Positions 1-64,000 of a stretch of DNA of 64,000 nucleotides are shown in pieces. Location of the stretch: assembly GCA_020850595.1 (NCBI GenBank), contig JADZEK010000031.1, forward strand, positions 1 to 64,000, in the 5' to 3' direction. The notes beneath the pieces were generated by a model. That model was not told the DNA's origin, ran no database searches, and was given only the letters and a program-made list of their open reading frames with translations. Within the stretch, counting starts at the first letter, position 1. Every line of letters begins with the position of its first letter. The position numbers were made by a program, and so were the translations under genes. The DNA comes from Anaerolineales bacterium (lineage in GTDB: Bacteria; Chloroflexota; Anaerolineae; Anaerolineales; UBA6663).

Positions 1-1456
1 CTAGACTTTATCCGTTCACGCCTGTCAGGGCGTGTAACACAAGGCTGAAAGCAGCCGATTTTGGATGCTGGCTGTCAATTTATGGTTGTCCGAGTGCGAA
101 CCCGCTATCGAAAAACATGCCTGCTGCCAGATTTGCTGGCGCACCAGCGCCAGGGCGTCGCTGAAGGTCGGCTGAGACTTGTGATACCAGGCCGCCTGAC
201 GGATGGGCAACTTGCGCCGCTTGGCATGCTTGTGTGCCAGCAGCGTCACCAGCGAGAACAGCGCCAGCAAAGTCGGCGTAGTGCGCACGATCGCCAGGTC
301 CGACCACTGGCGTTGGGTCTCGACACCCAAATGTTCGCGCACTTCATGGAAAGTCACTTCCAGTTGCCAGCGCAAGACGAACCACTTAATCATTTGCACG
401 GGCGTCACCTTCAGATCCGTCGACAGCAGGGCCTGGGTCTTGAACTTGCCTTTCGGATCGCGGATGAGGACCCACCGAATGGGCAAAGGCGGCTGACCGG
501 AGTGATACCAGACGGCAGTGTCCGAGACGATCTCCACCATGCGCCGCCCTTGACCATACCAGTCAGGGAGCACGACCCGCTTCCATTTCGTTTTGGTGTT
601 CTGCGCGACCTGCTCCAAGGTGGACAGGCGCTTGCCTTTCAAGCGCGGCCGGCCGCGTTGACCCGGACGCCGTTTGGGCGCCGGCGCATACAAGGCCGCG
701 TCCAAGCGGAAGCGCACGATCAGGCAGAGTTGCCCGGGCAACTGCGACAACTGAAACAGCCACAAAATCGCCGCAAAACTACTGTCGGCGACAATGACCA
801 GTTGGCGGTCGGGCAACCAGCGTCGCAGCTGCATCACCATTTGGCGGCCCCAATCGGTCAGCTTCTTGTGCGCGCGGGCCTTCTTCTGATAATAGCGTTC
901 CGACGGCGCCAAACAGGTCAAGAAGGGCAAGGCCCAGGTGCGCTTCGCCCAGGGGATCGGCGCCAACAGCATCAAGCTTAACCAGCGCAGCCCGCTGGCC
1001 TTGACGAAGTGACCATGACTGGAGCGCACTGGATCACGATAGATGCCTTTGGCCTTGATCTTGGCTCCGCGTCGGCGTTCAATCGTATCGTCCAAGCCGC
1101 AGATGATCGGCCCGTTAGGCGCGAACGCCTGCACCAGTATCTTCAGCAAGGTGCGGCTCAGCGCCCAACTCGACCAGGCCGCCCGATTGAGCACCCGATG
1201 GTAGGTCTGAAACTGGCGCTCCTCACTCAGACCCATCATCCGCAACACCGCCGCGACCGTGCGGCGGCCCGGCGCCAAGATCGCGCCGAGCAGCAGCGCT
1301 TGGGCGTGCTGCCAGACCAAGTTGGAAAAGTGCGGTGCAAAGATCTGAAGCAGGGTAAGATAGTCGTTGGGCAGGGTCGGCATCGGCAATCCTCTTGGCT
1401 GAGGGTTGCCGTAGCTTACCCTGCTCTTGCGCATCAGGCGAATGGATAAAGTCCAG
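1..1456 (-). mobile_element. Insertion sequence, IS701-like, with terminal inverted repeats
   Basis: Both ends carry the same imperfect inverted repeat. The left end reads ACTTTATCCGTTC from base 5, and the complement of the right end reads ACTTTATCCATTC ending at 1452. Outside them lie CTAG on the left and CCAG on the right. CTAG fits the YTAR 4-bp target duplicated by IS701-family elements, and CCAG could be a decayed copy. The single transposase gene fills the element. The left end coincides with the window edge, so the true left boundary cannot be confirmed. The family assignment is inferred from the transposase type and the YTAR-like target. Confidence 0.8.
25..1383 (-). CDS. DDE transposase (DDE_5 / IS701-like)
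   Basis: This 452-residue transposase should catalyse cut-and-paste movement of the element that contains it. The start chosen is the ATG at 1383 (MPTLPNDY); the longer ORF start lies beyond the terminal inverted repeat and would place its first codons outside the element. The acidic triad can be placed as D in ICGLDDT, D in LVIVADSSF and E in LEVTFHEVREHLG, the last being the usual form in DDE_5 proteins (PF13546). The protein is basic through the middle (RRPGQRGRPRLKGKR), as expected for DNA binding. Reading frame and length look intact, so the element may be active. The superfamily call is firm; assignment to IS701 rather than another DDE_5 group is moderate. Confidence 0.85.
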   Translation of the reverse strand: MPTLPNDYLTLLQIFAPHFSNLVWQHAQALLLGAILAPGRRTVAAVLRMMGLSEERQFQTYHRVLNRAAWSSWALSRTLLKILVQAFAPNGPIICGLDDTIERRRGAKIKAKGIYRDPVRSSHGHFVKASGLRWLSLMLLAPIPWAKRTWALPFLTCLAPSERYYQKKARAHKKLTDWGRQMVMQLRRWLPDRQLVIVADSSFAAILWLFQLSQLPGQLCLIVRFRLDAALYAPAPKRRPGQRGRPRLKGKRLSTLEQVAQNTKTKWKRVVLPDWYGQGRRMVEIVSDTAVWYHSGQPPLPIRWVLIRDPKGKFKTQALLSTDLKVTPVQMIKWFVLRWQLEVTFHEVREHLGVETQRQWSDLAIVRTTPTLLALFSLVTLLAHKHAKRRKLPIRQAAWYHKSQPTFSDALALVRQQIWQQACFSIAGSHSDNHKLTASIQNRLLSALCYTP

Positions 1457-1503
1457 TTCAGGGTTGATACAAATATGTCACTCGAACACATTGGAACTTT
1501 GCC

Positions 1504-2091
1504 GTGAGTATTGGCGTATCCAAAAAGACTGGTGGCACACGTCGAGCTCTTTTGGTTTGGGGACTTGTGTTACTGTGCCCGGGTCTGTGCCTATTTCTGT
1601 ATTGGCAAAGGATTGCCCAACCACAGCGGTTAACTGAGCTTTACGGCGATGAGTATGTCTCTGTTGTTGGCGCTTTTGAAATGGTAGACGGGAGTTTGGA
1701 AGCACAGCTAAATCCCGACCTTATTCTCTCTGTTGCGACTGAGGAGTACCTGGCACTATACCGCAGCTCATCGACTCCACTCACCTGTGCTCAATGTGAT
1801 CAATTCTGGGTTACCACCTCAGCCATTGCCAGCAACATCTGTGTGCTAGAACGATCATCCTCTAGGAGCGTGGTCAGGGCGACTGTGACACGACGCGGCT
1901 ATTTGGTAGACGCCAAAACGTATCAACCGAAGCAGTCGGAACGTCAAGACTCGGATAGATCTACCTATCACTTGGTTATGCAGGAAGGCTACTGGAAGGT
2001 GGCAAGCCTGAGCGATTACGCCGTATTTTCTGAGGGATCAGCCGACCCGTTGCGATTAGAAAGTTTTATCCAAGAATTGGGTTGCCATTAG
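1504..2091 (+). CDS. Membrane-anchored hypothetical protein
   Basis: Not recognised as a characterised family. The 195-residue product begins at a GTG with no clear ribosome-binding site. It has a positively charged start, one hydrophobic segment at about residues 14-33 (ALLVWGLVLLCPGLCLFLYW) and a soluble remainder predicted outside the membrane. The C-terminal half (VVRATVTRRGYLV, then YHLVMQEGYWKVASL) has the strand pattern of NTF2-like/DUF4101 (IMS-type) domains, a weak resemblance only. Two cysteines form a CAQC motif near residue 93. Base composition is clearly less GC-rich than the surrounding genes, and it lies between the insertion sequence and the recombinases, so acquisition by transfer is plausible. 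Confidence 0.55.
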   Translation: MSIGVSKKTGGTRRALLVWGLVLLCPGLCLFLYWQRIAQPQRLTELYGDEYVSVVGAFEMVDGSLEAQLNPDLILSVATEEYLALYRSSSTPLTCAQCDQFWVTTSAIASNICVLERSSSRSVVRATVTRRGYLVDAKTYQPKQSERQDSDRSTYHLVMQEGYWKVASLSDYAVFSEGSADPLRLESFIQELGCH

Positions 2092-2195
2092 CGCTCGAGA
2101 AGCATGATTCGTCGCATTCACAGGGCATGGGGCCGCAGAACTTCTTGCTAACGGTGAGTTTGTCGCATTGTAGACAGCGCAACGGAGAAAGCAGG

Positions 2196-2225
2196 CGGGC
2201 AGGACCTCGTGGGAAGTCCTGCCCG
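2196..2225. terminator. Perfect hairpin downstream of the recombinase pair
   Basis: CGGGCAGGAC and GTCCTGCCCG form a perfect 10-bp stem around a 10-base loop. It lies about 90 bases past the stop of the minus-strand recombinase gene. There is no T-run on either side, so it is a weak candidate for an intrinsic terminator. It could instead be a recombinase-related site or a remnant palindrome. Confidence 0.4.
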
Positions 2226-2312
2226 GTCGCGCTGTCGCCGTGCGGCGCTCAGGTTGCGCTCCCGCAGAGCCCTACGCGCAGCGTCCGCAGCGGCGGAAAA
2301 AGTGTAGCACAG

Positions 2313-3833
2313 CTACGGCGAAGCGGACTGGCCGTCCAGTATCTGGCGCAGCTGTTGCACCAGTTCCAAGCGCGCCGGCTGGCGCAGTTGGGGCTTGGCC
2401 AATTGCTGTGCCAGCTTCAACAGCTCGGCGCGCGTCTGTGTGTCACTTGGCCTGGGGGTGCAGGATAGGTCGTTCTCGATGCGGGCCATGGCCGAGTAGT
2501 AGTCGGTGGCCACCGTGTGATCGTGGACGCGGGCATAGATCAGCGTCGAACTGAGGTCGCGATGCCCCAGCAGCTTTTGGATGGACGTCACCGGGCAGCC
2601 GGCGTTGACGAGTTGGGTGCCGAAGGTGTGGCGCAGCATGTGCGGGCTGACCTTGACCCCGGCCCGCTCGCCGGCGGAGCGAATTCGGCTGCGCAGCAAG
2701 TCTTTTTCCACTGGTTCGGCCCGGTACAGAAAGACGTAGTCACTCGGCCCTGGCCCGCGCACGGCCAGGTAGGCCTGCAACGCCGAAACCGCGGAATCAG
2801 CCAGGAAAACGGCTCGATCCTTGCGCCCCTTGCCTTGCCGCACCATAAGCTTGCGCATGGGCAAGTCCAGGTCGTCTCGCCGCAGCTCTTCGACTTCGCC
2901 GAGGCGCAGGCCGCCCTGCCACATCACGTAGAAGGCCGCCCGATCCAACAGCGCATCCCGGCGCTGGGCGGCGGTCGGCGCTTGCGCGACATGCGCCTCG
3001 ACCACGGCGCGCAGCTTGACGATTTGTTCGTCCGTCAGGAAGCGGGGCAGGGCCGCCGGTTCCTTCAGCGCCGGTACGCGCAGCAACGCGCGCGGCACGT
3101 TCCAGTCCTGCTCTTGCAGGAACAGCATCAGGCCCTGGAAGGCGCGCAGGTCCTGGTTGATGCTCTTGGGGCTGTAGGCCGCGGCCAAGCGGTCGTCAGT
3201 ATAGTCAAACAGGTGCTGGCGCCGTACATCCGCCAGGCTGGTAATCGGATAGTGCGTCAGCACCCAACGCCACAGACGCGTCTGGTTGCTCCAAAAGTTG
3301 CGGATGGCCTCGCCCAAGCGGGCCGGCCGCCAGCTAGCCTGACGCAAATGCTGGTAGCGGGTGAGCGCCTCGATCAGCCAGGCCGGCAGGCCGGCTTGAT
3401 AGCGGCTCAGGTCCGGTTCGCGAAAGACGATCTGGCGCTGCCCGCGCTGCTGGTGGAGGAAGTGGCGAAACTTCTCCAGCGCGTTGTGCCGGATCTTGGT
3501 CGAAATGGCGCTCAGGCGCCGAGTGTGAATGTAGTCGAGGGCGCGCTGCAGATCCGTCTCAAGGTCCCATTCGGCCACCGGCTTGAGCGAAAGCCCAAGG
3601 GCGTAACCGGCAGTGGGCACGTAGATTTGATCGACCATCAGCGGGCCCGTGCCGCCGTCCAACAGCCAGGCGCGATAATCGTCCAGCAGGGCGATGTTCT
3701 CCTTGGGCCAGTCCGCGCTGTAACACGGGGTCGGGCGGTCGGGTGCTGTGCAGCGTTTACGGGCATGCTTGAGCGCATAATCGAAGCGAGCGGCGGCCGA
3801 ATCGGGACGGGTCATGGCAGCGGGCGCGGTCAT
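2313..3833 (-). CDS. Tyrosine recombinase with long N-terminal region
   Basis: Site-specific recombinase of the phage-integrase family, 506 residues from the ATG at 3833. The C-terminal catalytic domain shows the first Arg in GGLRLGEVEEL, Lys in GKGRKDR, the HMLRHTFGTQ box, LLGHRDLSS and the nucleophile Tyr in TLIYARVHD. A SAM-like core-binding domain lies roughly at residues 160-270, and about 150 extra residues precede it. That is longer than XerC/D (about 300). The annotated ORF extends 152 codons further upstream, but that part overlaps the next recombinase in another frame. The start overlaps the stop of the upstream recombinase (ATGA), so the two are translationally coupled. A short-plus-long pair resembles TnpA/TnpB of Tn554, but no TnpC-like gene was seen. 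Confidence 0.85.
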   Translation of the reverse strand: MTAPAAMTRPDSAAARFDYALKHARKRCTAPDRPTPCYSADWPKENIALLDDYRAWLLDGGTGPLMVDQIYVPTAGYALGLSLKPVAEWDLETDLQRALDYIHTRRLSAISTKIRHNALEKFRHFLHQQRGQRQIVFREPDLSRYQAGLPAWLIEALTRYQHLRQASWRPARLGEAIRNFWSNQTRLWRWVLTHYPITSLADVRRQHLFDYTDDRLAAAYSPKSINQDLRAFQGLMLFLQEQDWNVPRALLRVPALKEPAALPRFLTDEQIVKLRAVVEAHVAQAPTAAQRRDALLDRAAFYVMWQGGLRLGEVEELRRDDLDLPMRKLMVRQGKGRKDRAVFLADSAVSALQAYLAVRGPGPSDYVFLYRAEPVEKDLLRSRIRSAGERAGVKVSPHMLRHTFGTQLVNAGCPVTSIQKLLGHRDLSSTLIYARVHDHTVATDYYSAMARIENDLSCTPRPSDTQTRAELLKLAQQLAKPQLRQPARLELVQQLRQILDGQSASP

Positions 3834-4690
3834 CGCCAGCCCTCCAGCTTCTCGCTCGCGGCGAAGTAATCCGCCTGGATGGCGTGGTCGTTGGCGGCCA
3901 CATAGGTTTGGGTGGTCTCCAGCCAGGCATGGCCCAGCAGTTTCTGGATGCTGGTCACCGGTACGTCGACGCTCACCAGGTCGTTGGCGAAGGTATGGCG
4001 CAAGCGGTGCGCACTGAGGGTCACGCCGGCCTGCCGGCGATAGAGCATGAGGCGCTTGTGGATCGCAGTGGTGGAGAGTCCATCGCCCAGATAGCTGAGG
4101 AAGACAAAGGCGCTGGCAACGGACGGGCGCTCGGCCAGGTAAGCGCGCAAGGCCCGTTCTGCTTGCGGCGAGAGGTAAGCCGAACGCTCCTTGCTGCCCT
4201 TGCCGCGCACCACCAGGCGCGGATGTTCTTCCTGCAAGTATAGGTCCGTGAGGCGCAGGCCGGCCACTTCGGCAATGCGGAGCCCGCACCTTAACATCAG
4301 CATAAACATCGCCCGGTCGCGCGCCTCGTCGATCACCGCAAAGAACTGGTCGAGTTGATCATGTTGCACGGGGCGCGGCAAGCGCTGTGGCTCGCGCAGC
4401 CAGTGCCGACGCGGCAACACCGGGCAGATGAGGCTCGGCGCTTCGTCCGCGAGGAAGGTGTACAGGGCGAGGATGGAGGCGAGGCGGCGGTTGATGGTGC
4501 TCGGCCCCATGCCGCGCGCCGCCTGCTGCACGATGAATTGATCTACCTCGTGGAGGGTAACCTCGCCGGGCGGCCGGTCGCCCACCAGGGCCGCGAACTG
4601 CTTGAGGTCATACTGATAGTCGCGCCAGGTACGAGCGGCGCTGTTGCGGCGGCGGATCCAGTTGATGAAGCGGTCGATCTCGGTTAGCAT
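3830..4690 (-). CDS. Tyrosine recombinase, XerC/D-like
   Basis: Compact 286-residue tyrosine recombinase with a core-binding domain (residues 1-90) and a catalytic domain. The catalytic residues are visible: Arg in LRCGLRIAEVAGL, Lys in GKGSKERSAYL, the HRLRHTFAND box, LLGHAWLETTQ and Tyr in TQTYVAAND. Length matches Xer proteins, but its coupling to a second recombinase argues for a mobile-element role rather than chromosome dimer resolution. The ATG at 4690 has an AGGAGG ribosome-binding site seven bases upstream on the minus strand, better than most genes here. Together with the downstream gene it forms a two-recombinase operon next to an insertion sequence. Confidence 0.88.
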   Translation of the reverse strand: MLTEIDRFINWIRRRNSAARTWRDYQYDLKQFAALVGDRPPGEVTLHEVDQFIVQQAARGMGPSTINRRLASILALYTFLADEAPSLICPVLPRRHWLREPQRLPRPVQHDQLDQFFAVIDEARDRAMFMLMLRCGLRIAEVAGLRLTDLYLQEEHPRLVVRGKGSKERSAYLSPQAERALRAYLAERPSVASAFVFLSYLGDGLSTTAIHKRLMLYRRQAGVTLSAHRLRHTFANDLVSVDVPVTSIQKLLGHAWLETTQTYVAANDHAIQADYFAASEKLEGWR

Positions 4691-4859
4691 GACAAAGCCT
4701 CCTGTGAAAGCGGGTGGGTTGGAGTGGCATCCACCATTCTACTTTCCAGGAGGCGCACGTCACCCGCCTGGGAAGCCCTGGCCGCCTTTAAGGTTGGTTA
4801 AGATAAGTGATCAGGCGTGGGACGGTTTGTGACGCGCGATACGTGGAAAGGGTTTGCCT

Positions 4860-5684
4860 CTACCCGACTATCAAAATCCAGAAGGCCACAGCGACCAGGC
4901 CGCCGGCTAAGGAACTGAGGAAGTTGACCCAGTCGTTGTCGAGCCAGGGCCAGCCACGGAGGCGGCGGGTGGGCGCGCCGCAGCGGTGGCGAGGGTGGCG
5001 CTCGGTCGCTTGAGCGCAGGCGTCGCAGAAGTAGCCGGCCTGGAGGGTGGCGCCGAGGAGCGAGTCGGCCAGCGCGCCGAGCAGGCCCGAGAACGCCCCA
5101 ATGAGCAGCAGTTGCATAGCGGCTAACGCGCCCTGCCCCTGGGCGAGGTGGAAGGCGGCAGCGACAAGGCCGATGAGGGCCGCGCCACCCAGGGCGGCGC
5201 TGACGCCGACAAGGGTCAGGCCGCCAGACGTTCCGACCGGGACGACGCGGCCGGTGGTGATGAGGCGCGGCGGGCGCAGGCTGAGGACGCCCAACTCGGT
5301 GGCCCAGGTGTCGGCATTGACGGTGGCGATGACGCCCACGAAGAGCGGCCACCAGAGCGGGTGCGGCCAGAGGGCGTGCGCGAGGGCGATGAGCGCGGCC
5401 GCGCCGCCGTTGGCGAGGGTCTGCGCCAGGTCGCGGCGGCTGCCCTTGCTGAACTTCTCGGCCAGCGCCTCTTTGCGGACGGCCTTGTAGTGCGAGAGCG
5501 CGCTGGACGAGACAAAGAAGACCACCAGTAGCGTAGCCCAGGCCCAACCCCCAAACCCCACAATGGCCGTGCCGACCAGCACCGCGCCCAGCACGCCGGA
5601 ACGCGCCAGCGAGCCGCGGCGATAGCCCAGCCAGCCGATGGCGGCGGCGAGGAGCAAACCAAGCAGCAGGCGCGAGATGCTCAC
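4860..5684 (-). CDS. DUF92 family integral membrane protein
   Basis: DUF92 (PF01940) membrane protein of about 274 residues with roughly six hydrophobic segments. Family hallmarks are present: NADTWATELG, VPVGTSGG, GALADSLLGATLQ, and the cysteine cluster CDAC...RCG near the C-terminus seen in many bacterial members. The plant DUF92 protein VTE6 is a phytyl-phosphate kinase, so a CTP- or prenyl-phosphate-linked role is possible but not shown. The GTG at 5684 was chosen because it follows the stop of the upstream gene by four bases, whereas the longer ORF start would overlap that gene by 86 bases. It is the last gene of a three-gene membrane-protein run. Confidence 0.8.
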   Translation of the reverse strand: MSISRLLLGLLLAAAIGWLGYRRGSLARSGVLGAVLVGTAIVGFGGWAWATLLVVFFVSSSALSHYKAVRKEALAEKFSKGSRRDLAQTLANGGAAALIALAHALWPHPLWWPLFVGVIATVNADTWATELGVLSLRPPRLITTGRVVPVGTSGGLTLVGVSAALGGAALIGLVAAAFHLAQGQGALAAMQLLLIGAFSGLLGALADSLLGATLQAGYFCDACAQATERHPRHRCGAPTRRLRGWPWLDNDWVNFLSSLAGGLVAVAFWILIVG

Positions 5685-5688
5685 GCGA

Positions 5689-6759
5689 TCAGCGCACCAG
5701 CCCGCTGAGGAGCACATTGAGACCGAGCGGCACGACGACCGGCAGCGAGATGGTGATGACCAGCCGGGAGACAAACCACAGGTTCAGCGGCCACTCGGCC
5801 AGCCCGGCGCGCAGACGGTAGAGCTTGCGATAGGCGCGCAGCCGGTGGGCTGCTTGAGCCAGCAGCGTAGCGTGCCGCAGGTCATCGAGCAACTGGCCGT
5901 ATTCGGCCTCGAACAGGGCGGCAATGTCGCCCAGCAGCCGTTGCTTGACGGCGACCATTTGGCGATGCGCGGCCAGCAGCGGCCAGGCGACGAGCAGGGC
6001 CGCCAGGCCAAGATAGAGCAGCACCAGCGGGTAGAGCAGCGTCCCGGGCACGATCACCGCCGGCCCAGTGCGCAGCAACATGAAGCCCAAGAACAGCCCG
6101 GCCACAGCGGCTTCATAGGCCGCGGCATAGACATACCGGCCCAGCCGGCTGAGGCCGCCCGCGCCGTCGGGGTGCCGCGGTACGATCTGCAAGGGCACGC
6201 GAGCCAGCACGCGGCTGAGCGCCCGGCCGGCGTGCAACTGGCGGAGGCCGACCATCACGACCATGTAGAACGTCGGCCACCAGAGGAGCTGCTGAGCGGC
6301 CATCAGCACCCAGTTGTAAGACAGCCAGGTGAGGCCAAAGCGCGCCTGGTTCACCAGCAGGTTAGCCAGGCTGATAATGGTGGCGGCCTCGGCCGCCAGG
6401 GGTGGGCCTAGACGAGCCGAAAGCTGGGGCCGGGTGTCGCGCAGGGCCGTTGTCATGGCGGCCGGGTCTTGGGCGCACGCCACCAGGTCGCGATAAGTTT
6501 GTTCTAGCGCGCCAACCTGCCAGGCGTAGTAGGCCCACACAGCCGGCGTCACGAGCAAGAGCACGCCCAGGTACGCGGGGTCGGCGAGGGCCGGCGTCAC
6601 GCCGGGGCGCTCGAGCAGCACCCCAAAGGCCGCCGCCAGCAGCAGAAAGAGCACCGCCAGGCCAAGCGCCGCCAGGCCGGTGCGCCGCGGCGTGAGTTGC
6701 CCCCGGCGGCGCAGCCAGGCGGCCAGGGGATCACCGTGGAGCAAGTCAACGTCAGGCAT
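5689..6759 (-). CDS. Multi-pass membrane protein, paralogue of the adjacent upstream gene
   Basis: Not a recognised family. The 356-residue product has an N-terminal cytoplasmic stretch (MPDVDLLHGDPLAAWLRRRG) and about seven hydrophobic segments. Between them lies a soluble block with PRHPDGAGGLSRLGRY and AHRQMVAVKQRLLGDIAALF. The gene immediately upstream has exactly the same length and the same landmarks (PDPLAAWLR-like start, HPDxAGGL, AHRQM, LLxDI), so the two arose by tandem duplication and have since diverged strongly. The start follows the stop of the upstream gene by one base. Conservation of polar motifs between the copies suggests those positions matter, but no catalytic signature is recognised. 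Confidence 0.7.
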   Translation of the reverse strand: MPDVDLLHGDPLAAWLRRRGQLTPRRTGLAALGLAVLFLLLAAAFGVLLERPGVTPALADPAYLGVLLLVTPAVWAYYAWQVGALEQTYRDLVACAQDPAAMTTALRDTRPQLSARLGPPLAAEAATIISLANLLVNQARFGLTWLSYNWVLMAAQQLLWWPTFYMVVMVGLRQLHAGRALSRVLARVPLQIVPRHPDGAGGLSRLGRYVYAAAYEAAVAGLFLGFMLLRTGPAVIVPGTLLYPLVLLYLGLAALLVAWPLLAAHRQMVAVKQRLLGDIAALFEAEYGQLLDDLRHATLLAQAAHRLRAYRKLYRLRAGLAEWPLNLWFVSRLVITISLPVVVPLGLNVLLSGLVR

Positions 6760-6760
6760 C

Positions 6761-7831
6761 TCAGCGCATCAGGACGTTGATGACCGCATCCACCGCAGCG
6801 GGCAACACGATGGGAAGGAGAATCACTCCAGCGAAGCGCCGGAGGGTCTCGGCGTCGAAGGGCCACACGGGGGCGGCCTCCGCCAGCGCGTAGAAGTCTT
6901 CGAGCGCTTCGAGATGCTCCATGGAAGCCTCGGCGGTTTCGCGGCGGGCGAGCCGGGTCATCAACTCGTGACCGTGGCGGTTAAGCTCGACGACGATGTC
7001 GCTCAACAAGGCCGTGCGCGCAGCCGCCATCTGGCGATGCGCTTCGACGAGGGGCAGAAAGAAGGCCGCGACGCCGCCCACCATCCAAACGGCCACCTCT
7101 ACGCCGAACTCAGGCCCGAGGGACGCGCCGCCCTGCCGCGCACCAATAGATTGCAGGCTCAACACCAGCCCGACCAGCATGACCAGCCCGGCGGAGTGCA
7201 ACGCGAAGCGGCCCATGATCCACAGGCCGCCGGCGCGGTCGGGGTGGAGCGGGTTGAGTTGGACCACTGCCTGCTGGAAGAGGCGATTGAGGTTGAGGAT
7301 CAAGATCAACTGGCGGACGAGACACATGAGGAGCACATAGATGGTCAGGCAGCGGATCAGCAAGCGCAGGGCCGCGACCACCCAGACGAGCAGCCCGGCC
7401 GCAGGCCCCGCCGCCGGCAGCACGCGCAGAGCCAGCGCCGCCGTGAAGACCAGCGTCAGGGCCAGCACCAGCCCGGTCCACCAGCGTACCTGGTGCTCAT
7501 CGGCCAGGAGGGCGGCCATGCGGGCGGGCGCACCGTCCGCTTCGCTGACACGCGCCAACAGGCCTTGATAGAGCGCCAACATCGCCGAGGGCTGCCAGGC
7601 ATACCAGCCCAAGATGAGGGGAACCAGCACGAGCATGACGAGCAGCGTGGGCCAGTCGGCCAGGCTGGCCGCCAGGACGCCGTTGATTTGGGGCAAGATG
7701 AGCGTGTAGAGCGCGCCTAGGGCAAGCCCAACAGCAGCAAAGAGGAGCGGATGGAGATAGGACCGCAGCCACGCGGCGAGGGGGTCGGTCGCGGTGATGG
7801 CCTGCAAGTTGAGCCGGATGGGGTCAGGCAT
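6761..7831 (-). CDS. Multi-pass membrane protein, paralogue of the adjacent downstream gene
   Basis: A 356-residue membrane protein of unknown function. The N-terminal ATDPLAAWLRSYL precedes hydrophobic segments at about residues 28-50, 65-82, 115-135, 145-165, 210-230 and 245-265. It shares with its neighbour the motifs NPLHPDRAGGLWIMGR and AHRQMAAARTALLSDIVVEL and a C-terminal hydrophobic segment ending in a terminal Arg. It is probably the first gene of a unit continuing through the second paralogue to the DUF92 gene. The divergence is too great for a recent duplication. Confidence 0.7.
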   Translation of the reverse strand: MPDPIRLNLQAITATDPLAAWLRSYLHPLLFAAVGLALGALYTLILPQINGVLAASLADWPTLLVMLVLVPLILGWYAWQPSAMLALYQGLLARVSEADGAPARMAALLADEHQVRWWTGLVLALTLVFTAALALRVLPAAGPAAGLLVWVVAALRLLIRCLTIYVLLMCLVRQLILILNLNRLFQQAVVQLNPLHPDRAGGLWIMGRFALHSAGLVMLVGLVLSLQSIGARQGGASLGPEFGVEVAVWMVGGVAAFFLPLVEAHRQMAAARTALLSDIVVELNRHGHELMTRLARRETAEASMEHLEALEDFYALAEAAPVWPFDAETLRRFAGVILLPIVLPAAVDAVINVLMR

Positions 7832-7927
7832 GGGTTGTCCGCGCCAGTCAGGCGGCCAAGCGGCGGTGTGGGTGGGGCGCGAAAAGTATACTCCTGTCTG
7901 GCGGGCGGGGGGGCCGGCCCGCGGCGC

Positions 7928-8950
7928 TCAGCCGGGCGGCTCGAGGGGCGGCGGCAAGCGGCGGGCGGCTTCGGCGGCGCGCGCTTGCGCCTGGTGCCAG
8001 GCGACGGCTTCGGGCAGGCACTCGGCGGCGGGGCGGGCCTGCCAGCCGAGGTCTTTCTGCGCTTTGAGCGGGCTGCCGACCGATGAGCCAGCGGCCCAGG
8101 CGCGCAACGCCTCGGCAGCGGCGGGGCGCAGCGGTTGGAGCGCGCCGGCGAGCAGGCGCACGAGCGCTTCGGGCACCCACACAGTTGGGGCGCGCCGGCC
8201 GGTGGCGCGCTGGGCTTCGGCGAGGAAGGCGCGCAGCGAGAGCGCGAGGCCGGGGAGGAAGTAGGTTTCGCCGGGGAGGCCGCGGACGGCGGCGAGGCGG
8301 TGGCCGCGCGCGGCGTCGGCGGCGGCGGTGAAGCTGAAGGCCCCGGCCCCGCCGAGGGCCACGGGCAGGCGGCCCAGGGCGCAGCGGCGCAGCAGGCGGC
8401 CCAAGCGGCCCTCGTCGCCGGGGCCGTAGAGCCAGCCGGGGCAGACGAGGGTAACGGGTAGGCCCTGCCGCGCCAGGGGCAGGACGACCTGGGCATGGGC
8501 GCGGTGCTTGCTCTGGGCGTAGGCGGAGGCGCCGGGCAGCGCGGCGGGCAGCGGCGTGGCTTCGTAGACGGGCTGCGAGCCGGGGCCGGTGTCGCCATAG
8601 ACGGCGAGGGTGGAGGTGTAGACGATGCGCTCGACGCCGGCCTCGCCCGCCAGGGTGAGCAGGGCGCGGGTGGCCTCCACGTTGGCGCGCTCCAGGCGGG
8701 CGTGGTCTTTGGGGGGCAGGCCCACGCGGGTGAGGGCGGCGGCGTGATAGAGCACGTCCACGCGGCGCAGGGCGGCGCGCAGGGGGCCGGGGCGGGTCAC
8801 ATCACCGGCGAGGGGGCGCACGGCGAGCGGCAGGGCGCGCGCGCGGTCAATGGTGCGCACGAGCGCGGTGACGTCGTCGCCCTCGGCCAGGAGCGCGGCG
8901 ATGAGGTGGCGGCCGAGGAAGCCGGTGCCGCCGGTGACGAGCGCTCTCAC
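7928..8950 (-). CDS. NAD-dependent epimerase/dehydratase (extended SDR)
   Basis: Extended short-chain dehydrogenase/reductase of 340 residues. The Rossmann motif is TGGTGFLGRH at the N-terminus. The acidic residue of DVTRPG and the active-site pair Tyr/Lys in YAQSK are present, and the substrate loop contains PGWLYGPGDEG. Such proteins epimerise, reduce or dehydrate nucleotide sugars or similar substrates, and the overall layout resembles the hopanoid-associated sugar epimerase HpnA group. The substrate cannot be read from sequence. The GTG start overlaps the TGA of sbcC by four bases (GTGA), so it is co-translated with sbcCD, although no functional link to DNA repair is obvious. The C-terminal 60 residues are Ala-rich. 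Confidence 0.8.
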   Translation of the reverse strand: MRALVTGGTGFLGRHLIAALLAEGDDVTALVRTIDRARALPLAVRPLAGDVTRPGPLRAALRRVDVLYHAAALTRVGLPPKDHARLERANVEATRALLTLAGEAGVERIVYTSTLAVYGDTGPGSQPVYEATPLPAALPGASAYAQSKHRAHAQVVLPLARQGLPVTLVCPGWLYGPGDEGRLGRLLRRCALGRLPVALGGAGAFSFTAAADAARGHRLAAVRGLPGETYFLPGLALSLRAFLAEAQRATGRRAPTVWVPEALVRLLAGALQPLRPAAAEALRAWAAGSSVGSPLKAQKDLGWQARPAAECLPEAVAWHQAQARAAEAARRLPPPLEPPG

Positions 8951-11031
8951 GTGACGGTGATCTCGGAGCCGGCGGGCGTCTTGACGATGTCAATGCGGGC
9001 GGGGAACATGTCTTTAAGTTCGTCGAGGTGGGTGACGACGAGGATGCGCTCGAAGTCTTCGGAGGCGGCGTTGATGGCCTCGACGACGCGCTCGCGGCCG
9101 GCGGCGTCGAGCACGCCAAAGCCCTCGTCTATGATGAGGGTCTGGAGTTGCGCGCCGGCGCGGCGGGCGAGCAACTGGCTGAGGGCCACGCGGACGGCGA
9201 AGTTGACGCGAAATTGCTCGCCGCCGGAGAAGTTTTCGTAAGCGCGGGTGCCCAGCTCGTCGCCGATCTGAATATCGAGCGTCTCGCGCACGTCGCCGGC
9301 CTGGGTCTCGCGCTGGGTGTTGAAGCGGACGTGCATGCGGCCGCCGGTCATGCGGGCGAGGAGGGCGTTGGCGGAGGCTTCGATCTCGGGCACGGCGGCT
9401 TCGATCATCATGGCGGGCACGCCGCGCTTGCCGAAGGCGTCGCGCAGTTCTTCGTAGACGCCACGCTCGTCGGCCAGGGCCAGGCGCTCGGCGCGGCGCT
9501 GCTCGCGCTGCTTGGCCTGCCCGTCGAGCGCGGCCAGCTTTTGCTGGGCGCCGCCCAGGCGCGCCTTGGTGAGCGTGTCCTCGGTGCGCAGGGCGTCGAG
9601 GGCGCGCTGGCGGCCGGCGGAGTCTTGCAGGACGGCGCGGTGCTGGCCGGCCTCGTGATCGAGTTCGCGGCGCTGGGCCTGGTCGGCGTCCAGGCGGGCC
9701 TGCCAGGTGGCGCGGCGCTCGGTGAGGGCGGCCACGCGCTCGCGAGCTTCGTCGGCGCGGGTGAGGGCGGCCTGCAATTCGGCCACGCGCCGGATGACGG
9801 CGGGTTTGCTGCGCAGGTTTTGAGTGGTTTGGGTGAGGATTTTGTCGTAGTCTGTCTGGGCGTCGCCGAGCTTTTTGAGCTGGACCTGGTTTTCGCGGTA
9901 TTGGCTGCGACGCGCGTCTACTTCGGCGTTGAGCGAGGCCAGCAGCGCGGAGGGGTCAGCCAGCGGCCGGCCGCAGGTGGGGCAGGCCGGGTCGGTGGCG
10001 GCCTGAAGGGTTTCCAGGCGCTTCTTAAGCGCGTCGGCTTCGGCGCGGGCGGCCTCGTTCTGGCCGCGCAGGGTGGCGGCCTGCTCGCCGACGAGCGCGC
10101 GGGCGTTGGTGATCTGCTCGCGCTGGGCTTCCTGCTCTTCCAGGCTGGTCAGCGTGGCCTGGTTGAGGTCGAGCTCTTTATGGATGGCGGTCTTGTCGGC
10201 GCGCAGGGCGGCTTCGCGCAGCTCGGCCTCAAGCTGGGCCAGCTCTTTTTCGGCTTCCTTGAGGCGGCGGGTGAGGTCGTTGAGCTGGCGGTCGAGGGCG
10301 GCCAGGGCGGTGCGGGCGGTGTCAATTTGGGCCCAACCGGCCTCGGCGGCGCGCAGGCGCTCGCCCACGGCGATGACCTTGGCCTGGGCGTCGCGCAACT
10401 CGGCTTCGTATTCGGGGCGGCGGTTAAGCTCGGCCTCAATCTCGCTGAGCAGGGCCTCGACGGTGGCGAGGCGTAAATCTATGACCTTGATCTTCTCCTT
10501 GGCGCGGGCCTCGTAGACTTCCCATTCTTGCAGGCCTAGGATATCGGCCAGCACTTGCTTACGCTCGGTGGGGCGTTTGCCGGTGAACTCATCGGCCTGG
10601 CCCTGGACGAGGTAGGCCGAGTTGACGAAGGTGTCGTAGGTGAGGCGCAGGGCTTGAATGATCTTCTCCTGCGTCTTAGGGATGGTGGCTTCGCCGTGGC
10701 TGACGAACTGCCCGGCGGGGTTGCGGACTTGAAAGTCGAGCAGGCTGCCGGCGGCGCGGCCGGCCTTGCGGGCGCGGATGACGCGGTAGACCTGGTCGCG
10801 CAGGGCGAAGGTGAACTCCACGCGCATCTCGGCCTGGCCCTGGTGGACCAGCTCGGCGTCGGTCTTGGCGCGGGCCTTGCCCCACAGCGCCCAGGTGAGG
10901 GCGTCGAGCAGGGAGGACTTGCCGGCGCCGTTCTCGCCGCAGAGCACGGCGACGTGCAGGCCGGTGAAGTCGAGCGGGGCGGGCGAGCGATAGGCGAGGA
11001 AGTTGGAGAGTTCCAGGCGCAGCGGGATCAT
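8947..11031 (-). CDS. sbcC: SbcC/Rad50-type nuclease ATPase subunit
   Basis: SbcC (Rad50 family) pairs with SbcD (Mre11) to open and trim DNA hairpins and blocked double-strand ends. The 694-residue protein has the N-terminal Walker A GENGAGKSS (about residue 34), a long coiled coil interrupted by the zinc hook CPTC near the middle, and the C-terminal ABC signature NFSGGEQFR followed by Walker B TLIIDEGFG. The start is the ATG at 11031, overlapping the sbcD stop (ATGA); the longer ORF start lies inside sbcD. It is shorter than E. coli SbcC (1048 residues) and closer to archaeal and Bacillus-type lengths, because the coiled coils are short. The C-terminal stop overlaps the SDR gene. Confidence 0.93.
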   Translation of the reverse strand: MIPLRLELSNFLAYRSPAPLDFTGLHVAVLCGENGAGKSSLLDALTWALWGKARAKTDAELVHQGQAEMRVEFTFALRDQVYRVIRARKAGRAAGSLLDFQVRNPAGQFVSHGEATIPKTQEKIIQALRLTYDTFVNSAYLVQGQADEFTGKRPTERKQVLADILGLQEWEVYEARAKEKIKVIDLRLATVEALLSEIEAELNRRPEYEAELRDAQAKVIAVGERLRAAEAGWAQIDTARTALAALDRQLNDLTRRLKEAEKELAQLEAELREAALRADKTAIHKELDLNQATLTSLEEQEAQREQITNARALVGEQAATLRGQNEAARAEADALKKRLETLQAATDPACPTCGRPLADPSALLASLNAEVDARRSQYRENQVQLKKLGDAQTDYDKILTQTTQNLRSKPAVIRRVAELQAALTRADEARERVAALTERRATWQARLDADQAQRRELDHEAGQHRAVLQDSAGRQRALDALRTEDTLTKARLGGAQQKLAALDGQAKQREQRRAERLALADERGVYEELRDAFGKRGVPAMMIEAAVPEIEASANALLARMTGGRMHVRFNTQRETQAGDVRETLDIQIGDELGTRAYENFSGGEQFRVNFAVRVALSQLLARRAGAQLQTLIIDEGFGVLDAAGRERVVEAINAASEDFERILVVTHLDELKDMFPARIDIVKTPAGSEITVT

Positions 11032-12293
11032 GCTCCGGTTCCTTGAAGCAGATCGGCGGCGGCGGCCAGGAGGCGCGCGGTGCGCTCGGGCGGCTTCTGG
11101 CGCACGGCACAGTAGCGCTCGACCCATTGCAGGGGGGTGAGGGCTTCGGCGTTGAGGCCGACACCCACCTGGCGCGTGGCGGTCTCGACTTGCACGATGA
11201 GGGTGGCGGGGCCGGCGGTGGCGGCGAGGGCGGCTTCGATCTCTTTGCGGCGCAGGGCGGCTTCTTGCCCGTCGCCGAGTTGAATTTGCAGGCGGACGAC
11301 GGCGCCGGCAAGCCGGCGCTCGGCCAGCGCGTTGAGGACGAGCGTGGTGGGGTCGGCGACGGCACGCGCGTCCACGCTCACGCTCCGGAAGGGGCGCGCG
11401 TTGACGGGGACGAACTGCCAATCGGTGGCGTTGCGCTCAAGGGTGACCCAGCAGAAGCCTTTGGCTTCGTGCTCTTCGCCGAAGTCTATGCGCTCGAGCG
11501 AGCCGGAGTAGACGATGGGGGGCAGGCGGCCGCCGGCGGGGAAGTCGGCGGGGGCGCCGCGCGGGCGGGCGGGGGTGAGGTTTTGGTGCTTGTGGATGTG
11601 GCCCAGGGCGACGTAGTCCCAGGCGGGGTCGGCCAAGGCGGACTTTTGGACGACGAGGTCGCGGCCGAGCATGACGCTGCGCTCGGAGCCGAAGGTGGCG
11701 CCGCCGACGGAGAAGTGGCCGACGAGCAGGCGCGGCATGGCGTGCTGGGCGGCTTCTTGCGCGAGGTCGCTGAGGAAGGTGGTGACGTGCTGCTCGACGG
11801 CGCGGTCGAGCGTCTCGACGGAGGCGCCGCGATGTTCTTCCTGGTTGAGCAGGCGGTTGCGGACGGGGAAGGGGACCCAGCCGAGGAAGACGGGGCCGTG
11901 GGCGGTGGCGATGACGCGCGAGCCGGGGGAGCGGCCGACGGTGACGTTGGGCACGTCGAGGGCGCGGAAGATGTCTATGGAGGTGGCGCGGGCGGCCATG
12001 CCGGGGATGTCGTGGTTGCCGACGAGCAGGAAGACGGGGGCGCGGTCGGCGAGCTGCTTGAGGCGGCGGGCGAATTCGCGCTGCTGGGTGGGGTCGGGGT
12101 CGCGGGTCTTGAAGGCGTCGCCGGCGAAGACGATGAGGTCGGCGGCGTGGGCCTGGGCGTAGGCGACGATTTCATCGAGGCGGTCGAGGAAGTCGCGGAG
12201 GCGGGTGGAGAGGCCGGTCTGCGGGTCGAACTTGCCGTAGTTTTCCATGCCGATGTGGAGGTCGGCGAAGTGGAGGACGTGAATGGGGGCCAT
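11028..12293 (-). CDS. sbcD: SbcD/Mre11-type exonuclease subunit
   Basis: Metallophosphoesterase nuclease of the Mre11/SbcD family, about 421 residues from the ATG at 12293. The metal-binding motifs appear in order: HFADLHIG, FAGDAFKT, LVGNHDIPG, LLVGHFSVGG and ALGHIHKHQ. A C-terminal capping region follows. It works with the SbcC ATPase encoded immediately downstream, with which it shares an ATGA overlap. No good ribosome-binding site is visible. A copy of the CACGAAT dispersed repeat ends 20 bases upstream of the start and so forms the likely leader or promoter region. The ORF-track start 11 codons further upstream would extend into this repeat and is less likely. Confidence 0.92.
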   Translation of the reverse strand: MAPIHVLHFADLHIGMENYGKFDPQTGLSTRLRDFLDRLDEIVAYAQAHAADLIVFAGDAFKTRDPDPTQQREFARRLKQLADRAPVFLLVGNHDIPGMAARATSIDIFRALDVPNVTVGRSPGSRVIATAHGPVFLGWVPFPVRNRLLNQEEHRGASVETLDRAVEQHVTTFLSDLAQEAAQHAMPRLLVGHFSVGGATFGSERSVMLGRDLVVQKSALADPAWDYVALGHIHKHQNLTPARPRGAPADFPAGGRLPPIVYSGSLERIDFGEEHEAKGFCWVTLERNATDWQFVPVNARPFRSVSVDARAVADPTTLVLNALAERRLAGAVVRLQIQLGDGQEAALRRKEIEAALAATAGPATLIVQVETATRQVGVGLNAEALTPLQWVERYCAVRQKPPERTARLLAAAADLLQGTGA

Positions 12294-12310
12294 GGGGGTT
12301 TGGGGGTCTG

Positions 12311-12351
12311 AAAGGATTTTTGCCACGAATTATCACGAATGGCGCGAATGG
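12311..12351 (+). repeat. CACGAAT dispersed repeat, copy A
   Basis: GGATTTTTGCCACGAAT is followed by TATCACGAAT and a degenerate third unit GGCGCGAAT. It lies 20 bases from the sbcD start codon with the GGATTTTT side facing the gene. It belongs to a six-copy family in this window. Confidence 0.85.
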
Positions 12352-12552
12352 TGTGTTTGAGGCGTGGGCCGAGTGGCGGGCCGCTTCAGCAGGCATAATC
12401 GCACATTTGTACGGATTTGGGAAGTTGGGGGTAGGAGGGAGGGGGTCAGGATAGCGTGGGTGGGGGATGAGGGTGATGACACGGGGAGAGAAAGCGCGCC
12501 GCCGCTGAGGGCAGCGGCGGCGCGGGTGGTGAGCGCGGCGAGGGCGGCGGGT

Positions 12553-13008
12553 TTAGCCGACGGCTTTTTTGAGGAGGGCGGCGATCTTGGCTTCTTCGGC
12601 GGGGCCGAGGGCGGTGAGGGCAAAGGCGGTGGGCCACAGGACGCCGTCGTCGAGGTGGGCGGCGTCGTTGAAGCCGAGGGTGCCGTAGCGGGCGCCAAAC
12701 TTCTGGGCAGACTGGAAGAAGCAGACGACCTTGCCTTCGGCGTTGGCGTAGGCGGGCATGCCGTACCAGGTCTTGGCGGCCAGGCTGGGGGCGTGGGTCT
12801 TGATGAGGGCGTGCAGGCGCTTGGCCAGGCCGCGGTCTGGCTCTTGGAGGGCGGCGATGGCGGCCAGGGCGAGGCTCTCGCCGTCGGCCTTGGCGGCTTC
12901 GGCCTTAAGCTCGCGGGCGCGCTCTTTCATGGCGGCTTTTTCTTCGGCGGTGAAGCCGGCGGACTTCTTGGCGGCGGCGGGCTTGGCGGTGGTCTTGGCG
13001 GGGCTCAT
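12553..13008 (-). CDS. DUF1801 domain protein (YdhG/YdeI-like)
   Basis: A 151-residue soluble protein. The first 50 residues are Ala/Lys-rich ([20 protein letters not shown]...) and likely disordered. The rest is a DUF1801-type fold with [17 protein letters not shown], a recognisable family signature, and [22 protein letters not shown]. Members include iron-chaperone candidates and other YdhG-like proteins without settled function. The ATG at 13008 is preceded by AAGGAG nine bases upstream. The gene stands alone between the ABC permease and sbcD. A second DUF1801 protein is encoded at 23414-23779 but shares little sequence with this one. Confidence 0.78.
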
Positions 13009-13163
13009 GGATCATTCTCCTTGGGGCGACAGGGCCGGCGGGCGGCTATGGTTTTCGCGTTCCAGCCATACGTCGCGCGAGCAGCGGCCTGGATGACAGC
13101 AGGATGGATTTCTCATCGGCACTCATTTTACTTGTTTTCGAGACGCGCAGGGCGGGCGGTGGT

Positions 13164-14081
13164 TTAGCCTTTCAGGCCGCTGGCGACCAGGCCCTGCACG
13201 AAGTAGCGCTGGAAGAGGAAGTAGACGGCCGCGGGGGGCCACATGGCGAGCATGAAGCGCATGAACATGCCGGGGCTGGGGGTCTCGCCGGCGATGTTGA
13301 CGATCTTGAAGGAGATGGGGTACCACTCTGGGCTGCCGGCGATGGTGAGGCTGGGCCAGAGGTAGTCGTTCCAATAGGTGAGGAAGGTGAGGATGGTGAG
13401 CGCGGCCAGGGCGGGGGCCAGCAGCGGGCCGTAGACGCGGAACAGGATGGTGAAGAGGCCCGCGCCGTCTACGCGGGCGGCGTCTTCGTACTCGGTGGGG
13501 AGCATGTCGAAGGTCTGTTTGAGCAAGAAGATGGCGAGGGGCGGGACCCAGCCAAACAGGAAGAGCGCGGGCCACTCGCCGGCGAAGCCGTGACCGCCCT
13601 GCCCCAGCCAGTTGTTGCCGCCGGCGAAGGGGAAGCGCGCCAGCAGGATGTACTGCGGCAGGATCATGAGGATGGGCGGCATGACGAGGCCGGAGAGCAG
13701 CAGCAGGAAGAGGGGGCCGCGGCCGGGGAAGCGCATTTTGGAGAAGAGGGAGCCGCCGGTGACGCCGACGCCGAGGGTCAGGGCCAGATAGAAGCCCACG
13801 CGCAGCAGGGTGACCAGGTAAGACCCGCTGACGGCGCGCCAGGTGCGCACCAGGCTGGGCCAGTTGAGGGTGTTGGGAATGGGCAGGAAGTTGAATTCGT
13901 AGAAGCGCTCGGGGGTGGTGAAGGCGCCGAGCACGACGTAGAGGATGGGGTAGATCATGAGGAAGCTGCTGACGGCTAAGAAAGCGTAGGTGAGCCAGCG
14001 AGGCCACGAGCGGCCTAACAGGCGCGCCTCCGATTGCCGGGCCAAAGGGCGGCCGCCGAGGCTAGTCATCGTCGTCGCCAT
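13164..14081 (-). CDS. Carbohydrate ABC transporter permease (MalG/UgpE-type), orphan
   Basis: Inner-membrane permease of the MalG family, about 305 residues with six transmembrane segments. The cytoplasmic EAA loop is present as EYEDAARVDGAGLFTILFRV, which contacts the ATPase of the transporter. Sugar importers need a second permease (MalF type), a solute-binding protein and an ATPase. None is encoded nearby, so it must work with distant partners or be a relic. The last codons of herA overlap its start by up to 20 bases. Either the ATG at 14081 or the one at 14069 could be used. Overlap with herA suggests co-transcription with the DNA-repair genes, an unusual pairing. Confidence 0.85.
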   Translation of the reverse strand: MATTMTSLGGRPLARQSEARLLGRSWPRWLTYAFLAVSSFLMIYPILYVVLGAFTTPERFYEFNFLPIPNTLNWPSLVRTWRAVSGSYLVTLLRVGFYLALTLGVGVTGGSLFSKMRFPGRGPLFLLLLSGLVMPPILMILPQYILLARFPFAGGNNWLGQGGHGFAGEWPALFLFGWVPPLAIFLLKQTFDMLPTEYEDAARVDGAGLFTILFRVYGPLLAPALAALTILTFLTYWNDYLWPSLTIAGSPEWYPISFKIVNIAGETPSPGMFMRFMLAMWPPAAVYFLFQRYFVQGLVASGLKG

Positions 14082-15756
14082 AGAGGGCGCGCTTGGCGGC
14101 GGCGGTGTGGGCGCGGGCGGCGGCAGGCTCGAGGTAGCCGACGGCGGCGTAGAGGTCGGGGCCGTAGTCGCGGGTTTTGACGACGACGGGCATGGGGACG
14201 GCGTGGCCGAGGATGAGGGCTTGCTGTTGGGTGTCGAGACGGGCCAGGACTTCGCGCAGGTGGCCGGCGCCGCTGACGCCGGAGAAGACGGCTTTGATGT
14301 CGGCTTCGTTGTCGAGCAGGCAGGTGACGCGCGTGCCGATCTGGCTCATGACTTCTTCTTCGATGCCGCTGGGGCGCTGGTCTACGATGAGGAGGGTGAC
14401 GTTGTATTTGCGCAGTTCGCGGGCGATGGCGCCGAAGATGGTGTGGCCGGCGATCTCGGGGTCGAGGAATTTGTGGGCTTCTTCGATGGTGATGACGAGC
14501 GGGCGCGGCTCTTGGCCGGTCTGGCCGGCGGCCTTGTTTTTCTGCTCGACGTAGCGGGCGTGGATGCGGCGGGTGAGGTAGTTGGCGACGAGGACGTAGG
14601 CGGCCAGCGAGTTGCCGTAGACGCCGAACTCGAGCACGATGTGGATGCCACGGTTGAGGCAGTTGAAGATGTAGTCAACCGTGTCGTCGGGCGGCGGGCA
14701 CAGGCTGAGGAAGCCCAGCCGGTCGGGGCGGAACTGCTCGAACTTGCGTTGGATGGCGCGCAGGGTGCCTTTCTGGATCTTCTCTTCGTCTTCGAGTTGG
14801 TCAATCTCGCTGGTGTCGTTTTCGTCAAGTAACTTGACGATCCAATTCTTCTGGAGCTTGCGGCGCAGGTAGTAGAGGGCGCCCACCTGCACTTCGCTGA
14901 GGCCGATGATGCCGGCCAGCATTTCCACGTCTTCCGGCTCTATTTGGTCAAGCCCGATGTGCAGCTCGCCGTCGGTTTTGCTGCCGCGGTGGCGGGAGGT
15001 TTGGGGGTCGAGGGTGATGACTTGCACGCGGCCGTCGGGGAAGATCTGGCGCAGGCCCTTGAACTCCTGGCTGTGCTCGTTCTTGACGGACCAGCCGTAG
15101 TCGTTGTGCATGTCGAAGATGAGGTTGACGGCGGCGTCGGCTTTGATGATGCCGGCCAGGATGGTGCGGGTGATGAAGCTCTTGCCGGTGCCGCTCTTGC
15201 CGAACACGCCGGAGGAGCGCTCGACGAAGCGCGGCAGGTCGAGGTTGACTTTGACGTCGGCCATGTCGAGCGGGGCGCCGATGTGGAAGTGCTGGAGGTC
15301 TTCGGCGCCGAAGACCTGGTTGACGTCTGCTTCGCTGGCGGGGTAGACGAGGGCGAAGTGGGCGGGGACGGTCTTGACCGGCGCGGGTTTGCCGCCGCCC
15401 TGGGCGTCGAGCAGGAGCATGGGGGCGATGTTGAGGGTGCCGAAGGCCAGCTCACTGGCGTAAACGTCGGCGGTGAAGGCGTCGGCCGGGTCGGGCGGGG
15501 TCTTGAGCAGATCGGGGTTGGCGCTGTCGAGGGCGATGTCGGTGACGATGGCGAAGAATTTTTTGCCGGTGCGGCCTTCGACGACGACGTAGCGGCCGAC
15601 GGCCATGTCTTCGATGACGCCGCCGGGGACCTGGCCGGGGTCGAGCTTGACGAGGACGCCCTGGGAGAGGGAGCCGCCGACGACGAGGCCGAGGCGGGCG
15701 CGGGGCGGGGCGGAGTGGAAGAGGTCGTCGAGGTTAGAGGGAGGGTTGAGGGTCAT
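14062..15756 (-). CDS. herA: HerA-family DNA translocase/helicase
   Basis: HerA-type FtsK/VirB4-superfamily ATPase of 564 residues. It has an N-terminal HAS-barrel-like region (residues 15-150), Walker A GKSGTGKSF near residue 187, Walker B LVITIEEAHKF, and the arginine and sensor region TLLIVDQRPSGIEEEV. HerA forms a hexameric ring that drives DNA through the NurA nuclease during end resection. NurA is encoded three genes upstream on the same strand, consistent with a HerA-NurA complex. A CACGAAT repeat lies 21 bases before the ATG and no Shine-Dalgarno sequence is visible. The C-terminus ends in an acidic DDDD tail, and its final codons overlap the ABC permease. Confidence 0.9.
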   Translation of the reverse strand: MTLNPPSNLDDLFHSAPPRARLGLVVGGSLSQGVLVKLDPGQVPGGVIEDMAVGRYVVVEGRTGKKFFAIVTDIALDSANPDLLKTPPDPADAFTADVYASELAFGTLNIAPMLLLDAQGGGKPAPVKTVPAHFALVYPASEADVNQVFGAEDLQHFHIGAPLDMADVKVNLDLPRFVERSSGVFGKSGTGKSFITRTILAGIIKADAAVNLIFDMHNDYGWSVKNEHSQEFKGLRQIFPDGRVQVITLDPQTSRHRGSKTDGELHIGLDQIEPEDVEMLAGIIGLSEVQVGALYYLRRKLQKNWIVKLLDENDTSEIDQLEDEEKIQKGTLRAIQRKFEQFRPDRLGFLSLCPPPDDTVDYIFNCLNRGIHIVLEFGVYGNSLAAYVLVANYLTRRIHARYVEQKNKAAGQTGQEPRPLVITIEEAHKFLDPEIAGHTIFGAIARELRKYNVTLLIVDQRPSGIEEEVMSQIGTRVTCLLDNEADIKAVFSGVSGAGHLREVLARLDTQQQALILGHAVPMPVVVKTRDYGPDLYAAVGYLEPAAARAHTAAAKRALYGDDDD

Positions 15757-15777
15757 GGGAGGGCTTTAGGGATGGGA

Positions 15778-15820
15778 GGATTTTTGCCACGAATGAGCAC
15801 GAATGGAGAGCGACGAATGG
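15778..15820 (+). repeat. CACGAAT dispersed repeat, copy B
   Basis: GGATTTTTGCCACGAAT followed by GAGCACGAATGG and a third unit CGACGAATGG. It lies 21 bases upstream of the herA start, the same spacing as copy A to sbcD. It also forms the left end of the inverted pair that brackets the GxxExxY gene. Confidence 0.88.
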
Positions 15821-15842
15821 GGCAGGAATGATGGGGGGTGGG

Positions 15843-16247
15843 TCATTGGACGATGCGCTTGGTTTCGAGGGCTTTGGCGCCGAAGTTGATGAGCAGGGCC
15901 AGGCGCAAACCGGTGGCGGATAGGTAATGCTGCGCCTGAGCAAAGTGGGCGGAGTGCAGAGAGGTCGTTGACTTGATTTCGATGATGATCTTGTCGTCCA
16001 CGACCAGATCGGCTTCGTATTGGCCGACGATTTGTTCCTTGTAACGGACGGGCAGCGCTTTCTCCGACTCGAAGGGCACACCGCGCAGGGAGAGCTCATG
16101 CGCCAGCGCGGTGTGGTAGACCGCTTCCAGAAAGCCCGGCCCCAGCACGTTGTGCACTTCCATGGCCGCGCCGACGATCTGGTAGGACAGCGCGGGGTAC
16201 AACACTTCCGCCGCCCGGCGCGCCTGCCTGCCCGTATTCATGTCCAT
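15843..16247 (-). CDS. GxxExxY protein (PD-(D/E)XK_3 family)
   Basis: A 134-residue protein of the GxxExxY family (PF13366). The name-giving motif is GPGFLEAVY near residue 36. The PD-(D/E)XK-like core follows as YEADLVVDDKIIIEIKS, with the E, D and E-x-K positions of a nuclease fold. Biochemical function of the family is not settled. The first codons (MDMNTG) are formed by copy C of the CACGAAT repeat, so the repeat supplies the start codon. The gene interrupts what otherwise looks like a nurA-unknown-herA operon. The start could also be the second ATG two codons later. Confidence 0.85.
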   Translation of the reverse strand: MDMNTGRQARRAAEVLYPALSYQIVGAAMEVHNVLGPGFLEAVYHTALAHELSLRGVPFESEKALPVRYKEQIVGQYEADLVVDDKIIIEIKSTTSLHSAHFAQAQHYLSATGLRLALLINFGAKALETKRIVQ

Positions 16248-16278
16248 TCGTCCTAATTCGTGCCCATGCGTGGCAAAG
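16233..16278 (-). repeat. CACGAAT dispersed repeat, copy C
   Basis: Read on the minus strand: TTTGCCACGCATGGGCACGAAT, then AGGACGAATGGACATGAAT, a diverged copy of the family. It is inverted relative to copy B, overlaps the start of the GxxExxY gene and ends 7 bases from the stop codon of the upstream gene. Confidence 0.8.
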
Positions 16279-16284
16279 TCTCGC

Positions 16285-16887
16285 CTAGCTCTGAATGCGC
16301 CGGAGCAGGTTTTCCAGGCGCGGCAGGTCGCGGGAGAGCAGGCGGGCCAGTTCGCGGCCGGCGGCGCGGCGGAAGGGGCGCTGGTCTTCGGGCGGGCGGG
16401 CGGTGGCGGCGTTGCGCAGGGCGACGACGATCAACTCGTCGGCGGGCACGTCGGGGGCGTTGAGCACCAGGCGCAAGAAATCGAATTGGGCGGTGCAGTC
16501 GCGCCACTCGGCGGGCGAGCAGGCTTCGATGCGGTCGAGGGTGACGGGCGGCTGAGGCGGCAGTGCGCACACGAGGGAGCCGGTGAGGCTGTAGTAGCCG
16601 ATGGAGAGCACGGCCACTTCGAGCGGCACCTGGCGGTTCTCGCGCTGGTCGAGGATGTAGGCTTCGTCCAGGTCGGGCGCGGCGATCATCTGGCGCACGA
16701 ACGGGTCGTCTTCGATGACGATGTCGTAGATCAGGCCGAGCACCTGGCTGCGGCCGCGCTGGGCGGGGGCCTTCACCAGGTCGCCAAAGCGGGGCACTTC
16801 CGGTTCGGGCACCGAGCAGCCGAAGACAAAGCCGGTGGTGGCGCTGCGCAACAGGCGCCCAATCGCCAGGTTCAATCCGTCTGCCAT
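16285..16887 (-). CDS. Unknown protein between nurA and herA
   Basis: Not recognised. A soluble 200-residue protein with no signal peptide or membrane segment. It begins MADGLNLAIGRLLRSATTGFVFGC and continues with a strand-rich region (GRSQVLGLIYDIVIEDDPFVRQM, PLEVAVLSIGYYSLTG), which could be an OB- or HAS-barrel-like fold. The C-terminal third is helical and Arg-rich (FRRAAGRELARLLSRDLPRLENLLRRI). AGGAG lies six bases before the ATG, overlapping the nurA stop region. Its position between nurA and herA makes an accessory role for the HerA-NurA machine likely, for example as a loading or adaptor subunit. That role is inferred from context only. Confidence 0.7.
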   Translation of the reverse strand: MADGLNLAIGRLLRSATTGFVFGCSVPEPEVPRFGDLVKAPAQRGRSQVLGLIYDIVIEDDPFVRQMIAAPDLDEAYILDQRENRQVPLEVAVLSIGYYSLTGSLVCALPPQPPVTLDRIEACSPAEWRDCTAQFDFLRLVLNAPDVPADELIVVALRNAATARPPEDQRPFRRAAGRELARLLSRDLPRLENLLRRIQS

Positions 16888-16896
16888 GTGTCGCTC

Positions 16897-18093
16897 CTAG
16901 CGCCCAAAGCGCCGCCGGGCGGCGCCCGTCCAGGCTTTGCCTTGGGCCTTGTGCGAGAGGCCGGGGGCCAACTGCCGGCGGATCATCGCGCCCATGACCA
17001 TCTCATCGAACGTCCGGCGCTCGCCCTGGGTGACGACGGCCAGTTCGTGGGCGCGCACGAGGACATAGGGGAAACCAGCGCTGACCTGCGATTGCGAGAC
17101 TAGCGCGGCGTGGGTGAGGTTGAGCCGGGCGGGGTCGTTGGCGACCCATTCGGGGACTTCCACGCGCAACAAGCCGGGCTGGCCGGGCCGCCCGGCGTTG
17201 AGGTAGAAGAAGTAGATGGTGTGGCCGCGGTCGCGGTAGTAAAGCTCATTGTTGGGGGAGGCGTTGACGAACAGGGCGCTGCGCTGGCCGGGGGCCAGGA
17301 AATTGAAGAGCAGCCCGTCGGTCAGGCCGGTGTAGGCGGGGCCGAGGTCGCGCAGAGTTTCTTCGCGGACTTGGTCGAGGGCCAGGCCGTGCAGGTGCAG
17401 CAGGCGCACGACATTGGCGGCGCGCGGCCGGTCCACGACGCCGGCGACGGCCGCGCCGGTGTCGCGCAGCTGGTCGAGCTGGTCGAGGTATTCGCCGATC
17501 TTTTGGCGGATGAGGTGCTGGTCGTTGATTTGGAGGGAGAGGTAGAGCAGGAGGCCGTTGTCGAGCACGGCCAGGGTGGGCGCGGAGGCGGCCTCGGGCG
17601 CGGCCAGGCGGGCCAGCTCGGCCAACTCGCGGCGGTCACGCTCGGCGTCTATGAGCACGGCGGGCTTCTGGCCGCCGTCTACTTCGTATAAGTCGGCGTC
17701 TTCGTAGAAGACCTGCGGGGTGGAGGCGGTGCTGGGGGCGCGCTCCAGCCCGGCGCGGAAGACGATGCTGCCGATGTTGATGAGGTAATAGAGGGCGACG
17801 CCGTGCCGGTCGGGGTAGATTTGCGAACCGTCGGCGGCGATGACGGTGTGGCGGGCGGCGAGGTCGGGCGGCGGGAAGGCGGCGTCAACGGCTTCGGCGG
17901 TGGGGATGGCGCCGGCCCAGCGCAGGTGGAGGGCGGCCTCCACCTTGCGGCGCAGGTCGGCAGCGGGGTCGGCGATGGCGCGCAGGGCGGCCTGGGCGAT
18001 CGGCAAGCGCGCCTCCAGGTCAGTCAGCTTGGCGGCCAAGGTGAGGCTGAGCTGGTTGACGGCCTGCGTGAGTTTGTTGAGTTCGAGGGCCAT
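16897..18093 (-). CDS. nurA: NurA-domain 5'-3' nuclease
   Basis: NurA nuclease of about 398 residues, partner of the HerA translocase in DNA end resection. The NurA signature is VIAADGSQIYPDRHG (about residue 88), whose Asp binds the catalytic metal. A second acidic site is LAVLDNGLLLYLSL, and a third conserved region near the C-terminus is SAGFPYVLVRAHELAVV. The N-terminal 60 residues are helical (LNKLTQAVNQLSLTLAAKL). The ATG at 18093 (MALEL) was chosen over the ORF-track start six codons upstream because a TACAAT -10 element ends only eight bases before it, which would put the transcription start at or next to this ATG. It heads the operon with the unknown gene and herA. Confidence 0.85.
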   Translation of the reverse strand: MALELNKLTQAVNQLSLTLAAKLTDLEARLPIAQAALRAIADPAADLRRKVEAALHLRWAGAIPTAEAVDAAFPPPDLAARHTVIAADGSQIYPDRHGVALYYLINIGSIVFRAGLERAPSTASTPQVFYEDADLYEVDGGQKPAVLIDAERDRRELAELARLAAPEAASAPTLAVLDNGLLLYLSLQINDQHLIRQKIGEYLDQLDQLRDTGAAVAGVVDRPRAANVVRLLHLHGLALDQVREETLRDLGPAYTGLTDGLLFNFLAPGQRSALFVNASPNNELYYRDRGHTIYFFYLNAGRPGQPGLLRVEVPEWVANDPARLNLTHAALVSQSQVSAGFPYVLVRAHELAVVTQGERRTFDEMVMGAMIRRQLAPGLSHKAQGKAWTGAARRRFGR

Positions 18094-18101
18094 GTGCGCG
18101 A

Positions 18102-18130
18102 ATTGTAGCACGTCCGTTCGGGGGTGAAAA
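18102..18130 (-). promoter_or_regulatory. Promoter of nurA, probable leaderless start
   Basis: On the minus strand a weak -35 TTTTCA is followed after 17 bases by TACAAT, preceded by TGC (extended -10). Only eight bases separate the -10 from the nurA ATG, so transcription would begin at or next to the start codon. The segment CCGAACGG-CGTGCTACAAT is shared with the glycosyltransferase promoter at 19578. Confidence 0.6.
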
Positions 18131-18158
18131 GACAGAGAGCGCAGACGGGCGGCCCGGC

Positions 18159-19514
18159 TCAGAGGGTCTGCTCGCCAAACAGGTCGGCCACGAGGGTTTG
18201 CAGGCGGCGGTCGAGCATGGAGTAGGAATAGTGCCGGCGCGCCAGGTTGTAATTGGTGTCGGCCATCTCGGCGGCCAGGCTGGGCGTGGTGAACAGGCGG
18301 CGCGTCTGCTGGAGGGTTTCTTCGGCAATGTAGCCGTCGAACTCGATGACCTGAAAGCCCTTGGGCTTGATGTCTACCTCGAAGATGGAGTAGTTATTCA
18401 CGACGAGCGGGCGGCGATAGTAAACCGCTTCGAGGAAGGCGTTGCCGAAGCCTTCCAGGGCGGAGGGGTAAGTGACCAAGTCAGCGTGAGGGTAGAGGTC
18501 GGCCAGGGCGTAGACCGGGCGGCCCGCGGGGGTCAGGCCGCGCTGATCACCGATGAGGCCGGAGACGAAGCTGACGGGGACATCGAGCAGGGCGGCGAAG
18601 CTGCGGAGATGGCGCTCATAGCCGGAGCCTTCGTCGCCGGAGGCGTGCGAGATGACGAGGCGGGCGGGCAGGCCGAGGCGCTTGACCAGTTCGATGGCGT
18701 GCTCGATGCCTTTGCGCTGCACGATGCGGGTGGGCTGGAGGATGAAGTACTCGCCGGGCAGCAGCCCCAGATCGGCGCGCAGGTGCTGGGTGTAGGCGTC
18801 GGGCGGGGAGGGCAGGTGATCGAAGTCCATGACGTTGGGGATGATGAAGGGGGTGACGGCCACGCGCCGGCTAAGCTCGGCGGCGGCGACGGAGTTGATG
18901 ACGACATGGCGGATAGTGGGCAGCGCGGGCGGGAAGGCCAGGCGCAGCAGGTCGTCTACGCAGTTGACCGTGAAGCGCTGGCGCTCCCAGGCGAAATCGT
19001 GGTGGTGGGCGATGATGGGCAGGCCGGTTTCGGCGATGAACTCGGTCAGGGCGATGCCCAGGGGCAGGTTCATGGGGATGGCCAGCGCGTTCTCGATGAT
19101 GAGCAACTCCAGCTCGAAGTCGTGGATGAACTGGTAGAGCTGCGCTTCCAGGTAGAGGGCCAGTTCGCGGATGCGGGCGGACAGGGCGGGAGGCCGCACC
19201 CGGTGGTGGACAGCGCGGGGGAGGCCGGCCAGTTTGGGATTGGAGAAGATTTCCAGGTCGGGGGCGCTCAGATCGCTGTCGAAGGCGGCGTTGCCAATGG
19301 CGGCGATGGCGGGGTGGCGGAAGTGCGCCTCGGGCACGATGCGGCTGCGTTCGGCCGGCCGGTCGCATTCGCCGGCGAAATAGCAGCAGATGTGGCCCTG
19401 CCGTTCCAGGACGGTTGCCCATTTTTCGGTTTCAAGCGAGACGCCATCGGTGCCGGCCAGCCGGGTTGACACGAAGCCGATTCGGCGGCCGGGCAGGCGC
19501 TGCGGTGCTGTCAT
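18159..19514 (-). CDS. Glycosyltransferase, GT4 (GT-B fold)
   Basis: Cytoplasmic GT-B glycosyltransferase of about 451 residues. The N-terminal acceptor domain starts RRIGFVSTRLAGTDGVSLETEKW, with the glycine-rich loop of GT4 enzymes. The donor domain carries ILQPTRIVQRKGIEHAIELV and the E-x7-E motif region PSALEGFGNAFLEAVYY. The acceptor is not identifiable; enzymes of this shape transfer mannose or glucose to small solutes or lipids. The start at 19514 has GAGGTG six bases upstream and was preferred over the longer ORF start, which lies upstream of the -10 element. It is a single-gene unit divergent from the response regulator. Confidence 0.85.
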   Translation of the reverse strand: MTAPQRLPGRRIGFVSTRLAGTDGVSLETEKWATVLERQGHICCYFAGECDRPAERSRIVPEAHFRHPAIAAIGNAAFDSDLSAPDLEIFSNPKLAGLPRAVHHRVRPPALSARIRELALYLEAQLYQFIHDFELELLIIENALAIPMNLPLGIALTEFIAETGLPIIAHHHDFAWERQRFTVNCVDDLLRLAFPPALPTIRHVVINSVAAAELSRRVAVTPFIIPNVMDFDHLPSPPDAYTQHLRADLGLLPGEYFILQPTRIVQRKGIEHAIELVKRLGLPARLVISHASGDEGSGYERHLRSFAALLDVPVSFVSGLIGDQRGLTPAGRPVYALADLYPHADLVTYPSALEGFGNAFLEAVYYRRPLVVNNYSIFEVDIKPKGFQVIEFDGYIAEETLQQTRRLFTTPSLAAEMADTNYNLARRHYSYSMLDRRLQTLVADLFGEQTL

Positions 19515-19577
19515 GGCTTCACCTCGCAAGGTTGGGTGCGCCGGCGGGGTTTTGACACCCGGGCCGGCGGCGTGACG

Positions 19578-19586
19578 ATTGTAGCA
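19578..19586 (-). promoter_or_regulatory. Extended -10 of the glycosyltransferase gene
   Basis: Minus-strand TGCTACAAT, preceded by CCGAACGGGCG, lies 63 bases upstream of the start codon. The same extended -10 occurs before nurA and the M20 peptidase gene. No convincing -35 was seen. Confidence 0.5.
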
Positions 19587-19690
19587 CGCCCGTTCGGGGC
19601 GCGGAAGCATGAGCCGGGTGAGGGTGGCTGGGTTGTGGCCGGCGGGAGTTGGAGGCCGCCGGCCTGGGGGGGAACGGCTCTAACCGGCAT

Positions 19691-19728
19691 TTGCCAAAGT
19701 TAGGACATGGTGTTAGACTTTCTAACAC
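19691..19728 (+). promoter_or_regulatory. Promoter and palindromic operator of the response regulator gene
   Basis: TTGCCA and TAGACT are separated by 17 bases, a reasonable sigma-70-type promoter. A perfect inverted repeat GTGTTAGA-CTT-TCTAACAC (19710-19728) covers the -10, and a further half-site GTTAG lies at about 19699. The site ends 29 bases before the ATG. Autoregulation by the encoded OmpR-type regulator is likely but inferred. Confidence 0.6.
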
Positions 19729-19757
19729 TTTTCATACCTACGCTGGACGGGACTGCC

Positions 19758-20444
19758 ATGTCTGAGAAGATCCTGGTCGTAGACGATGATGAAAACACGC
19801 TGTGGCTGATCGGCACGCTGTTGCAGCATCACGGCTTTGAGGTGGTCAAGACCGCCGCGGCGAGTGAGGCGCTGGAGTTGATTCGCACCCAGCCGGTAGA
19901 CCTGGTGCTGCTGGACGTGATGATGCCCGAAATGGACGGCTGGGAAGTGTGCCGGCGCATCCGCGAGACCACGCAGGTGCCGATTATCTTCATCACCGCC
20001 AAGAGTTCAGTGAAGGATGTGGTCAAGGGCCTGGAGATCGGCGGCGATGACTACGTGGTCAAACCGTTCGATAACCACGAACTGCTGGCGCGCATCCGCA
20101 CGCAACTGCGGCGGGGCACCACCGAGCGCGGGGCCGACGAGCTGAACTTCGCCGAGGGCAACCTGCGCATCAACTTCCACACGCGCGAGGTGAGCGTGTA
20201 TGGCAAGGCGGTGGAGCTGACGCCCAAGGAGTTTACGCTGCTGTCGGTGCTGGCGCGCAACGCCGGGCGGGTGCTGACGCGCAGCGAGTTGATCACGCAG
20301 ACGTGGGGGCCGGAGTACGGCGAGGCCAATGAGAGCCTGAAGCTGTACATCCACTACCTGCGCAAGAAGATCGAGCGCGACGCTAACCGGCCGGAGTTCA
20401 TCCTGACTTCGCGCGGGATCGGCTACCGCTTCGCCAACAAGTAG
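19758..20444 (+). CDS. OmpR-family response regulator, orphan
   Basis: Two-domain transcription regulator of 228 residues. The receiver domain has the acidic pair VVDDDEN, the phosphoacceptor Asp in LVLLDVMMPEMDG, the conserved Thr/Ser region FITAKSS and Lys in DDYVVKPFD. The C-terminal winged-helix domain includes ELTPKEFTLLSVLARNAGRVLTR and the wing ILTSRGIGYRF. No histidine kinase is encoded next to it, so its partner must be elsewhere. The ATG at 19758 (MSEKIL) fits family N-termini; the ORF-track start 17 codons earlier lies inside the palindromic operator. Transcription is convergent with the thiolase gene. Confidence 0.92.
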   Translation: MSEKILVVDDDENTLWLIGTLLQHHGFEVVKTAAASEALELIRTQPVDLVLLDVMMPEMDGWEVCRRIRETTQVPIIFITAKSSVKDVVKGLEIGGDDYVVKPFDNHELLARIRTQLRRGTTERGADELNFAEGNLRINFHTREVSVYGKAVELTPKEFTLLSVLARNAGRVLTRSELITQTWGPEYGEANESLKLYIHYLRKKIERDANRPEFILTSRGIGYRFANK

Positions 20445-20498
20445 GCGAGGATCGCGGTCGCGGCGGTTCCGCGCGCCACTCGTTAGGGCCTCTCAGCT

Positions 20499-21734
20499 TT
20501 AGGCCCCCAACCACTCGACAATCGTCGTCTCGCCCTGGCCGACGCCGACGCACAGGCTGACGAGGCCGTAATAGGGACGCGCCTCCGCCGCGGCGCGGCG
20601 GCCCATCTCGTGGAGGAGGGTGACCATGAGGCGGGCGCCGGAAGCGCCGAGGGGGTGGCCGAGGGCAATCGCGCCGCCGTTGACGTTGGTGAGGGCGGGG
20701 TCGAGGCCCAGCGCACGCATGACGGCCAGGGCCTGGGCGGCGAAGGCTTCGTTTAGCTCGATGAGGCGGATGTCTTTTAGCTCCAGCCCGGCGCGCAACA
20801 AGGCTTTGCGGGTGGCGGGGATCGGCCCGAGGCCCATGGTGCGCGGAGCCACGCCGGCGGCGGCCGAGGCGACCACGCGGGCCAGCGGCTGGAGGCCAAG
20901 CTGAATGGCCTTGCGGTCGCTCATGAGCACCAGCGCGGCGGCACCGTCGTTGAGGCCGGACGAGTTGCCGGCGGTGACCGTGCCGCCATCGCGGAAGGCG
21001 GGTTTGAGGCGGGCGAGGGCGGCGGCGGAGGTGTCGGGGCGCGGGTGCTCGTCACGGTCTACCAGGAGGGGGTCGCCCTTGCGCTGCGGGACGGGCACGG
21101 GCACGATCTCGGCCTGGAAGCGGCCGCTGTCTTGGGCGGCGGCGGCGCGGCGCTGGCTTTCGAGCGCGAAGGCGTCTTGCTCTTCGCGGGTGATGGGCCG
21201 GCCCGCGGCCAGGGTGTCGGCGACGATGTTCTCGGCGGTCTCGCCCATGGAGTCGTGGCCGTGCAGGGCCTTGAGCCGGGGGTTCGGGAAGCGCCAGCCG
21301 AGGGTGGTGTCCCACAGGGTGGCGTTGCCGAACGACCATTCGGGGCTGGTCTTGGCGAGGGCGTAGGGGGCGCGGGTCATGCTTTCGACGCCGCCGGCGA
21401 GGTAGATTTCGCCTTCGCCGGCTTTGAGGGCGCGGGCGGCGGCGTTGACGGCGGTGAGACCGGAGGCGCACAAGCGGTTGAAGGTGACGGCGGCGACGGA
21501 GGCGGGGAAGCCCGCCAGCAGGGCGGCCATGCGGGCGACGTTGCGGTTGTCTTCGCCGGCCTGGTTGGCGCAGCCCAGGTAGACTTCTTCGATAAGGGCG
21601 GGGTCGAGGCCGACGCGCTCAACGGCGGCGCGCAGGGTCAGCGCGGCCAGGTCGTCGGGGCGCACGTCTTTGAGCGCGCCGCCATGACGGCCAATGGGCG
21701 TGCGCACGGCGGAGACGATGACGGCTTCGGGCAT
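20499..21734 (-). CDS. Acetyl-CoA acyltransferase (PcaF/PaaJ-type thiolase)
   Basis: Thiolase of 411 residues that cleaves a 3-oxoacyl-CoA with CoA. The acyl-accepting Cys is in [12 protein letters not shown], the catalytic His in [16 protein letters not shown] and the second Cys in LCVGVGQG. The segment [21 protein letters not shown] is characteristic of the 3-oxoadipyl-CoA thiolase group (PcaF/PaaJ) rather than plain acetoacetyl-CoA thiolases. AAAGGA lies eight bases before the ATG at 21734, and a TACAAT -10 lies further upstream; the ORF-track protein is 239 codons too long at its N-terminus. PaaG-, PaaH- and PaaF-like genes lie elsewhere in the window, but this gene is monocistronic. Confidence 0.88.
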
Positions 21735-21773
21735 GGGGGGCATCCTTTCAACAGGCGCGGGCCAGCGGAGAGG

Positions 21774-21782
21774 ATTGTAACA
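21774..21782 (-). promoter_or_regulatory. -10 element of the thiolase gene
   Basis: Minus-strand TGTTACAAT (extended -10) lies 39 bases before the thiolase start codon. A -35 is not evident. Confidence 0.45.
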
Positions 21783-21851
21783 CCCGCCGCCGGGCGCATG
21801 AAGCGCGGCGGGGCGGCGACAGGCAGGCGCGATGGCCGCTGGAAACAGGTA

Positions 21852-21880
21852 TTGCCAGTTCCGCGGGGGAGGGGTAGAAT
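21852..21880 (+). promoter_or_regulatory. Promoter of the zinc-ribbon protein gene
   Basis: TTGCCA and TAGAAT are separated by exactly 17 bases; the start codon lies 69 bases downstream of the -10. It diverges from the thiolase promoter. Confidence 0.55.
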
Positions 21881-21949
21881 CAAGCTTATAGGCGGCGCGC
21901 CAATCACCGGCGCGTCGTCTCATTTTGAGCGCTGTGGTAAAGGACCAGA

Positions 21950-22162
21950 ATGCGGTACACGATTGCCCACATAAAGATTGATGACAACCTGCCCGAGTGC
22001 CCCAACTGTGGGGCGACCACTGTCTTTGCCAATGCGGCCGATATGGGCAAGGATGGCCGCGTTTACTTGATCTTCCGCTGCACGAATTGCTCGGCGGGCG
22101 AAACCAAGGTTTGGAAGCCGGAATACCAGGCCATGTCGGACCTGATTGCCTCGGACGACTAG
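21950..22162 (+). CDS. Small zinc-ribbon protein
   Basis: A 70-residue protein of unknown role. CPNC at residues 17-20 and CTNC at about 44-47 form a four-cysteine zinc ribbon, with [22 protein letters not shown] between the pairs. It starts at an ATG with AAAGGA eight bases upstream and is followed by a clear intrinsic terminator, so it is a single-gene unit. Its size suggests an RNA- or protein-binding factor, though nothing in the sequence fixes the partner. Confidence 0.75.
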
Positions 22163-22195
22163 GAGCGGCGTCTGACAATCCAACAGTTTGGCCTG

Positions 22196-22217
22196 GCCCG
22201 GTTCGACCGGGCTTTTT
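22196..22217 (+). terminator. Intrinsic terminator after the zinc-ribbon gene
   Basis: GCCCGGT-TCG-ACCGGGC forms a perfect stem with a three-base loop, directly followed by TTTTT. It is the most canonical terminator in the window. Confidence 0.9.
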
Positions 22218-22261
22218 GTTTGGGCGGACGCCGGCCGCCGGGCGCGCGGCACGGCTCTTGC

Positions 22262-22267
22262 TAGAAT
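22262..22267 (+). promoter_or_regulatory. -10 element of the L,D-transpeptidase gene
   Basis: TAGAAT preceded by TGC (extended -10), 29 bases upstream of the start codon and before a strong GAGGAGG ribosome-binding site. Confidence 0.5.
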
Positions 22268-22296
22268 AGGCGCGTCGCTCACGAGGAGGCACCGCG

Positions 22297-23223
22297 ATGT
22301 CGTCTTGCTTTCGCCGGTTGGCGCGCCTGGGCTGGGCCGCGCTGGCGCTGGCGCTGCTGCTTGGCGGCTTGCCCGTTCGGCCCGCCGCCGCCCAGCCCGC
22401 CCGAGACCAGATCACCCACACCGTGCAGGCGGGTGAGAACCTGTATCGCATCGGCCTGCGCTACGGTGTGAGCTGGACGGATATTTTGGAGGCCAACCAC
22501 CTGGCGAGCAGCGCGATCTTCGCCGGGCAGGTACTCATCATCCCGGCACATGCATCGGTGAGCGATGTGCCCCCGGCCGGACCGCCGGACCCCGGCCAGA
22601 CGCCCGCTCCCAGCGGCTCAAGGACGACCTACGTGGTGCAGCCGGGCGACATTCTGGCGCGCATCGCGCAGCGCTACGGGGTCACGGTGTCGCAGATCGC
22701 GGCGGCCAACAGCATCGCGAATCCGTCGCTGATCTTCGCCGGGCAGGCGCTGATCATTCCGGCGGGGGGGAGCGACGCGGGAGACAGCAACGGAGACGGC
22801 ACGGACAACAGCAGCCCGAACGACCCGCCGCCGCCGTTGATCGGCAACCGGGAAATTCGGGTCAACCTGTCGCTGCAGCGCATGTACGTGTACCAGGACG
22901 GCGCGCTGCTGTGGGATTGGGTGGTCTCGACGGGCGAGCCGGGGCGCGAGACGGTGCCGGGGAACTTCAGCGTGCTGAACAAGATTCCCAACGCGTATGG
23001 CGCGACGTGGGATTTGTGGATGCCGAACTGGCTGGGGATTTATTGGGCCGGGTCGCTGCAAAACGGGATTCATGCGCTGCCAATTCTGTCGGACGGCTCG
23101 CGGCTGTGGGCGGGGCTGCTGGGCCAGCGGGTGTCGTTTGGGTGCGTGATCCTGGGCATTGCCGAGGCGCAGACGCTGTATGACTGGGCCGAGGTGGGCA
23201 CGCCGGTGAATATCAGCTATTAA
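22297..23223 (+). CDS. LysM-repeat L,D-transpeptidase (YkuD)
   Basis: Exported cell-wall enzyme of 308 residues. A signal peptide covers about residues 1-32 (hydrophobic [10 protein letters not shown], cut after AAAQ). Two LysM peptidoglycan-binding repeats follow ([18 protein letters not shown]... and [18 protein letters not shown]...), then a Pro/Asp-rich linker and a C-terminal YkuD domain. The catalytic Cys is in VSFGCVIL and the upstream His in GIHALPIL. The usual motif is SHGC; here the His before Gly is Phe, which is unusual. The enzyme should cross-link peptidoglycan or attach proteins to it. GAGGAGG precedes the ATG by seven bases, and a strong terminator follows. Confidence 0.88.
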
Positions 23224-23315
23224 GGGAAGAGGGGTGGAGGCGCAGGACCTCCAGGGACCGGCCAGACTGACCGAGGGGTGGTCGGGCGGGTGGTTGGCAG
23301 CGGGGCACGAACGAC

Positions 23316-23348
23316 CCAGGGCGCTCACCTGAGCGCCCTGGTTATTTT
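23316..23348 (+). terminator. Intrinsic terminator after the L,D-transpeptidase gene
   Basis: CCAGGGCGCTC and GAGCGCCCTGG form a perfect 11-bp stem with a four-base loop, followed by TTATTTT. It lies between convergent genes. Confidence 0.88.
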
Positions 23349-23413
23349 GAGCCTGAAAGTCGGCCTGAGCCAGACGGCTTTTGAGGCCCTGGCGGCCCCT
23401 GGCCGGGTGTGTT

Positions 23414-23779
23414 TCAGCGGCCGGGTGGCCGGCGCTGGTCGTGCTTCAGCGCCTGCTTCACGTAATAGCGCACCTGTCCCGGCTTGATCTCGTCCACGGC
23501 CTGGAACTGGAGGTTCATGGCGTGCTTGCCCGAGCCGCGCAGCAGGCCGTACTTGTCCTCGAACGCGCGGCCGTGGGTGAAGCCGAGCGAGATGTGGGCC
23601 TTAGCGGCGCTGATCCAGGCCAGGTAGCCCGCGCCTTTCCACATGGGCGCGCCGTAATACAGGCCGAGCGTGGCCTGGGGGGCCAACTCGGCCATCAACG
23701 CGAACAGGCGGTCCACCACCGGCCGCAGGTCCGGCGACACCTTGTCGGCCAGGTAGGCGTCAACCGAGGCGTAGGGCAT
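23414..23779 (-). CDS. DUF1801 domain protein
   Basis: A 121-residue soluble protein of the DUF1801/YdhG type. Recognisable features are the N-terminal VDAYLADKVSPDLRPVVDRLFALM, then LGLYYGAPMWKGAGYLAWISAAKAHISLGF, where the YG-P-W pattern is typical. It ends in a basic tail. Function is not established for this branch. It is the last gene of a minus-strand run after the flavin reductase, seven bases past that gene's stop. It is distinct from the DUF1801 protein at 12553. Confidence 0.72.
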   Translation of the reverse strand: MPYASVDAYLADKVSPDLRPVVDRLFALMAELAPQATLGLYYGAPMWKGAGYLAWISAAKAHISLGFTHGRAFEDKYGLLRGSGKHAMNLQFQAVDEIKPGQVRYYVKQALKHDQRRPPGR

Positions 23780-23785
23780 GGGCGG

Positions 23786-24265
23786 CTAGCCGGAATACTT
23801 GAACCCGGCCTCGGCAATCGTCAACGGCGCGCCGGGGCGGTGCTGGCCGGCTTCGATCACCTCGGCGATGAACAGCACGTGGTCGCCGGAGGGCGTGGCG
23901 CTCTGCACGCGGCACTCGACCCAGGCGAGGGCGGCTGCGAGGATGGGGCTGCCGGTGGCCGGGCCGGGGGTCCAGGCCGCGCCGGTGATCTTGTCGGGGT
24001 GCTTGGCGAAGGTGCGGCCGAGCGAGCCGGCCAACTCGCGCTGCCCGCTCTCGTAGATGTTCACGGCAAACGCGCCGGCCGCTTCGATGACCTGGCGGCT
24101 GTGGCTGTCGTGCTCCACGGCCAGCGCCACGAGGGGCGGGTCAAACGAGCTTTGCACGATCCAGTTGACGGTCATGGCGCTCAATTCGTCGCCGTGGCGG
24201 GCCGTCACGGCATACAGGCCATAGGTGAATAGCCGCAGGGCCGCTTTCTTCACAGCAGGGTCCAT
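23786..24265 (-). CDS. Flavin reductase-like FMN-binding protein
   Basis: Flavin_Reduct (PF01613) protein of 159 residues. Family features include YGLYAVTARHGDELSAMTVNWIVQSSFDPPLVALAV at the N-terminus, where the T-x-N-W region contacts FMN, and FAVNIYESGQRELAGSLGR. Such enzymes supply reduced flavin to monooxygenases or act as small NAD(P)H:FMN reductases. The ATG at 24265 follows AAGGAG by six bases; that site overlaps the stop of the upstream dehydrogenase gene, so the two are coupled. The extended ORF start 50 codons upstream lies inside that gene and was rejected. A partner monooxygenase is not in the window. Confidence 0.83.
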   Translation of the reverse strand: MDPAVKKAALRLFTYGLYAVTARHGDELSAMTVNWIVQSSFDPPLVALAVEHDSHSRQVIEAAGAFAVNIYESGQRELAGSLGRTFAKHPDKITGAAWTPGPATGSPILAAALAWVECRVQSATPSGDHVLFIAEVIEAGQHRPGAPLTIAEAGFKYSG

Positions 24266-24275
24266 CGCACTCTCC

Positions 24276-25013
24276 TTAATACTCAAAGAAACCGCGCCCG
24301 GTCTTCTGGCCCAGCCGCCCGGCCTGCACGTAGCGGGTGAGCAGCGGGCAGGGCCGATAGCGGTCCTCGCCAAATTCCTCGTGCAGGCCGCGCATGACGC
24401 CCAGCACCAGGTCAAGCCCCAGCCGGTCGCCCCAATCGAGCGGGCCGTAGGGGTAGTTCATGCCCAGTTTCATCGCCACATCTATCTCGCGGGCGGAGGC
24501 GACGCCCTCGGCCAGCGCTGTGGCGGCCTCGTTGACCAGGGCGCAGACCACGCGCGCCCGCACCAGGCCGGGGCCGTCGGCCACGCGGGTGGCGGTGAGG
24601 CCCAGGCCGGCCCAGAACGCTTCGGCGAGGGCCAGGGCGGCCGGCGCGGCTTGCAGCGGCGCGGCCAGCTCGACCGTGCCGCCGGGGGCCAGCGGCGGCA
24701 GCGCCCCCCACCCCACGGCGCGGGCCGGGTCGGGCAGCCAAGCGGCTGCCTCGGTGGCCGAGCAGGCCAGCGCAGAGACGCACACGGCGGGCGCAGCAGC
24801 CAGCAGGTGGAGCACGCGGCGCTTGCCGGCTTTGCTCTCGTTGTGGCATTCCACGGCCAAGTCGGCGGCGCGGGCGGCTTCGGCCAGGGCGGCGGCGGCC
24901 TGGGCGTCGGCCAGCGACTCGACCAAGAAGAGCGTGGCGGCGTGGCCGGCCGCGAGGCACAGGGTGAGCACGTTCTCCGCCAGCGGCAATTCGCCGGCGA
25001 TGACGACCTTCAT
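24276..25013 (-). CDS. 3-hydroxyacyl-CoA dehydrogenase-like protein with degenerate NAD domain
   Basis: A 245-residue relative of 3-hydroxyacyl-CoA dehydrogenases. The C-terminal substrate and dimer domain is well kept: GPGLVRARVVCALVNEAATALAEGVASAREID, then NYPYGPLDWGDRLGLD and a terminal GQKTGRGFFEY. The N-terminal Rossmann region is shortened and lacks GxGxxG (VIAGELPLAENVLTL). The HFFNP-type active-site segment is also missing, so dehydrogenase activity is doubtful. It may be a regulatory subunit or be decaying. The ATG overlaps the stop of the DsbA-like gene (ATGA). A complete homologue is encoded at 28303-29163. Confidence 0.75.
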   Translation of the reverse strand: MKVVIAGELPLAENVLTLCLAAGHAATLFLVESLADAQAAAALAEAARAADLAVECHNESKAGKRRVLHLLAAAPAVCVSALACSATEAAAWLPDPARAVGWGALPPLAPGGTVELAAPLQAAPAALALAEAFWAGLGLTATRVADGPGLVRARVVCALVNEAATALAEGVASAREIDVAMKLGMNYPYGPLDWGDRLGLDLVLGVMRGLHEEFGEDRYRPCPLLTRYVQAGRLGQKTGRGFFEY

Positions 25014-25639
25014 ATGGTCAGGCCTTCGGCCTGGCAGCGGTCCACGGCCTGTTCTAGCACGCTGAGGGGCTGCGCGCCGGAGACGAGGTAGCGCTCGCCG
25101 AGGATGAAGGCGGGCACGCCGCTGAGGCCGTTGGCGTTGGCCCAGGCCTCGTCGTCTTTCACGGCGGCGTTGAGGTTCGGGTCGTCCAGCGCGGCGCGGA
25201 AGGCGGCTTCGTCTAGCCCGACGCCGCGCGCGAGGTCGGCCAGCACATCCACGGCGCTGATGTCGCGGAGTTCCTGCCAGTGGGCGCGGAAGACGGCGCG
25301 GTGGAAGGCTTCGCCCTGCGCGGCACTCTGGCTGAGCACATATTTGGTGGCGATGTGGGCCAGCCGCGTGGGCGTGAGTGAGCCGTCTTCGGGCCGGTTC
25401 AACTCCAGCCCAAAGCGTTCGAGGGCGAGGCGCTGCACGCGCGGCCAGCCATCGCGCACGTGCCGGCGGAAGGCGGCCTCCTGCGCGGGCGGGAGCGGCG
25501 GCGTGCCGGCCGGGCGCAGTTCGTAGGCGCGGATTTCTAGTTCAACATTGCGCGAGACTTGCAGTTGGGCCAGGGCGGCTTCGCCCATGGCGCACCAGGG
25601 GCAGACATAGTCGCTGAAACGCATAACGGCAACGGTCAT
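25010..25639 (-). CDS. DsbA-family thioredoxin-like oxidoreductase (FrnE-like)
   Basis: A 209-residue cytoplasmic thioredoxin-fold protein with a DsbA-type helical insertion. The redox motif CPWC is at residues 13-16 (FSDYVCPWCAMG), and the cis-proline region near the C-terminus is LSGVPAFILG. No signal peptide is present, so it acts in the cytoplasm like FrnE and 2-hydroxychromene-2-carboxylate isomerase relatives. The two-cysteine site argues for thiol-disulfide exchange rather than isomerase activity. It heads the run dehydrogenase-like, flavin reductase, DUF1801. Confidence 0.85.
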   Translation of the reverse strand: MTVAVMRFSDYVCPWCAMGEAALAQLQVSRNVELEIRAYELRPAGTPPLPPAQEAAFRRHVRDGWPRVQRLALERFGLELNRPEDGSLTPTRLAHIATKYVLSQSAAQGEAFHRAVFRAHWQELRDISAVDVLADLARGVGLDEAAFRAALDDPNLNAAVKDDEAWANANGLSGVPAFILGERYLVSGAQPLSVLEQAVDRCQAEGLTI

Positions 25640-25693
25640 AGGGCCATCGTAAACGGAAGGCGGCGGCTGGTCAACTGGACGTGCGGGCAGGCG

Positions 25694-27709
25694 CTAAGGG
25701 GCGGCATTCACGCGCCACAGGGTGACGGTGGCGTTGCGCGAGCCGCCGCCGACGAAGTAGACGGGAACGTTGAGCGCGGCCACGGCGGTGACGCCATAGG
25801 CGGCGCGCACGGCGGCCAGCGGGGCGTCTAGCTCGGCGCTGTCCATGAGCAGATACAGCGGGCGGCCCTGGGCGCGCAGGGCGGCGGCGAAGGTGAGCCA
25901 CTGGGCCTCGGTCCAACTGGCGCCGGGCTGAAGCTGGTGGCCGGGGCGCACGGCCGGCCGGCCGCCGTAAAGCTCAACGGCGCCGCTGTTGAGCGAGGCG
26001 GCAATGACGGCGTTGGGTTCGGTGAGGGCGGCCAGGTGTTCCAGGCCGGCGCGCTGCTCGGGGCGCAGATAGCCGAAGGTGTAGTAGCCGCTATCCCAAC
26101 TTTGCAGCAGGCGCAAGCGCCAGCCCGCGCCGAGGAGCGCGACGAGGACGACGGTCACGCGCACGACGGTCCAGGCCGCGCCGCGCCGCCGCCAGAGCCA
26201 GACGACGGCGACCACCGCGCCCAGCCCGGCCAGCGCGGCCAGCGGGGCGTAGAGCGCCAGCAGGTCGCGCAAGCGCACGAACGGATACCAGATGTGAAAG
26301 GCGAAGAGCGGCCCATAGGCGGCGGCCAGCGCGCCGAGCGCGAGGCGGTGGCGGCGATAGGCGCAGGCCGCGCCGAGGAGGGCGAACGGCCACAGCCAGC
26401 CGAACTCGCCGGGGGCGAGGAACTCGGGCGCGAGGCGGCGGAGGGCCTCGGGCAGGGCCTGCCAGGAGAAAAGGGCCAACTCGCCAGTGCCGAAACGGAA
26501 GGGCGAGCCGTAGAGGTTGACGCGATAGAGTACATCCGGCAAGGCGACGAGGGCGGCGGCAGCGGCGAACGGGATGAGGAAGGCCAACCGGGGACGCGGC
26601 CGCCGGAGGCCTAGCCACGCCGCCAGCGCCAGCCCGGGCATTATCAGCACCTGGGTATAGCGCACGGCATAGGCCGCGCCTACGGCCGCGCCTGCCAGCG
26701 CGCCCCAGGCGGCGAGGCGGCCGAGCAAGGCAGCTGGCCCGCGCCGCGCGGCGGCCAGCGTGGCGACGACGGCCAGCGCGGTGAAGACCAGCGCCGCGCC
26801 GTCGGCCAACGGGATGGAGAGGCGCAGGAACATCTCGGCGGAGGTCGCGAGGGCGAAGACGGCCAAGGCAGCGGCGGCGCGAGACAGTTGTTTCGAGCCG
26901 GGCGGCAGCAATTGACAGGCCAGCGCCCAGGTGAGCGTGGCCGCAGCGAGCGCGACCGGGACGCTGGAGTACAGCAGGGCCGGCTCGCCAAACAAGCGAT
27001 AGGCGGCGGCCAGCAGGACGGAGTAGCCGGGCGGCCAGACGGTGGGCGCGAGGCCGTGGGCGTTGGGGAGGACGTAGCCGACGTGCGTGGCGGGCAGGGT
27101 GGGCAGACCCAACTGCTCGGCCAACACTGCTAGTGGGAAGCTGTGGCGCAGTGTGCCGTGCTGAACAAGGTCAACTGCCATTTGCACATAGGCGTATGGG
27201 TCGCTGCCGGTGACGCCGGCCGGGGCGAGCCGCCAGAGCTGTCCCGCCCATCCCCATAGGGCCAGCGCACCGGCTCCGAGCGCCGCCGCCGGCAGAAGAT
27301 GCACGCCACGCAGCAGGATGAAGGTAATCCACGCGGCCGCCAGCCCGACGGCGCCGGTGTAGCCGAGGCTCGGCGGCACTTCACGGTGGAGGCCGTAGAT
27401 AAAGAACAGCCGGACGACCACAACCAGATAGAGGCCAAAGAGTGGCGCGAGCGCTTCGGCGCCGCGCGCGGGCCAGCCGCGCCGCCACACCAGCAGCGCC
27501 AGGCCGGCCCCGACCCACAGGGCGGGGATGGCCCAGAACGGCCAATGCGCCAGCCGCGCCATGGCGGCCAACGCAAGCGCGTGGAAGGCCAGCAGCGCGG
27601 TGTTGGGGAGACCGGTGAGGCGCAGGGCGCCCGGCTCCAGCGCCAGGACGCGCAGGTGGGCGGCCAGCACGCGGCGGGCGGCTAGGGGCGCGCGGGCCAC
27701 GTTTGCCAC
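25694..27709 (-). CDS. Large membrane glycosyltransferase-like protein (GT-C type)
   Basis: A 671-residue integral membrane protein with about 12-13 hydrophobic segments and a soluble C-terminal domain from about residue 530. The first extracytoplasmic loop carries GSDPYAYVQMAVDLVQHG, equivalent to the acidic loop motif of lipid-linked-sugar transferases of the PMT/GT39/GT83 group. VWPPGYSVLLAAAYRLFGEP is the usual P-P-x-Y/G-Y-P-like region. The C-terminal domain (PNAVIAASLNSGAVELYGG) resembles the periplasmic part of such enzymes. Substrate is unknown. The first 28 bases overlap the end of the HIT gene. A second, unrelated-looking GT39-like gene is at 53404. Confidence 0.72.
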   Translation of the reverse strand: MANVARAPLAARRVLAAHLRVLALEPGALRLTGLPNTALLAFHALALAAMARLAHWPFWAIPALWVGAGLALLVWRRGWPARGAEALAPLFGLYLVVVVRLFFIYGLHREVPPSLGYTGAVGLAAAWITFILLRGVHLLPAAALGAGALALWGWAGQLWRLAPAGVTGSDPYAYVQMAVDLVQHGTLRHSFPLAVLAEQLGLPTLPATHVGYVLPNAHGLAPTVWPPGYSVLLAAAYRLFGEPALLYSSVPVALAAATLTWALACQLLPPGSKQLSRAAAALAVFALATSAEMFLRLSIPLADGAALVFTALAVVATLAAARRGPAALLGRLAAWGALAGAAVGAAYAVRYTQVLIMPGLALAAWLGLRRPRPRLAFLIPFAAAAALVALPDVLYRVNLYGSPFRFGTGELALFSWQALPEALRRLAPEFLAPGEFGWLWPFALLGAACAYRRHRLALGALAAAYGPLFAFHIWYPFVRLRDLLALYAPLAALAGLGAVVAVVWLWRRRGAAWTVVRVTVVLVALLGAGWRLRLLQSWDSGYYTFGYLRPEQRAGLEHLAALTEPNAVIAASLNSGAVELYGGRPAVRPGHQLQPGASWTEAQWLTFAAALRAQGRPLYLLMDSAELDAPLAAVRAAYGVTAVAALNVPVYFVGGGSRNATVTLWRVNAAP

Positions 27710-28269
27710 AGGCCGACGGTGTGGGCCACCATGCCGGGGCCACCGCGCAGCAGTTCGCCGGCGCTGGGGTCGAACTCGGCGGGGGTCTGGGCGACGATTT
27801 GAGTGCGGATGGTGTAGAGCAGGCGGCCGTAGTCGGCGTCGCGGGCGAGTAGGTAGCGGGCCTCGGGCGTCTCGAGCGCCACATACGCGCCGCGGCGCTC
27901 ACACTCACGACGCACGGCTTCCCACGAGTCCACCCGGCGCACGCTGCCGGCCGCCACCCACTCGGGCGGCACGCGCGCGGCAAAGGGCACGCCGTGTAGG
28001 TGGGCATGCGGCACTTCTTGGCGAGCCGCGCCGTTCTCCAGGAAGGTGGCGGAACCAAACACATCGAAGAGGAAGCGGCGCACGAGGGCCTGCGCGGCCT
28101 CAAACTCGGCGGCCCAGGCCTCGGGCGCGTGCATGTGGCTGGCGTAGTGGTCGTTGGTGACCAGGAGCACATGGCCGGCCGTGCGCGGGTAGGCGTCGGC
28201 CAGCACGCTGTAGTGCAGGCTGGACCAAAGCACCAGGGCAGGGTCGCGGTCGCAGAAGGGGCAAGGCAT
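27682..28269 (-). CDS. HIT-family nucleotide hydrolase/transferase
   Basis: A 195-residue HIT-superfamily protein. The histidine triad is PHAHLHGVPF (H-x-H-x-H), and AYPRTAGHVLLVTNDHYASHMH upstream is the standard beta-strand region of the fold. CPFC at residues 3-6 suggests a zinc site, as in Fhit/GalT-related members. The C-terminal 80 residues are longer than simple HIT proteins, so it may be an AP4A-phosphorylase-like or GalT-like member. It is downstream of the 3-hydroxyacyl-CoA dehydrogenase gene by 33 bases. Confidence 0.82.
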   Translation of the reverse strand: MPCPFCDRDPALVLWSSLHYSVLADAYPRTAGHVLLVTNDHYASHMHAPEAWAAEFEAAQALVRRFLFDVFGSATFLENGAARQEVPHAHLHGVPFAARVPPEWVAAGSVRRVDSWEAVRRECERRGAYVALETPEARYLLARDADYGRLLYTIRTQIVAQTPAEFDPSAGELLRGGPGMVAHTVGLWQTWPARP

Positions 28270-28302
28270 TAGGGATTTCTGATTACGGCACCCTACGGGT
28301 GC

Positions 28303-29163
28303 TTAAGGATACTCGTAAAAGCCGCGCTTGGTTTTACGGCCGAGGAGGCCGGCTTCCACGCGGCGCTGCTGGAGGGGGTGCGGGCGGTAGCGCGGGTCTT
28401 CAAAGTAGGCGTGGTAGATGGACTGGGTGACGGCGAAGTTCACGTCTAGGCCGATCAGGTCGAGCAGTTCGAACGGCCCCATCTTGAAGCCGAGCGAGCG
28501 CAGCAGGGCGTCTATGGTGGCGGGGTCGGCGGCCTGCTCGCCCAGGAGACGCAGGGCTTCACCGGAGTAGGGGCGGGCCACGCGGTTGGCGATGAAGCCG
28601 GGCACGTCCTGACAGACCACGGGGGTCTTGCCGAGGGCGCGCGCGAAGGCCACGCCCGCGGCCAGCGTTTCGGGGGCGGTGCGCTCGCCGCGCACGACCT
28701 CGACCAGGGCCATGAGGTGCGGCGGGTTGAAGAAGTGCAGGCCGAGCACCTGCGCGGGCCGCTGCACGGCGGCGGCGAGGCGCGTGATGGAGAGCGAGGA
28801 GGTGTTGCTGGCGAGCAGCGCGCCGGGCGGCAGGAGGGCATCGAGGCGGGCGAACAGGTCGCGCTTGAGGGCTTCGTCTTCGGGCACGGCTTCGAGGGCG
28901 AGATCGGCGGCGGCGCAGTCGGCCAGGTCGGCGGTGGGGCGCAGGCGGGCCAGGGCGGACTGGGCGGCGTCGGGCGCGGTCTTGCCGAGGGTGACGCCCT
29001 TCTGGAGCGAGGCGCGCACGCGGTCGAGGCCGGCGGCGGCGAACGCTTCGGTCACGTCGTAGAGCACGGTGGCGAAGCCGCGCAGGGCGCACACCTGGGC
29101 GATGCCGCCGCCCATGGTGCCCGCGCCGAGGACGGCCACGGTGCGAATGGGGGGAGTGGTCAT
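28303..29163 (-). CDS. 3-hydroxybutyryl-/3-hydroxyacyl-CoA dehydrogenase
   Basis: NAD-dependent 3-hydroxyacyl-CoA dehydrogenase of 286 residues, the usual length for the Hbd/PaaH group. It has the Rossmann motif GAGTMGGGIA, the SNTSSLSIT region and the catalytic His in LGLHFFNPPHLM with its Glu partner in the C-terminal domain. GPFELLDLIGLDVN and GLLGRKTKRGFYEYP complete the family signature. It oxidises 3-hydroxyacyl-CoA in butyrate, beta-oxidation or phenylacetate routes. The start overlaps the ung stop (ATGA). A PaaG-like isomerase lies about 0.9 kb away on the same strand. Confidence 0.9.
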   Translation of the reverse strand: MTTPPIRTVAVLGAGTMGGGIAQVCALRGFATVLYDVTEAFAAAGLDRVRASLQKGVTLGKTAPDAAQSALARLRPTADLADCAAADLALEAVPEDEALKRDLFARLDALLPPGALLASNTSSLSITRLAAAVQRPAQVLGLHFFNPPHLMALVEVVRGERTAPETLAAGVAFARALGKTPVVCQDVPGFIANRVARPYSGEALRLLGEQAADPATIDALLRSLGFKMGPFELLDLIGLDVNFAVTQSIYHAYFEDPRYRPHPLQQRRVEAGLLGRKTKRGFYEYP

Positions 29164-29843
29164 GCTTCACCTCCGGGCAAGCGCCAGTCAAGCGCGGCCT
29201 CGCCGTGGGCGATTAGGGCGGCGTTGATCTGGGAGAAGGGATGACTGCCGAAGAAGCCCTGGTGGGCCGAGAGCGGCGAGGGGTGCGCGGAGGCGATGAC
29301 GGTGTGGCGCGCGGGGTCGAGCAGGGCGGCTTTGCGGCGGGCGTAGGCGCCCCACAGCACGAAGACCACCGGTTGGGCGCGGGCGGCCAGGGCGCGCAGC
29401 ACGGCGTCGGTGAACTGCTCCCAGCCGCGGCCGTGGTGCGAGTTGGCGTGGTGGGCGCGCACGGTGAGCACGGCGTTGAGGAGCAGCACGCCCTGCGCGG
29501 CCCAGGGCGCCAGATAGCCCGTGCGCGGCAGGGGCAGGCCCAGGTCGCTGTGGAGTTCCTTGAATATGTTGCGCAGCGAGGGGGGCGGCGCGACGCCGGG
29601 CGGCACGGAGAAGGCCAGCCCGTGCGCCTGGCCGTCGGCGTGGTAGGGGTCCTGGCCGAGAAGGAGGACTTTGGTGTCGGCGTAGGCGGTGAGGGCGAGG
29701 GCGGAGAAGACTTCATCGTCGGGCGGGAAGACGGTGTGGGCGGCGCGCTCGGCGGCGACGAAGGCCAGGAGCTTGGGCCAGTAGGCTTGCCGGGTTTCGG
29801 CGGCGAGTTGGTCGCGCCAGCCGGGCGGGATCGGAGGGGTCAT
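29160..29843 (-). CDS. ung: Uracil-DNA glycosylase, family 1
   Basis: Removes uracil from DNA as the first step of base excision repair. The 227-residue protein has the water-activating loop LLLGQDPYHADGQAHGLAFSVP, the Leu intercalation loop HPSPLSAHQGFFGSHPF and the NAVLTVRAHHANSHHGRGWEQFT region, all typical of family 1 enzymes. The ATG at 29843 matches family length, and the longer ORF start would begin inside the intergenic repeat. A CACGAAT repeat ends 23 bases upstream. It is the first gene of a unit continuing into the 3-hydroxyacyl-CoA dehydrogenase. Confidence 0.93.
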   Translation of the reverse strand: MTPPIPPGWRDQLAAETRQAYWPKLLAFVAAERAAHTVFPPDDEVFSALALTAYADTKVLLLGQDPYHADGQAHGLAFSVPPGVAPPPSLRNIFKELHSDLGLPLPRTGYLAPWAAQGVLLLNAVLTVRAHHANSHHGRGWEQFTDAVLRALAARAQPVVFVLWGAYARRKAALLDPARHTVIASAHPSPLSAHQGFFGSHPFSQINAALIAHGEAALDWRLPGGEA

Positions 29844-29866
29844 AGGGTTGGGTCTGTCAGGCGAAA

Positions 29867-29902
29867 GGCATTTGCCACGAATTATCACGAATTACACGAA
29901 TG
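29867..29902 (+). repeat. CACGAAT dispersed repeat, copy D
   Basis: GGCATTTGCCACGAAT, TATCACGAAT, TACACGAATG: three clean units. The T-tract side faces the ung start 23 bases away, as for copies A and B. Confidence 0.87.
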
Positions 29903-29952
29903 AAAATCGGCTTCGCAATATGGCCATCCCCGCCGCCGCGCTTCCCAACGTT

Positions 29953-29974
29953 GGGGCGTAGCGTGCTACGCCCC
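29953..29974. repeat. REP-like palindrome
   Basis: GGGGCGTAGC and GCTACGCCCC are separated by GT, giving a perfect 10-bp stem. A near-identical palindrome occurs at 46443-46464, so this is a dispersed palindromic repeat. It lacks a T-run and sits about 80 bases past the stop of the PaaG-like gene. Confidence 0.75.
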
Positions 29975-30055
29975 GCGCTCGCTACTGACCGGATCACCTA
30001 TTTCAACTGGGCGTCCGATCGAGGGCCAGGGTATCCCGCGGGCGGGTCGCCGCCG

Positions 30056-30841
30056 TTATTCGCCCCTGAAGGCGGGGGGGCGCTTGGCGAGGAAGGCGGC
30101 TACGCCTTCGTGGTAGTCGGCGGTGCGGCCGGCGATTTCTTGCAGTTGGGCTTCGTAGGCCAGGGCTTCGTCCAGGGTGAGGTGGGCGGCCTGGTTGAAG
30201 GCGCGCTTGGTGAGGCCGAGGGCTTTGGTGGGCGCGGCGGCCAGTTGTTCGGCCACGGCGCGCACGGCGGCGGCCAGTTCTTCGGCGGGGTAGACGCCGT
30301 TGACGAGGCCCCAGGCCAAGGCTCGCTCGGCGGTGAGTGGGGCGTTGGTGGCGGCCAACTCGAAGGCGCGGGCGGGGCCGATAAGGCGCGGGAGGAAGAA
30401 GCTCGTGCCTGAATCGGGGGCGAGGCCGATGCCGCTGAAGGCCAGGCGGAGTTTGGCGCCGGCGGCGGCGTAGCGCAGGTCGCAGGCGAGGGCGAGGCCC
30501 AGGCCAGCGCCCGCGGCGGGGCCGTTGATTTGAGCGATGACGGGCTTTTCTAGGGCGCGCAGGCGGCTGATGAGCGGGTTGTAGGTGCGCTCCAAATGGG
30601 CGCGAAATGAGCCGGCGGCGGCGCGGGCGCGCAGGGCCTGGAGGTCTTGCCCGGCACAGAAGCCTTTGCCCGCGCCGGTGAGGACGAGGCATCGCACGGC
30701 GGGGTCGCGCTCGGCGGTTTTCACCGCAGTTAGGGCTTCGGCCGCCATTTCGTCGTTGAAGGCGTTGAGGACTTCGGGCCGGTTGAGCGTGAGGGTGGCC
30801 ACGCCGCCGGTGAGGTCGTAGAGGAGGGTGGTATAGGTCAT
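30056..30841 (-). CDS. Enoyl-CoA hydratase/isomerase, PaaG-like
   Basis: Crotonase-fold protein of 261 residues. The oxyanion loops are KGFCAGQDLQAL and NGPAAGAGLGLALACD. The active-site stretch IGLAPDSGTSFFLPRLIG has Asp rather than Glu, as in PaaG (1,2-epoxyphenylacetyl-CoA isomerase) and unlike ordinary hydratases. The C-terminus ends EGVAAFLAKRPPAFRG. GGGAG lies seven bases before the ATG. It is single-standing but lies in the region with the Hbd/PaaH-type gene. Phenylacetate-pathway isomerase is the best call; a Delta3,Delta2-enoyl-CoA isomerase is the alternative. Confidence 0.83.
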   Translation of the reverse strand: MTYTTLLYDLTGGVATLTLNRPEVLNAFNDEMAAEALTAVKTAERDPAVRCLVLTGAGKGFCAGQDLQALRARAAAGSFRAHLERTYNPLISRLRALEKPVIAQINGPAAGAGLGLALACDLRYAAAGAKLRLAFSGIGLAPDSGTSFFLPRLIGPARAFELAATNAPLTAERALAWGLVNGVYPAEELAAAVRAVAEQLAAAPTKALGLTKRAFNQAAHLTLDEALAYEAQLQEIAGRTADYHEGVAAFLAKRPPAFRGE

Positions 30842-30876
30842 GGCAAGGTCTCCCGGCCGAGGCTATCTTTGAAAAT

Positions 30877-30996
30877 GCTCTAATGCGCTCGCGACCGGCG
30901 TGGCGGCGAGGGGCGGGCGGTGGCGCGCTAAAGCGCACTGGAGCGGGCGAGGTTGACGGTTAAAGGCATGGGGTCAGCATGACGGTTGGATGCGGA
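30877..30996 (+). repeat. GCTCTAATCCGC dispersed repeat, copy 1
   Basis: GCTCTAATGCGC is followed by GCGACCGG, GGCGAGGGGCG, GGTGGCGCGCTAA and, further on, GGTCAGCATGACGGTTGG. These blocks appear in the same order at 58298-58448, and the first ones at 41061-41120. It fills the gap between two minus-strand genes. Confidence 0.7.
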
Positions 30997-31014
30997 TGAG
31001 GCTTCTCGCTCCAG

Positions 31015-31914
31015 TCAATCGGCGGTGGGCTTCGGCGCGCCAAGTCGCTGGGCTTCTTCTTCTACAAGCTCGAGCGTGCCCTGGATGGTTGGGTCGCGCG
31101 GCACGGTCGGGTCACAAGGGATGAGGCGGCCGCTATAGGCATTGAGCGCGCCGGCGTCGTCCACGTCCAGGTCGAGCCGGCCGAGCCATTGGCCGAAGCA
31201 GCCCGCCTGCACGATCACGGTCTGGAGGGAGCGCTGCGGCTGGTGCAGCTCGGTGTGGGTATGCGCGCCAACGATCACAGGCAGGTCGGGGAAGGCGGCG
31301 GCCACGTCGTCGTCGTGCCAGGCGCCGGGCGGCTCGGAGGCCGCGCCGAAGGGCGTGCGGGTCAGGCCGAGGTGCGAGAGCAGGATGACCAGCCGCGCCC
31401 CCTGCCCGCGCAGTTGGCCCAGCTCGCGGCGCAGCACGGCGGCCGGGTCGAGCAGGCCATAGCCGGCGGGGCCGTAGACCGCGGGATAGGCTTGCGTCAG
31501 GCCGAGGACGCCGATGGAGAAACCGTCCAGGTCGAGGCGGGTGGAGGCTAACAGCCCGGGCACGGCGGGCTGCGACGAGTCGGCTCCGTCTACCAGATTG
31601 GCGGCCAGGACGGGGAACGCGGCGGACTGGACGAGGCGGGCGAGGGCGGGGCGGCCCCAAGACAATTCGGCGTTGCCGAGCACGGCGGCCTGCACGCCCA
31701 TGGCGGCCAGCAGGCTGTAGTTGGCGCGGCCGTGCGTGGCAGCGCTGGCCCACTGCCGCCGGTCGGAGGAGTCGCCGGCGTCGAGCAGCAGCACGCGGCG
31801 CCCGGCGGCCTGGGCGCGCTCGCGCTCCCGGCGGGTGAGGGTGAACAGGCGCGGGAGCTGGTCGAGGTGGGCGTGCAGGTCGTTGAGGTGGAGGATCGTC
31901 AGCGGCGTGGGCAT
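31015..31914 (-). CDS. 5'-nucleotidase-like metallophosphatase with altered active site
   Basis: Calcineurin-like metallophosphatase domain of about 299 residues, without signal peptide or the C-terminal 5'-nucleotidase domain. The first metal motif is LHLNDLHAHLDQ, the second VLLLDAGDSSDR, then LLSHLGLTR and VGAHTHTEL. The third motif, normally GNHE, reads GNAELSWG, so the catalytic His is replaced by Ala. Metal binding may persist with reduced or changed activity. The ATG at 31914 was preferred because the domain begins two residues later. It appears to be transcribed alone or with the upstream 102-residue gene. Confidence 0.8.
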   Translation of the reverse strand: MPTPLTILHLNDLHAHLDQLPRLFTLTRRERERAQAAGRRVLLLDAGDSSDRRQWASAATHGRANYSLLAAMGVQAAVLGNAELSWGRPALARLVQSAAFPVLAANLVDGADSSQPAVPGLLASTRLDLDGFSIGVLGLTQAYPAVYGPAGYGLLDPAAVLRRELGQLRGQGARLVILLSHLGLTRTPFGAASEPPGAWHDDDVAAAFPDLPVIVGAHTHTELHQPQRSLQTVIVQAGCFGQWLGRLDLDVDDAGALNAYSGRLIPCDPTVPRDPTIQGTLELVEEEAQRLGAPKPTAD

Positions 31915-31998
31915 GGCGTTAAACGAACTGAGCCGCCTACACCGCGCAACGTGGCGCACGGTCGGGGCGGCCCAGCCAGGCTGTCACGGGCGGCTCGG

Positions 31999-32307
31999 TC
32001 AGTTGATGCGCAGGTAGAGCAGGAGCATGTGGCCTTCGGGCACTTCGACGTAGCGCGCGGCCAGGACTTCGGCTTCCTGGCGCTCGCCCTGTTCGTCGCG
32101 GTACTCGAGGAAGACGGGGCGATGCTCGTCCCAGGCCTTCCAGCAGCGCTCGACCATGGACGGGCCGTTGAAGGTGCGCAGGCGGGTGAGCACGAGGGTG
32201 GGCAGCGCGGGGCCTTCGGCCAGCGACGGCAGCCAGGTTTCGGGCGTCTGCTCGAAGACGGGCGTCGGGCCTTCAATGATCGTGATTTTCTCGGCTTCCT
32301 TATCCAT
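31999..32307 (-). CDS. Small conserved-looking protein, unknown function
   Basis: A 102-residue acidic protein starting MDKEAEKITIIEGPTPVFEQ at an ATG with GGGGAG five bases upstream. It has no membrane segment or cysteine motif. The C-terminal half, HRPVFLEYRDEQGERQEAEVLAARYVEVPEGHMLLLYLRI, reads as a compact beta-rich domain. The ORF-track entry extends 58 codons upstream through a low-quality region and was trimmed. No family is recognised. Confidence 0.62.
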   Translation of the reverse strand: MDKEAEKITIIEGPTPVFEQTPETWLPSLAEGPALPTLVLTRLRTFNGPSMVERCWKAWDEHRPVFLEYRDEQGERQEAEVLAARYVEVPEGHMLLLYLRIN

Positions 32308-32523
32308 GCAGGCTCCCCGGCGCGAGCGGCAACAATGACGAAGTGGTGCACGGGATGGGGGTAAAGCTCGCGCGGAGCTAATGATACCACGAGTCGAAAT
32401 TGCTCGAACAGGTGTTTGAGTAAAGAAGACCTTAAAAGTTCGGGCCAGGCTGACAGCCGCGCGGCGCTGGCTGACGCGCACGGCGGCCGGGCTGACGTTT
32501 GGCCCGCAAAGGCCGCACCGGGC

Positions 32524-32551
32524 TTGAAATACGCGAAACTAGGTATAAAAT
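32524..32551 (+). promoter_or_regulatory. Promoter of the 138-residue protein gene
   Basis: TTGAAA and TAAAAT are separated by 16 bases in a locally A/T-rich stretch, with TATAAA overlapping the -10. The start codon is 32 bases downstream. Confidence 0.5.
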
Positions 32552-32583
32552 ATCTGTAATTCGCCCACCTAAGGAGAAGCGCC

Positions 32584-33000
32584 ATGGCCGCGCCCAAGAA
32601 TTTCGACCCGAAGTTTTGGAAAGCGAACGTGCCCAAGGATTTGGTGGTGGACCCCAGGACGCAGGTGAACATGCTGTTCCTGCACAACCACTACATCCAC
32701 TACCCCACGCTGAACATCAACTCCAAGGTGGACAAGGTCATGTACGACCGGGTGAACGACATCCGGCAGCTAACCACCGGCATCAAGAAGACCAGCGCCT
32801 CCATCAAGCTGGCCCTCAAGAACTGCAAAAGCCCCAAGCACGACAAGTTCAAGGCGATGCTGGACGCCTATCTGGAGCTGCTGCGCGAGGCAGAGCGCAA
32901 GCGCCAAAACTGGATCAAGATTGAGCGCGGCGTGGGCAACACCAAGCACCTGCAAGAGTTGGTCATCGGCCCCGGCCTGGACGATGTGATCCGCATTTAG
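32584..33000 (+). CDS. Unknown 138-residue basic protein
   Basis: Not recognised. The protein is Lys- and Asn-rich (MAAPKNFDPKFWKANVPKDLVVDPRTQ) with a helical central part (INSKVDKVMYDRVNDIRQLTTGIKKTSASIKLALKNC) and a second helix region (LELLREAERKRQNWIKIE). It has no signal peptide and one cysteine. Its strong ribosome-binding site (AAGGAG), own promoter and following large hairpin indicate a well-expressed single gene. Codon choice is heavily biased to C-ending codons (AAG, AAC), as in highly expressed genes. Confidence 0.72.
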   Translation: MAAPKNFDPKFWKANVPKDLVVDPRTQVNMLFLHNHYIHYPTLNINSKVDKVMYDRVNDIRQLTTGIKKTSASIKLALKNCKSPKHDKFKAMLDAYLELLREAERKRQNWIKIERGVGNTKHLQELVIGPGLDDVIRI

Positions 33001-33027
33001 CGCGGCCTCCCCGCCCCTGCCACCCTT

Positions 33028-33059
33028 CCCGCCGCCGGTCAGCGCTGACCGGCGGCGGG
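33028..33059. terminator. Large perfect palindrome between two plus-strand genes
   Basis: CCCGCCGCCGGTCAGC is followed directly by its complement GCTGACCGGCGGCGGG, a 32-base perfect palindrome 27 bases after the stop codon. There is no T-run, but the stem is very stable. A terminator is the simplest reading. Confidence 0.6.
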
Positions 33060-33105
33060 CGTTAACGGGGCTGCCCCTGCCCCCAAGTTGGTGTATGCTC
33101 GACCT

Positions 33106-35445
33106 ATGCCCACACCTACCTACCGCCCCTTCGGCCCCTTTGAGACGCTAGCCGAGACGCCCGAGCGCGCGCTGGTGCACACCGGACGCGGCCTGCTAGA
33201 GCTGACCCCCGCCGCGCCCGGCGTGCTGCGGGTGCGCACCAGCCGCAAGCGCCGCCTGCCGGCCTATGCTTCGGCGGCGGTGGCGGCGCTGGGGGACGCG
33301 CCGGCGAGCAAGCTGGAGCCAACGGAGGGGGGCGCGCGCCTAAGCTTTGACGGGCTGGCGCTGGAGATCGGCGTTGACCCGCTGCGCCTGCGGCTGCTGC
33401 GGCCAGACGGGGCCGCGGCGGCGGAGGTGGAGTTCGGGCAGCGCGGCGAGACGCTGACGGCGCGGGCCGCGCTGGACCCGGCGGCGGCGGTGTACGGCCT
33501 GGGCGAGAAGACGGGCTGGCTGGACAAGCGCGGGCGGCGCTACGTGATGCGCAACAGCGACGCGCTGCTGGACCGGCCGGAGGGCATCGGCATCGCCAGC
33601 GACCCGCTGTATGCCAGCTTCCCGGTGTTCATGGTGCATACGGTTACCGGCAGCTACGGCGTCTACCTGGACCAGCCGGAGTTCACCACGTTTGACCTGA
33701 CCGGCGACGATTGGGAGTGCGGCGCGCCGGTGGAGACGGCCACGGTGTATCTATTGGCGGGGCCGACGCTGGCGGAGGTGGTGGCGCAGTACACAGGGCT
33801 GACGGGGCGGGCGCCGCTGCCGCCGCTGTGGGCGCTGGGTTATCACCAGTGCCGCTGGGGCTACCGCAGCGAGGCCGACATGCGCGCCATCGCGGGGGAG
33901 CTGCGGACGCGGAAGTTCCCGGCCGACGCGCTGTGGTTCGACATTGACTATATGGACGGCTACCGGGTCTTCACCTGGGACAAGCGGCGCTTTGCCCGGC
34001 CCGCGCACCTGATCGCGGACTTGAAGAAGCAGGGGCTGCGCGCGGTGACGATTGTGGACCCCGGCGTGAAGGTGGACCCGGACTACGCGCTCTACCAGGA
34101 GGGCCAGGCAGGCGGGCATTTTGTGACGCACGGCGACGGGCGCGAGTATCAGGCGAACGTGTGGCCGGGGCTGAGCGCTTTCCCCGACTTTCACGCCGCC
34201 GAGGCGCGCGCGTGGTGGGGTAAACACGTAGCCGACTGGGTGGCCCAAACGGGGGTGGCGGGCATTTGGAACGACATGAACGAACCGGCCGGCACCGACG
34301 TGAGCGGCCCGGTGCTGGAGGCGCGCCACGCGGGCGGGACGCTGCCCCACGCCAGCGCCCGCAACACTTACGGCTTGTACATGGCGCGCGCCACGCACGC
34401 CGGGCTGCTGGCCCAGGCGCCCAACACGCGGCCGTTCATCCTGACGCGCGCGGCCTTCTCGGGCGCGCAGGCGGTGACGGCGCTGTGGGGCGGCGATAAC
34501 TCGCCGCTGTGGGAGCACCTCTCGGGCAGCCTGCCGCTGCTGATGAATTTGGGGCTGTCGGGCATGAGCTTTGTGGGGGTGGACATCGGCGGGTTCGCGG
34601 GGGACGTGACGGCGGAGCTGCTGGCGCGCTGGTTCGAGGCGGGGGCGCTCTACCCGTTCTGCCGCAATCACGCGATGATGGGCACCAACCCGCATGAGCC
34701 GTGGGCGTTTGGGCCGGAGGTGGAGGCCATGGCCCGCGCGGCGTTGGAGCGGCGCTATCAACTGCTGCCGTATCTGTACAACCTGTTCTATGAGAACAGC
34801 CAGACCGGCGCGCCGGTGATGCGGCCACTGGTGTGGCACTACCCGGACGACGCTGTGACTTTTAACGTGAGCGATCAGTTCCTGCTGGGCCGCGACCTGC
34901 TGGCCGCGCCGGTGATGGCGCCGGGCCAGCGCGCGCGGGCGGTGTACCTGCCGGAGGGCCGGTGGTACACCTGGGGGTCTGACGCCGTGCAGGAGGGCGC
35001 GGGCTACGTGATCGCCGAGGCGCCGCTGGGCGCGCTGCCGCTGTATGTGCGCGGCGGGGCGATTGTGCCGATGTGGCCTGCAGCGGCGCACACGGGGGCC
35101 ATCCAGCGCGGCGAGCTGCGGCTGCACCTGTGGCCGGGGACGGGCCAGCTCGACTACTACGAGGACGACGGGGCGAGCCTGGATTACACACGCGGGGCGA
35201 GCCGCCAGACGCACTTTAGCTGGAAGGCGGGCGGCGCGGGGGCGACGCTAAAGTGGGGGCGCAGCCAGGGCGAGTATCGCGAGGCGCGGGATGAATGGAC
35301 GTTCGTGTTTCACGCGCTGCCGGGGATGAAGGCGGAGCTGGACGGGAGGCCGGCGCGGTGGCGGCGCGAGGCGAACGTGATGCTGGTGAGCGCGCCGGAT
35401 GACGGGGAGGCGCACACGCTGCGGCTGGTGCAGCGGGGGCGGTGA
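33106..35445 (+). CDS. GH31 alpha-glucosidase family glycoside hydrolase
   Basis: Cytoplasmic family 31 glycosidase of 779 residues, with an N-terminal galactose-mutarotase-like domain (residues 1-200), a TIM barrel and C-terminal beta domains. FDIDYMDGYRVFTWD is the substrate-binding loop. The nucleophile Asp is in GIWNDMNEPA, and the acid/base region is LTRAAFSGAQ...WGGDNSPLWEHL. Alpha-glucosidase is the likely activity, but the family also contains alpha-xylosidases and alpha-glucan lyases. No signal peptide is visible. The ATG at 33106 has no Shine-Dalgarno; a TATGCT element ends six bases before it, so a leaderless start is possible. Confidence 0.9.
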   Translation: MPTPTYRPFGPFETLAETPERALVHTGRGLLELTPAAPGVLRVRTSRKRRLPAYASAAVAALGDAPASKLEPTEGGARLSFDGLALEIGVDPLRLRLLRPDGAAAAEVEFGQRGETLTARAALDPAAAVYGLGEKTGWLDKRGRRYVMRNSDALLDRPEGIGIASDPLYASFPVFMVHTVTGSYGVYLDQPEFTTFDLTGDDWECGAPVETATVYLLAGPTLAEVVAQYTGLTGRAPLPPLWALGYHQCRWGYRSEADMRAIAGELRTRKFPADALWFDIDYMDGYRVFTWDKRRFARPAHLIADLKKQGLRAVTIVDPGVKVDPDYALYQEGQAGGHFVTHGDGREYQANVWPGLSAFPDFHAAEARAWWGKHVADWVAQTGVAGIWNDMNEPAGTDVSGPVLEARHAGGTLPHASARNTYGLYMARATHAGLLAQAPNTRPFILTRAAFSGAQAVTALWGGDNSPLWEHLSGSLPLLMNLGLSGMSFVGVDIGGFAGDVTAELLARWFEAGALYPFCRNHAMMGTNPHEPWAFGPEVEAMARAALERRYQLLPYLYNLFYENSQTGAPVMRPLVWHYPDDAVTFNVSDQFLLGRDLLAAPVMAPGQRARAVYLPEGRWYTWGSDAVQEGAGYVIAEAPLGALPLYVRGGAIVPMWPAAAHTGAIQRGELRLHLWPGTGQLDYYEDDGASLDYTRGASRQTHFSWKAGGAGATLKWGRSQGEYREARDEWTFVFHALPGMKAELDGRPARWRREANVMLVSAPDDGEAHTLRLVQRGR

Positions 35446-35455
35446 GGGCACAAGA

Positions 35456-35504
35456 GGATTTTTCCACGAATTGACACGAATGGGCAGGCGAATGAGCACG
35501 AAGG
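35456..35504 (+). repeat. CACGAAT dispersed repeat, copy E
   Basis: GGATTTTTCCACGAAT, TGACACGAATGG, then degenerate units GGCGAATG and AGCACGAAGG. It starts 11 bases after the GH31 stop and lies between convergent genes, unlike copies A, B, D and F, which precede genes. Confidence 0.83.
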
Positions 35505-35608
35505 GGGGAAGGTGAGGAAAAGCAGCGCGGAGGCGAGGGGTGGGCTTCCGCGCTTTGGGTTGCAGCCGCCGGCGGGGGTGGGGTCGCCGCGACTACACAG
35601 CGGGCCGG

Positions 35609-36016
35609 TCAGTTGATCTGACGGCTTCGCTGTTCTGCGTGCCACAGCAAGATCGCCAGATGGCGCGGCACGACGCGCTGGGTGGACAGGTCGCTGAGCC
35701 GCCAGAAAGCCTAGCGCTGCCCCTCGCGTAGTTGCGCCTGCCCGAGGTCGGGCAGGGCCGCGCAGTGGAAGATGTGCGCCCCGATGTCTCCGTCTACATA
35801 GAGCCTGAGATAGCGCAGTTGGGCTTCCAGCAGCGTCAAACCGAGTTCTTCGTTGATCTCGCGCTGAAGGCATTGCAGCGGCGTCTCGCCTGGCTCGCTC
35901 CACCCGCCGAACAGCCCCCAGTGGCGGGCGTAGGCCACGTCTGGCCGGTCGTCGCGCAGTTGCAGGGCGTAGCGTCCGGCGGCGTCTTGCAGCAGGAGCA
36001 CCGCGCCAGAGCGCAT
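35609..36016 (-). pseudogene. Nudix hydrolase interrupted by an in-frame TAG
   Basis: From the ATG at 36016 a Nudix domain reads through GGWSEPGE and REINEELGL, the complete Nudix box that binds the metal. The frame stops at TAG (35711-35713) after LREGQR, giving only 101 residues. The same frame continues without interruption as AFWRLSDLSTQRVVPRHLAI and further, to a TGA at 35609-35611. The restored length of 135 residues (counting the TAG codon) is normal for the family, and the downstream part has the expected C-terminal helix. A one-base change in a sense codon explains the TAG. The truncated form keeps the catalytic box but lacks the last strand and helix. An error in the sequence is possible. 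Confidence 0.8.
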
Positions 36017-36027
36017 GGTCGGGCGCG

Positions 36028-36837
36028 CTAGGCCAACTGCGCAGTGAGGAGGCCGCGCACGTCGGCGCAGCGCTCGCAGCCGGGGCGGCGGCAGAGCAGG
36101 GCTTCGGGTTCGCGGCGCAGGAGGGCGACGGCGGCGTCTATCAGCTCGGCCAGCGGCAGGCGCTCGACGCGGGCCGCGCCGATCTGCGTTACACGGTGCA
36201 GCGGGCGGACGAGGGGCGCGGCGGCGTGGAAGCCATCTGGGCAGCCGGGGCAGGCCACGCACTCGACGATGCCGCCGGGGGTGAGCGCCCAGCGGATGAA
36301 CTGCTTGCGCCCGGCGCGGGCCTCGGCGGAGTGCCGCGCCAGGTTGGCGCTCGGCTCCGCGCCGATGAGGAGCAACTCGCCGCCGCGCCCGGGCTGGGCC
36401 AGGTGGGCCAGCGGCCCCAGCGGTTCGGCCAGGCTCTGTGCGGCGAGGGTGAGCGCGGCGTCGGCGCCGACGGCCACGAAGGAGTACAGCGGGTGGGTGG
36501 AGCGCTGCGCGCCGGGCGCGTGGCGCAGGGCCTCGCCCAGGCCGGTGGTGGGGGTGTGGGGCCGGAAGAATTCGGCGGCGGCGTTGTCGGCGGCGTGGTC
36601 GGCGTAGCGCGCGCCGTTGCGTTCTGGGCCGACGAGGGGCCAGACCTGGCATTGCGGCGTGAAGGCGGGCGCGACGACCAGGGCCGTGCCGGCGGCCAGC
36701 GCGCCGATGACGGTTTCGGCGCCGCCGCGCACCGGGCCGAGCGCGGCCAGGTCGCCCACGGCCAGCAGGCGGCTGTCGCGCGTTAGCCCCAGCGCCTGCA
36801 AGCCTTTCTGGATGTCGCGAAACGTGACGTCGGCCAC
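36028..36837 (-). CDS. AAC(3)-family N-acetyltransferase-like protein
   Basis: A 269-residue member of the aminoglycoside 3-N-acetyltransferase (Antibiotic_NAT) family. Family features are TVIGALAAGTALVVAPAFT, FFRPHTPTTGLGEALRHAPGAQRS and the active-site segment STHPLYSFVAVG, whose His is the conserved catalytic residue. The family includes chromosomal members such as YokD that do not cause resistance, so resistance is not implied. It has extra cysteines, CVACPGC and CRRPGCERC, that could bind a metal. The GTG at 36837 was chosen for the TAGGAG site eight bases upstream; the larger ORF runs into the upstream crotonase gene. Confidence 0.75.
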   Translation of the reverse strand: MADVTFRDIQKGLQALGLTRDSRLLAVGDLAALGPVRGGAETVIGALAAGTALVVAPAFTPQCQVWPLVGPERNGARYADHAADNAAAEFFRPHTPTTGLGEALRHAPGAQRSTHPLYSFVAVGADAALTLAAQSLAEPLGPLAHLAQPGRGGELLLIGAEPSANLARHSAEARAGRKQFIRWALTPGGIVECVACPGCPDGFHAAAPLVRPLHRVTQIGAARVERLPLAELIDAAVALLRREPEALLCRRPGCERCADVRGLLTAQLA

Positions 36838-36848
36838 GGCGTTGGCTC

Positions 36849-37628
36849 CTATTGGCCCTGCCACTGCGGCGGGCGCTTGGCGAGGAAGGCCGCCATGCCT
36901 TCCTTTTGGTCGGCGGTGCTGAACAGGAAGTAAAAGGCGCGGCGCTCGTCGGCCAGCCCGTCGGCCAGGTCGGTCTCGAAGGCGTTGTTGACGGACTCCT
37001 TGGCCAGCCGCACGGCCAGCGGGGCGCGGGCGGCGATCTCGGCGGCGAGGGCCAGCGCCTCGTCCAGGTAGCTTTCGACCGGGGCGACGCGGTTGACCAG
37101 GCCGAAGCGCACTGCCTCGGCGGCGGTGAGCGCGCGGCCGTTGAGCACCATCTCCATCGCCACGGCCTTGCCGACGGCGCGGGTGAGGCGCTGCGTGCCG
37201 CCCGCGCCGGGCATGACGCCCAGGTTGATCTCCGGCTGGCCGAAGCGGGCCGTCTCCGAGGCCACAATCAAATCGCAGGCCAGGGCCAGCTCGCAACCGC
37301 CGCCGAGGCAGAAGCCGGAGACGGCGGCGAGGAGGGGCTTTTTGAGCATGCGCAGGCGGTCCCAGCGGGCGATGTTGTCGCGCAGGAGCATGTCCACGGC
37401 GGAGGCGTCGGCCATCTCTTTGATGTCGGCCCCGGCGGCGAAGGCGCGGGCGCTGCCGGTGACGACGAGACAGCCAATGGCCGGGTCGCGGTCGAAGGCT
37501 TCGAGCGCGGTGACGAGCTGCTCCATGAGGGCGGCGTTGAGGGCGTTCAGTTCCTTGGGCCGGTTGAAGCGGACGAGGCCGACGCGGCCGTGGGTTTCGG
37601 CGAGGACAAGTTGGTCGTCAGTCGTCAT
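36849..37628 (-). CDS. Enoyl-CoA hydratase (PaaF-like)
   Basis: Crotonase-family hydratase of 259 residues. The oxyanion motif is FAAGADIKEM, and both catalytic glutamates are present: one in GGGCELALACD and one in PEINLGVMPGAGGTQRL. It ends with the usual EGMAAFLAKRPPQWQGQ. It should hydrate 2-enoyl-CoA to 3-hydroxyacyl-CoA in beta-oxidation or phenylacetate catabolism. The gene is 11 bases upstream of the AAC(3)-like gene and shares its transcript; the stop codon lies inside that gene's ribosome-binding region. It is the most canonical of the three crotonases in this window. Confidence 0.9.
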   Translation of the reverse strand: MTTDDQLVLAETHGRVGLVRFNRPKELNALNAALMEQLVTALEAFDRDPAIGCLVVTGSARAFAAGADIKEMADASAVDMLLRDNIARWDRLRMLKKPLLAAVSGFCLGGGCELALACDLIVASETARFGQPEINLGVMPGAGGTQRLTRAVGKAVAMEMVLNGRALTAAEAVRFGLVNRVAPVESYLDEALALAAEIAARAPLAVRLAKESVNNAFETDLADGLADERRAFYFLFSTADQKEGMAAFLAKRPPQWQGQ

Positions 37629-37708
37629 GGGCGGCCTCGGCTAGGGCGGGCGGCAGGTGGTTGCAGCGCATTCGGTTGGGGACGGCCGCACGGTGACGCG
37701 CCACGGCT

Positions 37709-38200
37709 TCAGGCCGCCTGCTGGATGGCCACAAGGTGGCCTTGGGCGTGAAGGTAGGCGCGTTCGACCCACCACTGCACGGTGCGCTTGCCGCTGGGGG
37801 GGTGAAAGCCCAGCCGCCCCCAGCCCGCGGGCGGCAGCGGCCGCAGGCAGGCCAGCAGTTCGGTGCGCGCCTGCGACCAGGTCATCAGGATGGCGGTCAT
37901 CGGTTCAGCGGGGTCATAGCCGGCCGCCGACCAGTTGTGGTGCCAGGCGGCCGTGAGGGTGGGCAGGTCTTCGGCGAGGATTTGGCGCACGTGCGGCAGG
38001 TAGGCCAGGGCTTCCAGGTCGCGCAGGTGGGCGACGGCGAGGTGCACGGTGCGGCCGTCGGGCGTGTGGGCCAAGCGCCAGCGCGCGGCCGGGATGGGAG
38101 CCAGGGCGGCGGCCAGGGCAGCGGGCTGCTGCTCCAGCCGCGCCAGCAGTTCGGCCCGATATTCGAGGACGAGGTCTGTGGGGGGCGGGAGCGGGGTCAT
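37709..38200 (-). CDS. DinB-superfamily protein
   Basis: A four-helix DinB-type protein of 163 residues. Candidate metal-binding histidines are in RTVHLAVAHLRDLE, AAWHHNWSAAG and RAYLHAQGHLVAI, matching the early-helix and C-terminal H-x3-H pattern of the fold. DinB proteins act as thiol transferases or have unassigned roles. It lies 19 bases downstream of a second DinB-superfamily gene, though the two proteins share little sequence. The C-terminal WWVERAYLHAQGHL is the strongest family signature. Confidence 0.75.
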   Translation of the reverse strand: MTPLPPPTDLVLEYRAELLARLEQQPAALAAALAPIPAARWRLAHTPDGRTVHLAVAHLRDLEALAYLPHVRQILAEDLPTLTAAWHHNWSAAGYDPAEPMTAILMTWSQARTELLACLRPLPPAGWGRLGFHPPSGKRTVQWWVERAYLHAQGHLVAIQQAA

Positions 38201-38219
38201 GGGCGGGCCGAGGGGCAGG

Positions 38220-38705
38220 CTAGGCCGGCGGAGCGGCGCGCAGGACGTAGCTCAGGCGCACGCGCAGCATCTGGCTGAGGTGTTCCCAGGTGTGGCCCAG
38301 GGCGTATTGGGCGATCCACCCGGCGCTGATCGGGCCGCGGCTCGGGTGCGTGCCGGTCTTGTCCCAAGCGAGCGCGCCGAGTAGTTCGATTTCGGCCGCA
38401 CGGTCGGCCTGAAAGGCGGCCAACAGGTCGGCGCGGGGGGTGGCCGGGTTCCACTTTTCTTTTTGGTAAGCGACCTCGTCCACCAGCGGGAGGCGGGGCT
38501 GGTCGTGGGCGGCGATGGCCTGGAGGCGCGGCAGGAAGATGAAGTGTTCGGCGATCCAGAGGTGGGTCAGCACTTCGTGCTGGCTCCAATCGTGGTCGCT
38601 GGGCTTCCAGAGCGTGGCGCTCTCGGGCAGGCGGGCCATCTCGCGGGCCAGGTCATCGGCCGCGCCGCGGAGGTCGGCGAGGAGGGTGTCTTGGTCAGTG
38701 GTCAT
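38220..38705 (-). CDS. DinB-superfamily protein (DinB_2 type)
   Basis: A 161-residue DinB_2-like protein. The helical core carries the metal-site histidines in HEVLTHLWIAEHFIF and ALGHTWEHLSQM, the usual H-x-x-x-H arrangement with the late H-x-x-H. It starts at the ATG at 38705; the ORF-track start 23 codons further up falls within the previous gene. This is the more canonical of the two DinB-type proteins here and precedes the other by 19 bases. The upstream neighbour is a hypothetical protein whose stop is four bases away, so the run is a tight operon. Confidence 0.82.
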   Translation of the reverse strand: MTTDQDTLLADLRGAADDLAREMARLPESATLWKPSDHDWSQHEVLTHLWIAEHFIFLPRLQAIAAHDQPRLPLVDEVAYQKEKWNPATPRADLLAAFQADRAAEIELLGALAWDKTGTHPSRGPISAGWIAQYALGHTWEHLSQMLRVRLSYVLRAAPPA

Positions 38706-38709
38706 GGAT

Positions 38710-39531
38710 TCAGTCCTTCGGCTCCAGAGTCTGCGCCACCGCGTCCAATCCCTGCTTGCCGTGCAGGGCCGCAACGAGCGCGGGCAACTGCGGCAGGGCG
38801 CGGGTACGCTTCTCCATGAGCATGAATTGGTCGGCCGCGTCTGGCCCTTCGGCGGCGCGCAGGAAGAGCACGGCGGCGGCCAGCCCCAGCGGCGCGGCTT
38901 GCGCGGCGAGGGCCGGATGGCCGGCGGCGCGGGCGAACAGGGCGGCGGCCAGCGCCTCGGCCGCGGCCGCCAGGACCTCGTCGGGCCGGTCGGTGTAGCG
39001 CCACGGGGGCGAGGCGCCCCAGGCGGGCGGCGGCGGCAGGGTGAGCAACAGGCCGCCCGGCAGGCCTGACACGACGCGCTCGCGGCCGGGGTAGAGCAGG
39101 TGCGGGTAGGCGCACAGCACGGGCAGGGGCGGGCCGAACAGCTCGGCCAGGAACGCGCCCAGGTCGGCCCGCGCCAAGACCGCCGCCAGCTCGGTCTCGG
39201 CGGCCTGCCAGTCGGCGGCGGCGGCTGGTTCCAGCGCGGCGACTTCGGGCTGCTGCATGAAGTCGGCGACCTCGGCGGTCGCGGTGTGGGACCACGCGCC
39301 CTGCCCTACCGCGAAGAGCGCCGCCGCGCCGCCGGGGCCGAGCGCCACGGCCTGCGCTGAGAGGACGGCCGGGTGCGAGCGCAGTCCGCTGAGCGCCCGC
39401 CGGGCCGCCTCGGCCGCGCGATGCGGCTTGTAGGGCTTGCGGGCCTGCTCGGCCGCGGGCCAGCCGCCGGCCGCCAGCAGCAGCCCCGCCTGCCGGGCTT
39501 GGGCAAAGGGCCGCACCGCAATCACCGTCAC
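38710..39531 (-). CDS. Hypothetical protein, Ala/Leu-rich
   Basis: Not recognised. A 273-residue soluble protein that begins at a GTG overlapping the SDR stop (GTGA). The first part reads VTVIAVRPFAQARQAGLLLA, followed by an Ala-rich region with LGPGGAAALFAVGQGAWSH. The middle contains FGPPLPVLCAYPHLLYPGRERVV and a proline run LTLPPPPAWGASPPW. It has no signal peptide or obvious catalytic motif. Overlaps on both sides place it firmly in the operon with the degenerate SDR and the DinB genes, supporting that it is translated. Confidence 0.6.
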   Translation of the reverse strand: MTVIAVRPFAQARQAGLLLAAGGWPAAEQARKPYKPHRAAEAARRALSGLRSHPAVLSAQAVALGPGGAAALFAVGQGAWSHTATAEVADFMQQPEVAALEPAAAADWQAAETELAAVLARADLGAFLAELFGPPLPVLCAYPHLLYPGRERVVSGLPGGLLLTLPPPPAWGASPPWRYTDRPDEVLAAAAEALAAALFARAAGHPALAAQAAPLGLAAAVLFLRAAEGPDAADQFMLMEKRTRALPQLPALVAALHGKQGLDAVAQTLEPKD

Positions 39532-40118
39532 CACGGCTCCTGGAGCCAGGCCACGGTGAGCGGCCCGGCCTCGGCGGCGGGAGCCAGCCGCACGCGCACG
39601 CGCCACTGGCCCCACTCGGCGGCCAGGGCGTCGGTGAGGCCAAGCAGGCCCGCCTCGGCGGCCCAGACCGCGGCGTGCGGGGCGACGGGCTGCGGCCGCT
39701 GCACGTTCACGATCAGCCCGCCGTCGGTTTCTTTCATGGCGCGGGCGACGGTCTGGCTCATGAGGAACACGCCCTTCAGGTTGACATCGAGGGTGCGGTT
39801 CCATTCCCACTCGTCCAGCTTAAGGGCCAACCCGGCCGGGGCCACGTGCGCGGCGTTCACCAGGGCGGCGAGGCGCGCGCCGCCCTCCAGCAGGCCGTAG
39901 AGCAGCGTTTGGGCGCTCAGCTTGTTCGAGACGTCGGCGGTGACGGCCCGCGCCTGCCCACCCGCGGCGCGAATGGACTCGGCGGTGCGCTCGGCGCTGT
40001 CGGGGTTGACGTCAATGGCCACGACGTGCGCGCCGGACGCGCCCAGGGCCAGCGCGGCGGCCTCGCCCGCGCCGCGGCCCGCGCCGGTGACGAGCACCAG
40101 GGCCGGCTCAGCGCTCAT
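39528..40118 (-). CDS. Short-chain dehydrogenase/reductase lacking catalytic residues
   Basis: An SDR-fold protein of 196 residues, about 50 shorter than classical members. The cofactor loop TGAGRGAGEAAALAL and the adenine-binding Asp in VTADVSNK are kept, and NVKGVF-like DVNLKGVFLMSQ is present. The NNAG motif reads VNAAH, and the catalytic Tyr-x3-Lys is lost: the equivalent stretch is APHAAVWAAEAGLLGLTDA. The C-terminal substrate region after AEAGPL is missing. Catalysis is therefore unlikely, and it may be a binding or regulatory protein or a decaying gene. Start and stop overlap its neighbours by four bases each. Confidence 0.78.
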   Translation of the reverse strand: MSAEPALVLVTGAGRGAGEAAALALGASGAHVVAIDVNPDSAERTAESIRAAGGQARAVTADVSNKLSAQTLLYGLLEGGARLAALVNAAHVAPAGLALKLDEWEWNRTLDVNLKGVFLMSQTVARAMKETDGGLIVNVQRPQPVAPHAAVWAAEAGLLGLTDALAAEWGQWRVRVRLAPAAEAGPLTVAWLQEPW

Positions 40119-40975
40119 GCCCGCCCCTCGGCCGCGCGCGCGCCCGACCACCAGATGAGGCCCAGGCCGAGCGCGAAGTACACGCCGAAGAGCGCCAGCC
40201 ACAGCCACACGCCCGGGTTGGTCCAGGCCACGGTGTGGCGGCTCGCGTTCACGATGACCAGGCCAAAGACCGCCAGCAGCCCCAGCGCCGCCGCCGACAG
40301 GCCCAGCGCCAGCCGCTCGGCGGGGTCGGCCTCCTGCGCCAGGCCGAGGAGCGCGACGGCGGAGGCGGTGAAGATGGCGCTGTAGGCGCGGGCGTGGAAG
40401 GCATCGAGCGGCCAGGGCCAATGGGCGCTGACGAACGCGGGGAAGAGGAACAGCCCCGCGCCGTAGAGCAGGTAGAACGCGCCCAGCGCCAGCAGCAGGC
40501 TGCGCCAGGCGCCGGGGGTGAGCTGGTCGGTCGGCGCGGGCCAGGTGCGGTAGCGCAGCAGCGACACGCCGGAGGCCAGCGGCAGGCCGAGGAAGATGAC
40601 GAACCAGGCGTAGGTCAGCCCATGGGCGAAGTTGAAGCGGGCTAGCTCGAGCAGCGTGACCAGCAGGACGGTGGCGGTGAAGACGAACATCATGGGGGTG
40701 ACGATGCGGGCGGGGAACCAGCGCCCGCCCCAGGCGGCGAGGGTGAGGCCGGCGGCGCTCGCCAGGTAGAACGCGCCGAGGAAGGCGGCGTTGAAGGGGC
40801 TGATGTCCCACGGCCAGAGCGGGCGGACCGAGGCGGGCGCGAAGAACAGGCCGCCGCCGGAGAGCAGCAGCACGGGCACGACGACGATGAGCGTTACGCG
40901 TAATAGCGCGCCGACGCGGGGGTTGCGGTCTGGTGAGGTTTTCAATTTTGGACTGCGCGCCGCCATGCCGGGCAT
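40115..40975 (-). CDS. Membrane protein with internal duplication
   Basis: A 286-residue integral membrane protein with about eight hydrophobic segments. Two halves match each other: FFAPASVRPLWPWDISPFNAAFLGAFYLASA near residue 45 and FLFPAFVSAHWPWPLDAFHARAYSAIFTASA near residue 178 share the P..V...WPW...F.A......ASA pattern. This marks an ancient internal repeat, giving two four-helix bundles. No family or function is recognised. Start is the ATG at 40975 or the one at 40966; a GGAAGG site upstream fits the second slightly better. It precedes and overlaps the degenerate SDR gene. Confidence 0.68.
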   Translation of the reverse strand: MPGMAARSPKLKTSPDRNPRVGALLRVTLIVVVPVLLLSGGGLFFAPASVRPLWPWDISPFNAAFLGAFYLASAAGLTLAAWGGRWFPARIVTPMMFVFTATVLLVTLLELARFNFAHGLTYAWFVIFLGLPLASGVSLLRYRTWPAPTDQLTPGAWRSLLLALGAFYLLYGAGLFLFPAFVSAHWPWPLDAFHARAYSAIFTASAVALLGLAQEADPAERLALGLSAAALGLLAVFGLVIVNASRHTVAWTNPGVWLWLALFGVYFALGLGLIWWSGARAAEGRA

Positions 40976-41060
40976 CGCCTTCCGTGGCAGTAGGTGGGGC
41001 GCACTTTAGCACCGATTGGGCGGGAGGGGAAAGGCGCGTGACGGACGGGGAGTGGGGACG

Positions 41061-41248
41061 GTGTGGAGACGGCACACGTCAATCAGAAAGGCGCTCTAAT
41101 CCGCTGGCGACCGTGATCGTGACGTTGGGCGGTGGCCTGCCAAATGCGGCCTCCGGGGAGGCCGGGAGCGGCTAATCCGCTGGCGACCGTGATCGTGACG
41201 TTGGGCGGTGGCCTGCCAAATGCGGCCTCCGGGGAGGCCGGGAGCGGC
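41061..41248 (+). repeat. GCTCTAATCCGC repeat copy 2, with a 76-bp perfect tandem duplication
   Basis: The left part GGAGACGGCACACG-CAATCAG...GCTCTAATCCGCTGGCG matches 58298-58350. From 41096 a 76-bp unit is repeated exactly: 41096-41171 and 41172-41247 are identical. It contains GGCCTCCGGGGAGGCC, itself palindromic. It lies between the geranylgeranyl-reductase-like gene and the membrane protein gene. Confidence 0.95.
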
Positions 41249-41254
41249 AGGCCC

Positions 41255-42466
41255 TCAGCCTCGCACGAGCTGCCAGATCATCTTGGGCGAAAGGCCCTGG
41301 CCGGGGTCTACGTTGCCGAGGCAGACGTTGACGAGCGTGGCGCAGAAATCGGGGTGGCGGCGCGCGGCGCGGCCCGCCCGGTTGAGCAGCCACGGCTTGA
41401 AGTAGAAGTCGCGCACCTGGCCGATGGTCAGGAAGGCTTTTTGGAAGCGCGCCCGCATCTGGGTGGTGTAGCGAGTTTCGGTCTGCGAGGGCGAAGAGTC
41501 GGCCTGGAGGGCGGCGATGAGCACCTGGGCGGCTACCTCGGCCGATTCTAGGGCGTAGTCTATGCCTTCGCCGGTGAGCGGGTTCACCAGGCCCGCCGCC
41601 TCGCCGATGACGACCAGGCCTGGGTAGGCCAGGCGCGTGGTGGGGAAATCGAAGCGCAGCGGGTAGCCCTTGATGGCGCCCACCACGCGGGCACGGGCTA
41701 CGCGCTCCTTCATCAGCGGGTTGGCGATGAACTCATCGAGCACGCGGCGCGGGGAGCTGGGCCGCGCCTGCCCCGGGCGCACGAAGTAGCCGGCGCCGAC
41801 GTTGGCGGCCGTGGCCGAGATGGGGAAGACCCAGCCGTAGCCGGGGAGCGGCACCGACTCGAGGTGAAACTCGATGTAGTCGCTGACCTGGCCCAGCCCC
41901 TCGTAATAACCGCGGGCGGCGCGGCCATACTGCGGCGCGGCGGCGAGCAGGCCCGCTTTGTCGAGCAGGCCGGCGGCCGCCCCGGTGGCGAGGACGGTCT
42001 GACGGGCGCGCAGCGTGACCGGCCCGGTGGGGCTCTTGGCATGCGCGCCCGCCACAGTGTCGCCGTCGCGGAGCAGTTCGAGCGCCTCGACCTGGCCCAG
42101 GAAGCGCGCCCCGGCCGCCACGGCGTGTGCCCGCAGGGCGTCGTCGAGCTGGTAGCGCGGCAGGACGACCACATGGCGCGGCAGGTCGCCGTGGGGCGGG
42201 ATGGGCGAGGACACGCAGCGGCCGTCGGGCGTGAAGAGGTGAATGCCCGCGATGCGGCAACCCAGGTCGGTGATGCGCTCAAGCAGGCCCAGATGACGCA
42301 GCACGCCGAGGGCACGGGGGGTCAGGCCGTCGCCGCAGGTTTTGTCACGCGGAAACTCGGCCTTGTCAATGAGCAGCACGTCGCGGCCGGCCTGGGCCAA
42401 GAAGTAGGCCAGGGCCGAGCCGGCGGGGCCGGCGCCAATAATCAGCACTTCCGCGGGCTGGGACAT
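41255..42466 (-). CDS. Geranylgeranyl reductase-family FAD oxidoreductase
   Basis: FAD-dependent oxidoreductase of 403 residues of the geranylgeranyl reductase family, which saturates isoprenoid chains or acts on related substrates. The N-terminal dinucleotide motif is LIIGAGPAGSALAYFLAQAG. The middle has DKTCGDGLTPRALG, and the C-terminal FAD motif is GEAAGLVNPLTGEGIDYAL. GGAG lies seven bases before the ATG at 42466. Membrane-lipid or quinone/carotenoid modification is a likely use, not shown here. It ends just before the tandem duplication, with its stop six bases from the repeat. Confidence 0.87.
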   Translation of the reverse strand: MSQPAEVLIIGAGPAGSALAYFLAQAGRDVLLIDKAEFPRDKTCGDGLTPRALGVLRHLGLLERITDLGCRIAGIHLFTPDGRCVSSPIPPHGDLPRHVVVLPRYQLDDALRAHAVAAGARFLGQVEALELLRDGDTVAGAHAKSPTGPVTLRARQTVLATGAAAGLLDKAGLLAAAPQYGRAARGYYEGLGQVSDYIEFHLESVPLPGYGWVFPISATAANVGAGYFVRPGQARPSSPRRVLDEFIANPLMKERVARARVVGAIKGYPLRFDFPTTRLAYPGLVVIGEAAGLVNPLTGEGIDYALESAEVAAQVLIAALQADSSPSQTETRYTTQMRARFQKAFLTIGQVRDFYFKPWLLNRAGRAARRHPDFCATLVNVCLGNVDPGQGLSPKMIWQLVRG

Positions 42467-42544
42467 CCAATCACTCCACTCGGGCGGAGGCATGCGGTGA
42501 GACGGCGACTCTAGCGCGGCGCGGCGGAAGGCGCAAGCGCTTTG

Positions 42545-43267
42545 TCACTGACTGGCGCAGCGCGGCGGCGCGGACCAATCGGCGGCGCGGTTGGCGCTCA
42601 GGCCCAGGTAGGGCGAGGGGTCGAGCGTGTTGGCGATGTTCAGCTCGTTGAGAAAGTGCCCCTGCCCATCGTCGCGGACGATGGAGAAGTGCAGGTGGAT
42701 GCCGACGGGGTTGGCCGGGTCGCCGCTGTAATTGCCCTGGTAGCCCAGCAGCGCGCCCGCGGCCACGGGCGCGTCGGTCGTGCCAGGCGGGAAGTCCGCG
42801 CTGATGAAGGACGCGCCGGTGGGGCCGGCCAGGTGCGTGTAGTAGGCCCAGATTTGGCGGGTGGGGTCGAGCGGATCGCGCGGGATGCGGATGATGACGG
42901 TGCTGACCCAGCCGGGCAGGCGCGTGAGGTAGCCCGCGGAGACGGCATAAACGAGGGTGGCGTCCAGCCCATCCGGCCCGAAGATGTCGAGGCCCTGGTG
43001 ACGCTCGCCGAAATTGAAGCTGTCGCCGTAGCCGTAGCCCACCAGGCCGCTGGTGGGCAGGAGGAAGGGCGCGCCGGGGCACTGTGTGCCGCCAGCAATC
43101 TGCCAGTCGGCGTGGGCGGCGGGGTCCGGCAAATAGGCCAACAGCCGCGCGGTGTGGGCGCGCGTGCTCACCCACGGCTGGACATACGTGAACCACCCCC
43201 AGGCCGCGGCCGCAGCGGAAGCCAAGACCAGCATTCCGGCCAGCCATAGAAAGCGCCGCCGCCGCAC
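42545..43267 (-). CDS. M23-family metallopeptidase, membrane-anchored
   Basis: A 240-residue exported LytM/M23 peptidase domain protein. The N-terminal hydrophobic segment (FLWLAGMLVLASAAAAAWGWF) is a signal anchor. The zinc ligands are visible as RHQGLDIFG (H-x3-D) and GIHLHFSIV (H-x-H). Between them GWVSTVIIRIPRDPL and ALLGYQGNYSGDPANPVG form the usual groove. Such enzymes cut peptidoglycan cross-bridges or act as scaffolds. The start is a GTG with poor ribosome-binding context. It lies between the BamA-like hydrolase and the flavoprotein gene on the same strand. Confidence 0.85.
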   Translation of the reverse strand: MRRRRFLWLAGMLVLASAAAAAWGWFTYVQPWVSTRAHTARLLAYLPDPAAHADWQIAGGTQCPGAPFLLPTSGLVGYGYGDSFNFGERHQGLDIFGPDGLDATLVYAVSAGYLTRLPGWVSTVIIRIPRDPLDPTRQIWAYYTHLAGPTGASFISADFPPGTTDAPVAAGALLGYQGNYSGDPANPVGIHLHFSIVRDDGQGHFLNELNIANTLDPSPYLGLSANRAADWSAPPRCASQ

Positions 43268-43301
43268 CTTAGCGAAGCATCCCTTTCTCTGTCTCTTTTC
43301 T

Positions 43302-44264
43302 TTAGGCTTTCAGCTCGGCCCCGCAGCGCCCGCAGAACTGGAAGGCGTTGGGCAGGTGCTCGGCCCCGCAGGCGGCGCACACGGCCAGCGGCGCGCCCCA
43401 GAAGTACTCGGGGTGCTCATCGGCGGCGTAGGCCTGGCGCAGCGCGGCATAGGGCGGCGGCTGCTTGGCGGCGAAGGCGCGCTCGGCCAGGTGGGTTTCG
43501 GGGGCAAGGTTGTGAACGGCGAGCCAGTCGCGGGCGTGGCCGATGGTCATGCTCCAGATGAAGTCGCGCCAGGCGTTGAGTTGCTGCTTGGTGTAGCGCG
43601 TGGCCTCGGGCAGCTTGCGGTAGAGCCGGGCGCACAAGGCTTCGGTGGCGGCGTCGAGCGCGGCGCGCGGGACGACTTGATTGACCAGGCCCCACTCGAG
43701 CGCCTTCGCCGCCGGGATTTCTTCGTTGAGGAAGAGGATCTCGCGGGCGCGGCGGTCGCCGACCACCAGCGGCAGGAACTGGGTGGCGCCGGCCGCCGCG
43801 ACGCTGCCGTGGCTGGCCCCCACCTGCCGGATGTAGATGTCGTCGGCGGCAACGGCCAGGTCGCAGGAGAGGTTGAACTCGTTGCCACCGCCGACGACGA
43901 TGCCGTTCAGCCGGGCCACGGTGGGCTTGCCCAGGTTGCGCAGGCGGTCGTGGCACTCGATGAAGTCGGCCATCCACTTGTAGTAGTCGCGCGGGCGCTC
44001 GAGGAAGGTCTGCTGCTCGTGGAGGTCGGCGCCGGTGCAGAAGGCGCGCTCGCCCGCGCCGGTGAGCACCAGCACGGCGATGGCGTCGTCGTAGCCGACG
44101 TCGCGCAGGGCGATGCTGATCTCGCGCAGCATGGGGCCGTTGACGCAGTTGAGCACCGCCGGGCGGTTGAAGGTGAGCGTGGCGGTGTAGCCGTGCTTGG
44201 CGTAGGTGATGTACTGGAACCCGAACGACTCGGCCGGCTGCCCGGCGTACAGACGATTGGTCAT
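43302..44264 (-). CDS. 6-oxocyclohex-1-ene-1-carbonyl-CoA hydrolase-like crotonase with zinc ribbon
   Basis: A 320-residue crotonase-fold protein. GGGNEFNLSCDLAVAADD, RQVGASHGSVAAAGATQFLP and VGDRRAREILFLNEEIP match the ring-cleaving hydrolase BamA/Oah of anaerobic benzoyl-CoA degradation more closely than ordinary hydratases. The last 40 residues add a four-cysteine zinc ribbon (CAACG...CGRCG) not found in standard BamA. The protein also lacks the long N-terminus of Oah. Function as a ring hydrolase is an inference; other benzoyl-CoA genes are absent here. GCGAGG lies six bases before the ATG. Confidence 0.68.
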   Translation of the reverse strand: MTNRLYAGQPAESFGFQYITYAKHGYTATLTFNRPAVLNCVNGPMLREISIALRDVGYDDAIAVLVLTGAGERAFCTGADLHEQQTFLERPRDYYKWMADFIECHDRLRNLGKPTVARLNGIVVGGGNEFNLSCDLAVAADDIYIRQVGASHGSVAAAGATQFLPLVVGDRRAREILFLNEEIPAAKALEWGLVNQVVPRAALDAATEALCARLYRKLPEATRYTKQQLNAWRDFIWSMTIGHARDWLAVHNLAPETHLAERAFAAKQPPPYAALRQAYAADEHPEYFWGAPLAVCAACGAEHLPNAFQFCGRCGAELKA

Positions 44265-44279
44265 GGGCGGCCTCGCAGG

Positions 44280-45275
44280 TCAGGCGGGTTTGGCATCCGG
44301 CGCGGGCGGTGTCAGCGGCCCGGTTTGGCCGGGCGCGGCTGGAGCGGGCGGGCTGGGAGCGGCGGACGCGACAACGACGGCTGCACCAGCGGCCTGGCCG
44401 CCGCCGGCTGGGGCAGGCTGGCCGGCGACGCTGGACCGGCGGCGCGGGCTGACCAGCTGCATGTTGACGGCCTGCACACCGTTCTCGCGGCCTTCGGCGC
44501 GGGTCAGCTCAAACTCAAAGATCATGCTGCGGCTGGGCAAATCTTCGGGGCGCACGTCGGTGGGCAGTTGGGAGTTGTGGAAGAACACGCTGTCGTAGGG
44601 CGACTCGGGCTGGCGCGGGTCAATCTTCCACAGCTCGGGCGAGACGACCTTCAGGTAGCGCAGGAAGCCGTAGCCCTTGCCGGTGTGGTTGTAGCACATG
44701 CCGCGCACGCGCGAGCCGAACTCGCCCCAGGCCGGGCCGCCGCGGGGCGCGCCGGTGGGCAGCAGGTGCGGGATGAGGTAGCCCGACATGTACAGGTCGG
44801 CCTCGCGCCGCAGGTCGGCGGAGACGTTCTCAAAGGCGATGACTTCCACGCGGCAGCCTTTGTTTTGCAGGGCACGCACTACCTGCACAAAGTCGCCGTC
44901 GCCGGTGGCGAGCAGCACGCGGTCAATGTTCTCGGATTGGAGCAGCGCGTCCACGGCCAGGTCGAGGTCGGCGTTGGCTTTGCCAAAGCGGTTGCCGGCT
45001 TCGTCGGCGTACCACTTGACGTTCTTCTGAATGACCTTGTAGCCAAAGTCGCGCAGCAGCGAGTAGAAGCCGTACTGGGCGTCGCGATAGACGTTATCGG
45101 ACTCGGAGCGGTCGGCGTCGAAGCTGACGTAGGCGTTGAGGCGCACCGGCTCGGCGCTGCCACGGCAGGCAAACTCGCGCAGCACTTCGTAGCGCATGCC
45201 ATAGCCGCCGTTGCGCGTGAGATTGGCGACATCCACATACACCCCTACCCGCGTGTTTGGTCGTGTGCCGGTCAT
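44280..45275 (-). CDS. NYN-domain (LabA/DUF88) protein with cold-shock-like domain
   Basis: A 331-residue protein in three parts. Residues 8-165 form a NYN/PIN-like nuclease domain: VGVYVDVANLTRNGG, then NADLDLAVDALL and LLATGDGDFVQVVRAL, giving the acidic metal site. Residues 195-280 resemble a cold-shock/OB domain (GKGYGFLRYLKV, YDSVFFHNSQLP and an A-V-N pattern). The last 45 residues are Pro/Ala-rich and disordered. The arrangement fits an RNA-processing nuclease. A nearby transcript partner is the BamA-like gene 15 bases downstream. Confidence 0.82.
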   Translation of the reverse strand: MTGTRPNTRVGVYVDVANLTRNGGYGMRYEVLREFACRGSAEPVRLNAYVSFDADRSESDNVYRDAQYGFYSLLRDFGYKVIQKNVKWYADEAGNRFGKANADLDLAVDALLQSENIDRVLLATGDGDFVQVVRALQNKGCRVEVIAFENVSADLRREADLYMSGYLIPHLLPTGAPRGGPAWGEFGSRVRGMCYNHTGKGYGFLRYLKVVSPELWKIDPRQPESPYDSVFFHNSQLPTDVRPEDLPSRSMIFEFELTRAEGRENGVQAVNMQLVSPRRRSSVAGQPAPAGGGQAAGAAVVVASAAPSPPAPAAPGQTGPLTPPAPDAKPA

Positions 45276-45380
45276 ATTGATTTGGCTTTCAGGCGCATCC
45301 CGTGGTGAATTAATGTAGGCCCCCTCGACCAGTCGTCAGTGTGACAGCAGCAGCATCCCTCGCCCGGCGGCGGTGTTCGG

Positions 45381-45875
45381 CTAAGCCGGCGCGGGGCGCT
45401 CGGCCAGCGGCTCGGCGGCGGTGGCGCGCACAATCTCGCTGGGGGTCAGGCGCAGCAGGGCATCTACCGCGCCGCCCCCGGCGTAGACTTCGGGTTGGGC
45501 CAGCACGGCGGGGTCAATCAGCGTGCGGAGCCGCGTGCGGTGGCCCAGCGGCGGCACACCGCCGACCGGGTAGCCGGTGTGGGCCAGGACTTCGTCCGGG
45601 CCGGCCAGCTTCAGCTTGCGGCGCGAGACGCCCAGGTGCGCGGCCACGCGGCGGTCATCCACGCGCGCCAGGCCGTTGGCGATGACGAGCACCGGCACGG
45701 GCGCGGTTTCCTCCGGCCCGGCCAACAGGAACAGCACGGACTTGACGATGCGGTCTACGGTCGTGCCCATGACCTGCGCGGCGGCCTCGACGGTGGGCGT
45801 GTGGGCGTCCAGCCGCACCAGTTCGGCGGCGAGGCCGTGGGCGGCGAGGTAGGCTTGCAAGTCATCCGGGTTCAT
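45381..45875 (-). CDS. YbaK/EbsC-type aminoacyl-tRNA deacylase
   Basis: A 164-residue YbaK-superfamily protein that hydrolyses misacylated tRNAs, such as Cys-tRNAPro. The conserved Lys is in DRIVKSVLFLL, and GYPVGGVPPLG is the typical glycine-proline loop at the active site. VDDRRVAAHLGVSRRKLKLAGPDEV is the standard helical section. The ATG at 45875 was chosen by family length; the ORF-track entry adds 38 codons of the EthD gene's disordered tail in another frame. The start lies inside the last 14 bases of the upstream gene, so the two overlap. Confidence 0.87.
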   Translation of the reverse strand: MNPDDLQAYLAAHGLAAELVRLDAHTPTVEAAAQVMGTTVDRIVKSVLFLLAGPEETAPVPVLVIANGLARVDDRRVAAHLGVSRRKLKLAGPDEVLAHTGYPVGGVPPLGHRTRLRTLIDPAVLAQPEVYAGGGAVDALLRLTPSEIVRATAAEPLAERPAPA

Positions 45876-46284
45876 GGCGCGGGCCTTTGGGCAGCAGCGC
45901 GGCCTTGGGCGGCGTGGGCACCGGCGGCGGCGGCGCGGGTGGTTTTGGCGGGTCGCGGCGGGTGGGCGTGTCTTCCATGTGCTCGGCAAAGAGCAGGGTG
46001 GCGCGGCCCTTGGGGGCTAGCCGCACCAGGGTCTGCCCGGTCTGGATGCCGAGGGCGCAGCTCATGGCGGCCTTCAGGGCGGGCAGGCTGTTGAAGTGCA
46101 GTTCGTGCACGAGGTAGATTTCTACCGGCCCAGCAGGACCGCCGTGGGTGTGCGCCACGACGACGCGCTGCAAGCCGGGCAACTGCTCGGTGAGCGGCAC
46201 GAACTCTTCCGACCAGCGGCGCTCGAAATCGGCCGGGTCCTCCGGCTGCTTGAACAGGATGATCAGTTTGTAGGTGGCCGACAT
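45862..46284 (-). CDS. EthD-family protein with proline-rich tail
   Basis: A 140-residue protein. Residues 1-100 form an EthD/dimeric alpha-beta barrel domain: YKLIILFKQPEDPADFERRWSEEFVPL, then VEIYLVHELHFNSLPALKAAMS. The last 30 residues are Pro-rich (PPKPPAPPPPVPTPPKAALL), probably disordered. EthD-like proteins participate in ring or small-molecule degradation but often lack known activity. It precedes the YbaK gene with a 14-base overlap. Confidence 0.78.
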   Translation of the reverse strand: MSATYKLIILFKQPEDPADFERRWSEEFVPLTEQLPGLQRVVVAHTHGGPAGPVEIYLVHELHFNSLPALKAAMSCALGIQTGQTLVRLAPKGRATLLFAEHMEDTPTRRDPPKPPAPPPPVPTPPKAALLPKGPRHEPG

Positions 46285-46442
46285 TCTCTGACAGACCCTT
46301 CGACAAGACAGACAGCGCCCCCAGACTGGGGCCTATTAAAACAGAGATTTGGATTTTGGGATGGGGGGGCCGGATAGGGCTATCAGGCCACGGAGAGCAG
46401 CCGGGCTGATGGATGGTCAAGCATGTCGTTGGGAGCGGGCGC

Positions 46443-46464
46443 GGGGCGGAGCACGCTACGCCCC
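46443..46464. repeat. REP-like palindrome, second copy
   Basis: GGGGCGGAGC and GCTACGCCCC around AC; it differs from the 29953 copy by one base in the stem and by its loop. It lies in the 239-base gap between the EthD-family and peptidase lipoprotein genes. Confidence 0.7.
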
Positions 46465-46523
46465 TACCCGAGACAGGGCAGCGGCCGGCAGGTGTTGTGG
46501 GTCTGGGGGACGCGAGGTGGGGG

Positions 46524-48314
46524 CTAGTTGCCGGCGGTGATTTGCCAATCGCCGCCCGCGGCCTCGGTGAGGGTGAGCGTTTCGAGCGTGGGCCAGGCGC
46601 GGATGGCGCTGACCAGGGCGGTGGGGCCGTCGAGCCGCAGCGCCTGCACCTCGTAGCCCGCGGCAGCAAGCTGCTCGACCACGCGCAGGTAGTCGGCGGC
46701 CAGCGGCGCGGCGTGGAGGTCATCGGCGTCGAGGGCGGCGTTCACGGCGGCGAGCAAGTCGGCGGCCGGGGCGTACTCGCCGGCGTGCAGGTGCATGCCG
46801 GCCGCGTCGAGCATGGCCTCCAGCGCAATGTTGTCGGGCGCGAGCGGGTGGCGCACAAAGTCGCCCACGATGTTGCGGCGGCGCGCCTCGCGGCCATCCG
46901 GCAGCCAGGCCGAGAGGAAGTAGGCGGCCGGGTCTTTCAACTGCTGGTAGCGCCGCAGCGTGTCGAACAGCGCCACGGTCAGGCGCAGGTCTTCCACCTG
47001 GGCGGGGTCGGCCGGCTGGGCGCGCAGGTAGGCCAGCCACTCGGCCTCCAGGTCGGCCAGCGTCACGCCGTAGTGGGCGCGCAGCGCCGCGTCGAGCATG
47101 GCCGCGTCGGTCGGCGCGGACTGGAACGTGGCATACATGCCCTTGAACGTCTCCCAGCCGTCGCGCTCCACGAGGTAGTTGATGAACGCGCCCGCCTCCA
47201 GGTAGCCGATCTCGTGCTGGGCGGGGTAGAAGCCGTTAGCCAGGTCGGCCAGCGGGATGTAGCGGTCGAGCGCCAGCACGGCGGCGGCGCGGGCGTCGAG
47301 CGGCTCGGTCTTGAAGTGCCCGCCCGCCACGTACACCGCCAGCCCTTCCACCATCATGGTCGGCCGCACCGTGGCGATCTGCCGGTCGAGGAGGTGCGTG
47401 CCCTCGTGCGCGAAGACACTGAACAGCTCGGTGACGGCCGGGTTGCGGTCGAGGTAGCTGAGCGAGATTTCGCTGGAGGCAAAGCCGCCGTGCCCCAGCA
47501 GCCGGCTGACCAGCGTAAAGCCCACCTTCTGCTCGCTAGTGACGCCCAGCGTGGCGGCCACGTGCGCGAAGGCGGCGTCGGCCTGCGCGCGGATCACGTC
47601 AATGTCGCGGGCGGCGGCCGTGCCGGTGAGGTAATGGAAGAGGCAGCAGGCGCTCTCGGCCTCGGCCCACTGCGCCTCCGGCTCGGGCTGCGGGCGCGCC
47701 TCGCTCGGCAGCAGGTTCACGCTCAGGGTCAGTTCCTGCTCGGGCGGCGTGGTCTCGCCCGCCACCGGGCCGGGGCTGACGACGAGGATGACGGTTTGCG
47801 GGCCGCTGCGCCCGGCGGTGTCCCACACCCAGGTGAAGGTAGCTTGCAGCCGCCCGCCCAGCCCGTAGCGCGTGAAGTTGACGCGCGCCAGCGGCTCTTC
47901 GCCGCGCTCGCCGATGTACAGCCGCACGGCCGCGCCGCTCCAGTTTTGGGGCGCGTCGTCGGCCACGACCTCTATGCTAACAATGTCGCCGCTGTAGAGC
48001 TGCGGGTCCGGGTGGAAGTGGACGCTGGCGGGCGAGAGTTGGTAGCCCACCGACGGCGCAACCGCCTGCCCTAGCTCTGTTGGGGTGGCGGCGAGCGTGG
48101 GGGTTTCGGTCGGCGCGGCGGTGGCAGTGGCCGGCAGGGCCGTGGCCGTGGGCGAGGGCAACGCCGTGACCGCGGTAGCGGCCGGCCCCAGTTCGGTGGG
48201 CGTAGCTGCTGCGCGCGTCGGCGCGGCCGGCGTGGGCGCGAGGGTGTTGCACGCCAACGTCGCCGCCAACAAAATGGGCAGCCAGCGCCAGATTGGTTTA
48301 GGCTTCACCAGCAT
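46524..48314 (-). CDS. Lipoprotein with gluzincin (peptidase MA-like) domain
   Basis: A 596-residue secreted lipoprotein. The N-terminus MLVKPKPIWRWLPILLAATLAC ends in a lipobox Cys, followed by a Thr/Ala/Pro-rich linker (about residues 23-85). A beta-rich domain follows, then a metallopeptidase domain: FAHEGTHLLDRQIATVRP contains HExxH, and MMVEGLAVYVAGGH supplies the downstream Glu of gluzincins. The C-terminal quarter looks helical. It likely acts on the cell surface; substrate is unknown. A TACAAT -10 ends eight bases before the ATG at 48314, suggesting a leaderless mRNA. Confidence 0.82.
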   Translation of the reverse strand: MLVKPKPIWRWLPILLAATLACNTLAPTPAAPTRAAATPTELGPAATAVTALPSPTATALPATATAAPTETPTLAATPTELGQAVAPSVGYQLSPASVHFHPDPQLYSGDIVSIEVVADDAPQNWSGAAVRLYIGERGEEPLARVNFTRYGLGGRLQATFTWVWDTAGRSGPQTVILVVSPGPVAGETTPPEQELTLSVNLLPSEARPQPEPEAQWAEAESACCLFHYLTGTAAARDIDVIRAQADAAFAHVAATLGVTSEQKVGFTLVSRLLGHGGFASSEISLSYLDRNPAVTELFSVFAHEGTHLLDRQIATVRPTMMVEGLAVYVAGGHFKTEPLDARAAAVLALDRYIPLADLANGFYPAQHEIGYLEAGAFINYLVERDGWETFKGMYATFQSAPTDAAMLDAALRAHYGVTLADLEAEWLAYLRAQPADPAQVEDLRLTVALFDTLRRYQQLKDPAAYFLSAWLPDGREARRRNIVGDFVRHPLAPDNIALEAMLDAAGMHLHAGEYAPAADLLAAVNAALDADDLHAAPLAADYLRVVEQLAAAGYEVQALRLDGPTALVSAIRAWPTLETLTLTEAAGGDWQITAGN

Positions 48315-48322
48315 GGCGCGGG

Positions 48323-48328
48323 ATTGTA
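48323..48328 (-). promoter_or_regulatory. -10 element of the lipoprotein gene, likely leaderless start
   Basis: Minus-strand TACAAT with eight bases before the ATG, the same geometry as the nurA promoter. Confidence 0.5.
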
Positions 48329-48507
48329 CACCCGACGCGTTAGGGGCCGGCGCAGAAACCGCCGCGGATGGCAAAGCGGCGGGATGCCGTCAGTTTGCGG
48401 GGCGACTGCTGGGCGTGAGTAATATGTCGCGCGACGTCGTCAGCGCGCCTGCCCTTGCCAAGTAAGCGGCATCGGCCGCCTGCCGGGCTGGACGGTGACT
48501 CGATGAA

Positions 48508-49377
48508 CTATTGGTGCATGCGCCAACCACCACCTACGTAAATCAGCTGGCCTGTCACCCACCTTGCCTGCTCCGATGCCAGGAATACCGCCACATCCGC
48601 GATATCTTCTGGTTCACCAACACGGCGAAGCGGTGTTTGGGAAGTAATCTCTTCCACAGCTTTCGGCGGGAGATAGCCGGTTTGGATTGGCCCCGGGGCC
48701 ACGATATTCACCGTGATGTTGTACTTGCCGAGTTCGGCGGCAGCGGAACGGCTATACGACTCAATCGCGTGTTTACTCGCCGCATAACTGACATTGGCCG
48801 TGTGGGCATGGGCCGCGTCGGTGCTGATATTGATGATCCGCCCCGAGGTAACGTCACGCTTCAAATAGCGCTTGAGATACTCCGCCATGAGGAGTGCGTA
48901 GGCGCGCGCATTGACCGCCAGATGAGCGTCAATCCCAGCCGCTGTAATGAGTTGCACACCGCCACCTTCGTCCGTGACACGCGCTGGGTCAAAGGTTTCG
49001 AGTACACAAAGCGTATGATTGTTTACCAGTATATCCACGGGGCCAAGCTGAGACTCGCACAGGTTGAACAGGGGCGGGATGTTACCGGGATTGGCGAGGT
49101 CAACTTCGTGAGCCATCGCCGCACCGCCCTGAGCGCGGATGGTTTCCAGCAGTGGATCGGCAGACTGCTGCTGCATCGCTCGATAGAGCACATCTCCGCC
49201 GACACCGCCGGCTTTGGCGCCTTGCAATTCTGCTTCGGAATAGCGAGAGGCCTCCCGGTAATAAGTGACAAACACTTTGGCCCCTTGTGCGGCAAACGCT
49301 TTGGCGATGGCGGCCCCGATGCCGTGATTTGCGCCTGTGACCAGAACAACCTTGTTTTCGAGCTGTGGGTTAATCAT
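48508..49377 (-). CDS. SDR-family oxidoreductase
   Basis: Classical short-chain dehydrogenase of 289 residues. It has the cofactor motif TGANHGIGAAIAKAF, NNH (NNAG variant) in DILVNNHTLC, the catalytic Ser in INIST and Tyr-x3-Lys in YAASKHAI, and a C-terminal APGPIQTG. An insertion around residues 45-80 (SRYSEAELQGAKAGGVGGDVLY) lengthens it. The local base composition is less GC-rich than most of the window, which may indicate a later arrival. It stands alone between two minus-strand genes. Substrate not predictable. Confidence 0.85.
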   Translation of the reverse strand: MINPQLENKVVLVTGANHGIGAAIAKAFAAQGAKVFVTYYREASRYSEAELQGAKAGGVGGDVLYRAMQQQSADPLLETIRAQGGAAMAHEVDLANPGNIPPLFNLCESQLGPVDILVNNHTLCVLETFDPARVTDEGGGVQLITAAGIDAHLAVNARAYALLMAEYLKRYLKRDVTSGRIINISTDAAHAHTANVSYAASKHAIESYSRSAAAELGKYNITVNIVAPGPIQTGYLPPKAVEEITSQTPLRRVGEPEDIADVAVFLASEQARWVTGQLIYVGGGWRMHQ

Positions 49378-49624
49378 GTGCGTTCCCAGGTACGATGATA
49401 GTCACCCCACTACTGATTACTTCGCAAATCCGCTTCATAGTACCCCATACCGAGAGACTTTGGAGCAGGTGGTGACCATCTAACGAGACAGAGATGAGGC
49501 ATTCCGCCTGCCCAGCCCCATCGCCGGCTACCGATCACCAACCCAGCCGTAGCTGACACCACCTCTATTCCCCGTCAGGCGACTGCCGCTCCTTTTTCTC
49601 TTTCTTTGTCTTTTTTCTCTGCCC

Positions 49625-50977
49625 CTAAGCGCAGTGCTTCACCACCACCTCATACAGCACCCGCACCCCCCACCCCAGCCCGTCCACGGGGGCGCGCTCG
49701 TCGTGGGCGTGGAACATCTCCATGAACTTCATGTCGGGCGGGAGCTTGAGCGGCGCGAAGCCGTAGGTGGGCACGCCCAGCGGCGCGAGGTACTTGGCGT
49801 CAGTCGCGCCGGACATCATGTAGGGGATGACGGCGGTGGCCGAGGGGTCGTGCGCGCGCAGGGCATCGGCCATGAGGGCAAACAGCGGCGTGTGGTGGGG
49901 TGTCTCCAGCGGCGGCGAGTCGAGCGTCACTTCGTATTCCAGGTGGTCGCCCATTACGGCGCGCAGCTCGGCCAGGAAGGCGGCGGTGTCGAAGCCGGGC
50001 AGGTTGCGGCCGTCGAGGACGACCTCGGCCACGCCGGGGATGACGTTGGTCTTCAGGCCCGCCGTGAGGCCGGTGGGCGTGGCGGTGTTGTGCAGCATGG
50101 CGTAGAGGAACGGCCCCAAATCCGGCCCAAGCGCGCCGGAGGCGAAGACCTGGGCCGCGCCGGCTTCTGTCTTCAGGGCCAGCAGCGCCCGGCCGAGCGG
50201 CGAGTCGCCTGCGCTCGCGGCGGCGGCGGCGAGGAAACCGGAGGCCGCGTTGGTCAGGTGGTAGGGCAAGCCCTGCGCCGCCAGCCGGTCAATGGCCTGG
50301 GCCAGGTGCACCACGGCGTTGTCGCCGTGCGGCACCGAGCCGTGGCCGGGCTTGCCGCGCGCGCGCACCTTGAGCCAGACCGTGCCCTTCTCGGCCACCT
50401 GCACCATGTACACCGGCCGGCCCGCGAAATTCATGTTGTAGCCGCCGACCTCGCTCAGCGCGAACTCGGCGGCGATCAGGCCGGGGTGATGTTTGACGAG
50501 CCACGGCACGCCGAAGCCGTCGGCGCCGCCGATCTCTTCGTCGGCGGCGGCGGCGAAGATCACATCGCGCTCCAGCCGCACGCCCTGGCGCTTGAGCAAG
50601 AGCATCACCATGAGCTGCTCGGCCACGGTGTCTTTCATGTCGGCCGCGCCGCGCCCCCACACATAGCCGTCGGCGATCTCGCCCGCGAAGGGCGGGTGGG
50701 TCCAGTGCTCTGGCTCGGCGGGCACCACGTCGGTGTGGCTGTAGAGCAGGAGGGGCGGCTTTTGGCCGTTGCCCATCAGGCGCACGACCAGGTTGCCGCG
50801 GCCCGGCGCCGAGACGAGCACCTGCGGCTCGAGGCCCTCGGCGCGCAGGACGCCGGCCAGGTACTCGGCGGCCAGCAGTTCGTTGCCGGGCGGGTTGGTG
50901 GTGTCGAGCCGCAGCAGCGCCTGGAGGTGGCGCACCACCTCGGCGGTGACGGCGGGCCAGTGGATTGAGTCGGTCAT
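49625..50977 (-). CDS. M20-family metallopeptidase (ArgE/DapE-like)
   Basis: Zinc-dependent peptidase or deacylase of 450 residues. The metal ligands lie in LLYSHTDVVPAE, GRGAADMKD and ADEEIGGADG, with the later region AHDERAPVDGLGWG. A dimerisation domain is inserted, carrying GKPGHGSVPHGDNAV with the catalytic His. Whole-protein architecture matches the M20 dipeptidase/ArgE/DapE group, with no signal peptide. The ATG at 50977 is chosen for the GGAGG seven bases upstream; the ORF-track start is upstream of the promoter. A TGCTACAAT promoter lies 19 bases before the start. Confidence 0.9.
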   Translation of the reverse strand: MTDSIHWPAVTAEVVRHLQALLRLDTTNPPGNELLAAEYLAGVLRAEGLEPQVLVSAPGRGNLVVRLMGNGQKPPLLLYSHTDVVPAEPEHWTHPPFAGEIADGYVWGRGAADMKDTVAEQLMVMLLLKRQGVRLERDVIFAAAADEEIGGADGFGVPWLVKHHPGLIAAEFALSEVGGYNMNFAGRPVYMVQVAEKGTVWLKVRARGKPGHGSVPHGDNAVVHLAQAIDRLAAQGLPYHLTNAASGFLAAAAASAGDSPLGRALLALKTEAGAAQVFASGALGPDLGPFLYAMLHNTATPTGLTAGLKTNVIPGVAEVVLDGRNLPGFDTAAFLAELRAVMGDHLEYEVTLDSPPLETPHHTPLFALMADALRAHDPSATAVIPYMMSGATDAKYLAPLGVPTYGFAPLKLPPDMKFMEMFHAHDERAPVDGLGWGVRVLYEVVVKHCA

Positions 50978-50996
50978 GGGGAGGCCTCCGCGGGGC

Positions 50997-51005
50997 ATTG
51001 TAGCA
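50997..51005 (-). promoter_or_regulatory. Extended -10 of the M20 peptidase gene
   Basis: Minus-strand TGCTACAAT, 19 bases upstream of the start codon, followed by a GGAGG ribosome-binding site. It is one of the best-placed examples of this recurring motif. Confidence 0.55.
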
Positions 51006-51299
51006 CCGGTAGGTGGGGACTCAGGGGCAGTGGCCAGCCAAGCTCCCCGAGGTCTTCTCACTGGGAGATTTCTCACCCCCGACAAGTATGCGTTAGGGCC
51101 ACCGCGCGGCGGGGGTTCGAAATGACATTGAAAGGCATTGATGGCGTCGCTACTCCTGATCCGCTATGCCAACGCGAAGGCCGCATGGCGCTGCGCGCCA
51201 GCCCTCCACGGCAGAAACTCGCTGTGACCGCACCCAACCACGTGACATGTCACTTCGAACCCGGCCTCAGGTCGGTGGCCCTCACCAAACATCGTGGCC

Positions 51300-51520
51300 G
51301 GTGACGCGCAGCGTCTCGGGTGGTGGCAAGCTGGCCCTATGCCTGTCCAGTTTAGTTTCTGAGCAAGCCCCCTCAGGCCGCTGGACATTCTTCGGCAGTG
51401 GGGGAGGTGACGCGCAGGGTCTCAACTTGATATCAGAGTTCTCCGCTAGTTTCTGAGCACCCCCCTCAGGCCGCCAGACGCCCCCTACCCTGGTGAGGGG
51501 TGACGCACAGCGTCTTCCAG
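51300..51520. repeat. Degenerate tandem repeat of about 93-106 bp
   Basis: GGTGACGCGCAGCGTCT starts at 51300, GGTGACGCGCAGGGTCT at 51406 and GGTGACGCACAGCGTCT at 51499. Between them TAGTTTCTGAGCA...CCCCCTCAGGCCGC recurs at 51353 and 51447. These are two full units and one partial. Confidence 0.8.
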
Positions 51521-51561
51521 CGACAAAACAGCGAGGCGGCCATGCCCATCGCCTCCGCATC

Positions 51562-51614
51562 CCCATTCGTGTCCATTCGTTCTCAATTCGTGCGCATTCG
51601 TGGCAAAAATCCTC
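51562..51614 (-). repeat. CACGAAT dispersed repeat, copy F
   Basis: Read on the minus strand: GGATTTTTGCCACGAAT, GCGCACGAAT, TGAGAACGAATGG, ACACGAATGG. Four units, the longest copy. Its T-tract side faces the plus-strand gene starting at 51675, 62 bases away. Confidence 0.88.
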
Positions 51615-51674
51615 CCGGCTCTCATCCGCGTTATACTTGTTCCCATCTATGCGCCTTACGCCCACGCCCGCCCC

Positions 51675-53384
51675 ATGAAGCATCCCTGGATCGCCGCCGC
51701 CCTGGTGGGCGCACTGCTGCTGCTTGGGGTGGTCTCCACGCAGCGCGCCGCCGTGCACGACCAGCTCTTCGCGCTGACCGGCGAGGAAAACACCTTCGCG
51801 CAAATGCGCGGCGTGGGCCAACTGCTTTCGGACCTGATCCGCCCGCCGCTGAAGCTGGAGGCGGAGACGCCGATCGCCCACAACGGCGTGAACCCGTTCG
51901 GCATCAACACCTTCTTGCAGCAGGAGGTCGAGCCTGCCAAGCGCGAGCGGCAGGTGCAGCTCATCGCCGAGGCGGGCTTCCACTGGCTGCGGCAAGAGTT
52001 CCCCTGGGCCGACATCGAGATCAGCGGCAAGGGCAACTTCGACGACTGCCGCAACCCGCCCGGCTGCGTCTCGGCCTGGGAGAAGTACGACCAGATCGTG
52101 GGCCTGGCCGAGCAATATGGCCTGGAGATTTTGGTGCGGCTGTCCGCCCCGCCCAACTGGGCGCGCGCCGCCGGCGACCAACTGGGGCCGTTCGCCCCGC
52201 CCGACAATGCCAGCGACTTCGCCGACTACGCCGCCGCCGTCGCCACGCGCTACCAGGGCCGGCTGCGCTACTACCAGGTGTGGAACGAGCCGAACATCTA
52301 CAACGAATGGGGCAACCAGCCGGTGGACCCGGAGCGCTACACGGAGCTGCTGTGCGCTGCCTATGCCCGCCTGAAGCAGGTAGACCCGCGCAGCGTGGTC
52401 GTCTCGGGGGTGCTGGCCCCGACGGCTGAGCTGGGCGCGCTGAACGAGGCGGGCGGCAACAACCTGAACGACTACGTTTATTTGCAGCGCATGTACGCGG
52501 CGGGGGCCGGGCCGTGTTTCGACGTGCTCGCGGTGCAGGGCTACGGCCTGTGGAGCGGCCCCGGCGACCACCGCCGCCGCCCGCTGATCGTCAATTTTGG
52601 GCGCAACCAGTTTATCCGCGACCTGATGGTCGCCAACGGCGACGCGCACAAGGCCATCTGGATCGCCGAGATGAACTGGAACGTCGTCCCGGACGACCCG
52701 CTGTTCCTGGGCAACTTTGGCCGGGTGACGGTGGAACAGCAGGCGCGCTACGCCCCGCTGGCCTACCAGCGCGCGCAGGAGGAGTGGCCGTGGGTGGGCA
52801 TGACGGCCTTCTGGTTCTTCAAGCGCGCCGACGACTCGGAGCGCAACGCCGATTGGTATTACTTCCGCATGGCCGAGCCAGACTTCACGCTGCTGCCGGT
52901 GTACGAGAGCATGCGCGCCTACATGCACCAGCCGCCAGTGATGTATCCGGGCTGGTTCCAGGAAGACCACTGGGCCGTTACGTGGAGCGCAGGCTGGGCG
53001 GACGCGACTGACCCGGCCTATGTGCTGGGCGCGGCGCGGCAGGCCCGCGGCCCCGGTGCGCGGCTGAGCCTTACCTTCGCCGGGACCGACCTGCTGCTGA
53101 GCACCGTGCGCGGGCCGCAGGGCGGGCGCATCAGCGTGACGATTGACGACGGCCTGGCCAGGGTGTACGACCTGAGCGCGGGCACGGCGCAGGCCGAGCA
53201 GTTGGCGCTGGCGGGCGGGCTGCCCGACGGGCCGCATACGGTCACAATCACCAGCCAGTCGGGCGCGAACGTGGTGGATGGTTTCATCGTGCGGGCCGTC
53301 TCGACGCGCACGCCGGCGCTGCTGCTGCTCGTGGGCGGCGCGCTGCTGGGCGTGTGGGCGCTGGCGCGCCGCCGCCCCGGCTGA
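51675..53384 (+). CDS. Secreted glycoside hydrolase-like protein (clan GH-A, GH39/GH5-like)
   Basis: A 569-residue protein anchored at both ends: a signal/anchor helix (IAAALVGALLLLGVV) and a C-terminal membrane segment (ALLLLVGGALLGVWALARRR). Between them is a TIM barrel with the acid/base Glu in YQVWNEPNIYNEWG and the nucleophile Glu in AIWIAEMNWN, both clan GH-A hallmarks. A beta domain (about residues 455-540) follows. Substrate unknown. It is encoded 19 bases upstream of a GT39-like gene, an arrangement suggesting joint surface-glycan metabolism. The ATG at 51675 is chosen since the ORF-track start lies in the repeat. Confidence 0.82.
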   Translation: MKHPWIAAALVGALLLLGVVSTQRAAVHDQLFALTGEENTFAQMRGVGQLLSDLIRPPLKLEAETPIAHNGVNPFGINTFLQQEVEPAKRERQVQLIAEAGFHWLRQEFPWADIEISGKGNFDDCRNPPGCVSAWEKYDQIVGLAEQYGLEILVRLSAPPNWARAAGDQLGPFAPPDNASDFADYAAAVATRYQGRLRYYQVWNEPNIYNEWGNQPVDPERYTELLCAAYARLKQVDPRSVVVSGVLAPTAELGALNEAGGNNLNDYVYLQRMYAAGAGPCFDVLAVQGYGLWSGPGDHRRRPLIVNFGRNQFIRDLMVANGDAHKAIWIAEMNWNVVPDDPLFLGNFGRVTVEQQARYAPLAYQRAQEEWPWVGMTAFWFFKRADDSERNADWYYFRMAEPDFTLLPVYESMRAYMHQPPVMYPGWFQEDHWAVTWSAGWADATDPAYVLGAARQARGPGARLSLTFAGTDLLLSTVRGPQGGRISVTIDDGLARVYDLSAGTAQAEQLALAGGLPDGPHTVTITSQSGANVVDGFIVRAVSTRTPALLLLVGGALLGVWALARRRPG

Positions 53385-53403
53385 GGCCGCCCCGCGCCGC
53401 CCC

Positions 53404-55341
53404 ATGCGCCCACGCCCGCTGTACCTGCTGGCGGTACTCATTACCCTGGCCCTGGCTACCTGGCTGCGTTTCTTCCGGCTCGACGCGCAAAGCTACTGGA
53501 ACGACGAAGGCAACTCACTGCGGCTGGCCGAGCGCGCCCCGGCCGAGATCGTGGCAGCGGCGGCGGCTGACATCCACCCGCCCGGCTACTACCTGGCCCT
53601 GAGCGGCTGGCGCGCCCTCACCGGCCCGAGCGAGTTTGCGCTGCGGGGCTTCTCGGCGCTGGTGGGCGTGGCGCTCGTGGCGCTGGTCTATCGGCTGGGG
53701 CAGCAATACTTCGACCGCGCCACGGGGCTGGGCGCGGCGCTGCTGGCCGCCCTGCACCCTTTCCTGATTTACTACAGCCAGGAAGCGCGCATGTACGCGC
53801 TGCTGGCGGCGCTGAGCGCGGCCTCTTTTTTGCTGTTCTCGCGCTGGCTCAAGTCGTCGCGCCCGCCCGCCCCGGCGTGGGGTCAGCCCGCTTGGGCGGC
53901 GGCCTATGTGTTGGTGACCGCCGCCGGGCTGTACACCCACTACGCTTTTGGCTTCGTGGTCATCGCCGAGAACCTGGCGGCTTTCGGCGGGCTGGCGGCG
54001 CACCGGGGGCGCGGCGGCGGGGGGCGGCTGGCGGCGTGGCTGGGGTTGCAGGCGGCGGCGCTGCTGCTGTTCCTGCCCTGGCTGCCCACCGCGCTGCGCC
54101 AGCTCACAACCTGGCCCGCGGACCGGGCCGCCCAACCGTTCGTGGCCGCCCTGCTCGACCTGGCGCGCTACCTGACCTTTGGGCGCACGCTGCCCACGGC
54201 CGCGGCGGGGCTGGGGCTGCTGGGCGCGCTGGGGCTGCTGGCGTTTGGGCTGGCGCGGCGCGGCCAAACCGTGACGCCTGCCCTGTGGCTGTTCGTGCCC
54301 GCCGCGCTGACGCTGAGCTTCGGCCTGCTGACCGAGGCGTTCGCCAAGTTCCTGCTGGTGGCCGTGCCGCCGTTGCTGCTGCTGCTGGGCAACGGGCTGG
54401 CCGCCATCCCGCCGGGACCGTTCGAACCAGGGTGGAAGCGCACGCGGCAGCGGGCGGGCGAGTACGCGGCGCTGGCGGTGTGGCTGGCGGCCGTCACGGC
54501 CTACGGCGCGGCCACGTTCGCCAGCCTGAACAACCTGTACTTCAACCCGGCCGACGCCCGCGACGACTACCGCGCCATTGCGCGCGACCTGGCCGCCGCT
54601 TACCAGCCGGGCGATGCGATCATCCTCATCTCGCCCAACCAATACGAAGTCTTCACTGTCTATCACCCAGATCACGCCGAAGGCACGGCCGCCTTGTTCC
54701 CACTCCCGGCCACGCGCCCGCTGGACCCGGCCGCGACCACCGCTGCGCTGGAGCAAATCGCGGCGGCGCACCCGCGCCTGTTCGTGCTGTTCTGGGGTGA
54801 AGGGCAGGCCGACCCGGCGGGCGTGGTGGAGGGCTGGCTGAACACGCACGCCTTCAAGGCGGGCGACCGCTGGTACGGCCAGGTGCGACTGGCGACCTAC
54901 GCCGCCGCCCAGCCCGCCACGCAGCCACAGGTGACGCTGGCGGCGCGCTTTGGTGAGCACATCGCCCTCACCGGCTACGCGCTGCAACCGGCCCAGCCGC
55001 GGCCCGGCGGCAGCGTGCAACTAACGCTGTTCTGGCGAACGGACGCGGCCCTCGAAGCGCGCTATAAGGTCTTCGTCCACATTTACGCCGACGAGAACGC
55101 CCCGCCCGTCGCCCAGCAGGACGGCGAGCCGGGGGGCGGGCTGGCCCTGACGTCTGGCTGGACGCCGGGAGTCGTCATCGCCGACAATCATGGGGTGCTG
55201 CTGCCCGACGAGTTGGCGCCTGGGCGCTATGTGGTCTATGTGGGGTTGACTGAGCTGTTCAGCGGCGAGCGATTGCCCGTGGCGCTGGACGGGGCGGCGG
55301 CCGGCGACCGGCTGCGGCTGACGGAGGTAGAGATCCCCTAG
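53404..55341 (+). CDS. Membrane glycosyltransferase, PMT_2/GT39-like
   Basis: A 645-residue membrane protein with about ten to eleven hydrophobic helices, then a soluble C-terminal domain from about residue 400. The first loop has LDAQSYWNDEGNSLRLAER, with the acidic pair used by PMT-type transferases, and HPPGYYLALSGW follows. HPFLIYYSQEARMYALLAALS is the strongest family signature. The C-terminus (about residues 510-640) adds a beta-sandwich: GGSVQLTLFWRT and LAPGRYVVYVGL. It likely transfers a lipid-linked sugar outside the membrane. It is coupled closely to the upstream hydrolase gene. Confidence 0.83.
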   Translation: MRPRPLYLLAVLITLALATWLRFFRLDAQSYWNDEGNSLRLAERAPAEIVAAAAADIHPPGYYLALSGWRALTGPSEFALRGFSALVGVALVALVYRLGQQYFDRATGLGAALLAALHPFLIYYSQEARMYALLAALSAASFLLFSRWLKSSRPPAPAWGQPAWAAAYVLVTAAGLYTHYAFGFVVIAENLAAFGGLAAHRGRGGGGRLAAWLGLQAAALLLFLPWLPTALRQLTTWPADRAAQPFVAALLDLARYLTFGRTLPTAAAGLGLLGALGLLAFGLARRGQTVTPALWLFVPAALTLSFGLLTEAFAKFLLVAVPPLLLLLGNGLAAIPPGPFEPGWKRTRQRAGEYAALAVWLAAVTAYGAATFASLNNLYFNPADARDDYRAIARDLAAAYQPGDAIILISPNQYEVFTVYHPDHAEGTAALFPLPATRPLDPAATTAALEQIAAAHPRLFVLFWGEGQADPAGVVEGWLNTHAFKAGDRWYGQVRLATYAAAQPATQPQVTLAARFGEHIALTGYALQPAQPRPGGSVQLTLFWRTDAALEARYKVFVHIYADENAPPVAQQDGEPGGGLALTSGWTPGVVIADNHGVLLPDELAPGRYVVYVGLTELFSGERLPVALDGAAAGDRLRLTEVEIP

Positions 55342-55385
55342 CGGGCGAGCGCCCGGCTGCTCGGCGCGGGCGCAGGAGGACGGTC

Positions 55386-56324
55386 ATGCGCGTCATCATT
55401 ACGGGTGGAACCGGCCATGTGGGCAGCCGCCTGACCCAGAGCCTGGCGGCCGAGGGGCACGAGGTAATTCAGCTAAGTCGGGACCCGGCGGCCAGGGCGA
55501 AGCCGGACCTGCCGGCCGGCGCGCGCGTGGAGCGCTGGGACGGCCGCACCGCCGAAGGCTGGGGCCGCCTGATCGAAGGAACCGACGTTGTCGTCAACCT
55601 GGCGGGCGAGAGCATCGCGGGCAAGGGGCTGATTCCGGCGCGCTGGACGCCGGAGCGCAAGCGCCGGATTTTGGAAAGCCGCGTGAGCGCCGGGCAGGCC
55701 GTGACGCAGGCGATAACGGCCGCGAGCCAGAAGCCGAAGCTGCTCATTCAGCAGTCGGCGGTGGGCCACTATGGCTTTCGGGGGGACGAGCGGCTGACTG
55801 AATCCGCTTCGGCTGGGGATGACTTTCTGGCGCGGGTGACGGTGGAGTGGGAGGCCTCCACGCAGCCGGTGGAGGCGCTGGGCGTGCGCCGGGTGATTAC
55901 GCGCACGGGGCTGCGCCTGCTGAAGGAGCCGGGCGGCTTCTTGCGGCCGCTGCTGCTGATCTTCAACCTGATGGCGGGCGGGCCGATGGGCAGCGGGAAA
56001 CAGTATTGGCCCTGGATTCACCCCGACGACGAGGTGCGGGCGCTGCGCTTCTTGATGGCCGACGAGCGGGCGGCGGGCGTGTATAACATGACCGGCCCGG
56101 AGCCGGTGACCAACCGCGAGTTCGTGCGCACGTTTGGGAAGGTGCTGGGCCGGTCAGCCTTCATGCCCGCCCCCGGTTTCGCGCTGCGCCTGGTGCTGGG
56201 CGAGCTGGCCGAGGCGCTGATCCTCAACGGCCAGCGCGCCGTGCCGCAGCACCTGCTCGACAGCGGCTTTAAGTTCAACTACCTGACGTTCGAGGCGGCC
56301 ATCCGGAACGTGCTGGGCAAGTAG
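55386..56324 (+). CDS. TIGR01777/YfcH-family SDR epimerase-like protein
   Basis: Atypical extended SDR of 312 residues. The N-terminal nucleotide motif is IITGGTGHVGSRL. Family blocks follow in order: VVNLAGESI...RWTPERKRRILESR, QQSAVGHYGFRGDERLTE, YWPWIHPDDEVRALRFL and MTGPEPVTNREFVRTFGKVL. The C-terminal QHLLDSGFKFNYLTF completes the signature. Members include cell-division-linked and sugar-nucleotide enzymes without settled role. AGGAGG lies four bases before the ATG. Confidence 0.88.
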   Translation: MRVIITGGTGHVGSRLTQSLAAEGHEVIQLSRDPAARAKPDLPAGARVERWDGRTAEGWGRLIEGTDVVVNLAGESIAGKGLIPARWTPERKRRILESRVSAGQAVTQAITAASQKPKLLIQQSAVGHYGFRGDERLTESASAGDDFLARVTVEWEASTQPVEALGVRRVITRTGLRLLKEPGGFLRPLLLIFNLMAGGPMGSGKQYWPWIHPDDEVRALRFLMADERAAGVYNMTGPEPVTNREFVRTFGKVLGRSAFMPAPGFALRLVLGELAEALILNGQRAVPQHLLDSGFKFNYLTFEAAIRNVLGK

Positions 56325-56347
56325 CCGCTGACTCAGATACACAACAA

Positions 56348-56381
56348 GCGGGGCGCTGACGACACGTCGCCAGCGCCCCGC
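56348..56381. terminator. Bidirectional hairpin terminator
   Basis: GCGGGGCGCTG and CAGCGCCCCGC form an 11-bp stem around a 12-base loop, between convergent genes. A short T-containing tail follows. Confidence 0.72.
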
Positions 56382-56419
56382 TGCTGTTTAATGCAACCGC
56401 CCTTGGGCCGGCCGCGGCG

Positions 56420-58225
56420 TTAAGGGAACAGCGCTTCCAGCCGGTCCACCATGCCCGCCAGGACCCGGAAGGCTGCCTCCACCGCGTCGGGCTGGGTCAT
56501 GTCCACGCCCGCGAGCTTGAGCGCTTCCAGCGGGTAGACGGAGCTGCCCGCGCTGAGGAACTTGAGATAGTCTTCGGCGGCGTTGGGCACGCCCGCCAAA
56601 ATGCGCCCGGCCAGAGCGTGCGCGCCGGAGATGCCGGTGGCGTATTGGTAGACGTAGTAGTCGGCGTACAGGTGGCCGAAGGTCGCCCAGGTGATGCCGA
56701 CCCGGTCGCGGTCCACGTGCACGGCGTCGCCGTAGCCTTCGGCGAACAGATCGGCCATGAGGCTGTTGAGGTCGGCGGCGGTCAGGCCCTGGCCCTGTTC
56801 GACGCGCTGGTGGGTCTCCAACTCAAAGCGCGCCAGGGTGGGCATGATGAAAAAGTAGCGGTGGAAGTTCGCCAGGGCCTCTTCGAGCAGCGCGACCTGA
56901 AAGTCGCGGTCGGGGTGGTGGGCGAGCAGGTGCGCGCGCACCATGGCCTGGTGGAAGTTGGAGGCCACTTCGGCCACGAACAGCGAGTAGTCGCTATAGA
57001 GGAACGGCTGGTGCTGCCAGGTGAGGTAGGAGTGCATGGAGTGGCCCAGCTCGTGGGCCAAGACGGACAGCCCGAGCAGGTCGTCGCTGTAGCTGGTGAG
57101 GATGAACGGGTGCGTGCCGGGCACGCCGGCGGAGAACGCGCCCTCGGTCTTGCCCAGGTTGGGATAAATATCCACCCAGCGGTCGTGCAGGCAGCCGCGC
57201 CGCAGCACGTCGGTGTAGGCTTTACCCAGCGGGGCGAGGCCGGCGCTGATCCAGTCCACGGCCTGGAGGTAGGGGACTACGGGCCGCGTGGCGCTGAGCG
57301 GCGCCCAGAGGTCGTAGGGGTTCAGCGTTTCGACGCCCAGCGCGCGGCGGCGCACGGCCCAATAGCGATGCCAGGTGGGCACGTTCTGGCGGAAGGTCGC
57401 GATCAGATTGTGGAAGACGGCTTCGGGCACGTTGTTCTCGAACAGCGACCCGGCGAGCGTACTGGTGTAGCCGCGCGCGCGCGTCAGGTAGACGTTCTGC
57501 TTGATGGAGGTGATGAGGTTGCTGGCGAGGGTGTTCTTGTAGGTCAGGTGGGCGTCCATGTAGCTCTCCCACCCGGTGCGGCGCGCCTCGCGGTCGGGGT
57601 TGGCGCGCAGCTTGTCCCAGGCGGCCTGGCTCATGGCGATCTGGGCGCCTGCGCTGTCTTGGGCCGGGCGGAACTGCAAATCGGCGCTGGTGAGGAAGTT
57701 GGCGGTGGCGCGGGTGCTGCCGAACGGGTCGGCCAACATGCCCAGCAACTGCTCCACCTCGGCCGAGCGCACGTGCTGCTGGCGGCGGAAGAGGTTGTCC
57801 AGGTATGGCCCGAGCAGGGTGAGCCGCGGCTCTTGCGCCAGCCAGCCGTTCAGCGTGTCGCGGCCGATGGCGAGCAATTCGGGGTCGAGGAAGCCCAGCG
57901 CGCCGAGCAGGCGGCCGTACAGCCCCTGGGCCATGCCGAAGTGGCGGACGCCGGCCTGGTCGGTAGTGTCTACGTTGTGCTCCATGAGCGCGTAGGCAAA
58001 GACCTTGAGCACGCGGCGCATGACGGCCTCGAGGGTATCGAGCGCGGCGGCAAGCTGGGCCGGCCCTTCGGCCAGATGCCCGGCGTGCGCCGCGACCGTG
58101 GCGATGGCGGCGGGCAGGGCTTGCGCTTCGGCCTCCCAATCGGCGGGAGTGGCGAAGACGCTCTCGGCGTTCCAGGTGTGCGCGTGGGCGATGGCGCTGC
58201 GGGGTTGAACGGCGGCTTCAGTCAC
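56420..58225 (-). CDS. pepF: Oligoendopeptidase F (M3B)
   Basis: Cytoplasmic zinc oligopeptidase of 601 residues. The M3 active site is LAHELGHSMHSYLT (HExxH), with the third ligand Glu in FLYSDYSLFVAEVASNFHQ. The N-terminal helical region (residues 1-200) and the closing HVDRDRVGITWATFGHLYADYYVYQYATG are standard for PepF. A GTG at 58225 is selected as the start since GAGGAG is six bases upstream; the ATG ten codons earlier lacks a site. A TATAAT -10 lies 43 bases before the start. It cleaves short peptides during protein turnover. Confidence 0.92.
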   Translation of the reverse strand: MTEAAVQPRSAIAHAHTWNAESVFATPADWEAEAQALPAAIATVAAHAGHLAEGPAQLAAALDTLEAVMRRVLKVFAYALMEHNVDTTDQAGVRHFGMAQGLYGRLLGALGFLDPELLAIGRDTLNGWLAQEPRLTLLGPYLDNLFRRQQHVRSAEVEQLLGMLADPFGSTRATANFLTSADLQFRPAQDSAGAQIAMSQAAWDKLRANPDREARRTGWESYMDAHLTYKNTLASNLITSIKQNVYLTRARGYTSTLAGSLFENNVPEAVFHNLIATFRQNVPTWHRYWAVRRRALGVETLNPYDLWAPLSATRPVVPYLQAVDWISAGLAPLGKAYTDVLRRGCLHDRWVDIYPNLGKTEGAFSAGVPGTHPFILTSYSDDLLGLSVLAHELGHSMHSYLTWQHQPFLYSDYSLFVAEVASNFHQAMVRAHLLAHHPDRDFQVALLEEALANFHRYFFIMPTLARFELETHQRVEQGQGLTAADLNSLMADLFAEGYGDAVHVDRDRVGITWATFGHLYADYYVYQYATGISGAHALAGRILAGVPNAAEDYLKFLSAGSSVYPLEALKLAGVDMTQPDAVEAAFRVLAGMVDRLEALFP

Positions 58226-58268
58226 GGCTGGCTCCTCGAAGGCTGCGCGACGCAAGGTATCGGCCCTA

Positions 58269-58274
58269 ATTATA
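58269..58274 (-). promoter_or_regulatory. -10 element of pepF
   Basis: Minus-strand TATAAT, a perfect consensus preceded by GC, 43 bases before the GTG start. Confidence 0.55.
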
Positions 58275-58297
58275 GCGGGAGCGCCGCGGCCGGCAGG

Positions 58298-58448
58298 TGC
58301 GGAGACGGCCTACGGCAATCAGGAACAGGTACGCTCTAATCCGCCGGCGGCCGTTGGCGGGGCGAGGGGCGGTGGCGCGCTAAGAAGCCCTGGATCGGTC
58401 GGCAGTGATGGGAGGACGCCCGAGGTCAGCACGATGGTTGGGCGCGGT
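58298..58448 (+). repeat. GCTCTAATCCGC dispersed repeat, copy 3
   Basis: GGAGACGGCCTACG, CAATCAGG, GCTCTAATCCGCCGGCG, GGCGAGGGGCGGTGGCGCGCTAA and GGTCAGCACGATGGTTGG occur in order, so it carries blocks of both other copies and may be the most complete one. It spans the gap between pepF and the PAF-acetylhydrolase-like gene. Confidence 0.72.
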
Positions 58449-58458
58449 TTGGAGCGGC

Positions 58459-59853
58459 TTAGCGCGTCTCGAAACTCACCTCGGGGTAGCCCGGCAGGTC
58501 TACGGCGCCCTGCCCCTTCAGGTAAGAGTCAAAGAAGGCGACGAGGTAGTTCGTGGTGATCGGCAGGACGCGCTCGGCGCTGAGCGGGCCTTTGAACCCT
58601 AGCGCCGGGGCCAGCGGCGTGAGCAGCGGCAAGAGGGTGAAGTCGAAGTGGCGCGTTCCGGCGAGGACGAGGCGATAGTTGTCGCCCGTACCGGCCGCTT
58701 GCAGGGTGTCGAGGCGCGCCGTGTTCTCGGGGGTTGACCAGTCGGCGCTCATCATCGCCAGGAAGGGCTGGGACAACCCGGCGGCGATCACGTCGGCGGG
58801 CACGGGACCAACCCAGGGGTCTTGCCCAAAGGCGGCGGCGCAGCGCTCGTCGGCAGCGCAGAACACCACCGTGGCGCCGCCGCCGGTGGAGTGGCCGTAG
58901 ACGCCCACGCGGCTGAGGTCGAGCCGGCCGGCCAGCGGGCTGGCGATCTCGCCGCTGTTCACGCGCGCCAACTGGTCGAGCGCAAAGGCCAGGTCGGCGG
59001 CGTAGGTGGCTTCTAGCTGTTGGGTGGCGCGCTGATACTCGGCATCGCCGACGACGGCGCGGCTGGGCAGCGCGGCCGGGTTGTTCAGCGCCACCTGCCC
59101 GTCGGCGAACACCGTCACCATTGAGCCGTAGGTGTGATCCACGGCCACCGCAATGTAGCCCTGGCTCGCCAGCGCTTCACTTTGGTTGAGGTTGATGGTG
59201 CGGAAGCCGTTCCAGCCGTGCGAGTAGATGACGACCGGGTACGGCGCGCCGCCGGCCTCGGCGGGGGCATCGGCGTAGCTGTGCGTCTGCACCAGCGCCA
59301 CGTGGTCGAGGAAGAAGCTCGGCAGGTTGAGGAAGCGGGCGATGATCGGCCCGGCCACGTCTAGCCGGCTCATCCACGGCGCGGGTTTGGCGCCAGTGGC
59401 GGGCGCGGCGGGGTACCAGATCTGCGTCATGATGGTGCGCTGGTCATCGGGCGCGGCGGTGTAGGCTTCCAGCCGGGCCGGGTCGGTCCATTGGAACGAC
59501 AGCGTGCCAATGTGGTGCGGCCCGCCGGGCGGGGGCAGCACGGGCACCGGGAAGAGCACCGGCGGAGCGCCGAAGGCCAGCAGCGCGACCAGCCCCACGG
59601 CGCGCAGCGCCAGCGCCCGCCCCTTGACGCGCGTAGTTGGCGTCGTGCGGGTGATAAGCTGCACCGCGCAGCCGGCGGCGAGCACGGCTACCAGGGCGTA
59701 CAGCGGCACCATCTGCCAACGGTAGCCTTCCAAAATGAGGTGCGCCACGCCGGCCACGGCCGCCAGGATGGGAATCCACGGCCGCCAGAACAGGTTCGGC
59801 GCGACCAGGTAGCAGGCCATCAGCACGACGATGAGGTACTCAATGGGCCGCAT
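58459..59853 (-). CDS. PAF-acetylhydrolase-like alpha/beta hydrolase, membrane-anchored
   Basis: A 464-residue protein with three to four N-terminal membrane helices (residues 1-110) and an extracytoplasmic alpha/beta hydrolase domain. The nucleophile elbow is GVYGHSTGGGATV, a likely His is in AGTRHFDFTLLP and an Asp in MSADWSTP. PVVIYSHGWNGFRTINLNQ is the oxyanion strand. The fold resembles platelet-activating-factor acetylhydrolase isoform II, so lipid-ester hydrolysis is probable; a general esterase is possible. It is transcribed separately from pepF and ends in family-2 repeat DNA. Confidence 0.82.
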   Translation of the reverse strand: MRPIEYLIVVLMACYLVAPNLFWRPWIPILAAVAGVAHLILEGYRWQMVPLYALVAVLAAGCAVQLITRTTPTTRVKGRALALRAVGLVALLAFGAPPVLFPVPVLPPPGGPHHIGTLSFQWTDPARLEAYTAAPDDQRTIMTQIWYPAAPATGAKPAPWMSRLDVAGPIIARFLNLPSFFLDHVALVQTHSYADAPAEAGGAPYPVVIYSHGWNGFRTINLNQSEALASQGYIAVAVDHTYGSMVTVFADGQVALNNPAALPSRAVVGDAEYQRATQQLEATYAADLAFALDQLARVNSGEIASPLAGRLDLSRVGVYGHSTGGGATVVFCAADERCAAAFGQDPWVGPVPADVIAAGLSQPFLAMMSADWSTPENTARLDTLQAAGTGDNYRLVLAGTRHFDFTLLPLLTPLAPALGFKGPLSAERVLPITTNYLVAFFDSYLKGQGAVDLPGYPEVSFETR

Positions 59854-59928
59854 GGAGTCTCTCCACTGCCATCTTCACGCCGTTCCTCCAATAAGAAGCA
59901 GCGACACCGGCCCCACCAACGGTGTGGG

Positions 59929-60915
59929 TCACAAATCAGCCCTCCGCCGGCGCCCGCCGCTCACCCGCCACCAGACGCCGACGGGATAGCCGGCCAGCTT
60001 CGCCACATCGCCCACCAAACGGATGAGCGGCAGGTAGGCCAGGGCCAGCAGACGCGCGGGCCAGCTCAGCCCGGCCAGGCGCGGCCACAGGCGGCGCAAC
60101 GGTAGGCGCAGGTAGGCCAGCCCGGCCAGCAGGCCGACGAGCCATAGCCACGGGCTGACGGTCAGCGCGGCGTAGACCAGCAGGGGCGCGACCACCAGGT
60201 AGGTGAAGTAGCGGACCGCGTGCTGCCGGGGGAACAGGTTGGCCTTGCCGTCGCCGCGCGCGTATTGGTAATACTGCCGGGCCAGCGCCCGCAGGCTGCC
60301 GCGGGGCCGGAACAGCACGCGGGCCTCCGGCACGAACGCAAAACGGCCGAACTGCGCGCGCAGGGTCAAATCAAAGAGCACATCTTCCGAGAAGTCGAGC
60401 CACTCTGGATAGCCGCCGACGGCCGCCCAGGCCGCCTTGCGGAAGGCCACGCTGCGACTGCTGGGCAGGAAGGTGGCCGGGTTCACGTCGCGCAGGTCAG
60501 GCAGCACCGTGGCGCCCATGGCCGTCTCCAGCACCGTGTGCGGGTCGGCCTCGAAGAAACCGGCGACAACGTTGACGCCCGGGTCGGCGAAGGGGGCGGT
60601 CAGGCGGGCCAGCCAGTCGGGCGGGAGGCGCACGCCCGCGTCGGAGGCGGCGATGACGTCGGCGGTGGCGGCGGCGATGGCGCGGTTGCGGCCCTGGGCG
60701 ATGTTGGCGCCCGGCGCGGCCACCACGCGCAGCGCCAGCCCCTGCGCGGCGAACTGCCGGGCGTAGGCGGCCAGCACGGCGGGCGTGGCGTCGCGGCTGC
60801 CGCCCTCGGCCACCACAACTTCGTCTGGCGGGCGCGTTTGGGCGGCCAGGCTCGCGAGCAGGCGCGGCAGGGACTCGGCCTCGTTCAACACGGTGAGGAT
60901 GACGGCAACGGACAT
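59929..60915 (-). CDS. GT2 family glycosyltransferase
   Basis: A 328-residue GT-A glycosyltransferase. It opens VAVILTVLNEAESLPRLLASLAAQT, then EVVVAEGGSRDATPAVLA. IAASDAGVRLPPDWL is the DxD-like metal site (DAG variant), and GYPEWLDFSEDVLFDLTLR holds the catalytic ED. Two hydrophobic helices (about residues 230-285) attach it to the membrane. It is the first gene of its unit, 75 bases upstream of the hydrolase. The ATG at 60915 is chosen; the ORF-track extension has no family similarity. Confidence 0.87.
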   Translation of the reverse strand: MSVAVILTVLNEAESLPRLLASLAAQTRPPDEVVVAEGGSRDATPAVLAAYARQFAAQGLALRVVAAPGANIAQGRNRAIAAATADVIAASDAGVRLPPDWLARLTAPFADPGVNVVAGFFEADPHTVLETAMGATVLPDLRDVNPATFLPSSRSVAFRKAAWAAVGGYPEWLDFSEDVLFDLTLRAQFGRFAFVPEARVLFRPRGSLRALARQYYQYARGDGKANLFPRQHAVRYFTYLVVAPLLVYAALTVSPWLWLVGLLAGLAYLRLPLRRLWPRLAGLSWPARLLALAYLPLIRLVGDVAKLAGYPVGVWWRVSGGRRRRADL

Positions 60916-61297
60916 GACGCGCGGATTATGCCATAGAGCGCCCAAAGGCAGGGGACTCAGGGGAGGTTGTGGCCCGGCGTGGTAATCCGTCTGGGCCTGA
61001 ATCATTTGTTCTAATTCTTGTTCTATTTTCCGTCTCCTGGACCCATCATGCCGTCTTGCACACCTGGGCCTGGTGCTCAGGCGGCTGGCCGCGACGCCCG
61101 ATATCCCACCAATTGCCGATAATATGGCCTGATTGCGCGTCAATTGTGGATAGAACACAAATGCTAATCAATTGCCTTCTCGAAAGAAAGTGCTTGACAT
61201 ACTAGAACATGTGTACTATGATCTTGTTTGCCGCTCCCCTGGGAGGTGGTAGTTCCGCAAATGGCGTGGATACGCGCGCACAGCTCGGAGGTTATGA
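60916..61297. other. 382-base intergenic region with AT-rich promoter DNA
   Basis: A divergent gap of unusually low GC. It contains three CAATTG sites (61110, 61141, 61169), a strong promoter (61194-61222) and a GGAGG ribosome-binding site before the 61298 start. No gene or RNA is seen. Confidence 0.7.
61194..61222 (+). promoter_or_regulatory. Strong sigma-70-type promoter with internal dyad
   Basis: TTGACA and TATGAT are exactly 17 bases apart, the closest match to consensus in this window. The spacer ends in GAAC-ATGT-GTAC (61205-61216), one base off the GAAC-N4-GTTC form bound by LexA/DinR in Gram-positive bacteria. LexA control is speculative. Confidence 0.82.
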
Positions 61298-62260
61298 ATG
61301 CATAACGGACGAACGGCCCAGCAGTATTCCTCCCCCTCCTTGATGGGCGGCCTGGAGGATAACCGAATGAAACGCGGTCTCTTCTTCGGGGGCATCATCA
61401 TCGCGGCCATGCTCGCCTTCGAGCTGTTTAACTACACCACCACCGACTACGCTCTCACCAACCTGCTGGGTGACCTGCGCTTTGCCGGCCTGCGCTGGGC
61501 GACGATCCTGGCCGTGGCCTTTTGCGGCATGGACTTCGCCGGAATCGCGCGACTGTTCACGCCGGAGAAGGCGCGCAGCGAGCGCACCGAGACGTGGTAC
61601 CTGCTGGCGGCCTGGTTCCTGGCGGCCACCATGAACGCCATGCTCACCTGGTGGGGCGTGTCGCTGGCCTTGCTGACCCATGCAGGGCTGGGCAACGAGA
61701 TCCTCAGCCGCGAGACGCTGCTGTCGGTCGTGCCGGTCTTCGTCGCCATCCTGGTCTGGCTGATCCGCATTCTGCTGATCGGCCTGCTCTCCATGGCCGG
61801 CGAGCGCCTGTTCAACTTCGTGGAGCAGAGCCTGCGTGAGGGAGAAGCCCCGCGCACCGCGGCCCAGCCCGCGCGCTCGGCTAACCCGGCCCCGGCGCGC
61901 CTGCCGACCGCGGAGTGGGCCGGCAGCGGCCACAGCCAGAGCCACCGCCAGCAGCCCGTCACGCCGCCGGTGATGAAGAGCAACGCCGGCAGCGCCCGCA
62001 TCATCGGCAGCGCCGACGACAGCCCGCGCCCCGCCACGGTGGCCGAGCGGCACGGCTACGGCCGCCTGGCCCAGACCCAAACACAGCCGGCCCGGCCCGC
62101 GGCCGGCAGCCCGGTGCGCCCGGCGCCGAAACCCTCGGCCGCGCCGTCGCTCTCGAACGCCAACGCCAACGGCGTCCGGCCTATCCCGACGCGGGTGCCG
62201 GTGGCGGGCGGGAACGGCAACGGCCTGCACCGCACCAGCGACTACGACTTCGACGACTGA
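61298..62260 (+). CDS. Membrane protein with long disordered tail
   Basis: A 320-residue protein of unknown family. Four hydrophobic segments lie at about residues 26-41, 62-82, 100-122 and 140-165 (RGLFFGGIIIAAMLAFELF, LRWATILAVAFCG, WYLLAAWFLAATMNAML, VVPVFVAILVWLIRILLIG). From residue 180 the tail is Pro/Ala/Ser/Asn-rich and probably disordered, ending DYDFDD. GGAGG is six bases before the ATG. A lytic transglycosylase gene follows 219 bases later, suggesting a cell-envelope or secretion-related role. That association is inference. Confidence 0.72.
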   Translation: MHNGRTAQQYSSPSLMGGLEDNRMKRGLFFGGIIIAAMLAFELFNYTTTDYALTNLLGDLRFAGLRWATILAVAFCGMDFAGIARLFTPEKARSERTETWYLLAAWFLAATMNAMLTWWGVSLALLTHAGLGNEILSRETLLSVVPVFVAILVWLIRILLIGLLSMAGERLFNFVEQSLREGEAPRTAAQPARSANPAPARLPTAEWAGSGHSQSHRQQPVTPPVMKSNAGSARIIGSADDSPRPATVAERHGYGRLAQTQTQPARPAAGSPVRPAPKPSAAPSLSNANANGVRPIPTRVPVAGGNGNGLHRTSDYDFDD

Positions 62261-62296
62261 GGCGCTACGCCCGGCTAGCCGGGCCGCACGACACAC

Positions 62297-62353
62297 GGTC
62301 AGGGCGCTCCGGGCGCTCCTCCCTCCTGGCGCTTCCGCCGGGGCGCCCTGACC
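62297..62353. terminator. Structured spacer between the membrane protein and transglycosylase genes
   Basis: GGTCAGGGCGC and GCGCCCTGACC form an 11-bp outer stem with a large GC-rich loop. No T-run is present, so it may attenuate rather than stop transcription. Confidence 0.45.
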
Positions 62354-62479
62354 AACCGACAAGCAGCACGAGCGACCGGCACAACTCACCGACGAGCACT
62401 CCCGGCGGCCCCACGGCGGGGCCGGCCAGGACTGATCTTGCCCAACAACCAGTAACGGTAGAACACCCGAGGCCAACCC

Positions 62480-63187
62480 ATGACTCAGCGCATTGTCATC
62501 CACCTACTCCCCATCGAAATTTTCCTGCTGTGCCTGGGCGCGGGCTGGCTGGCCGTCATGGGGGTACGCGGCCTGGACTTGAGCGCCGGCGCGTACCTGC
62601 CCGCGGCCCAGCTCGCGCAGGCCGCCGCCGGGGCGCTCGCCCGGCCCGGCGCAGCGGGCAGTGCGCCCAGCGCTCCGGCCTTGTCGCCAGTCTTCACGCC
62701 GGAGGTGCAGCATTGGGCGCCGCAGATCGAGGCCTGGGCCGCGCTCTTCCAGCTCGACCCGAACCTGATCGCCACGGTCATGCAGATTGAGTCGTGCGGC
62801 GCGCCGGGCGTGGTGTCTGGCTCGGGGGCGCAGGGCCTGTTCCAGGTCATGCCGTTCCACTTCACAGCGGGCGAGGACATGCAAGACCCCGACACCAATG
62901 CCGCGCGCGGCCTGGCCTACCTGGCGCTCGGCCTGCAACGCTCGGCGGGCAACGTGGGGCTGGCGCTGGCGGGCTACAACGGCGGGCACAGCCAGATTGG
63001 GAAGGACAGCTCGCTGTGGCCCGACCAGACCCAGCGCTATTGGTACTGGGGCACCGGCATCTACGCCGAGGCTTCCAGCGGGGCGGCCGACTCCACCCGG
63101 CTACAGGAGTGGTTGAGCGCGGGGGGCGCGAGTCTGTGCCGCACCGCCGCCGCGCAGGTGGGCCTGGCGCCGGCCGCCGCGCAGTAG
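62480..63187 (+). CDS. SLT-type lytic transglycosylase
   Basis: A 235-residue exported peptidoglycan lyase. The N-terminal hydrophobic segment (LLPIEIFLLCLGAGWLAVMGV) is a signal anchor, then an Ala/Pro-rich linker. The SLT domain starts near residue 90: LIATVMQIESCGAPG contains the catalytic Glu, GSGAQGLFQVMPF and GLALAGYNGG are the conserved blocks. It is similar in size to VirB1-like transglycosylases, but no conjugation genes are near. A strong terminator follows the stop. Confidence 0.87.
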   Translation: MTQRIVIHLLPIEIFLLCLGAGWLAVMGVRGLDLSAGAYLPAAQLAQAAAGALARPGAAGSAPSAPALSPVFTPEVQHWAPQIEAWAALFQLDPNLIATVMQIESCGAPGVVSGSGAQGLFQVMPFHFTAGEDMQDPDTNAARGLAYLALGLQRSAGNVGLALAGYNGGHSQIGKDSSLWPDQTQRYWYWGTGIYAEASSGAADSTRLQEWLSAGGASLCRTAAAQVGLAPAAAQ

Positions 63188-63203
63188 ACTCGGCAGAACA
63201 CAC

Positions 63204-63239
63204 ACGGCCGGTCGTCCCGCGTGGACGACCGGCCGTTTT
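63204..63239 (+). terminator. Intrinsic terminator between convergent genes
   Basis: ACGGCCGGTCGTCC and GGACGACCGGCCGT make a 14-bp perfect stem with a five-base loop and a TTTT tail. It serves the transglycosylase gene and possibly, in reverse, the degV gene. Confidence 0.9.
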
Positions 63240-63267
63240 GTTGCCGCCGCGACGCGCCGCCGCCGCG

Positions 63268-64000
63268 CTAGCCGCTGGGCGTCGCCGCCGCGGGAGCGCC
63301 TACCAGGTCTTCCAGCAGCCGCATCGGCAGCGCCGCCAGCCCGACGATGCCGGGGCCGGTGTGCACGCCCAACACCGGCGAGATGCGCGCCGTCTCGAGC
63401 CGCGCCACGTTCAGCCGCTGACCGGCCTCGCGCGCCAAAGCTTCCGCCTTCTCGGCGAAGCGCCCGTGCAGCACCGTCACCCAGAGCGGGGTCTGGGCGT
63501 ATACGGCCTGCAAGTGGTCCACCATGGAGGCAATGGCGCGGGCAATCGTCCGCGCGCGCCCGAGCGTGCTGTACTTGCCGTCGGTGTGATCCACGGTGAT
63601 GACGGGCTTAAGGTTCAGCAGCGCCCCGGCCAGGGCCTGCACGCGCCCAATGCGTCCGCCGCGCGCCAGGTATTCGAGGGTGTCCAGGGTGTAGACGACC
63701 TCGCCGTGGGCCTGAATTTCGCGCAGCCGTGCTTCCAGGCGCGCCCAGGCCCAGCCGGCCCGCGCGGCCCAGGCCGCGGCCAGCACCTGAAAGCGCTGCC
63801 CGCCCGAAAGGGTCAGGGTGTCCCAGACCGTCACCTGGGCGGCGGCGGCCTGCGCCTGGCCCAGCCGCGCCGAGTTGACCGTGCCGCTCAGCCCGCTGGA
63901 GATGTGCAGCGACAAGATTTGGGGGTCGGCCGCGGCCAGGTTCTGATAGATGGCGGCGAAGTCGCCGGGGGCGGGCTGGGCTGTGGTGGGCACCGCCGGG
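63268..64000 (-). CDS. DegV-family fatty-acid-binding protein, partial at window edge
   Basis: C-terminal 244 or so residues of a DegV protein, which binds a fatty acid for the FakA kinase. TTAQPAPGDFAAIYQNL is the internal TSQPSP-like block, and LSLHISSGLSGTVNSARLG contacts the lipid carboxylate. LEYLARGGRIGRVQALAG and the C-terminal HTGPGIVGLA are also typical. The ORF-track start is a GTG inside the conserved block; the missing N-terminal 30-40 residues (the DST motif) lie beyond base 64000. Confidence 0.86.
   Translation of the reverse strand, partial: PAVPTTAQPAPGDFAAIYQNLAAADPQILSLHISSGLSGTVNSARLGQAQAAAAQVTVWDTLTLSGGQRFQVLAAAWAARAGWAWARLEARLREIQAHGEVVYTLDTLEYLARGGRIGRVQALAGALLNLKPVITVDHTDGKYSTLGRARTIARAIASMVDHLQAVYAQTPLWVTVLHGRFAEKAEALAREAGQRLNVARLETARISPVLGVHTGPGIVGLAALPMRLLEDLVGAPAAATPSG

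Follow-up and report, generated by a model that had tools for sequence, protein, structure and literature searches.

An in-frame TAG in a Nudix hydrolase gene of an Anaerolineales genome, probably a recent nonsense mutation

The interrupted Nudix gene and its surroundings

The stretch of Anaerolineales DNA analysed here (64,000 nucleotides, hereafter the window) carries on its minus strand a gene for a Nudix hydrolase whose frame is interrupted by a TAG three quarters of the way along its 135 codons (Table 1). The minus-strand translation runs from an ATG at 36016 through 101 codons to the TAG, and then through 33 sense codons to a TGA at 35611-35609. A preliminary description of this DNA had recognised the gene, its extent, the in-frame TAG with an intact frame behind it and the total of 135 codons with the TAG counted, all of which are borne out by the translation; the strand, which had been left unstated, is minus, and the 34 residues that had been counted after the TAG are in fact 33. 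The plus-strand frame of the same interval also has a TAG, which is irrelevant to the Nudix gene. Position-specific GC content is coding-like on both sides of the stop, with values of 0.79/0.44/0.81 before it and 0.67/0.45/0.82 after it.

Table 1. Features of the interrupted Nudix gene and the gene upstream of it, in window coordinates
Feature	Position	Strand	Basis or remarks
AAC(3)-like gene (PF02522 Antibiotic_NAT, E 3e-22)	36028..36870	minus	directly upstream of the Nudix gene; start approximate
Interrupted Nudix hydrolase gene	35609..36016	minus	translation, Pfam NUDIX, homologues
Nudix box GX5EX7REUXEEXGU, complete, residues 38-60 (GWSEPGETPLQCLQREINEELGL)	35837..35905	minus	read from the sequence
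In-frame TAG, codon 102 of the Nudix gene	35711..35713	minus	relatives have F, W, Y or M here
Tail of 33 codons 3' of the TAG	35612..35710	minus	completes the last beta strand and adds a short helix and the C-terminal helix

The AAC(3)-like gene is flanked by the Nudix gene and by an enoyl-CoA hydratase gene. With 11 bases between the stop of the AAC(3)-like gene and the Nudix ATG, on the same strand, the two are likely to share a transcript. Elsewhere in the window there is a tandem pair of DinB-superfamily genes (PF12867) at 37709-38774, and an intergenic repeat of the CACGAATTGACACGAATGG type, built of CACGAAT units, occurs at 35465-35485 and 51561-51600; this repeat has five near-exact copies in the genome, and a control search with the reversed pattern returned none.

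Membership of the Nudix family is clear from several lines of comparison. The Nudix box, which lies wholly 5' of the TAG, contains all of its motif residues (G38, E44, R52, E53, I54, E56, E57, G59 and L60), and G38, E44, R52, E53, E56 and E57 are invariant in an alignment with eight homologues. The NUDIX profile PF00293 matches the read-through protein over residues 4-111 (E 1.4e-10; 41.8 bits, cut-off 21.1), and it matches the truncated protein as well. Every NCBIfam equivalog cut-off is missed, including that of TIGR00586 (MutT, 8-oxo-dGTP diphosphatase), for which the protein scores 34.4 bits against 97.9. An AlphaFold2 model in which the TAG was read as W, built with six relatives in the alignment, has the complete alpha/beta/alpha Nudix fold (mean pLDDT 90.2, pTM 0.83), and from the TAG onwards it comprises a strand at 102-105, which starts at the TAG residue itself, and helices at 107-112 and 117-134. 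Foldseek matched this read-through model to MutT and NudI structures over the whole domain, with E values down to 2e-9. As modelled, the Nudix fold is complete only if the TAG is a residue, and the predicted 101-residue product is missing the final strand and the C-terminal helix. The gene thus shares with the MutT/NudI-like Nudix hydrolases (PF00293; 3r03, 3hhj, 4v14, 6dt3) a complete Nudix box and sequence and fold matches across the whole domain, and is unlike them in being broken by a TAG at codon 102.

Homology of the tail and relatives of the gene

An open frame behind a stop is frequent in GC-rich DNA, and the deciding test is the homology of the tail. In this GC-rich window at least 34 open in-frame codons follow 24 of the 49 predicted gene ends, with many of these extensions running into the next gene, so the openness of the tail means little and was dropped as evidence after this control; the evidence must therefore come from homology. 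Aligned with the tail of the closest relative (L112), the Nudix tail reaches a local score of 71, as high as none of 20,000 shuffles (maximum 48), and aligned with that of a second relative (L113) it scores 39, a value matched by 20 of 20,000 shuffles. The preliminary description had regarded the frame after the TAG as a Nudix C-terminus, and it is indeed homologous to the tails of intact relatives, far above shuffled sequence, and part of the domain. The ratio of identity after the site to identity before it is 0.71 for the window gene against L112 and 0.69 for the intact pair L112 and L113, a coarse comparison that draws on only about 30 tail residues. At this resolution the tail appears to have undergone no detectable drift, and the stop would therefore be recent, false or sometimes read through.

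The best relatives of the gene are G267/L112 (50% identical), L113 (39%) and a gene in genome G020 (39%), followed by more distant ones. L112 and L113 are loci of Anaerolineae metagenome-assembled genomes that were found by an alignment-based scan of genome contigs; a single-sequence scan of genome contigs gave no match, and a search of the five other family genomes yielded no strong relative. The gene is rare and patchily distributed. In the alignment all nine intact rows have a sense codon at the TAG column, one of them (L158) being the same gene as L112, hence eight intact relatives, and the residue there is F (TTT, TTC), W (TGG, twice), Y (TAT) or M. This tally omits ten more distant relatives that the motif rule could not extract and for which the search output contains no internal stops. 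Apart from the G020 gene, the homologues examined have no stop at the site and continue for at least 27 further residues. Alignment with the nearest homologues had been proposed at the outset, and among the intact ones all continue past the TAG and none ends at the same residue. Because the intact rows have a sense codon at this column and run on for at least 27 residues, the TAG interrupts a conserved domain.

The G020 relative (L002:1495-1920), the closest one within the order of the window genome, belongs to another family and has an in-frame TAG of its own at 1837-1839, followed by a tail that is still family-like; the score of this tail against L112 is reached by 71 of 20,000 shuffles. 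Its TAG aligns to the Gln codon for residue 112 of the window protein and not to codon 102, and it was on this ground ruled out as a conserved recoding site. It is the only one of 12 Nudix domains in G020 that contains a stop.

Decoding of TAG in the two genomes

The window genome (G000) encodes intact release factors RF1, with its VPSTES and GGQ motifs, and RF2. The use of TAG as a stop by other genes had been taken in the preliminary description to count against reassignment, and it does so: TAG ends 20 of the 52 predicted genes in the window, a mechanical and uncurated selection of open reading frames by GC3. No CUA tRNA is present among the 46 Rfam tRNA matches of the genome, all but one weak match having been typed by ARAGORN, and no match to the PylS profile TIGR02367 was found. 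This one weak tRNA-like match (31.6 bits), for which there is no ARAGORN call, lies near a contig end (L106; G000:C101:11231-11291). Stops are found inside none of the 109 ABC domains of the genome and inside one of its 11 Nudix domains, that of the window gene. In G020 there is likewise no CUA tRNA among the typed tRNAs, two weak or cut matches being untyped, and the PylS profile gives only a sub-threshold match.

Origin of the stop

The reading to which we give a probability of about two in three is that a recent nonsense mutation broke an ordinary MutT/NudI-like Nudix gene, whose 101-residue product ends at the TAG. A gene probably co-transcribed behind the AAC(3)-like gene would recently have gained the TAG where it previously had a codon for a probably aromatic residue; one base substitution in a Trp or Tyr codon would suffice. 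Translation would end at codon 102, as at the other TAG stops of the genome, and the resulting product would keep the catalytic Nudix box but be cut short before the final beta strand and C-terminal helix, and it would probably be unstable or inactive. This reading takes the TAG base to be real in the organism and the mutation to be recent, and the gene itself is best read as dispensable. The closest relative is only about 50% identical, and an undrifted tail is also expected from an assembly error or from occasional read-through. The options named in the preliminary description (recent nonsense mutation, error in sequencing, and read-through or reassignment), together with its stance against reassignment, agree with the tests. 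With the bacterial pseudogenes and purported pseudogenes of PMC11017572 the gene has in common a single internal stop, an otherwise intact frame and a homologous tail, and nothing sets it apart from them.

It is rather unlikely, if worth serious consideration, that the organism's gene is intact and that the TAG arose as an error in sequencing or assembly, or is a variant of a minority strain that entered the metagenome consensus. The assembly consists of 194 contigs with an estimated contamination of 9.58%, PMC11017572 documents spurious internal stops as an artefact of assembly, and the undrifted tail would fit. The assembly is, however, not rich in false stops, as the ABC and Nudix domain counts indicate.

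Leaky read-through of the TAG, which would yield some full-length Nudix protein and make the stop a brake on expression, is improbable. The undrifted tail fits this too, as does the G020 relative, whose own in-frame TAG is followed by a tail that is conserved in part, and in-frame stops in bacterial genes under continued purifying selection are reported in PMC7918605. As in those cases, a coding-like tail is kept past the stop; unlike them, the window TAG is not common to any close orthologue. Against read-through, the TAGs of the window gene and the G020 gene occupy different codons, so there is no conserved recoding site, the other relatives are without a TAG, and the search for a CUA tRNA in both genomes found none. 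Read-through, if demonstrated, would make this a native example of expression of a housekeeping-type hydrolase being damped by a stop codon, but nothing here requires it. Still harder to credit is the broader idea that a TAG near the C-terminus recurs in a small Anaerolineae Nudix subfamily because a read-through or truncated form is tolerated or used, with the stop as a brake on expression.

Reassignment of TAG, or its use for pyrrolysine, in the lineage could draw on the in-frame TAG in two members of one small family from one order, but it is ruled out by the tRNA census, the PylS search (the G020 synthetase match being sub-threshold only), the presence of RF1, the frequent use of TAG as a stop and the TAG-free conserved domains, and its chance is negligible. 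It is scarcely conceivable that the gene naturally makes a functional short Nudix protein of 101 residues, and this was likewise ruled out: although the whole Nudix box precedes the TAG, no relative ends at this site, and the fold is left without its last strand and its C-terminal helix.

Under the preferred reading, a recent nonsense mutation in the window gene, the TAGs of this gene and of its G020 relative are best explained, as far as two cases suggest, as nonsense mutations that arose independently in a gene that is dispensable and often lost.
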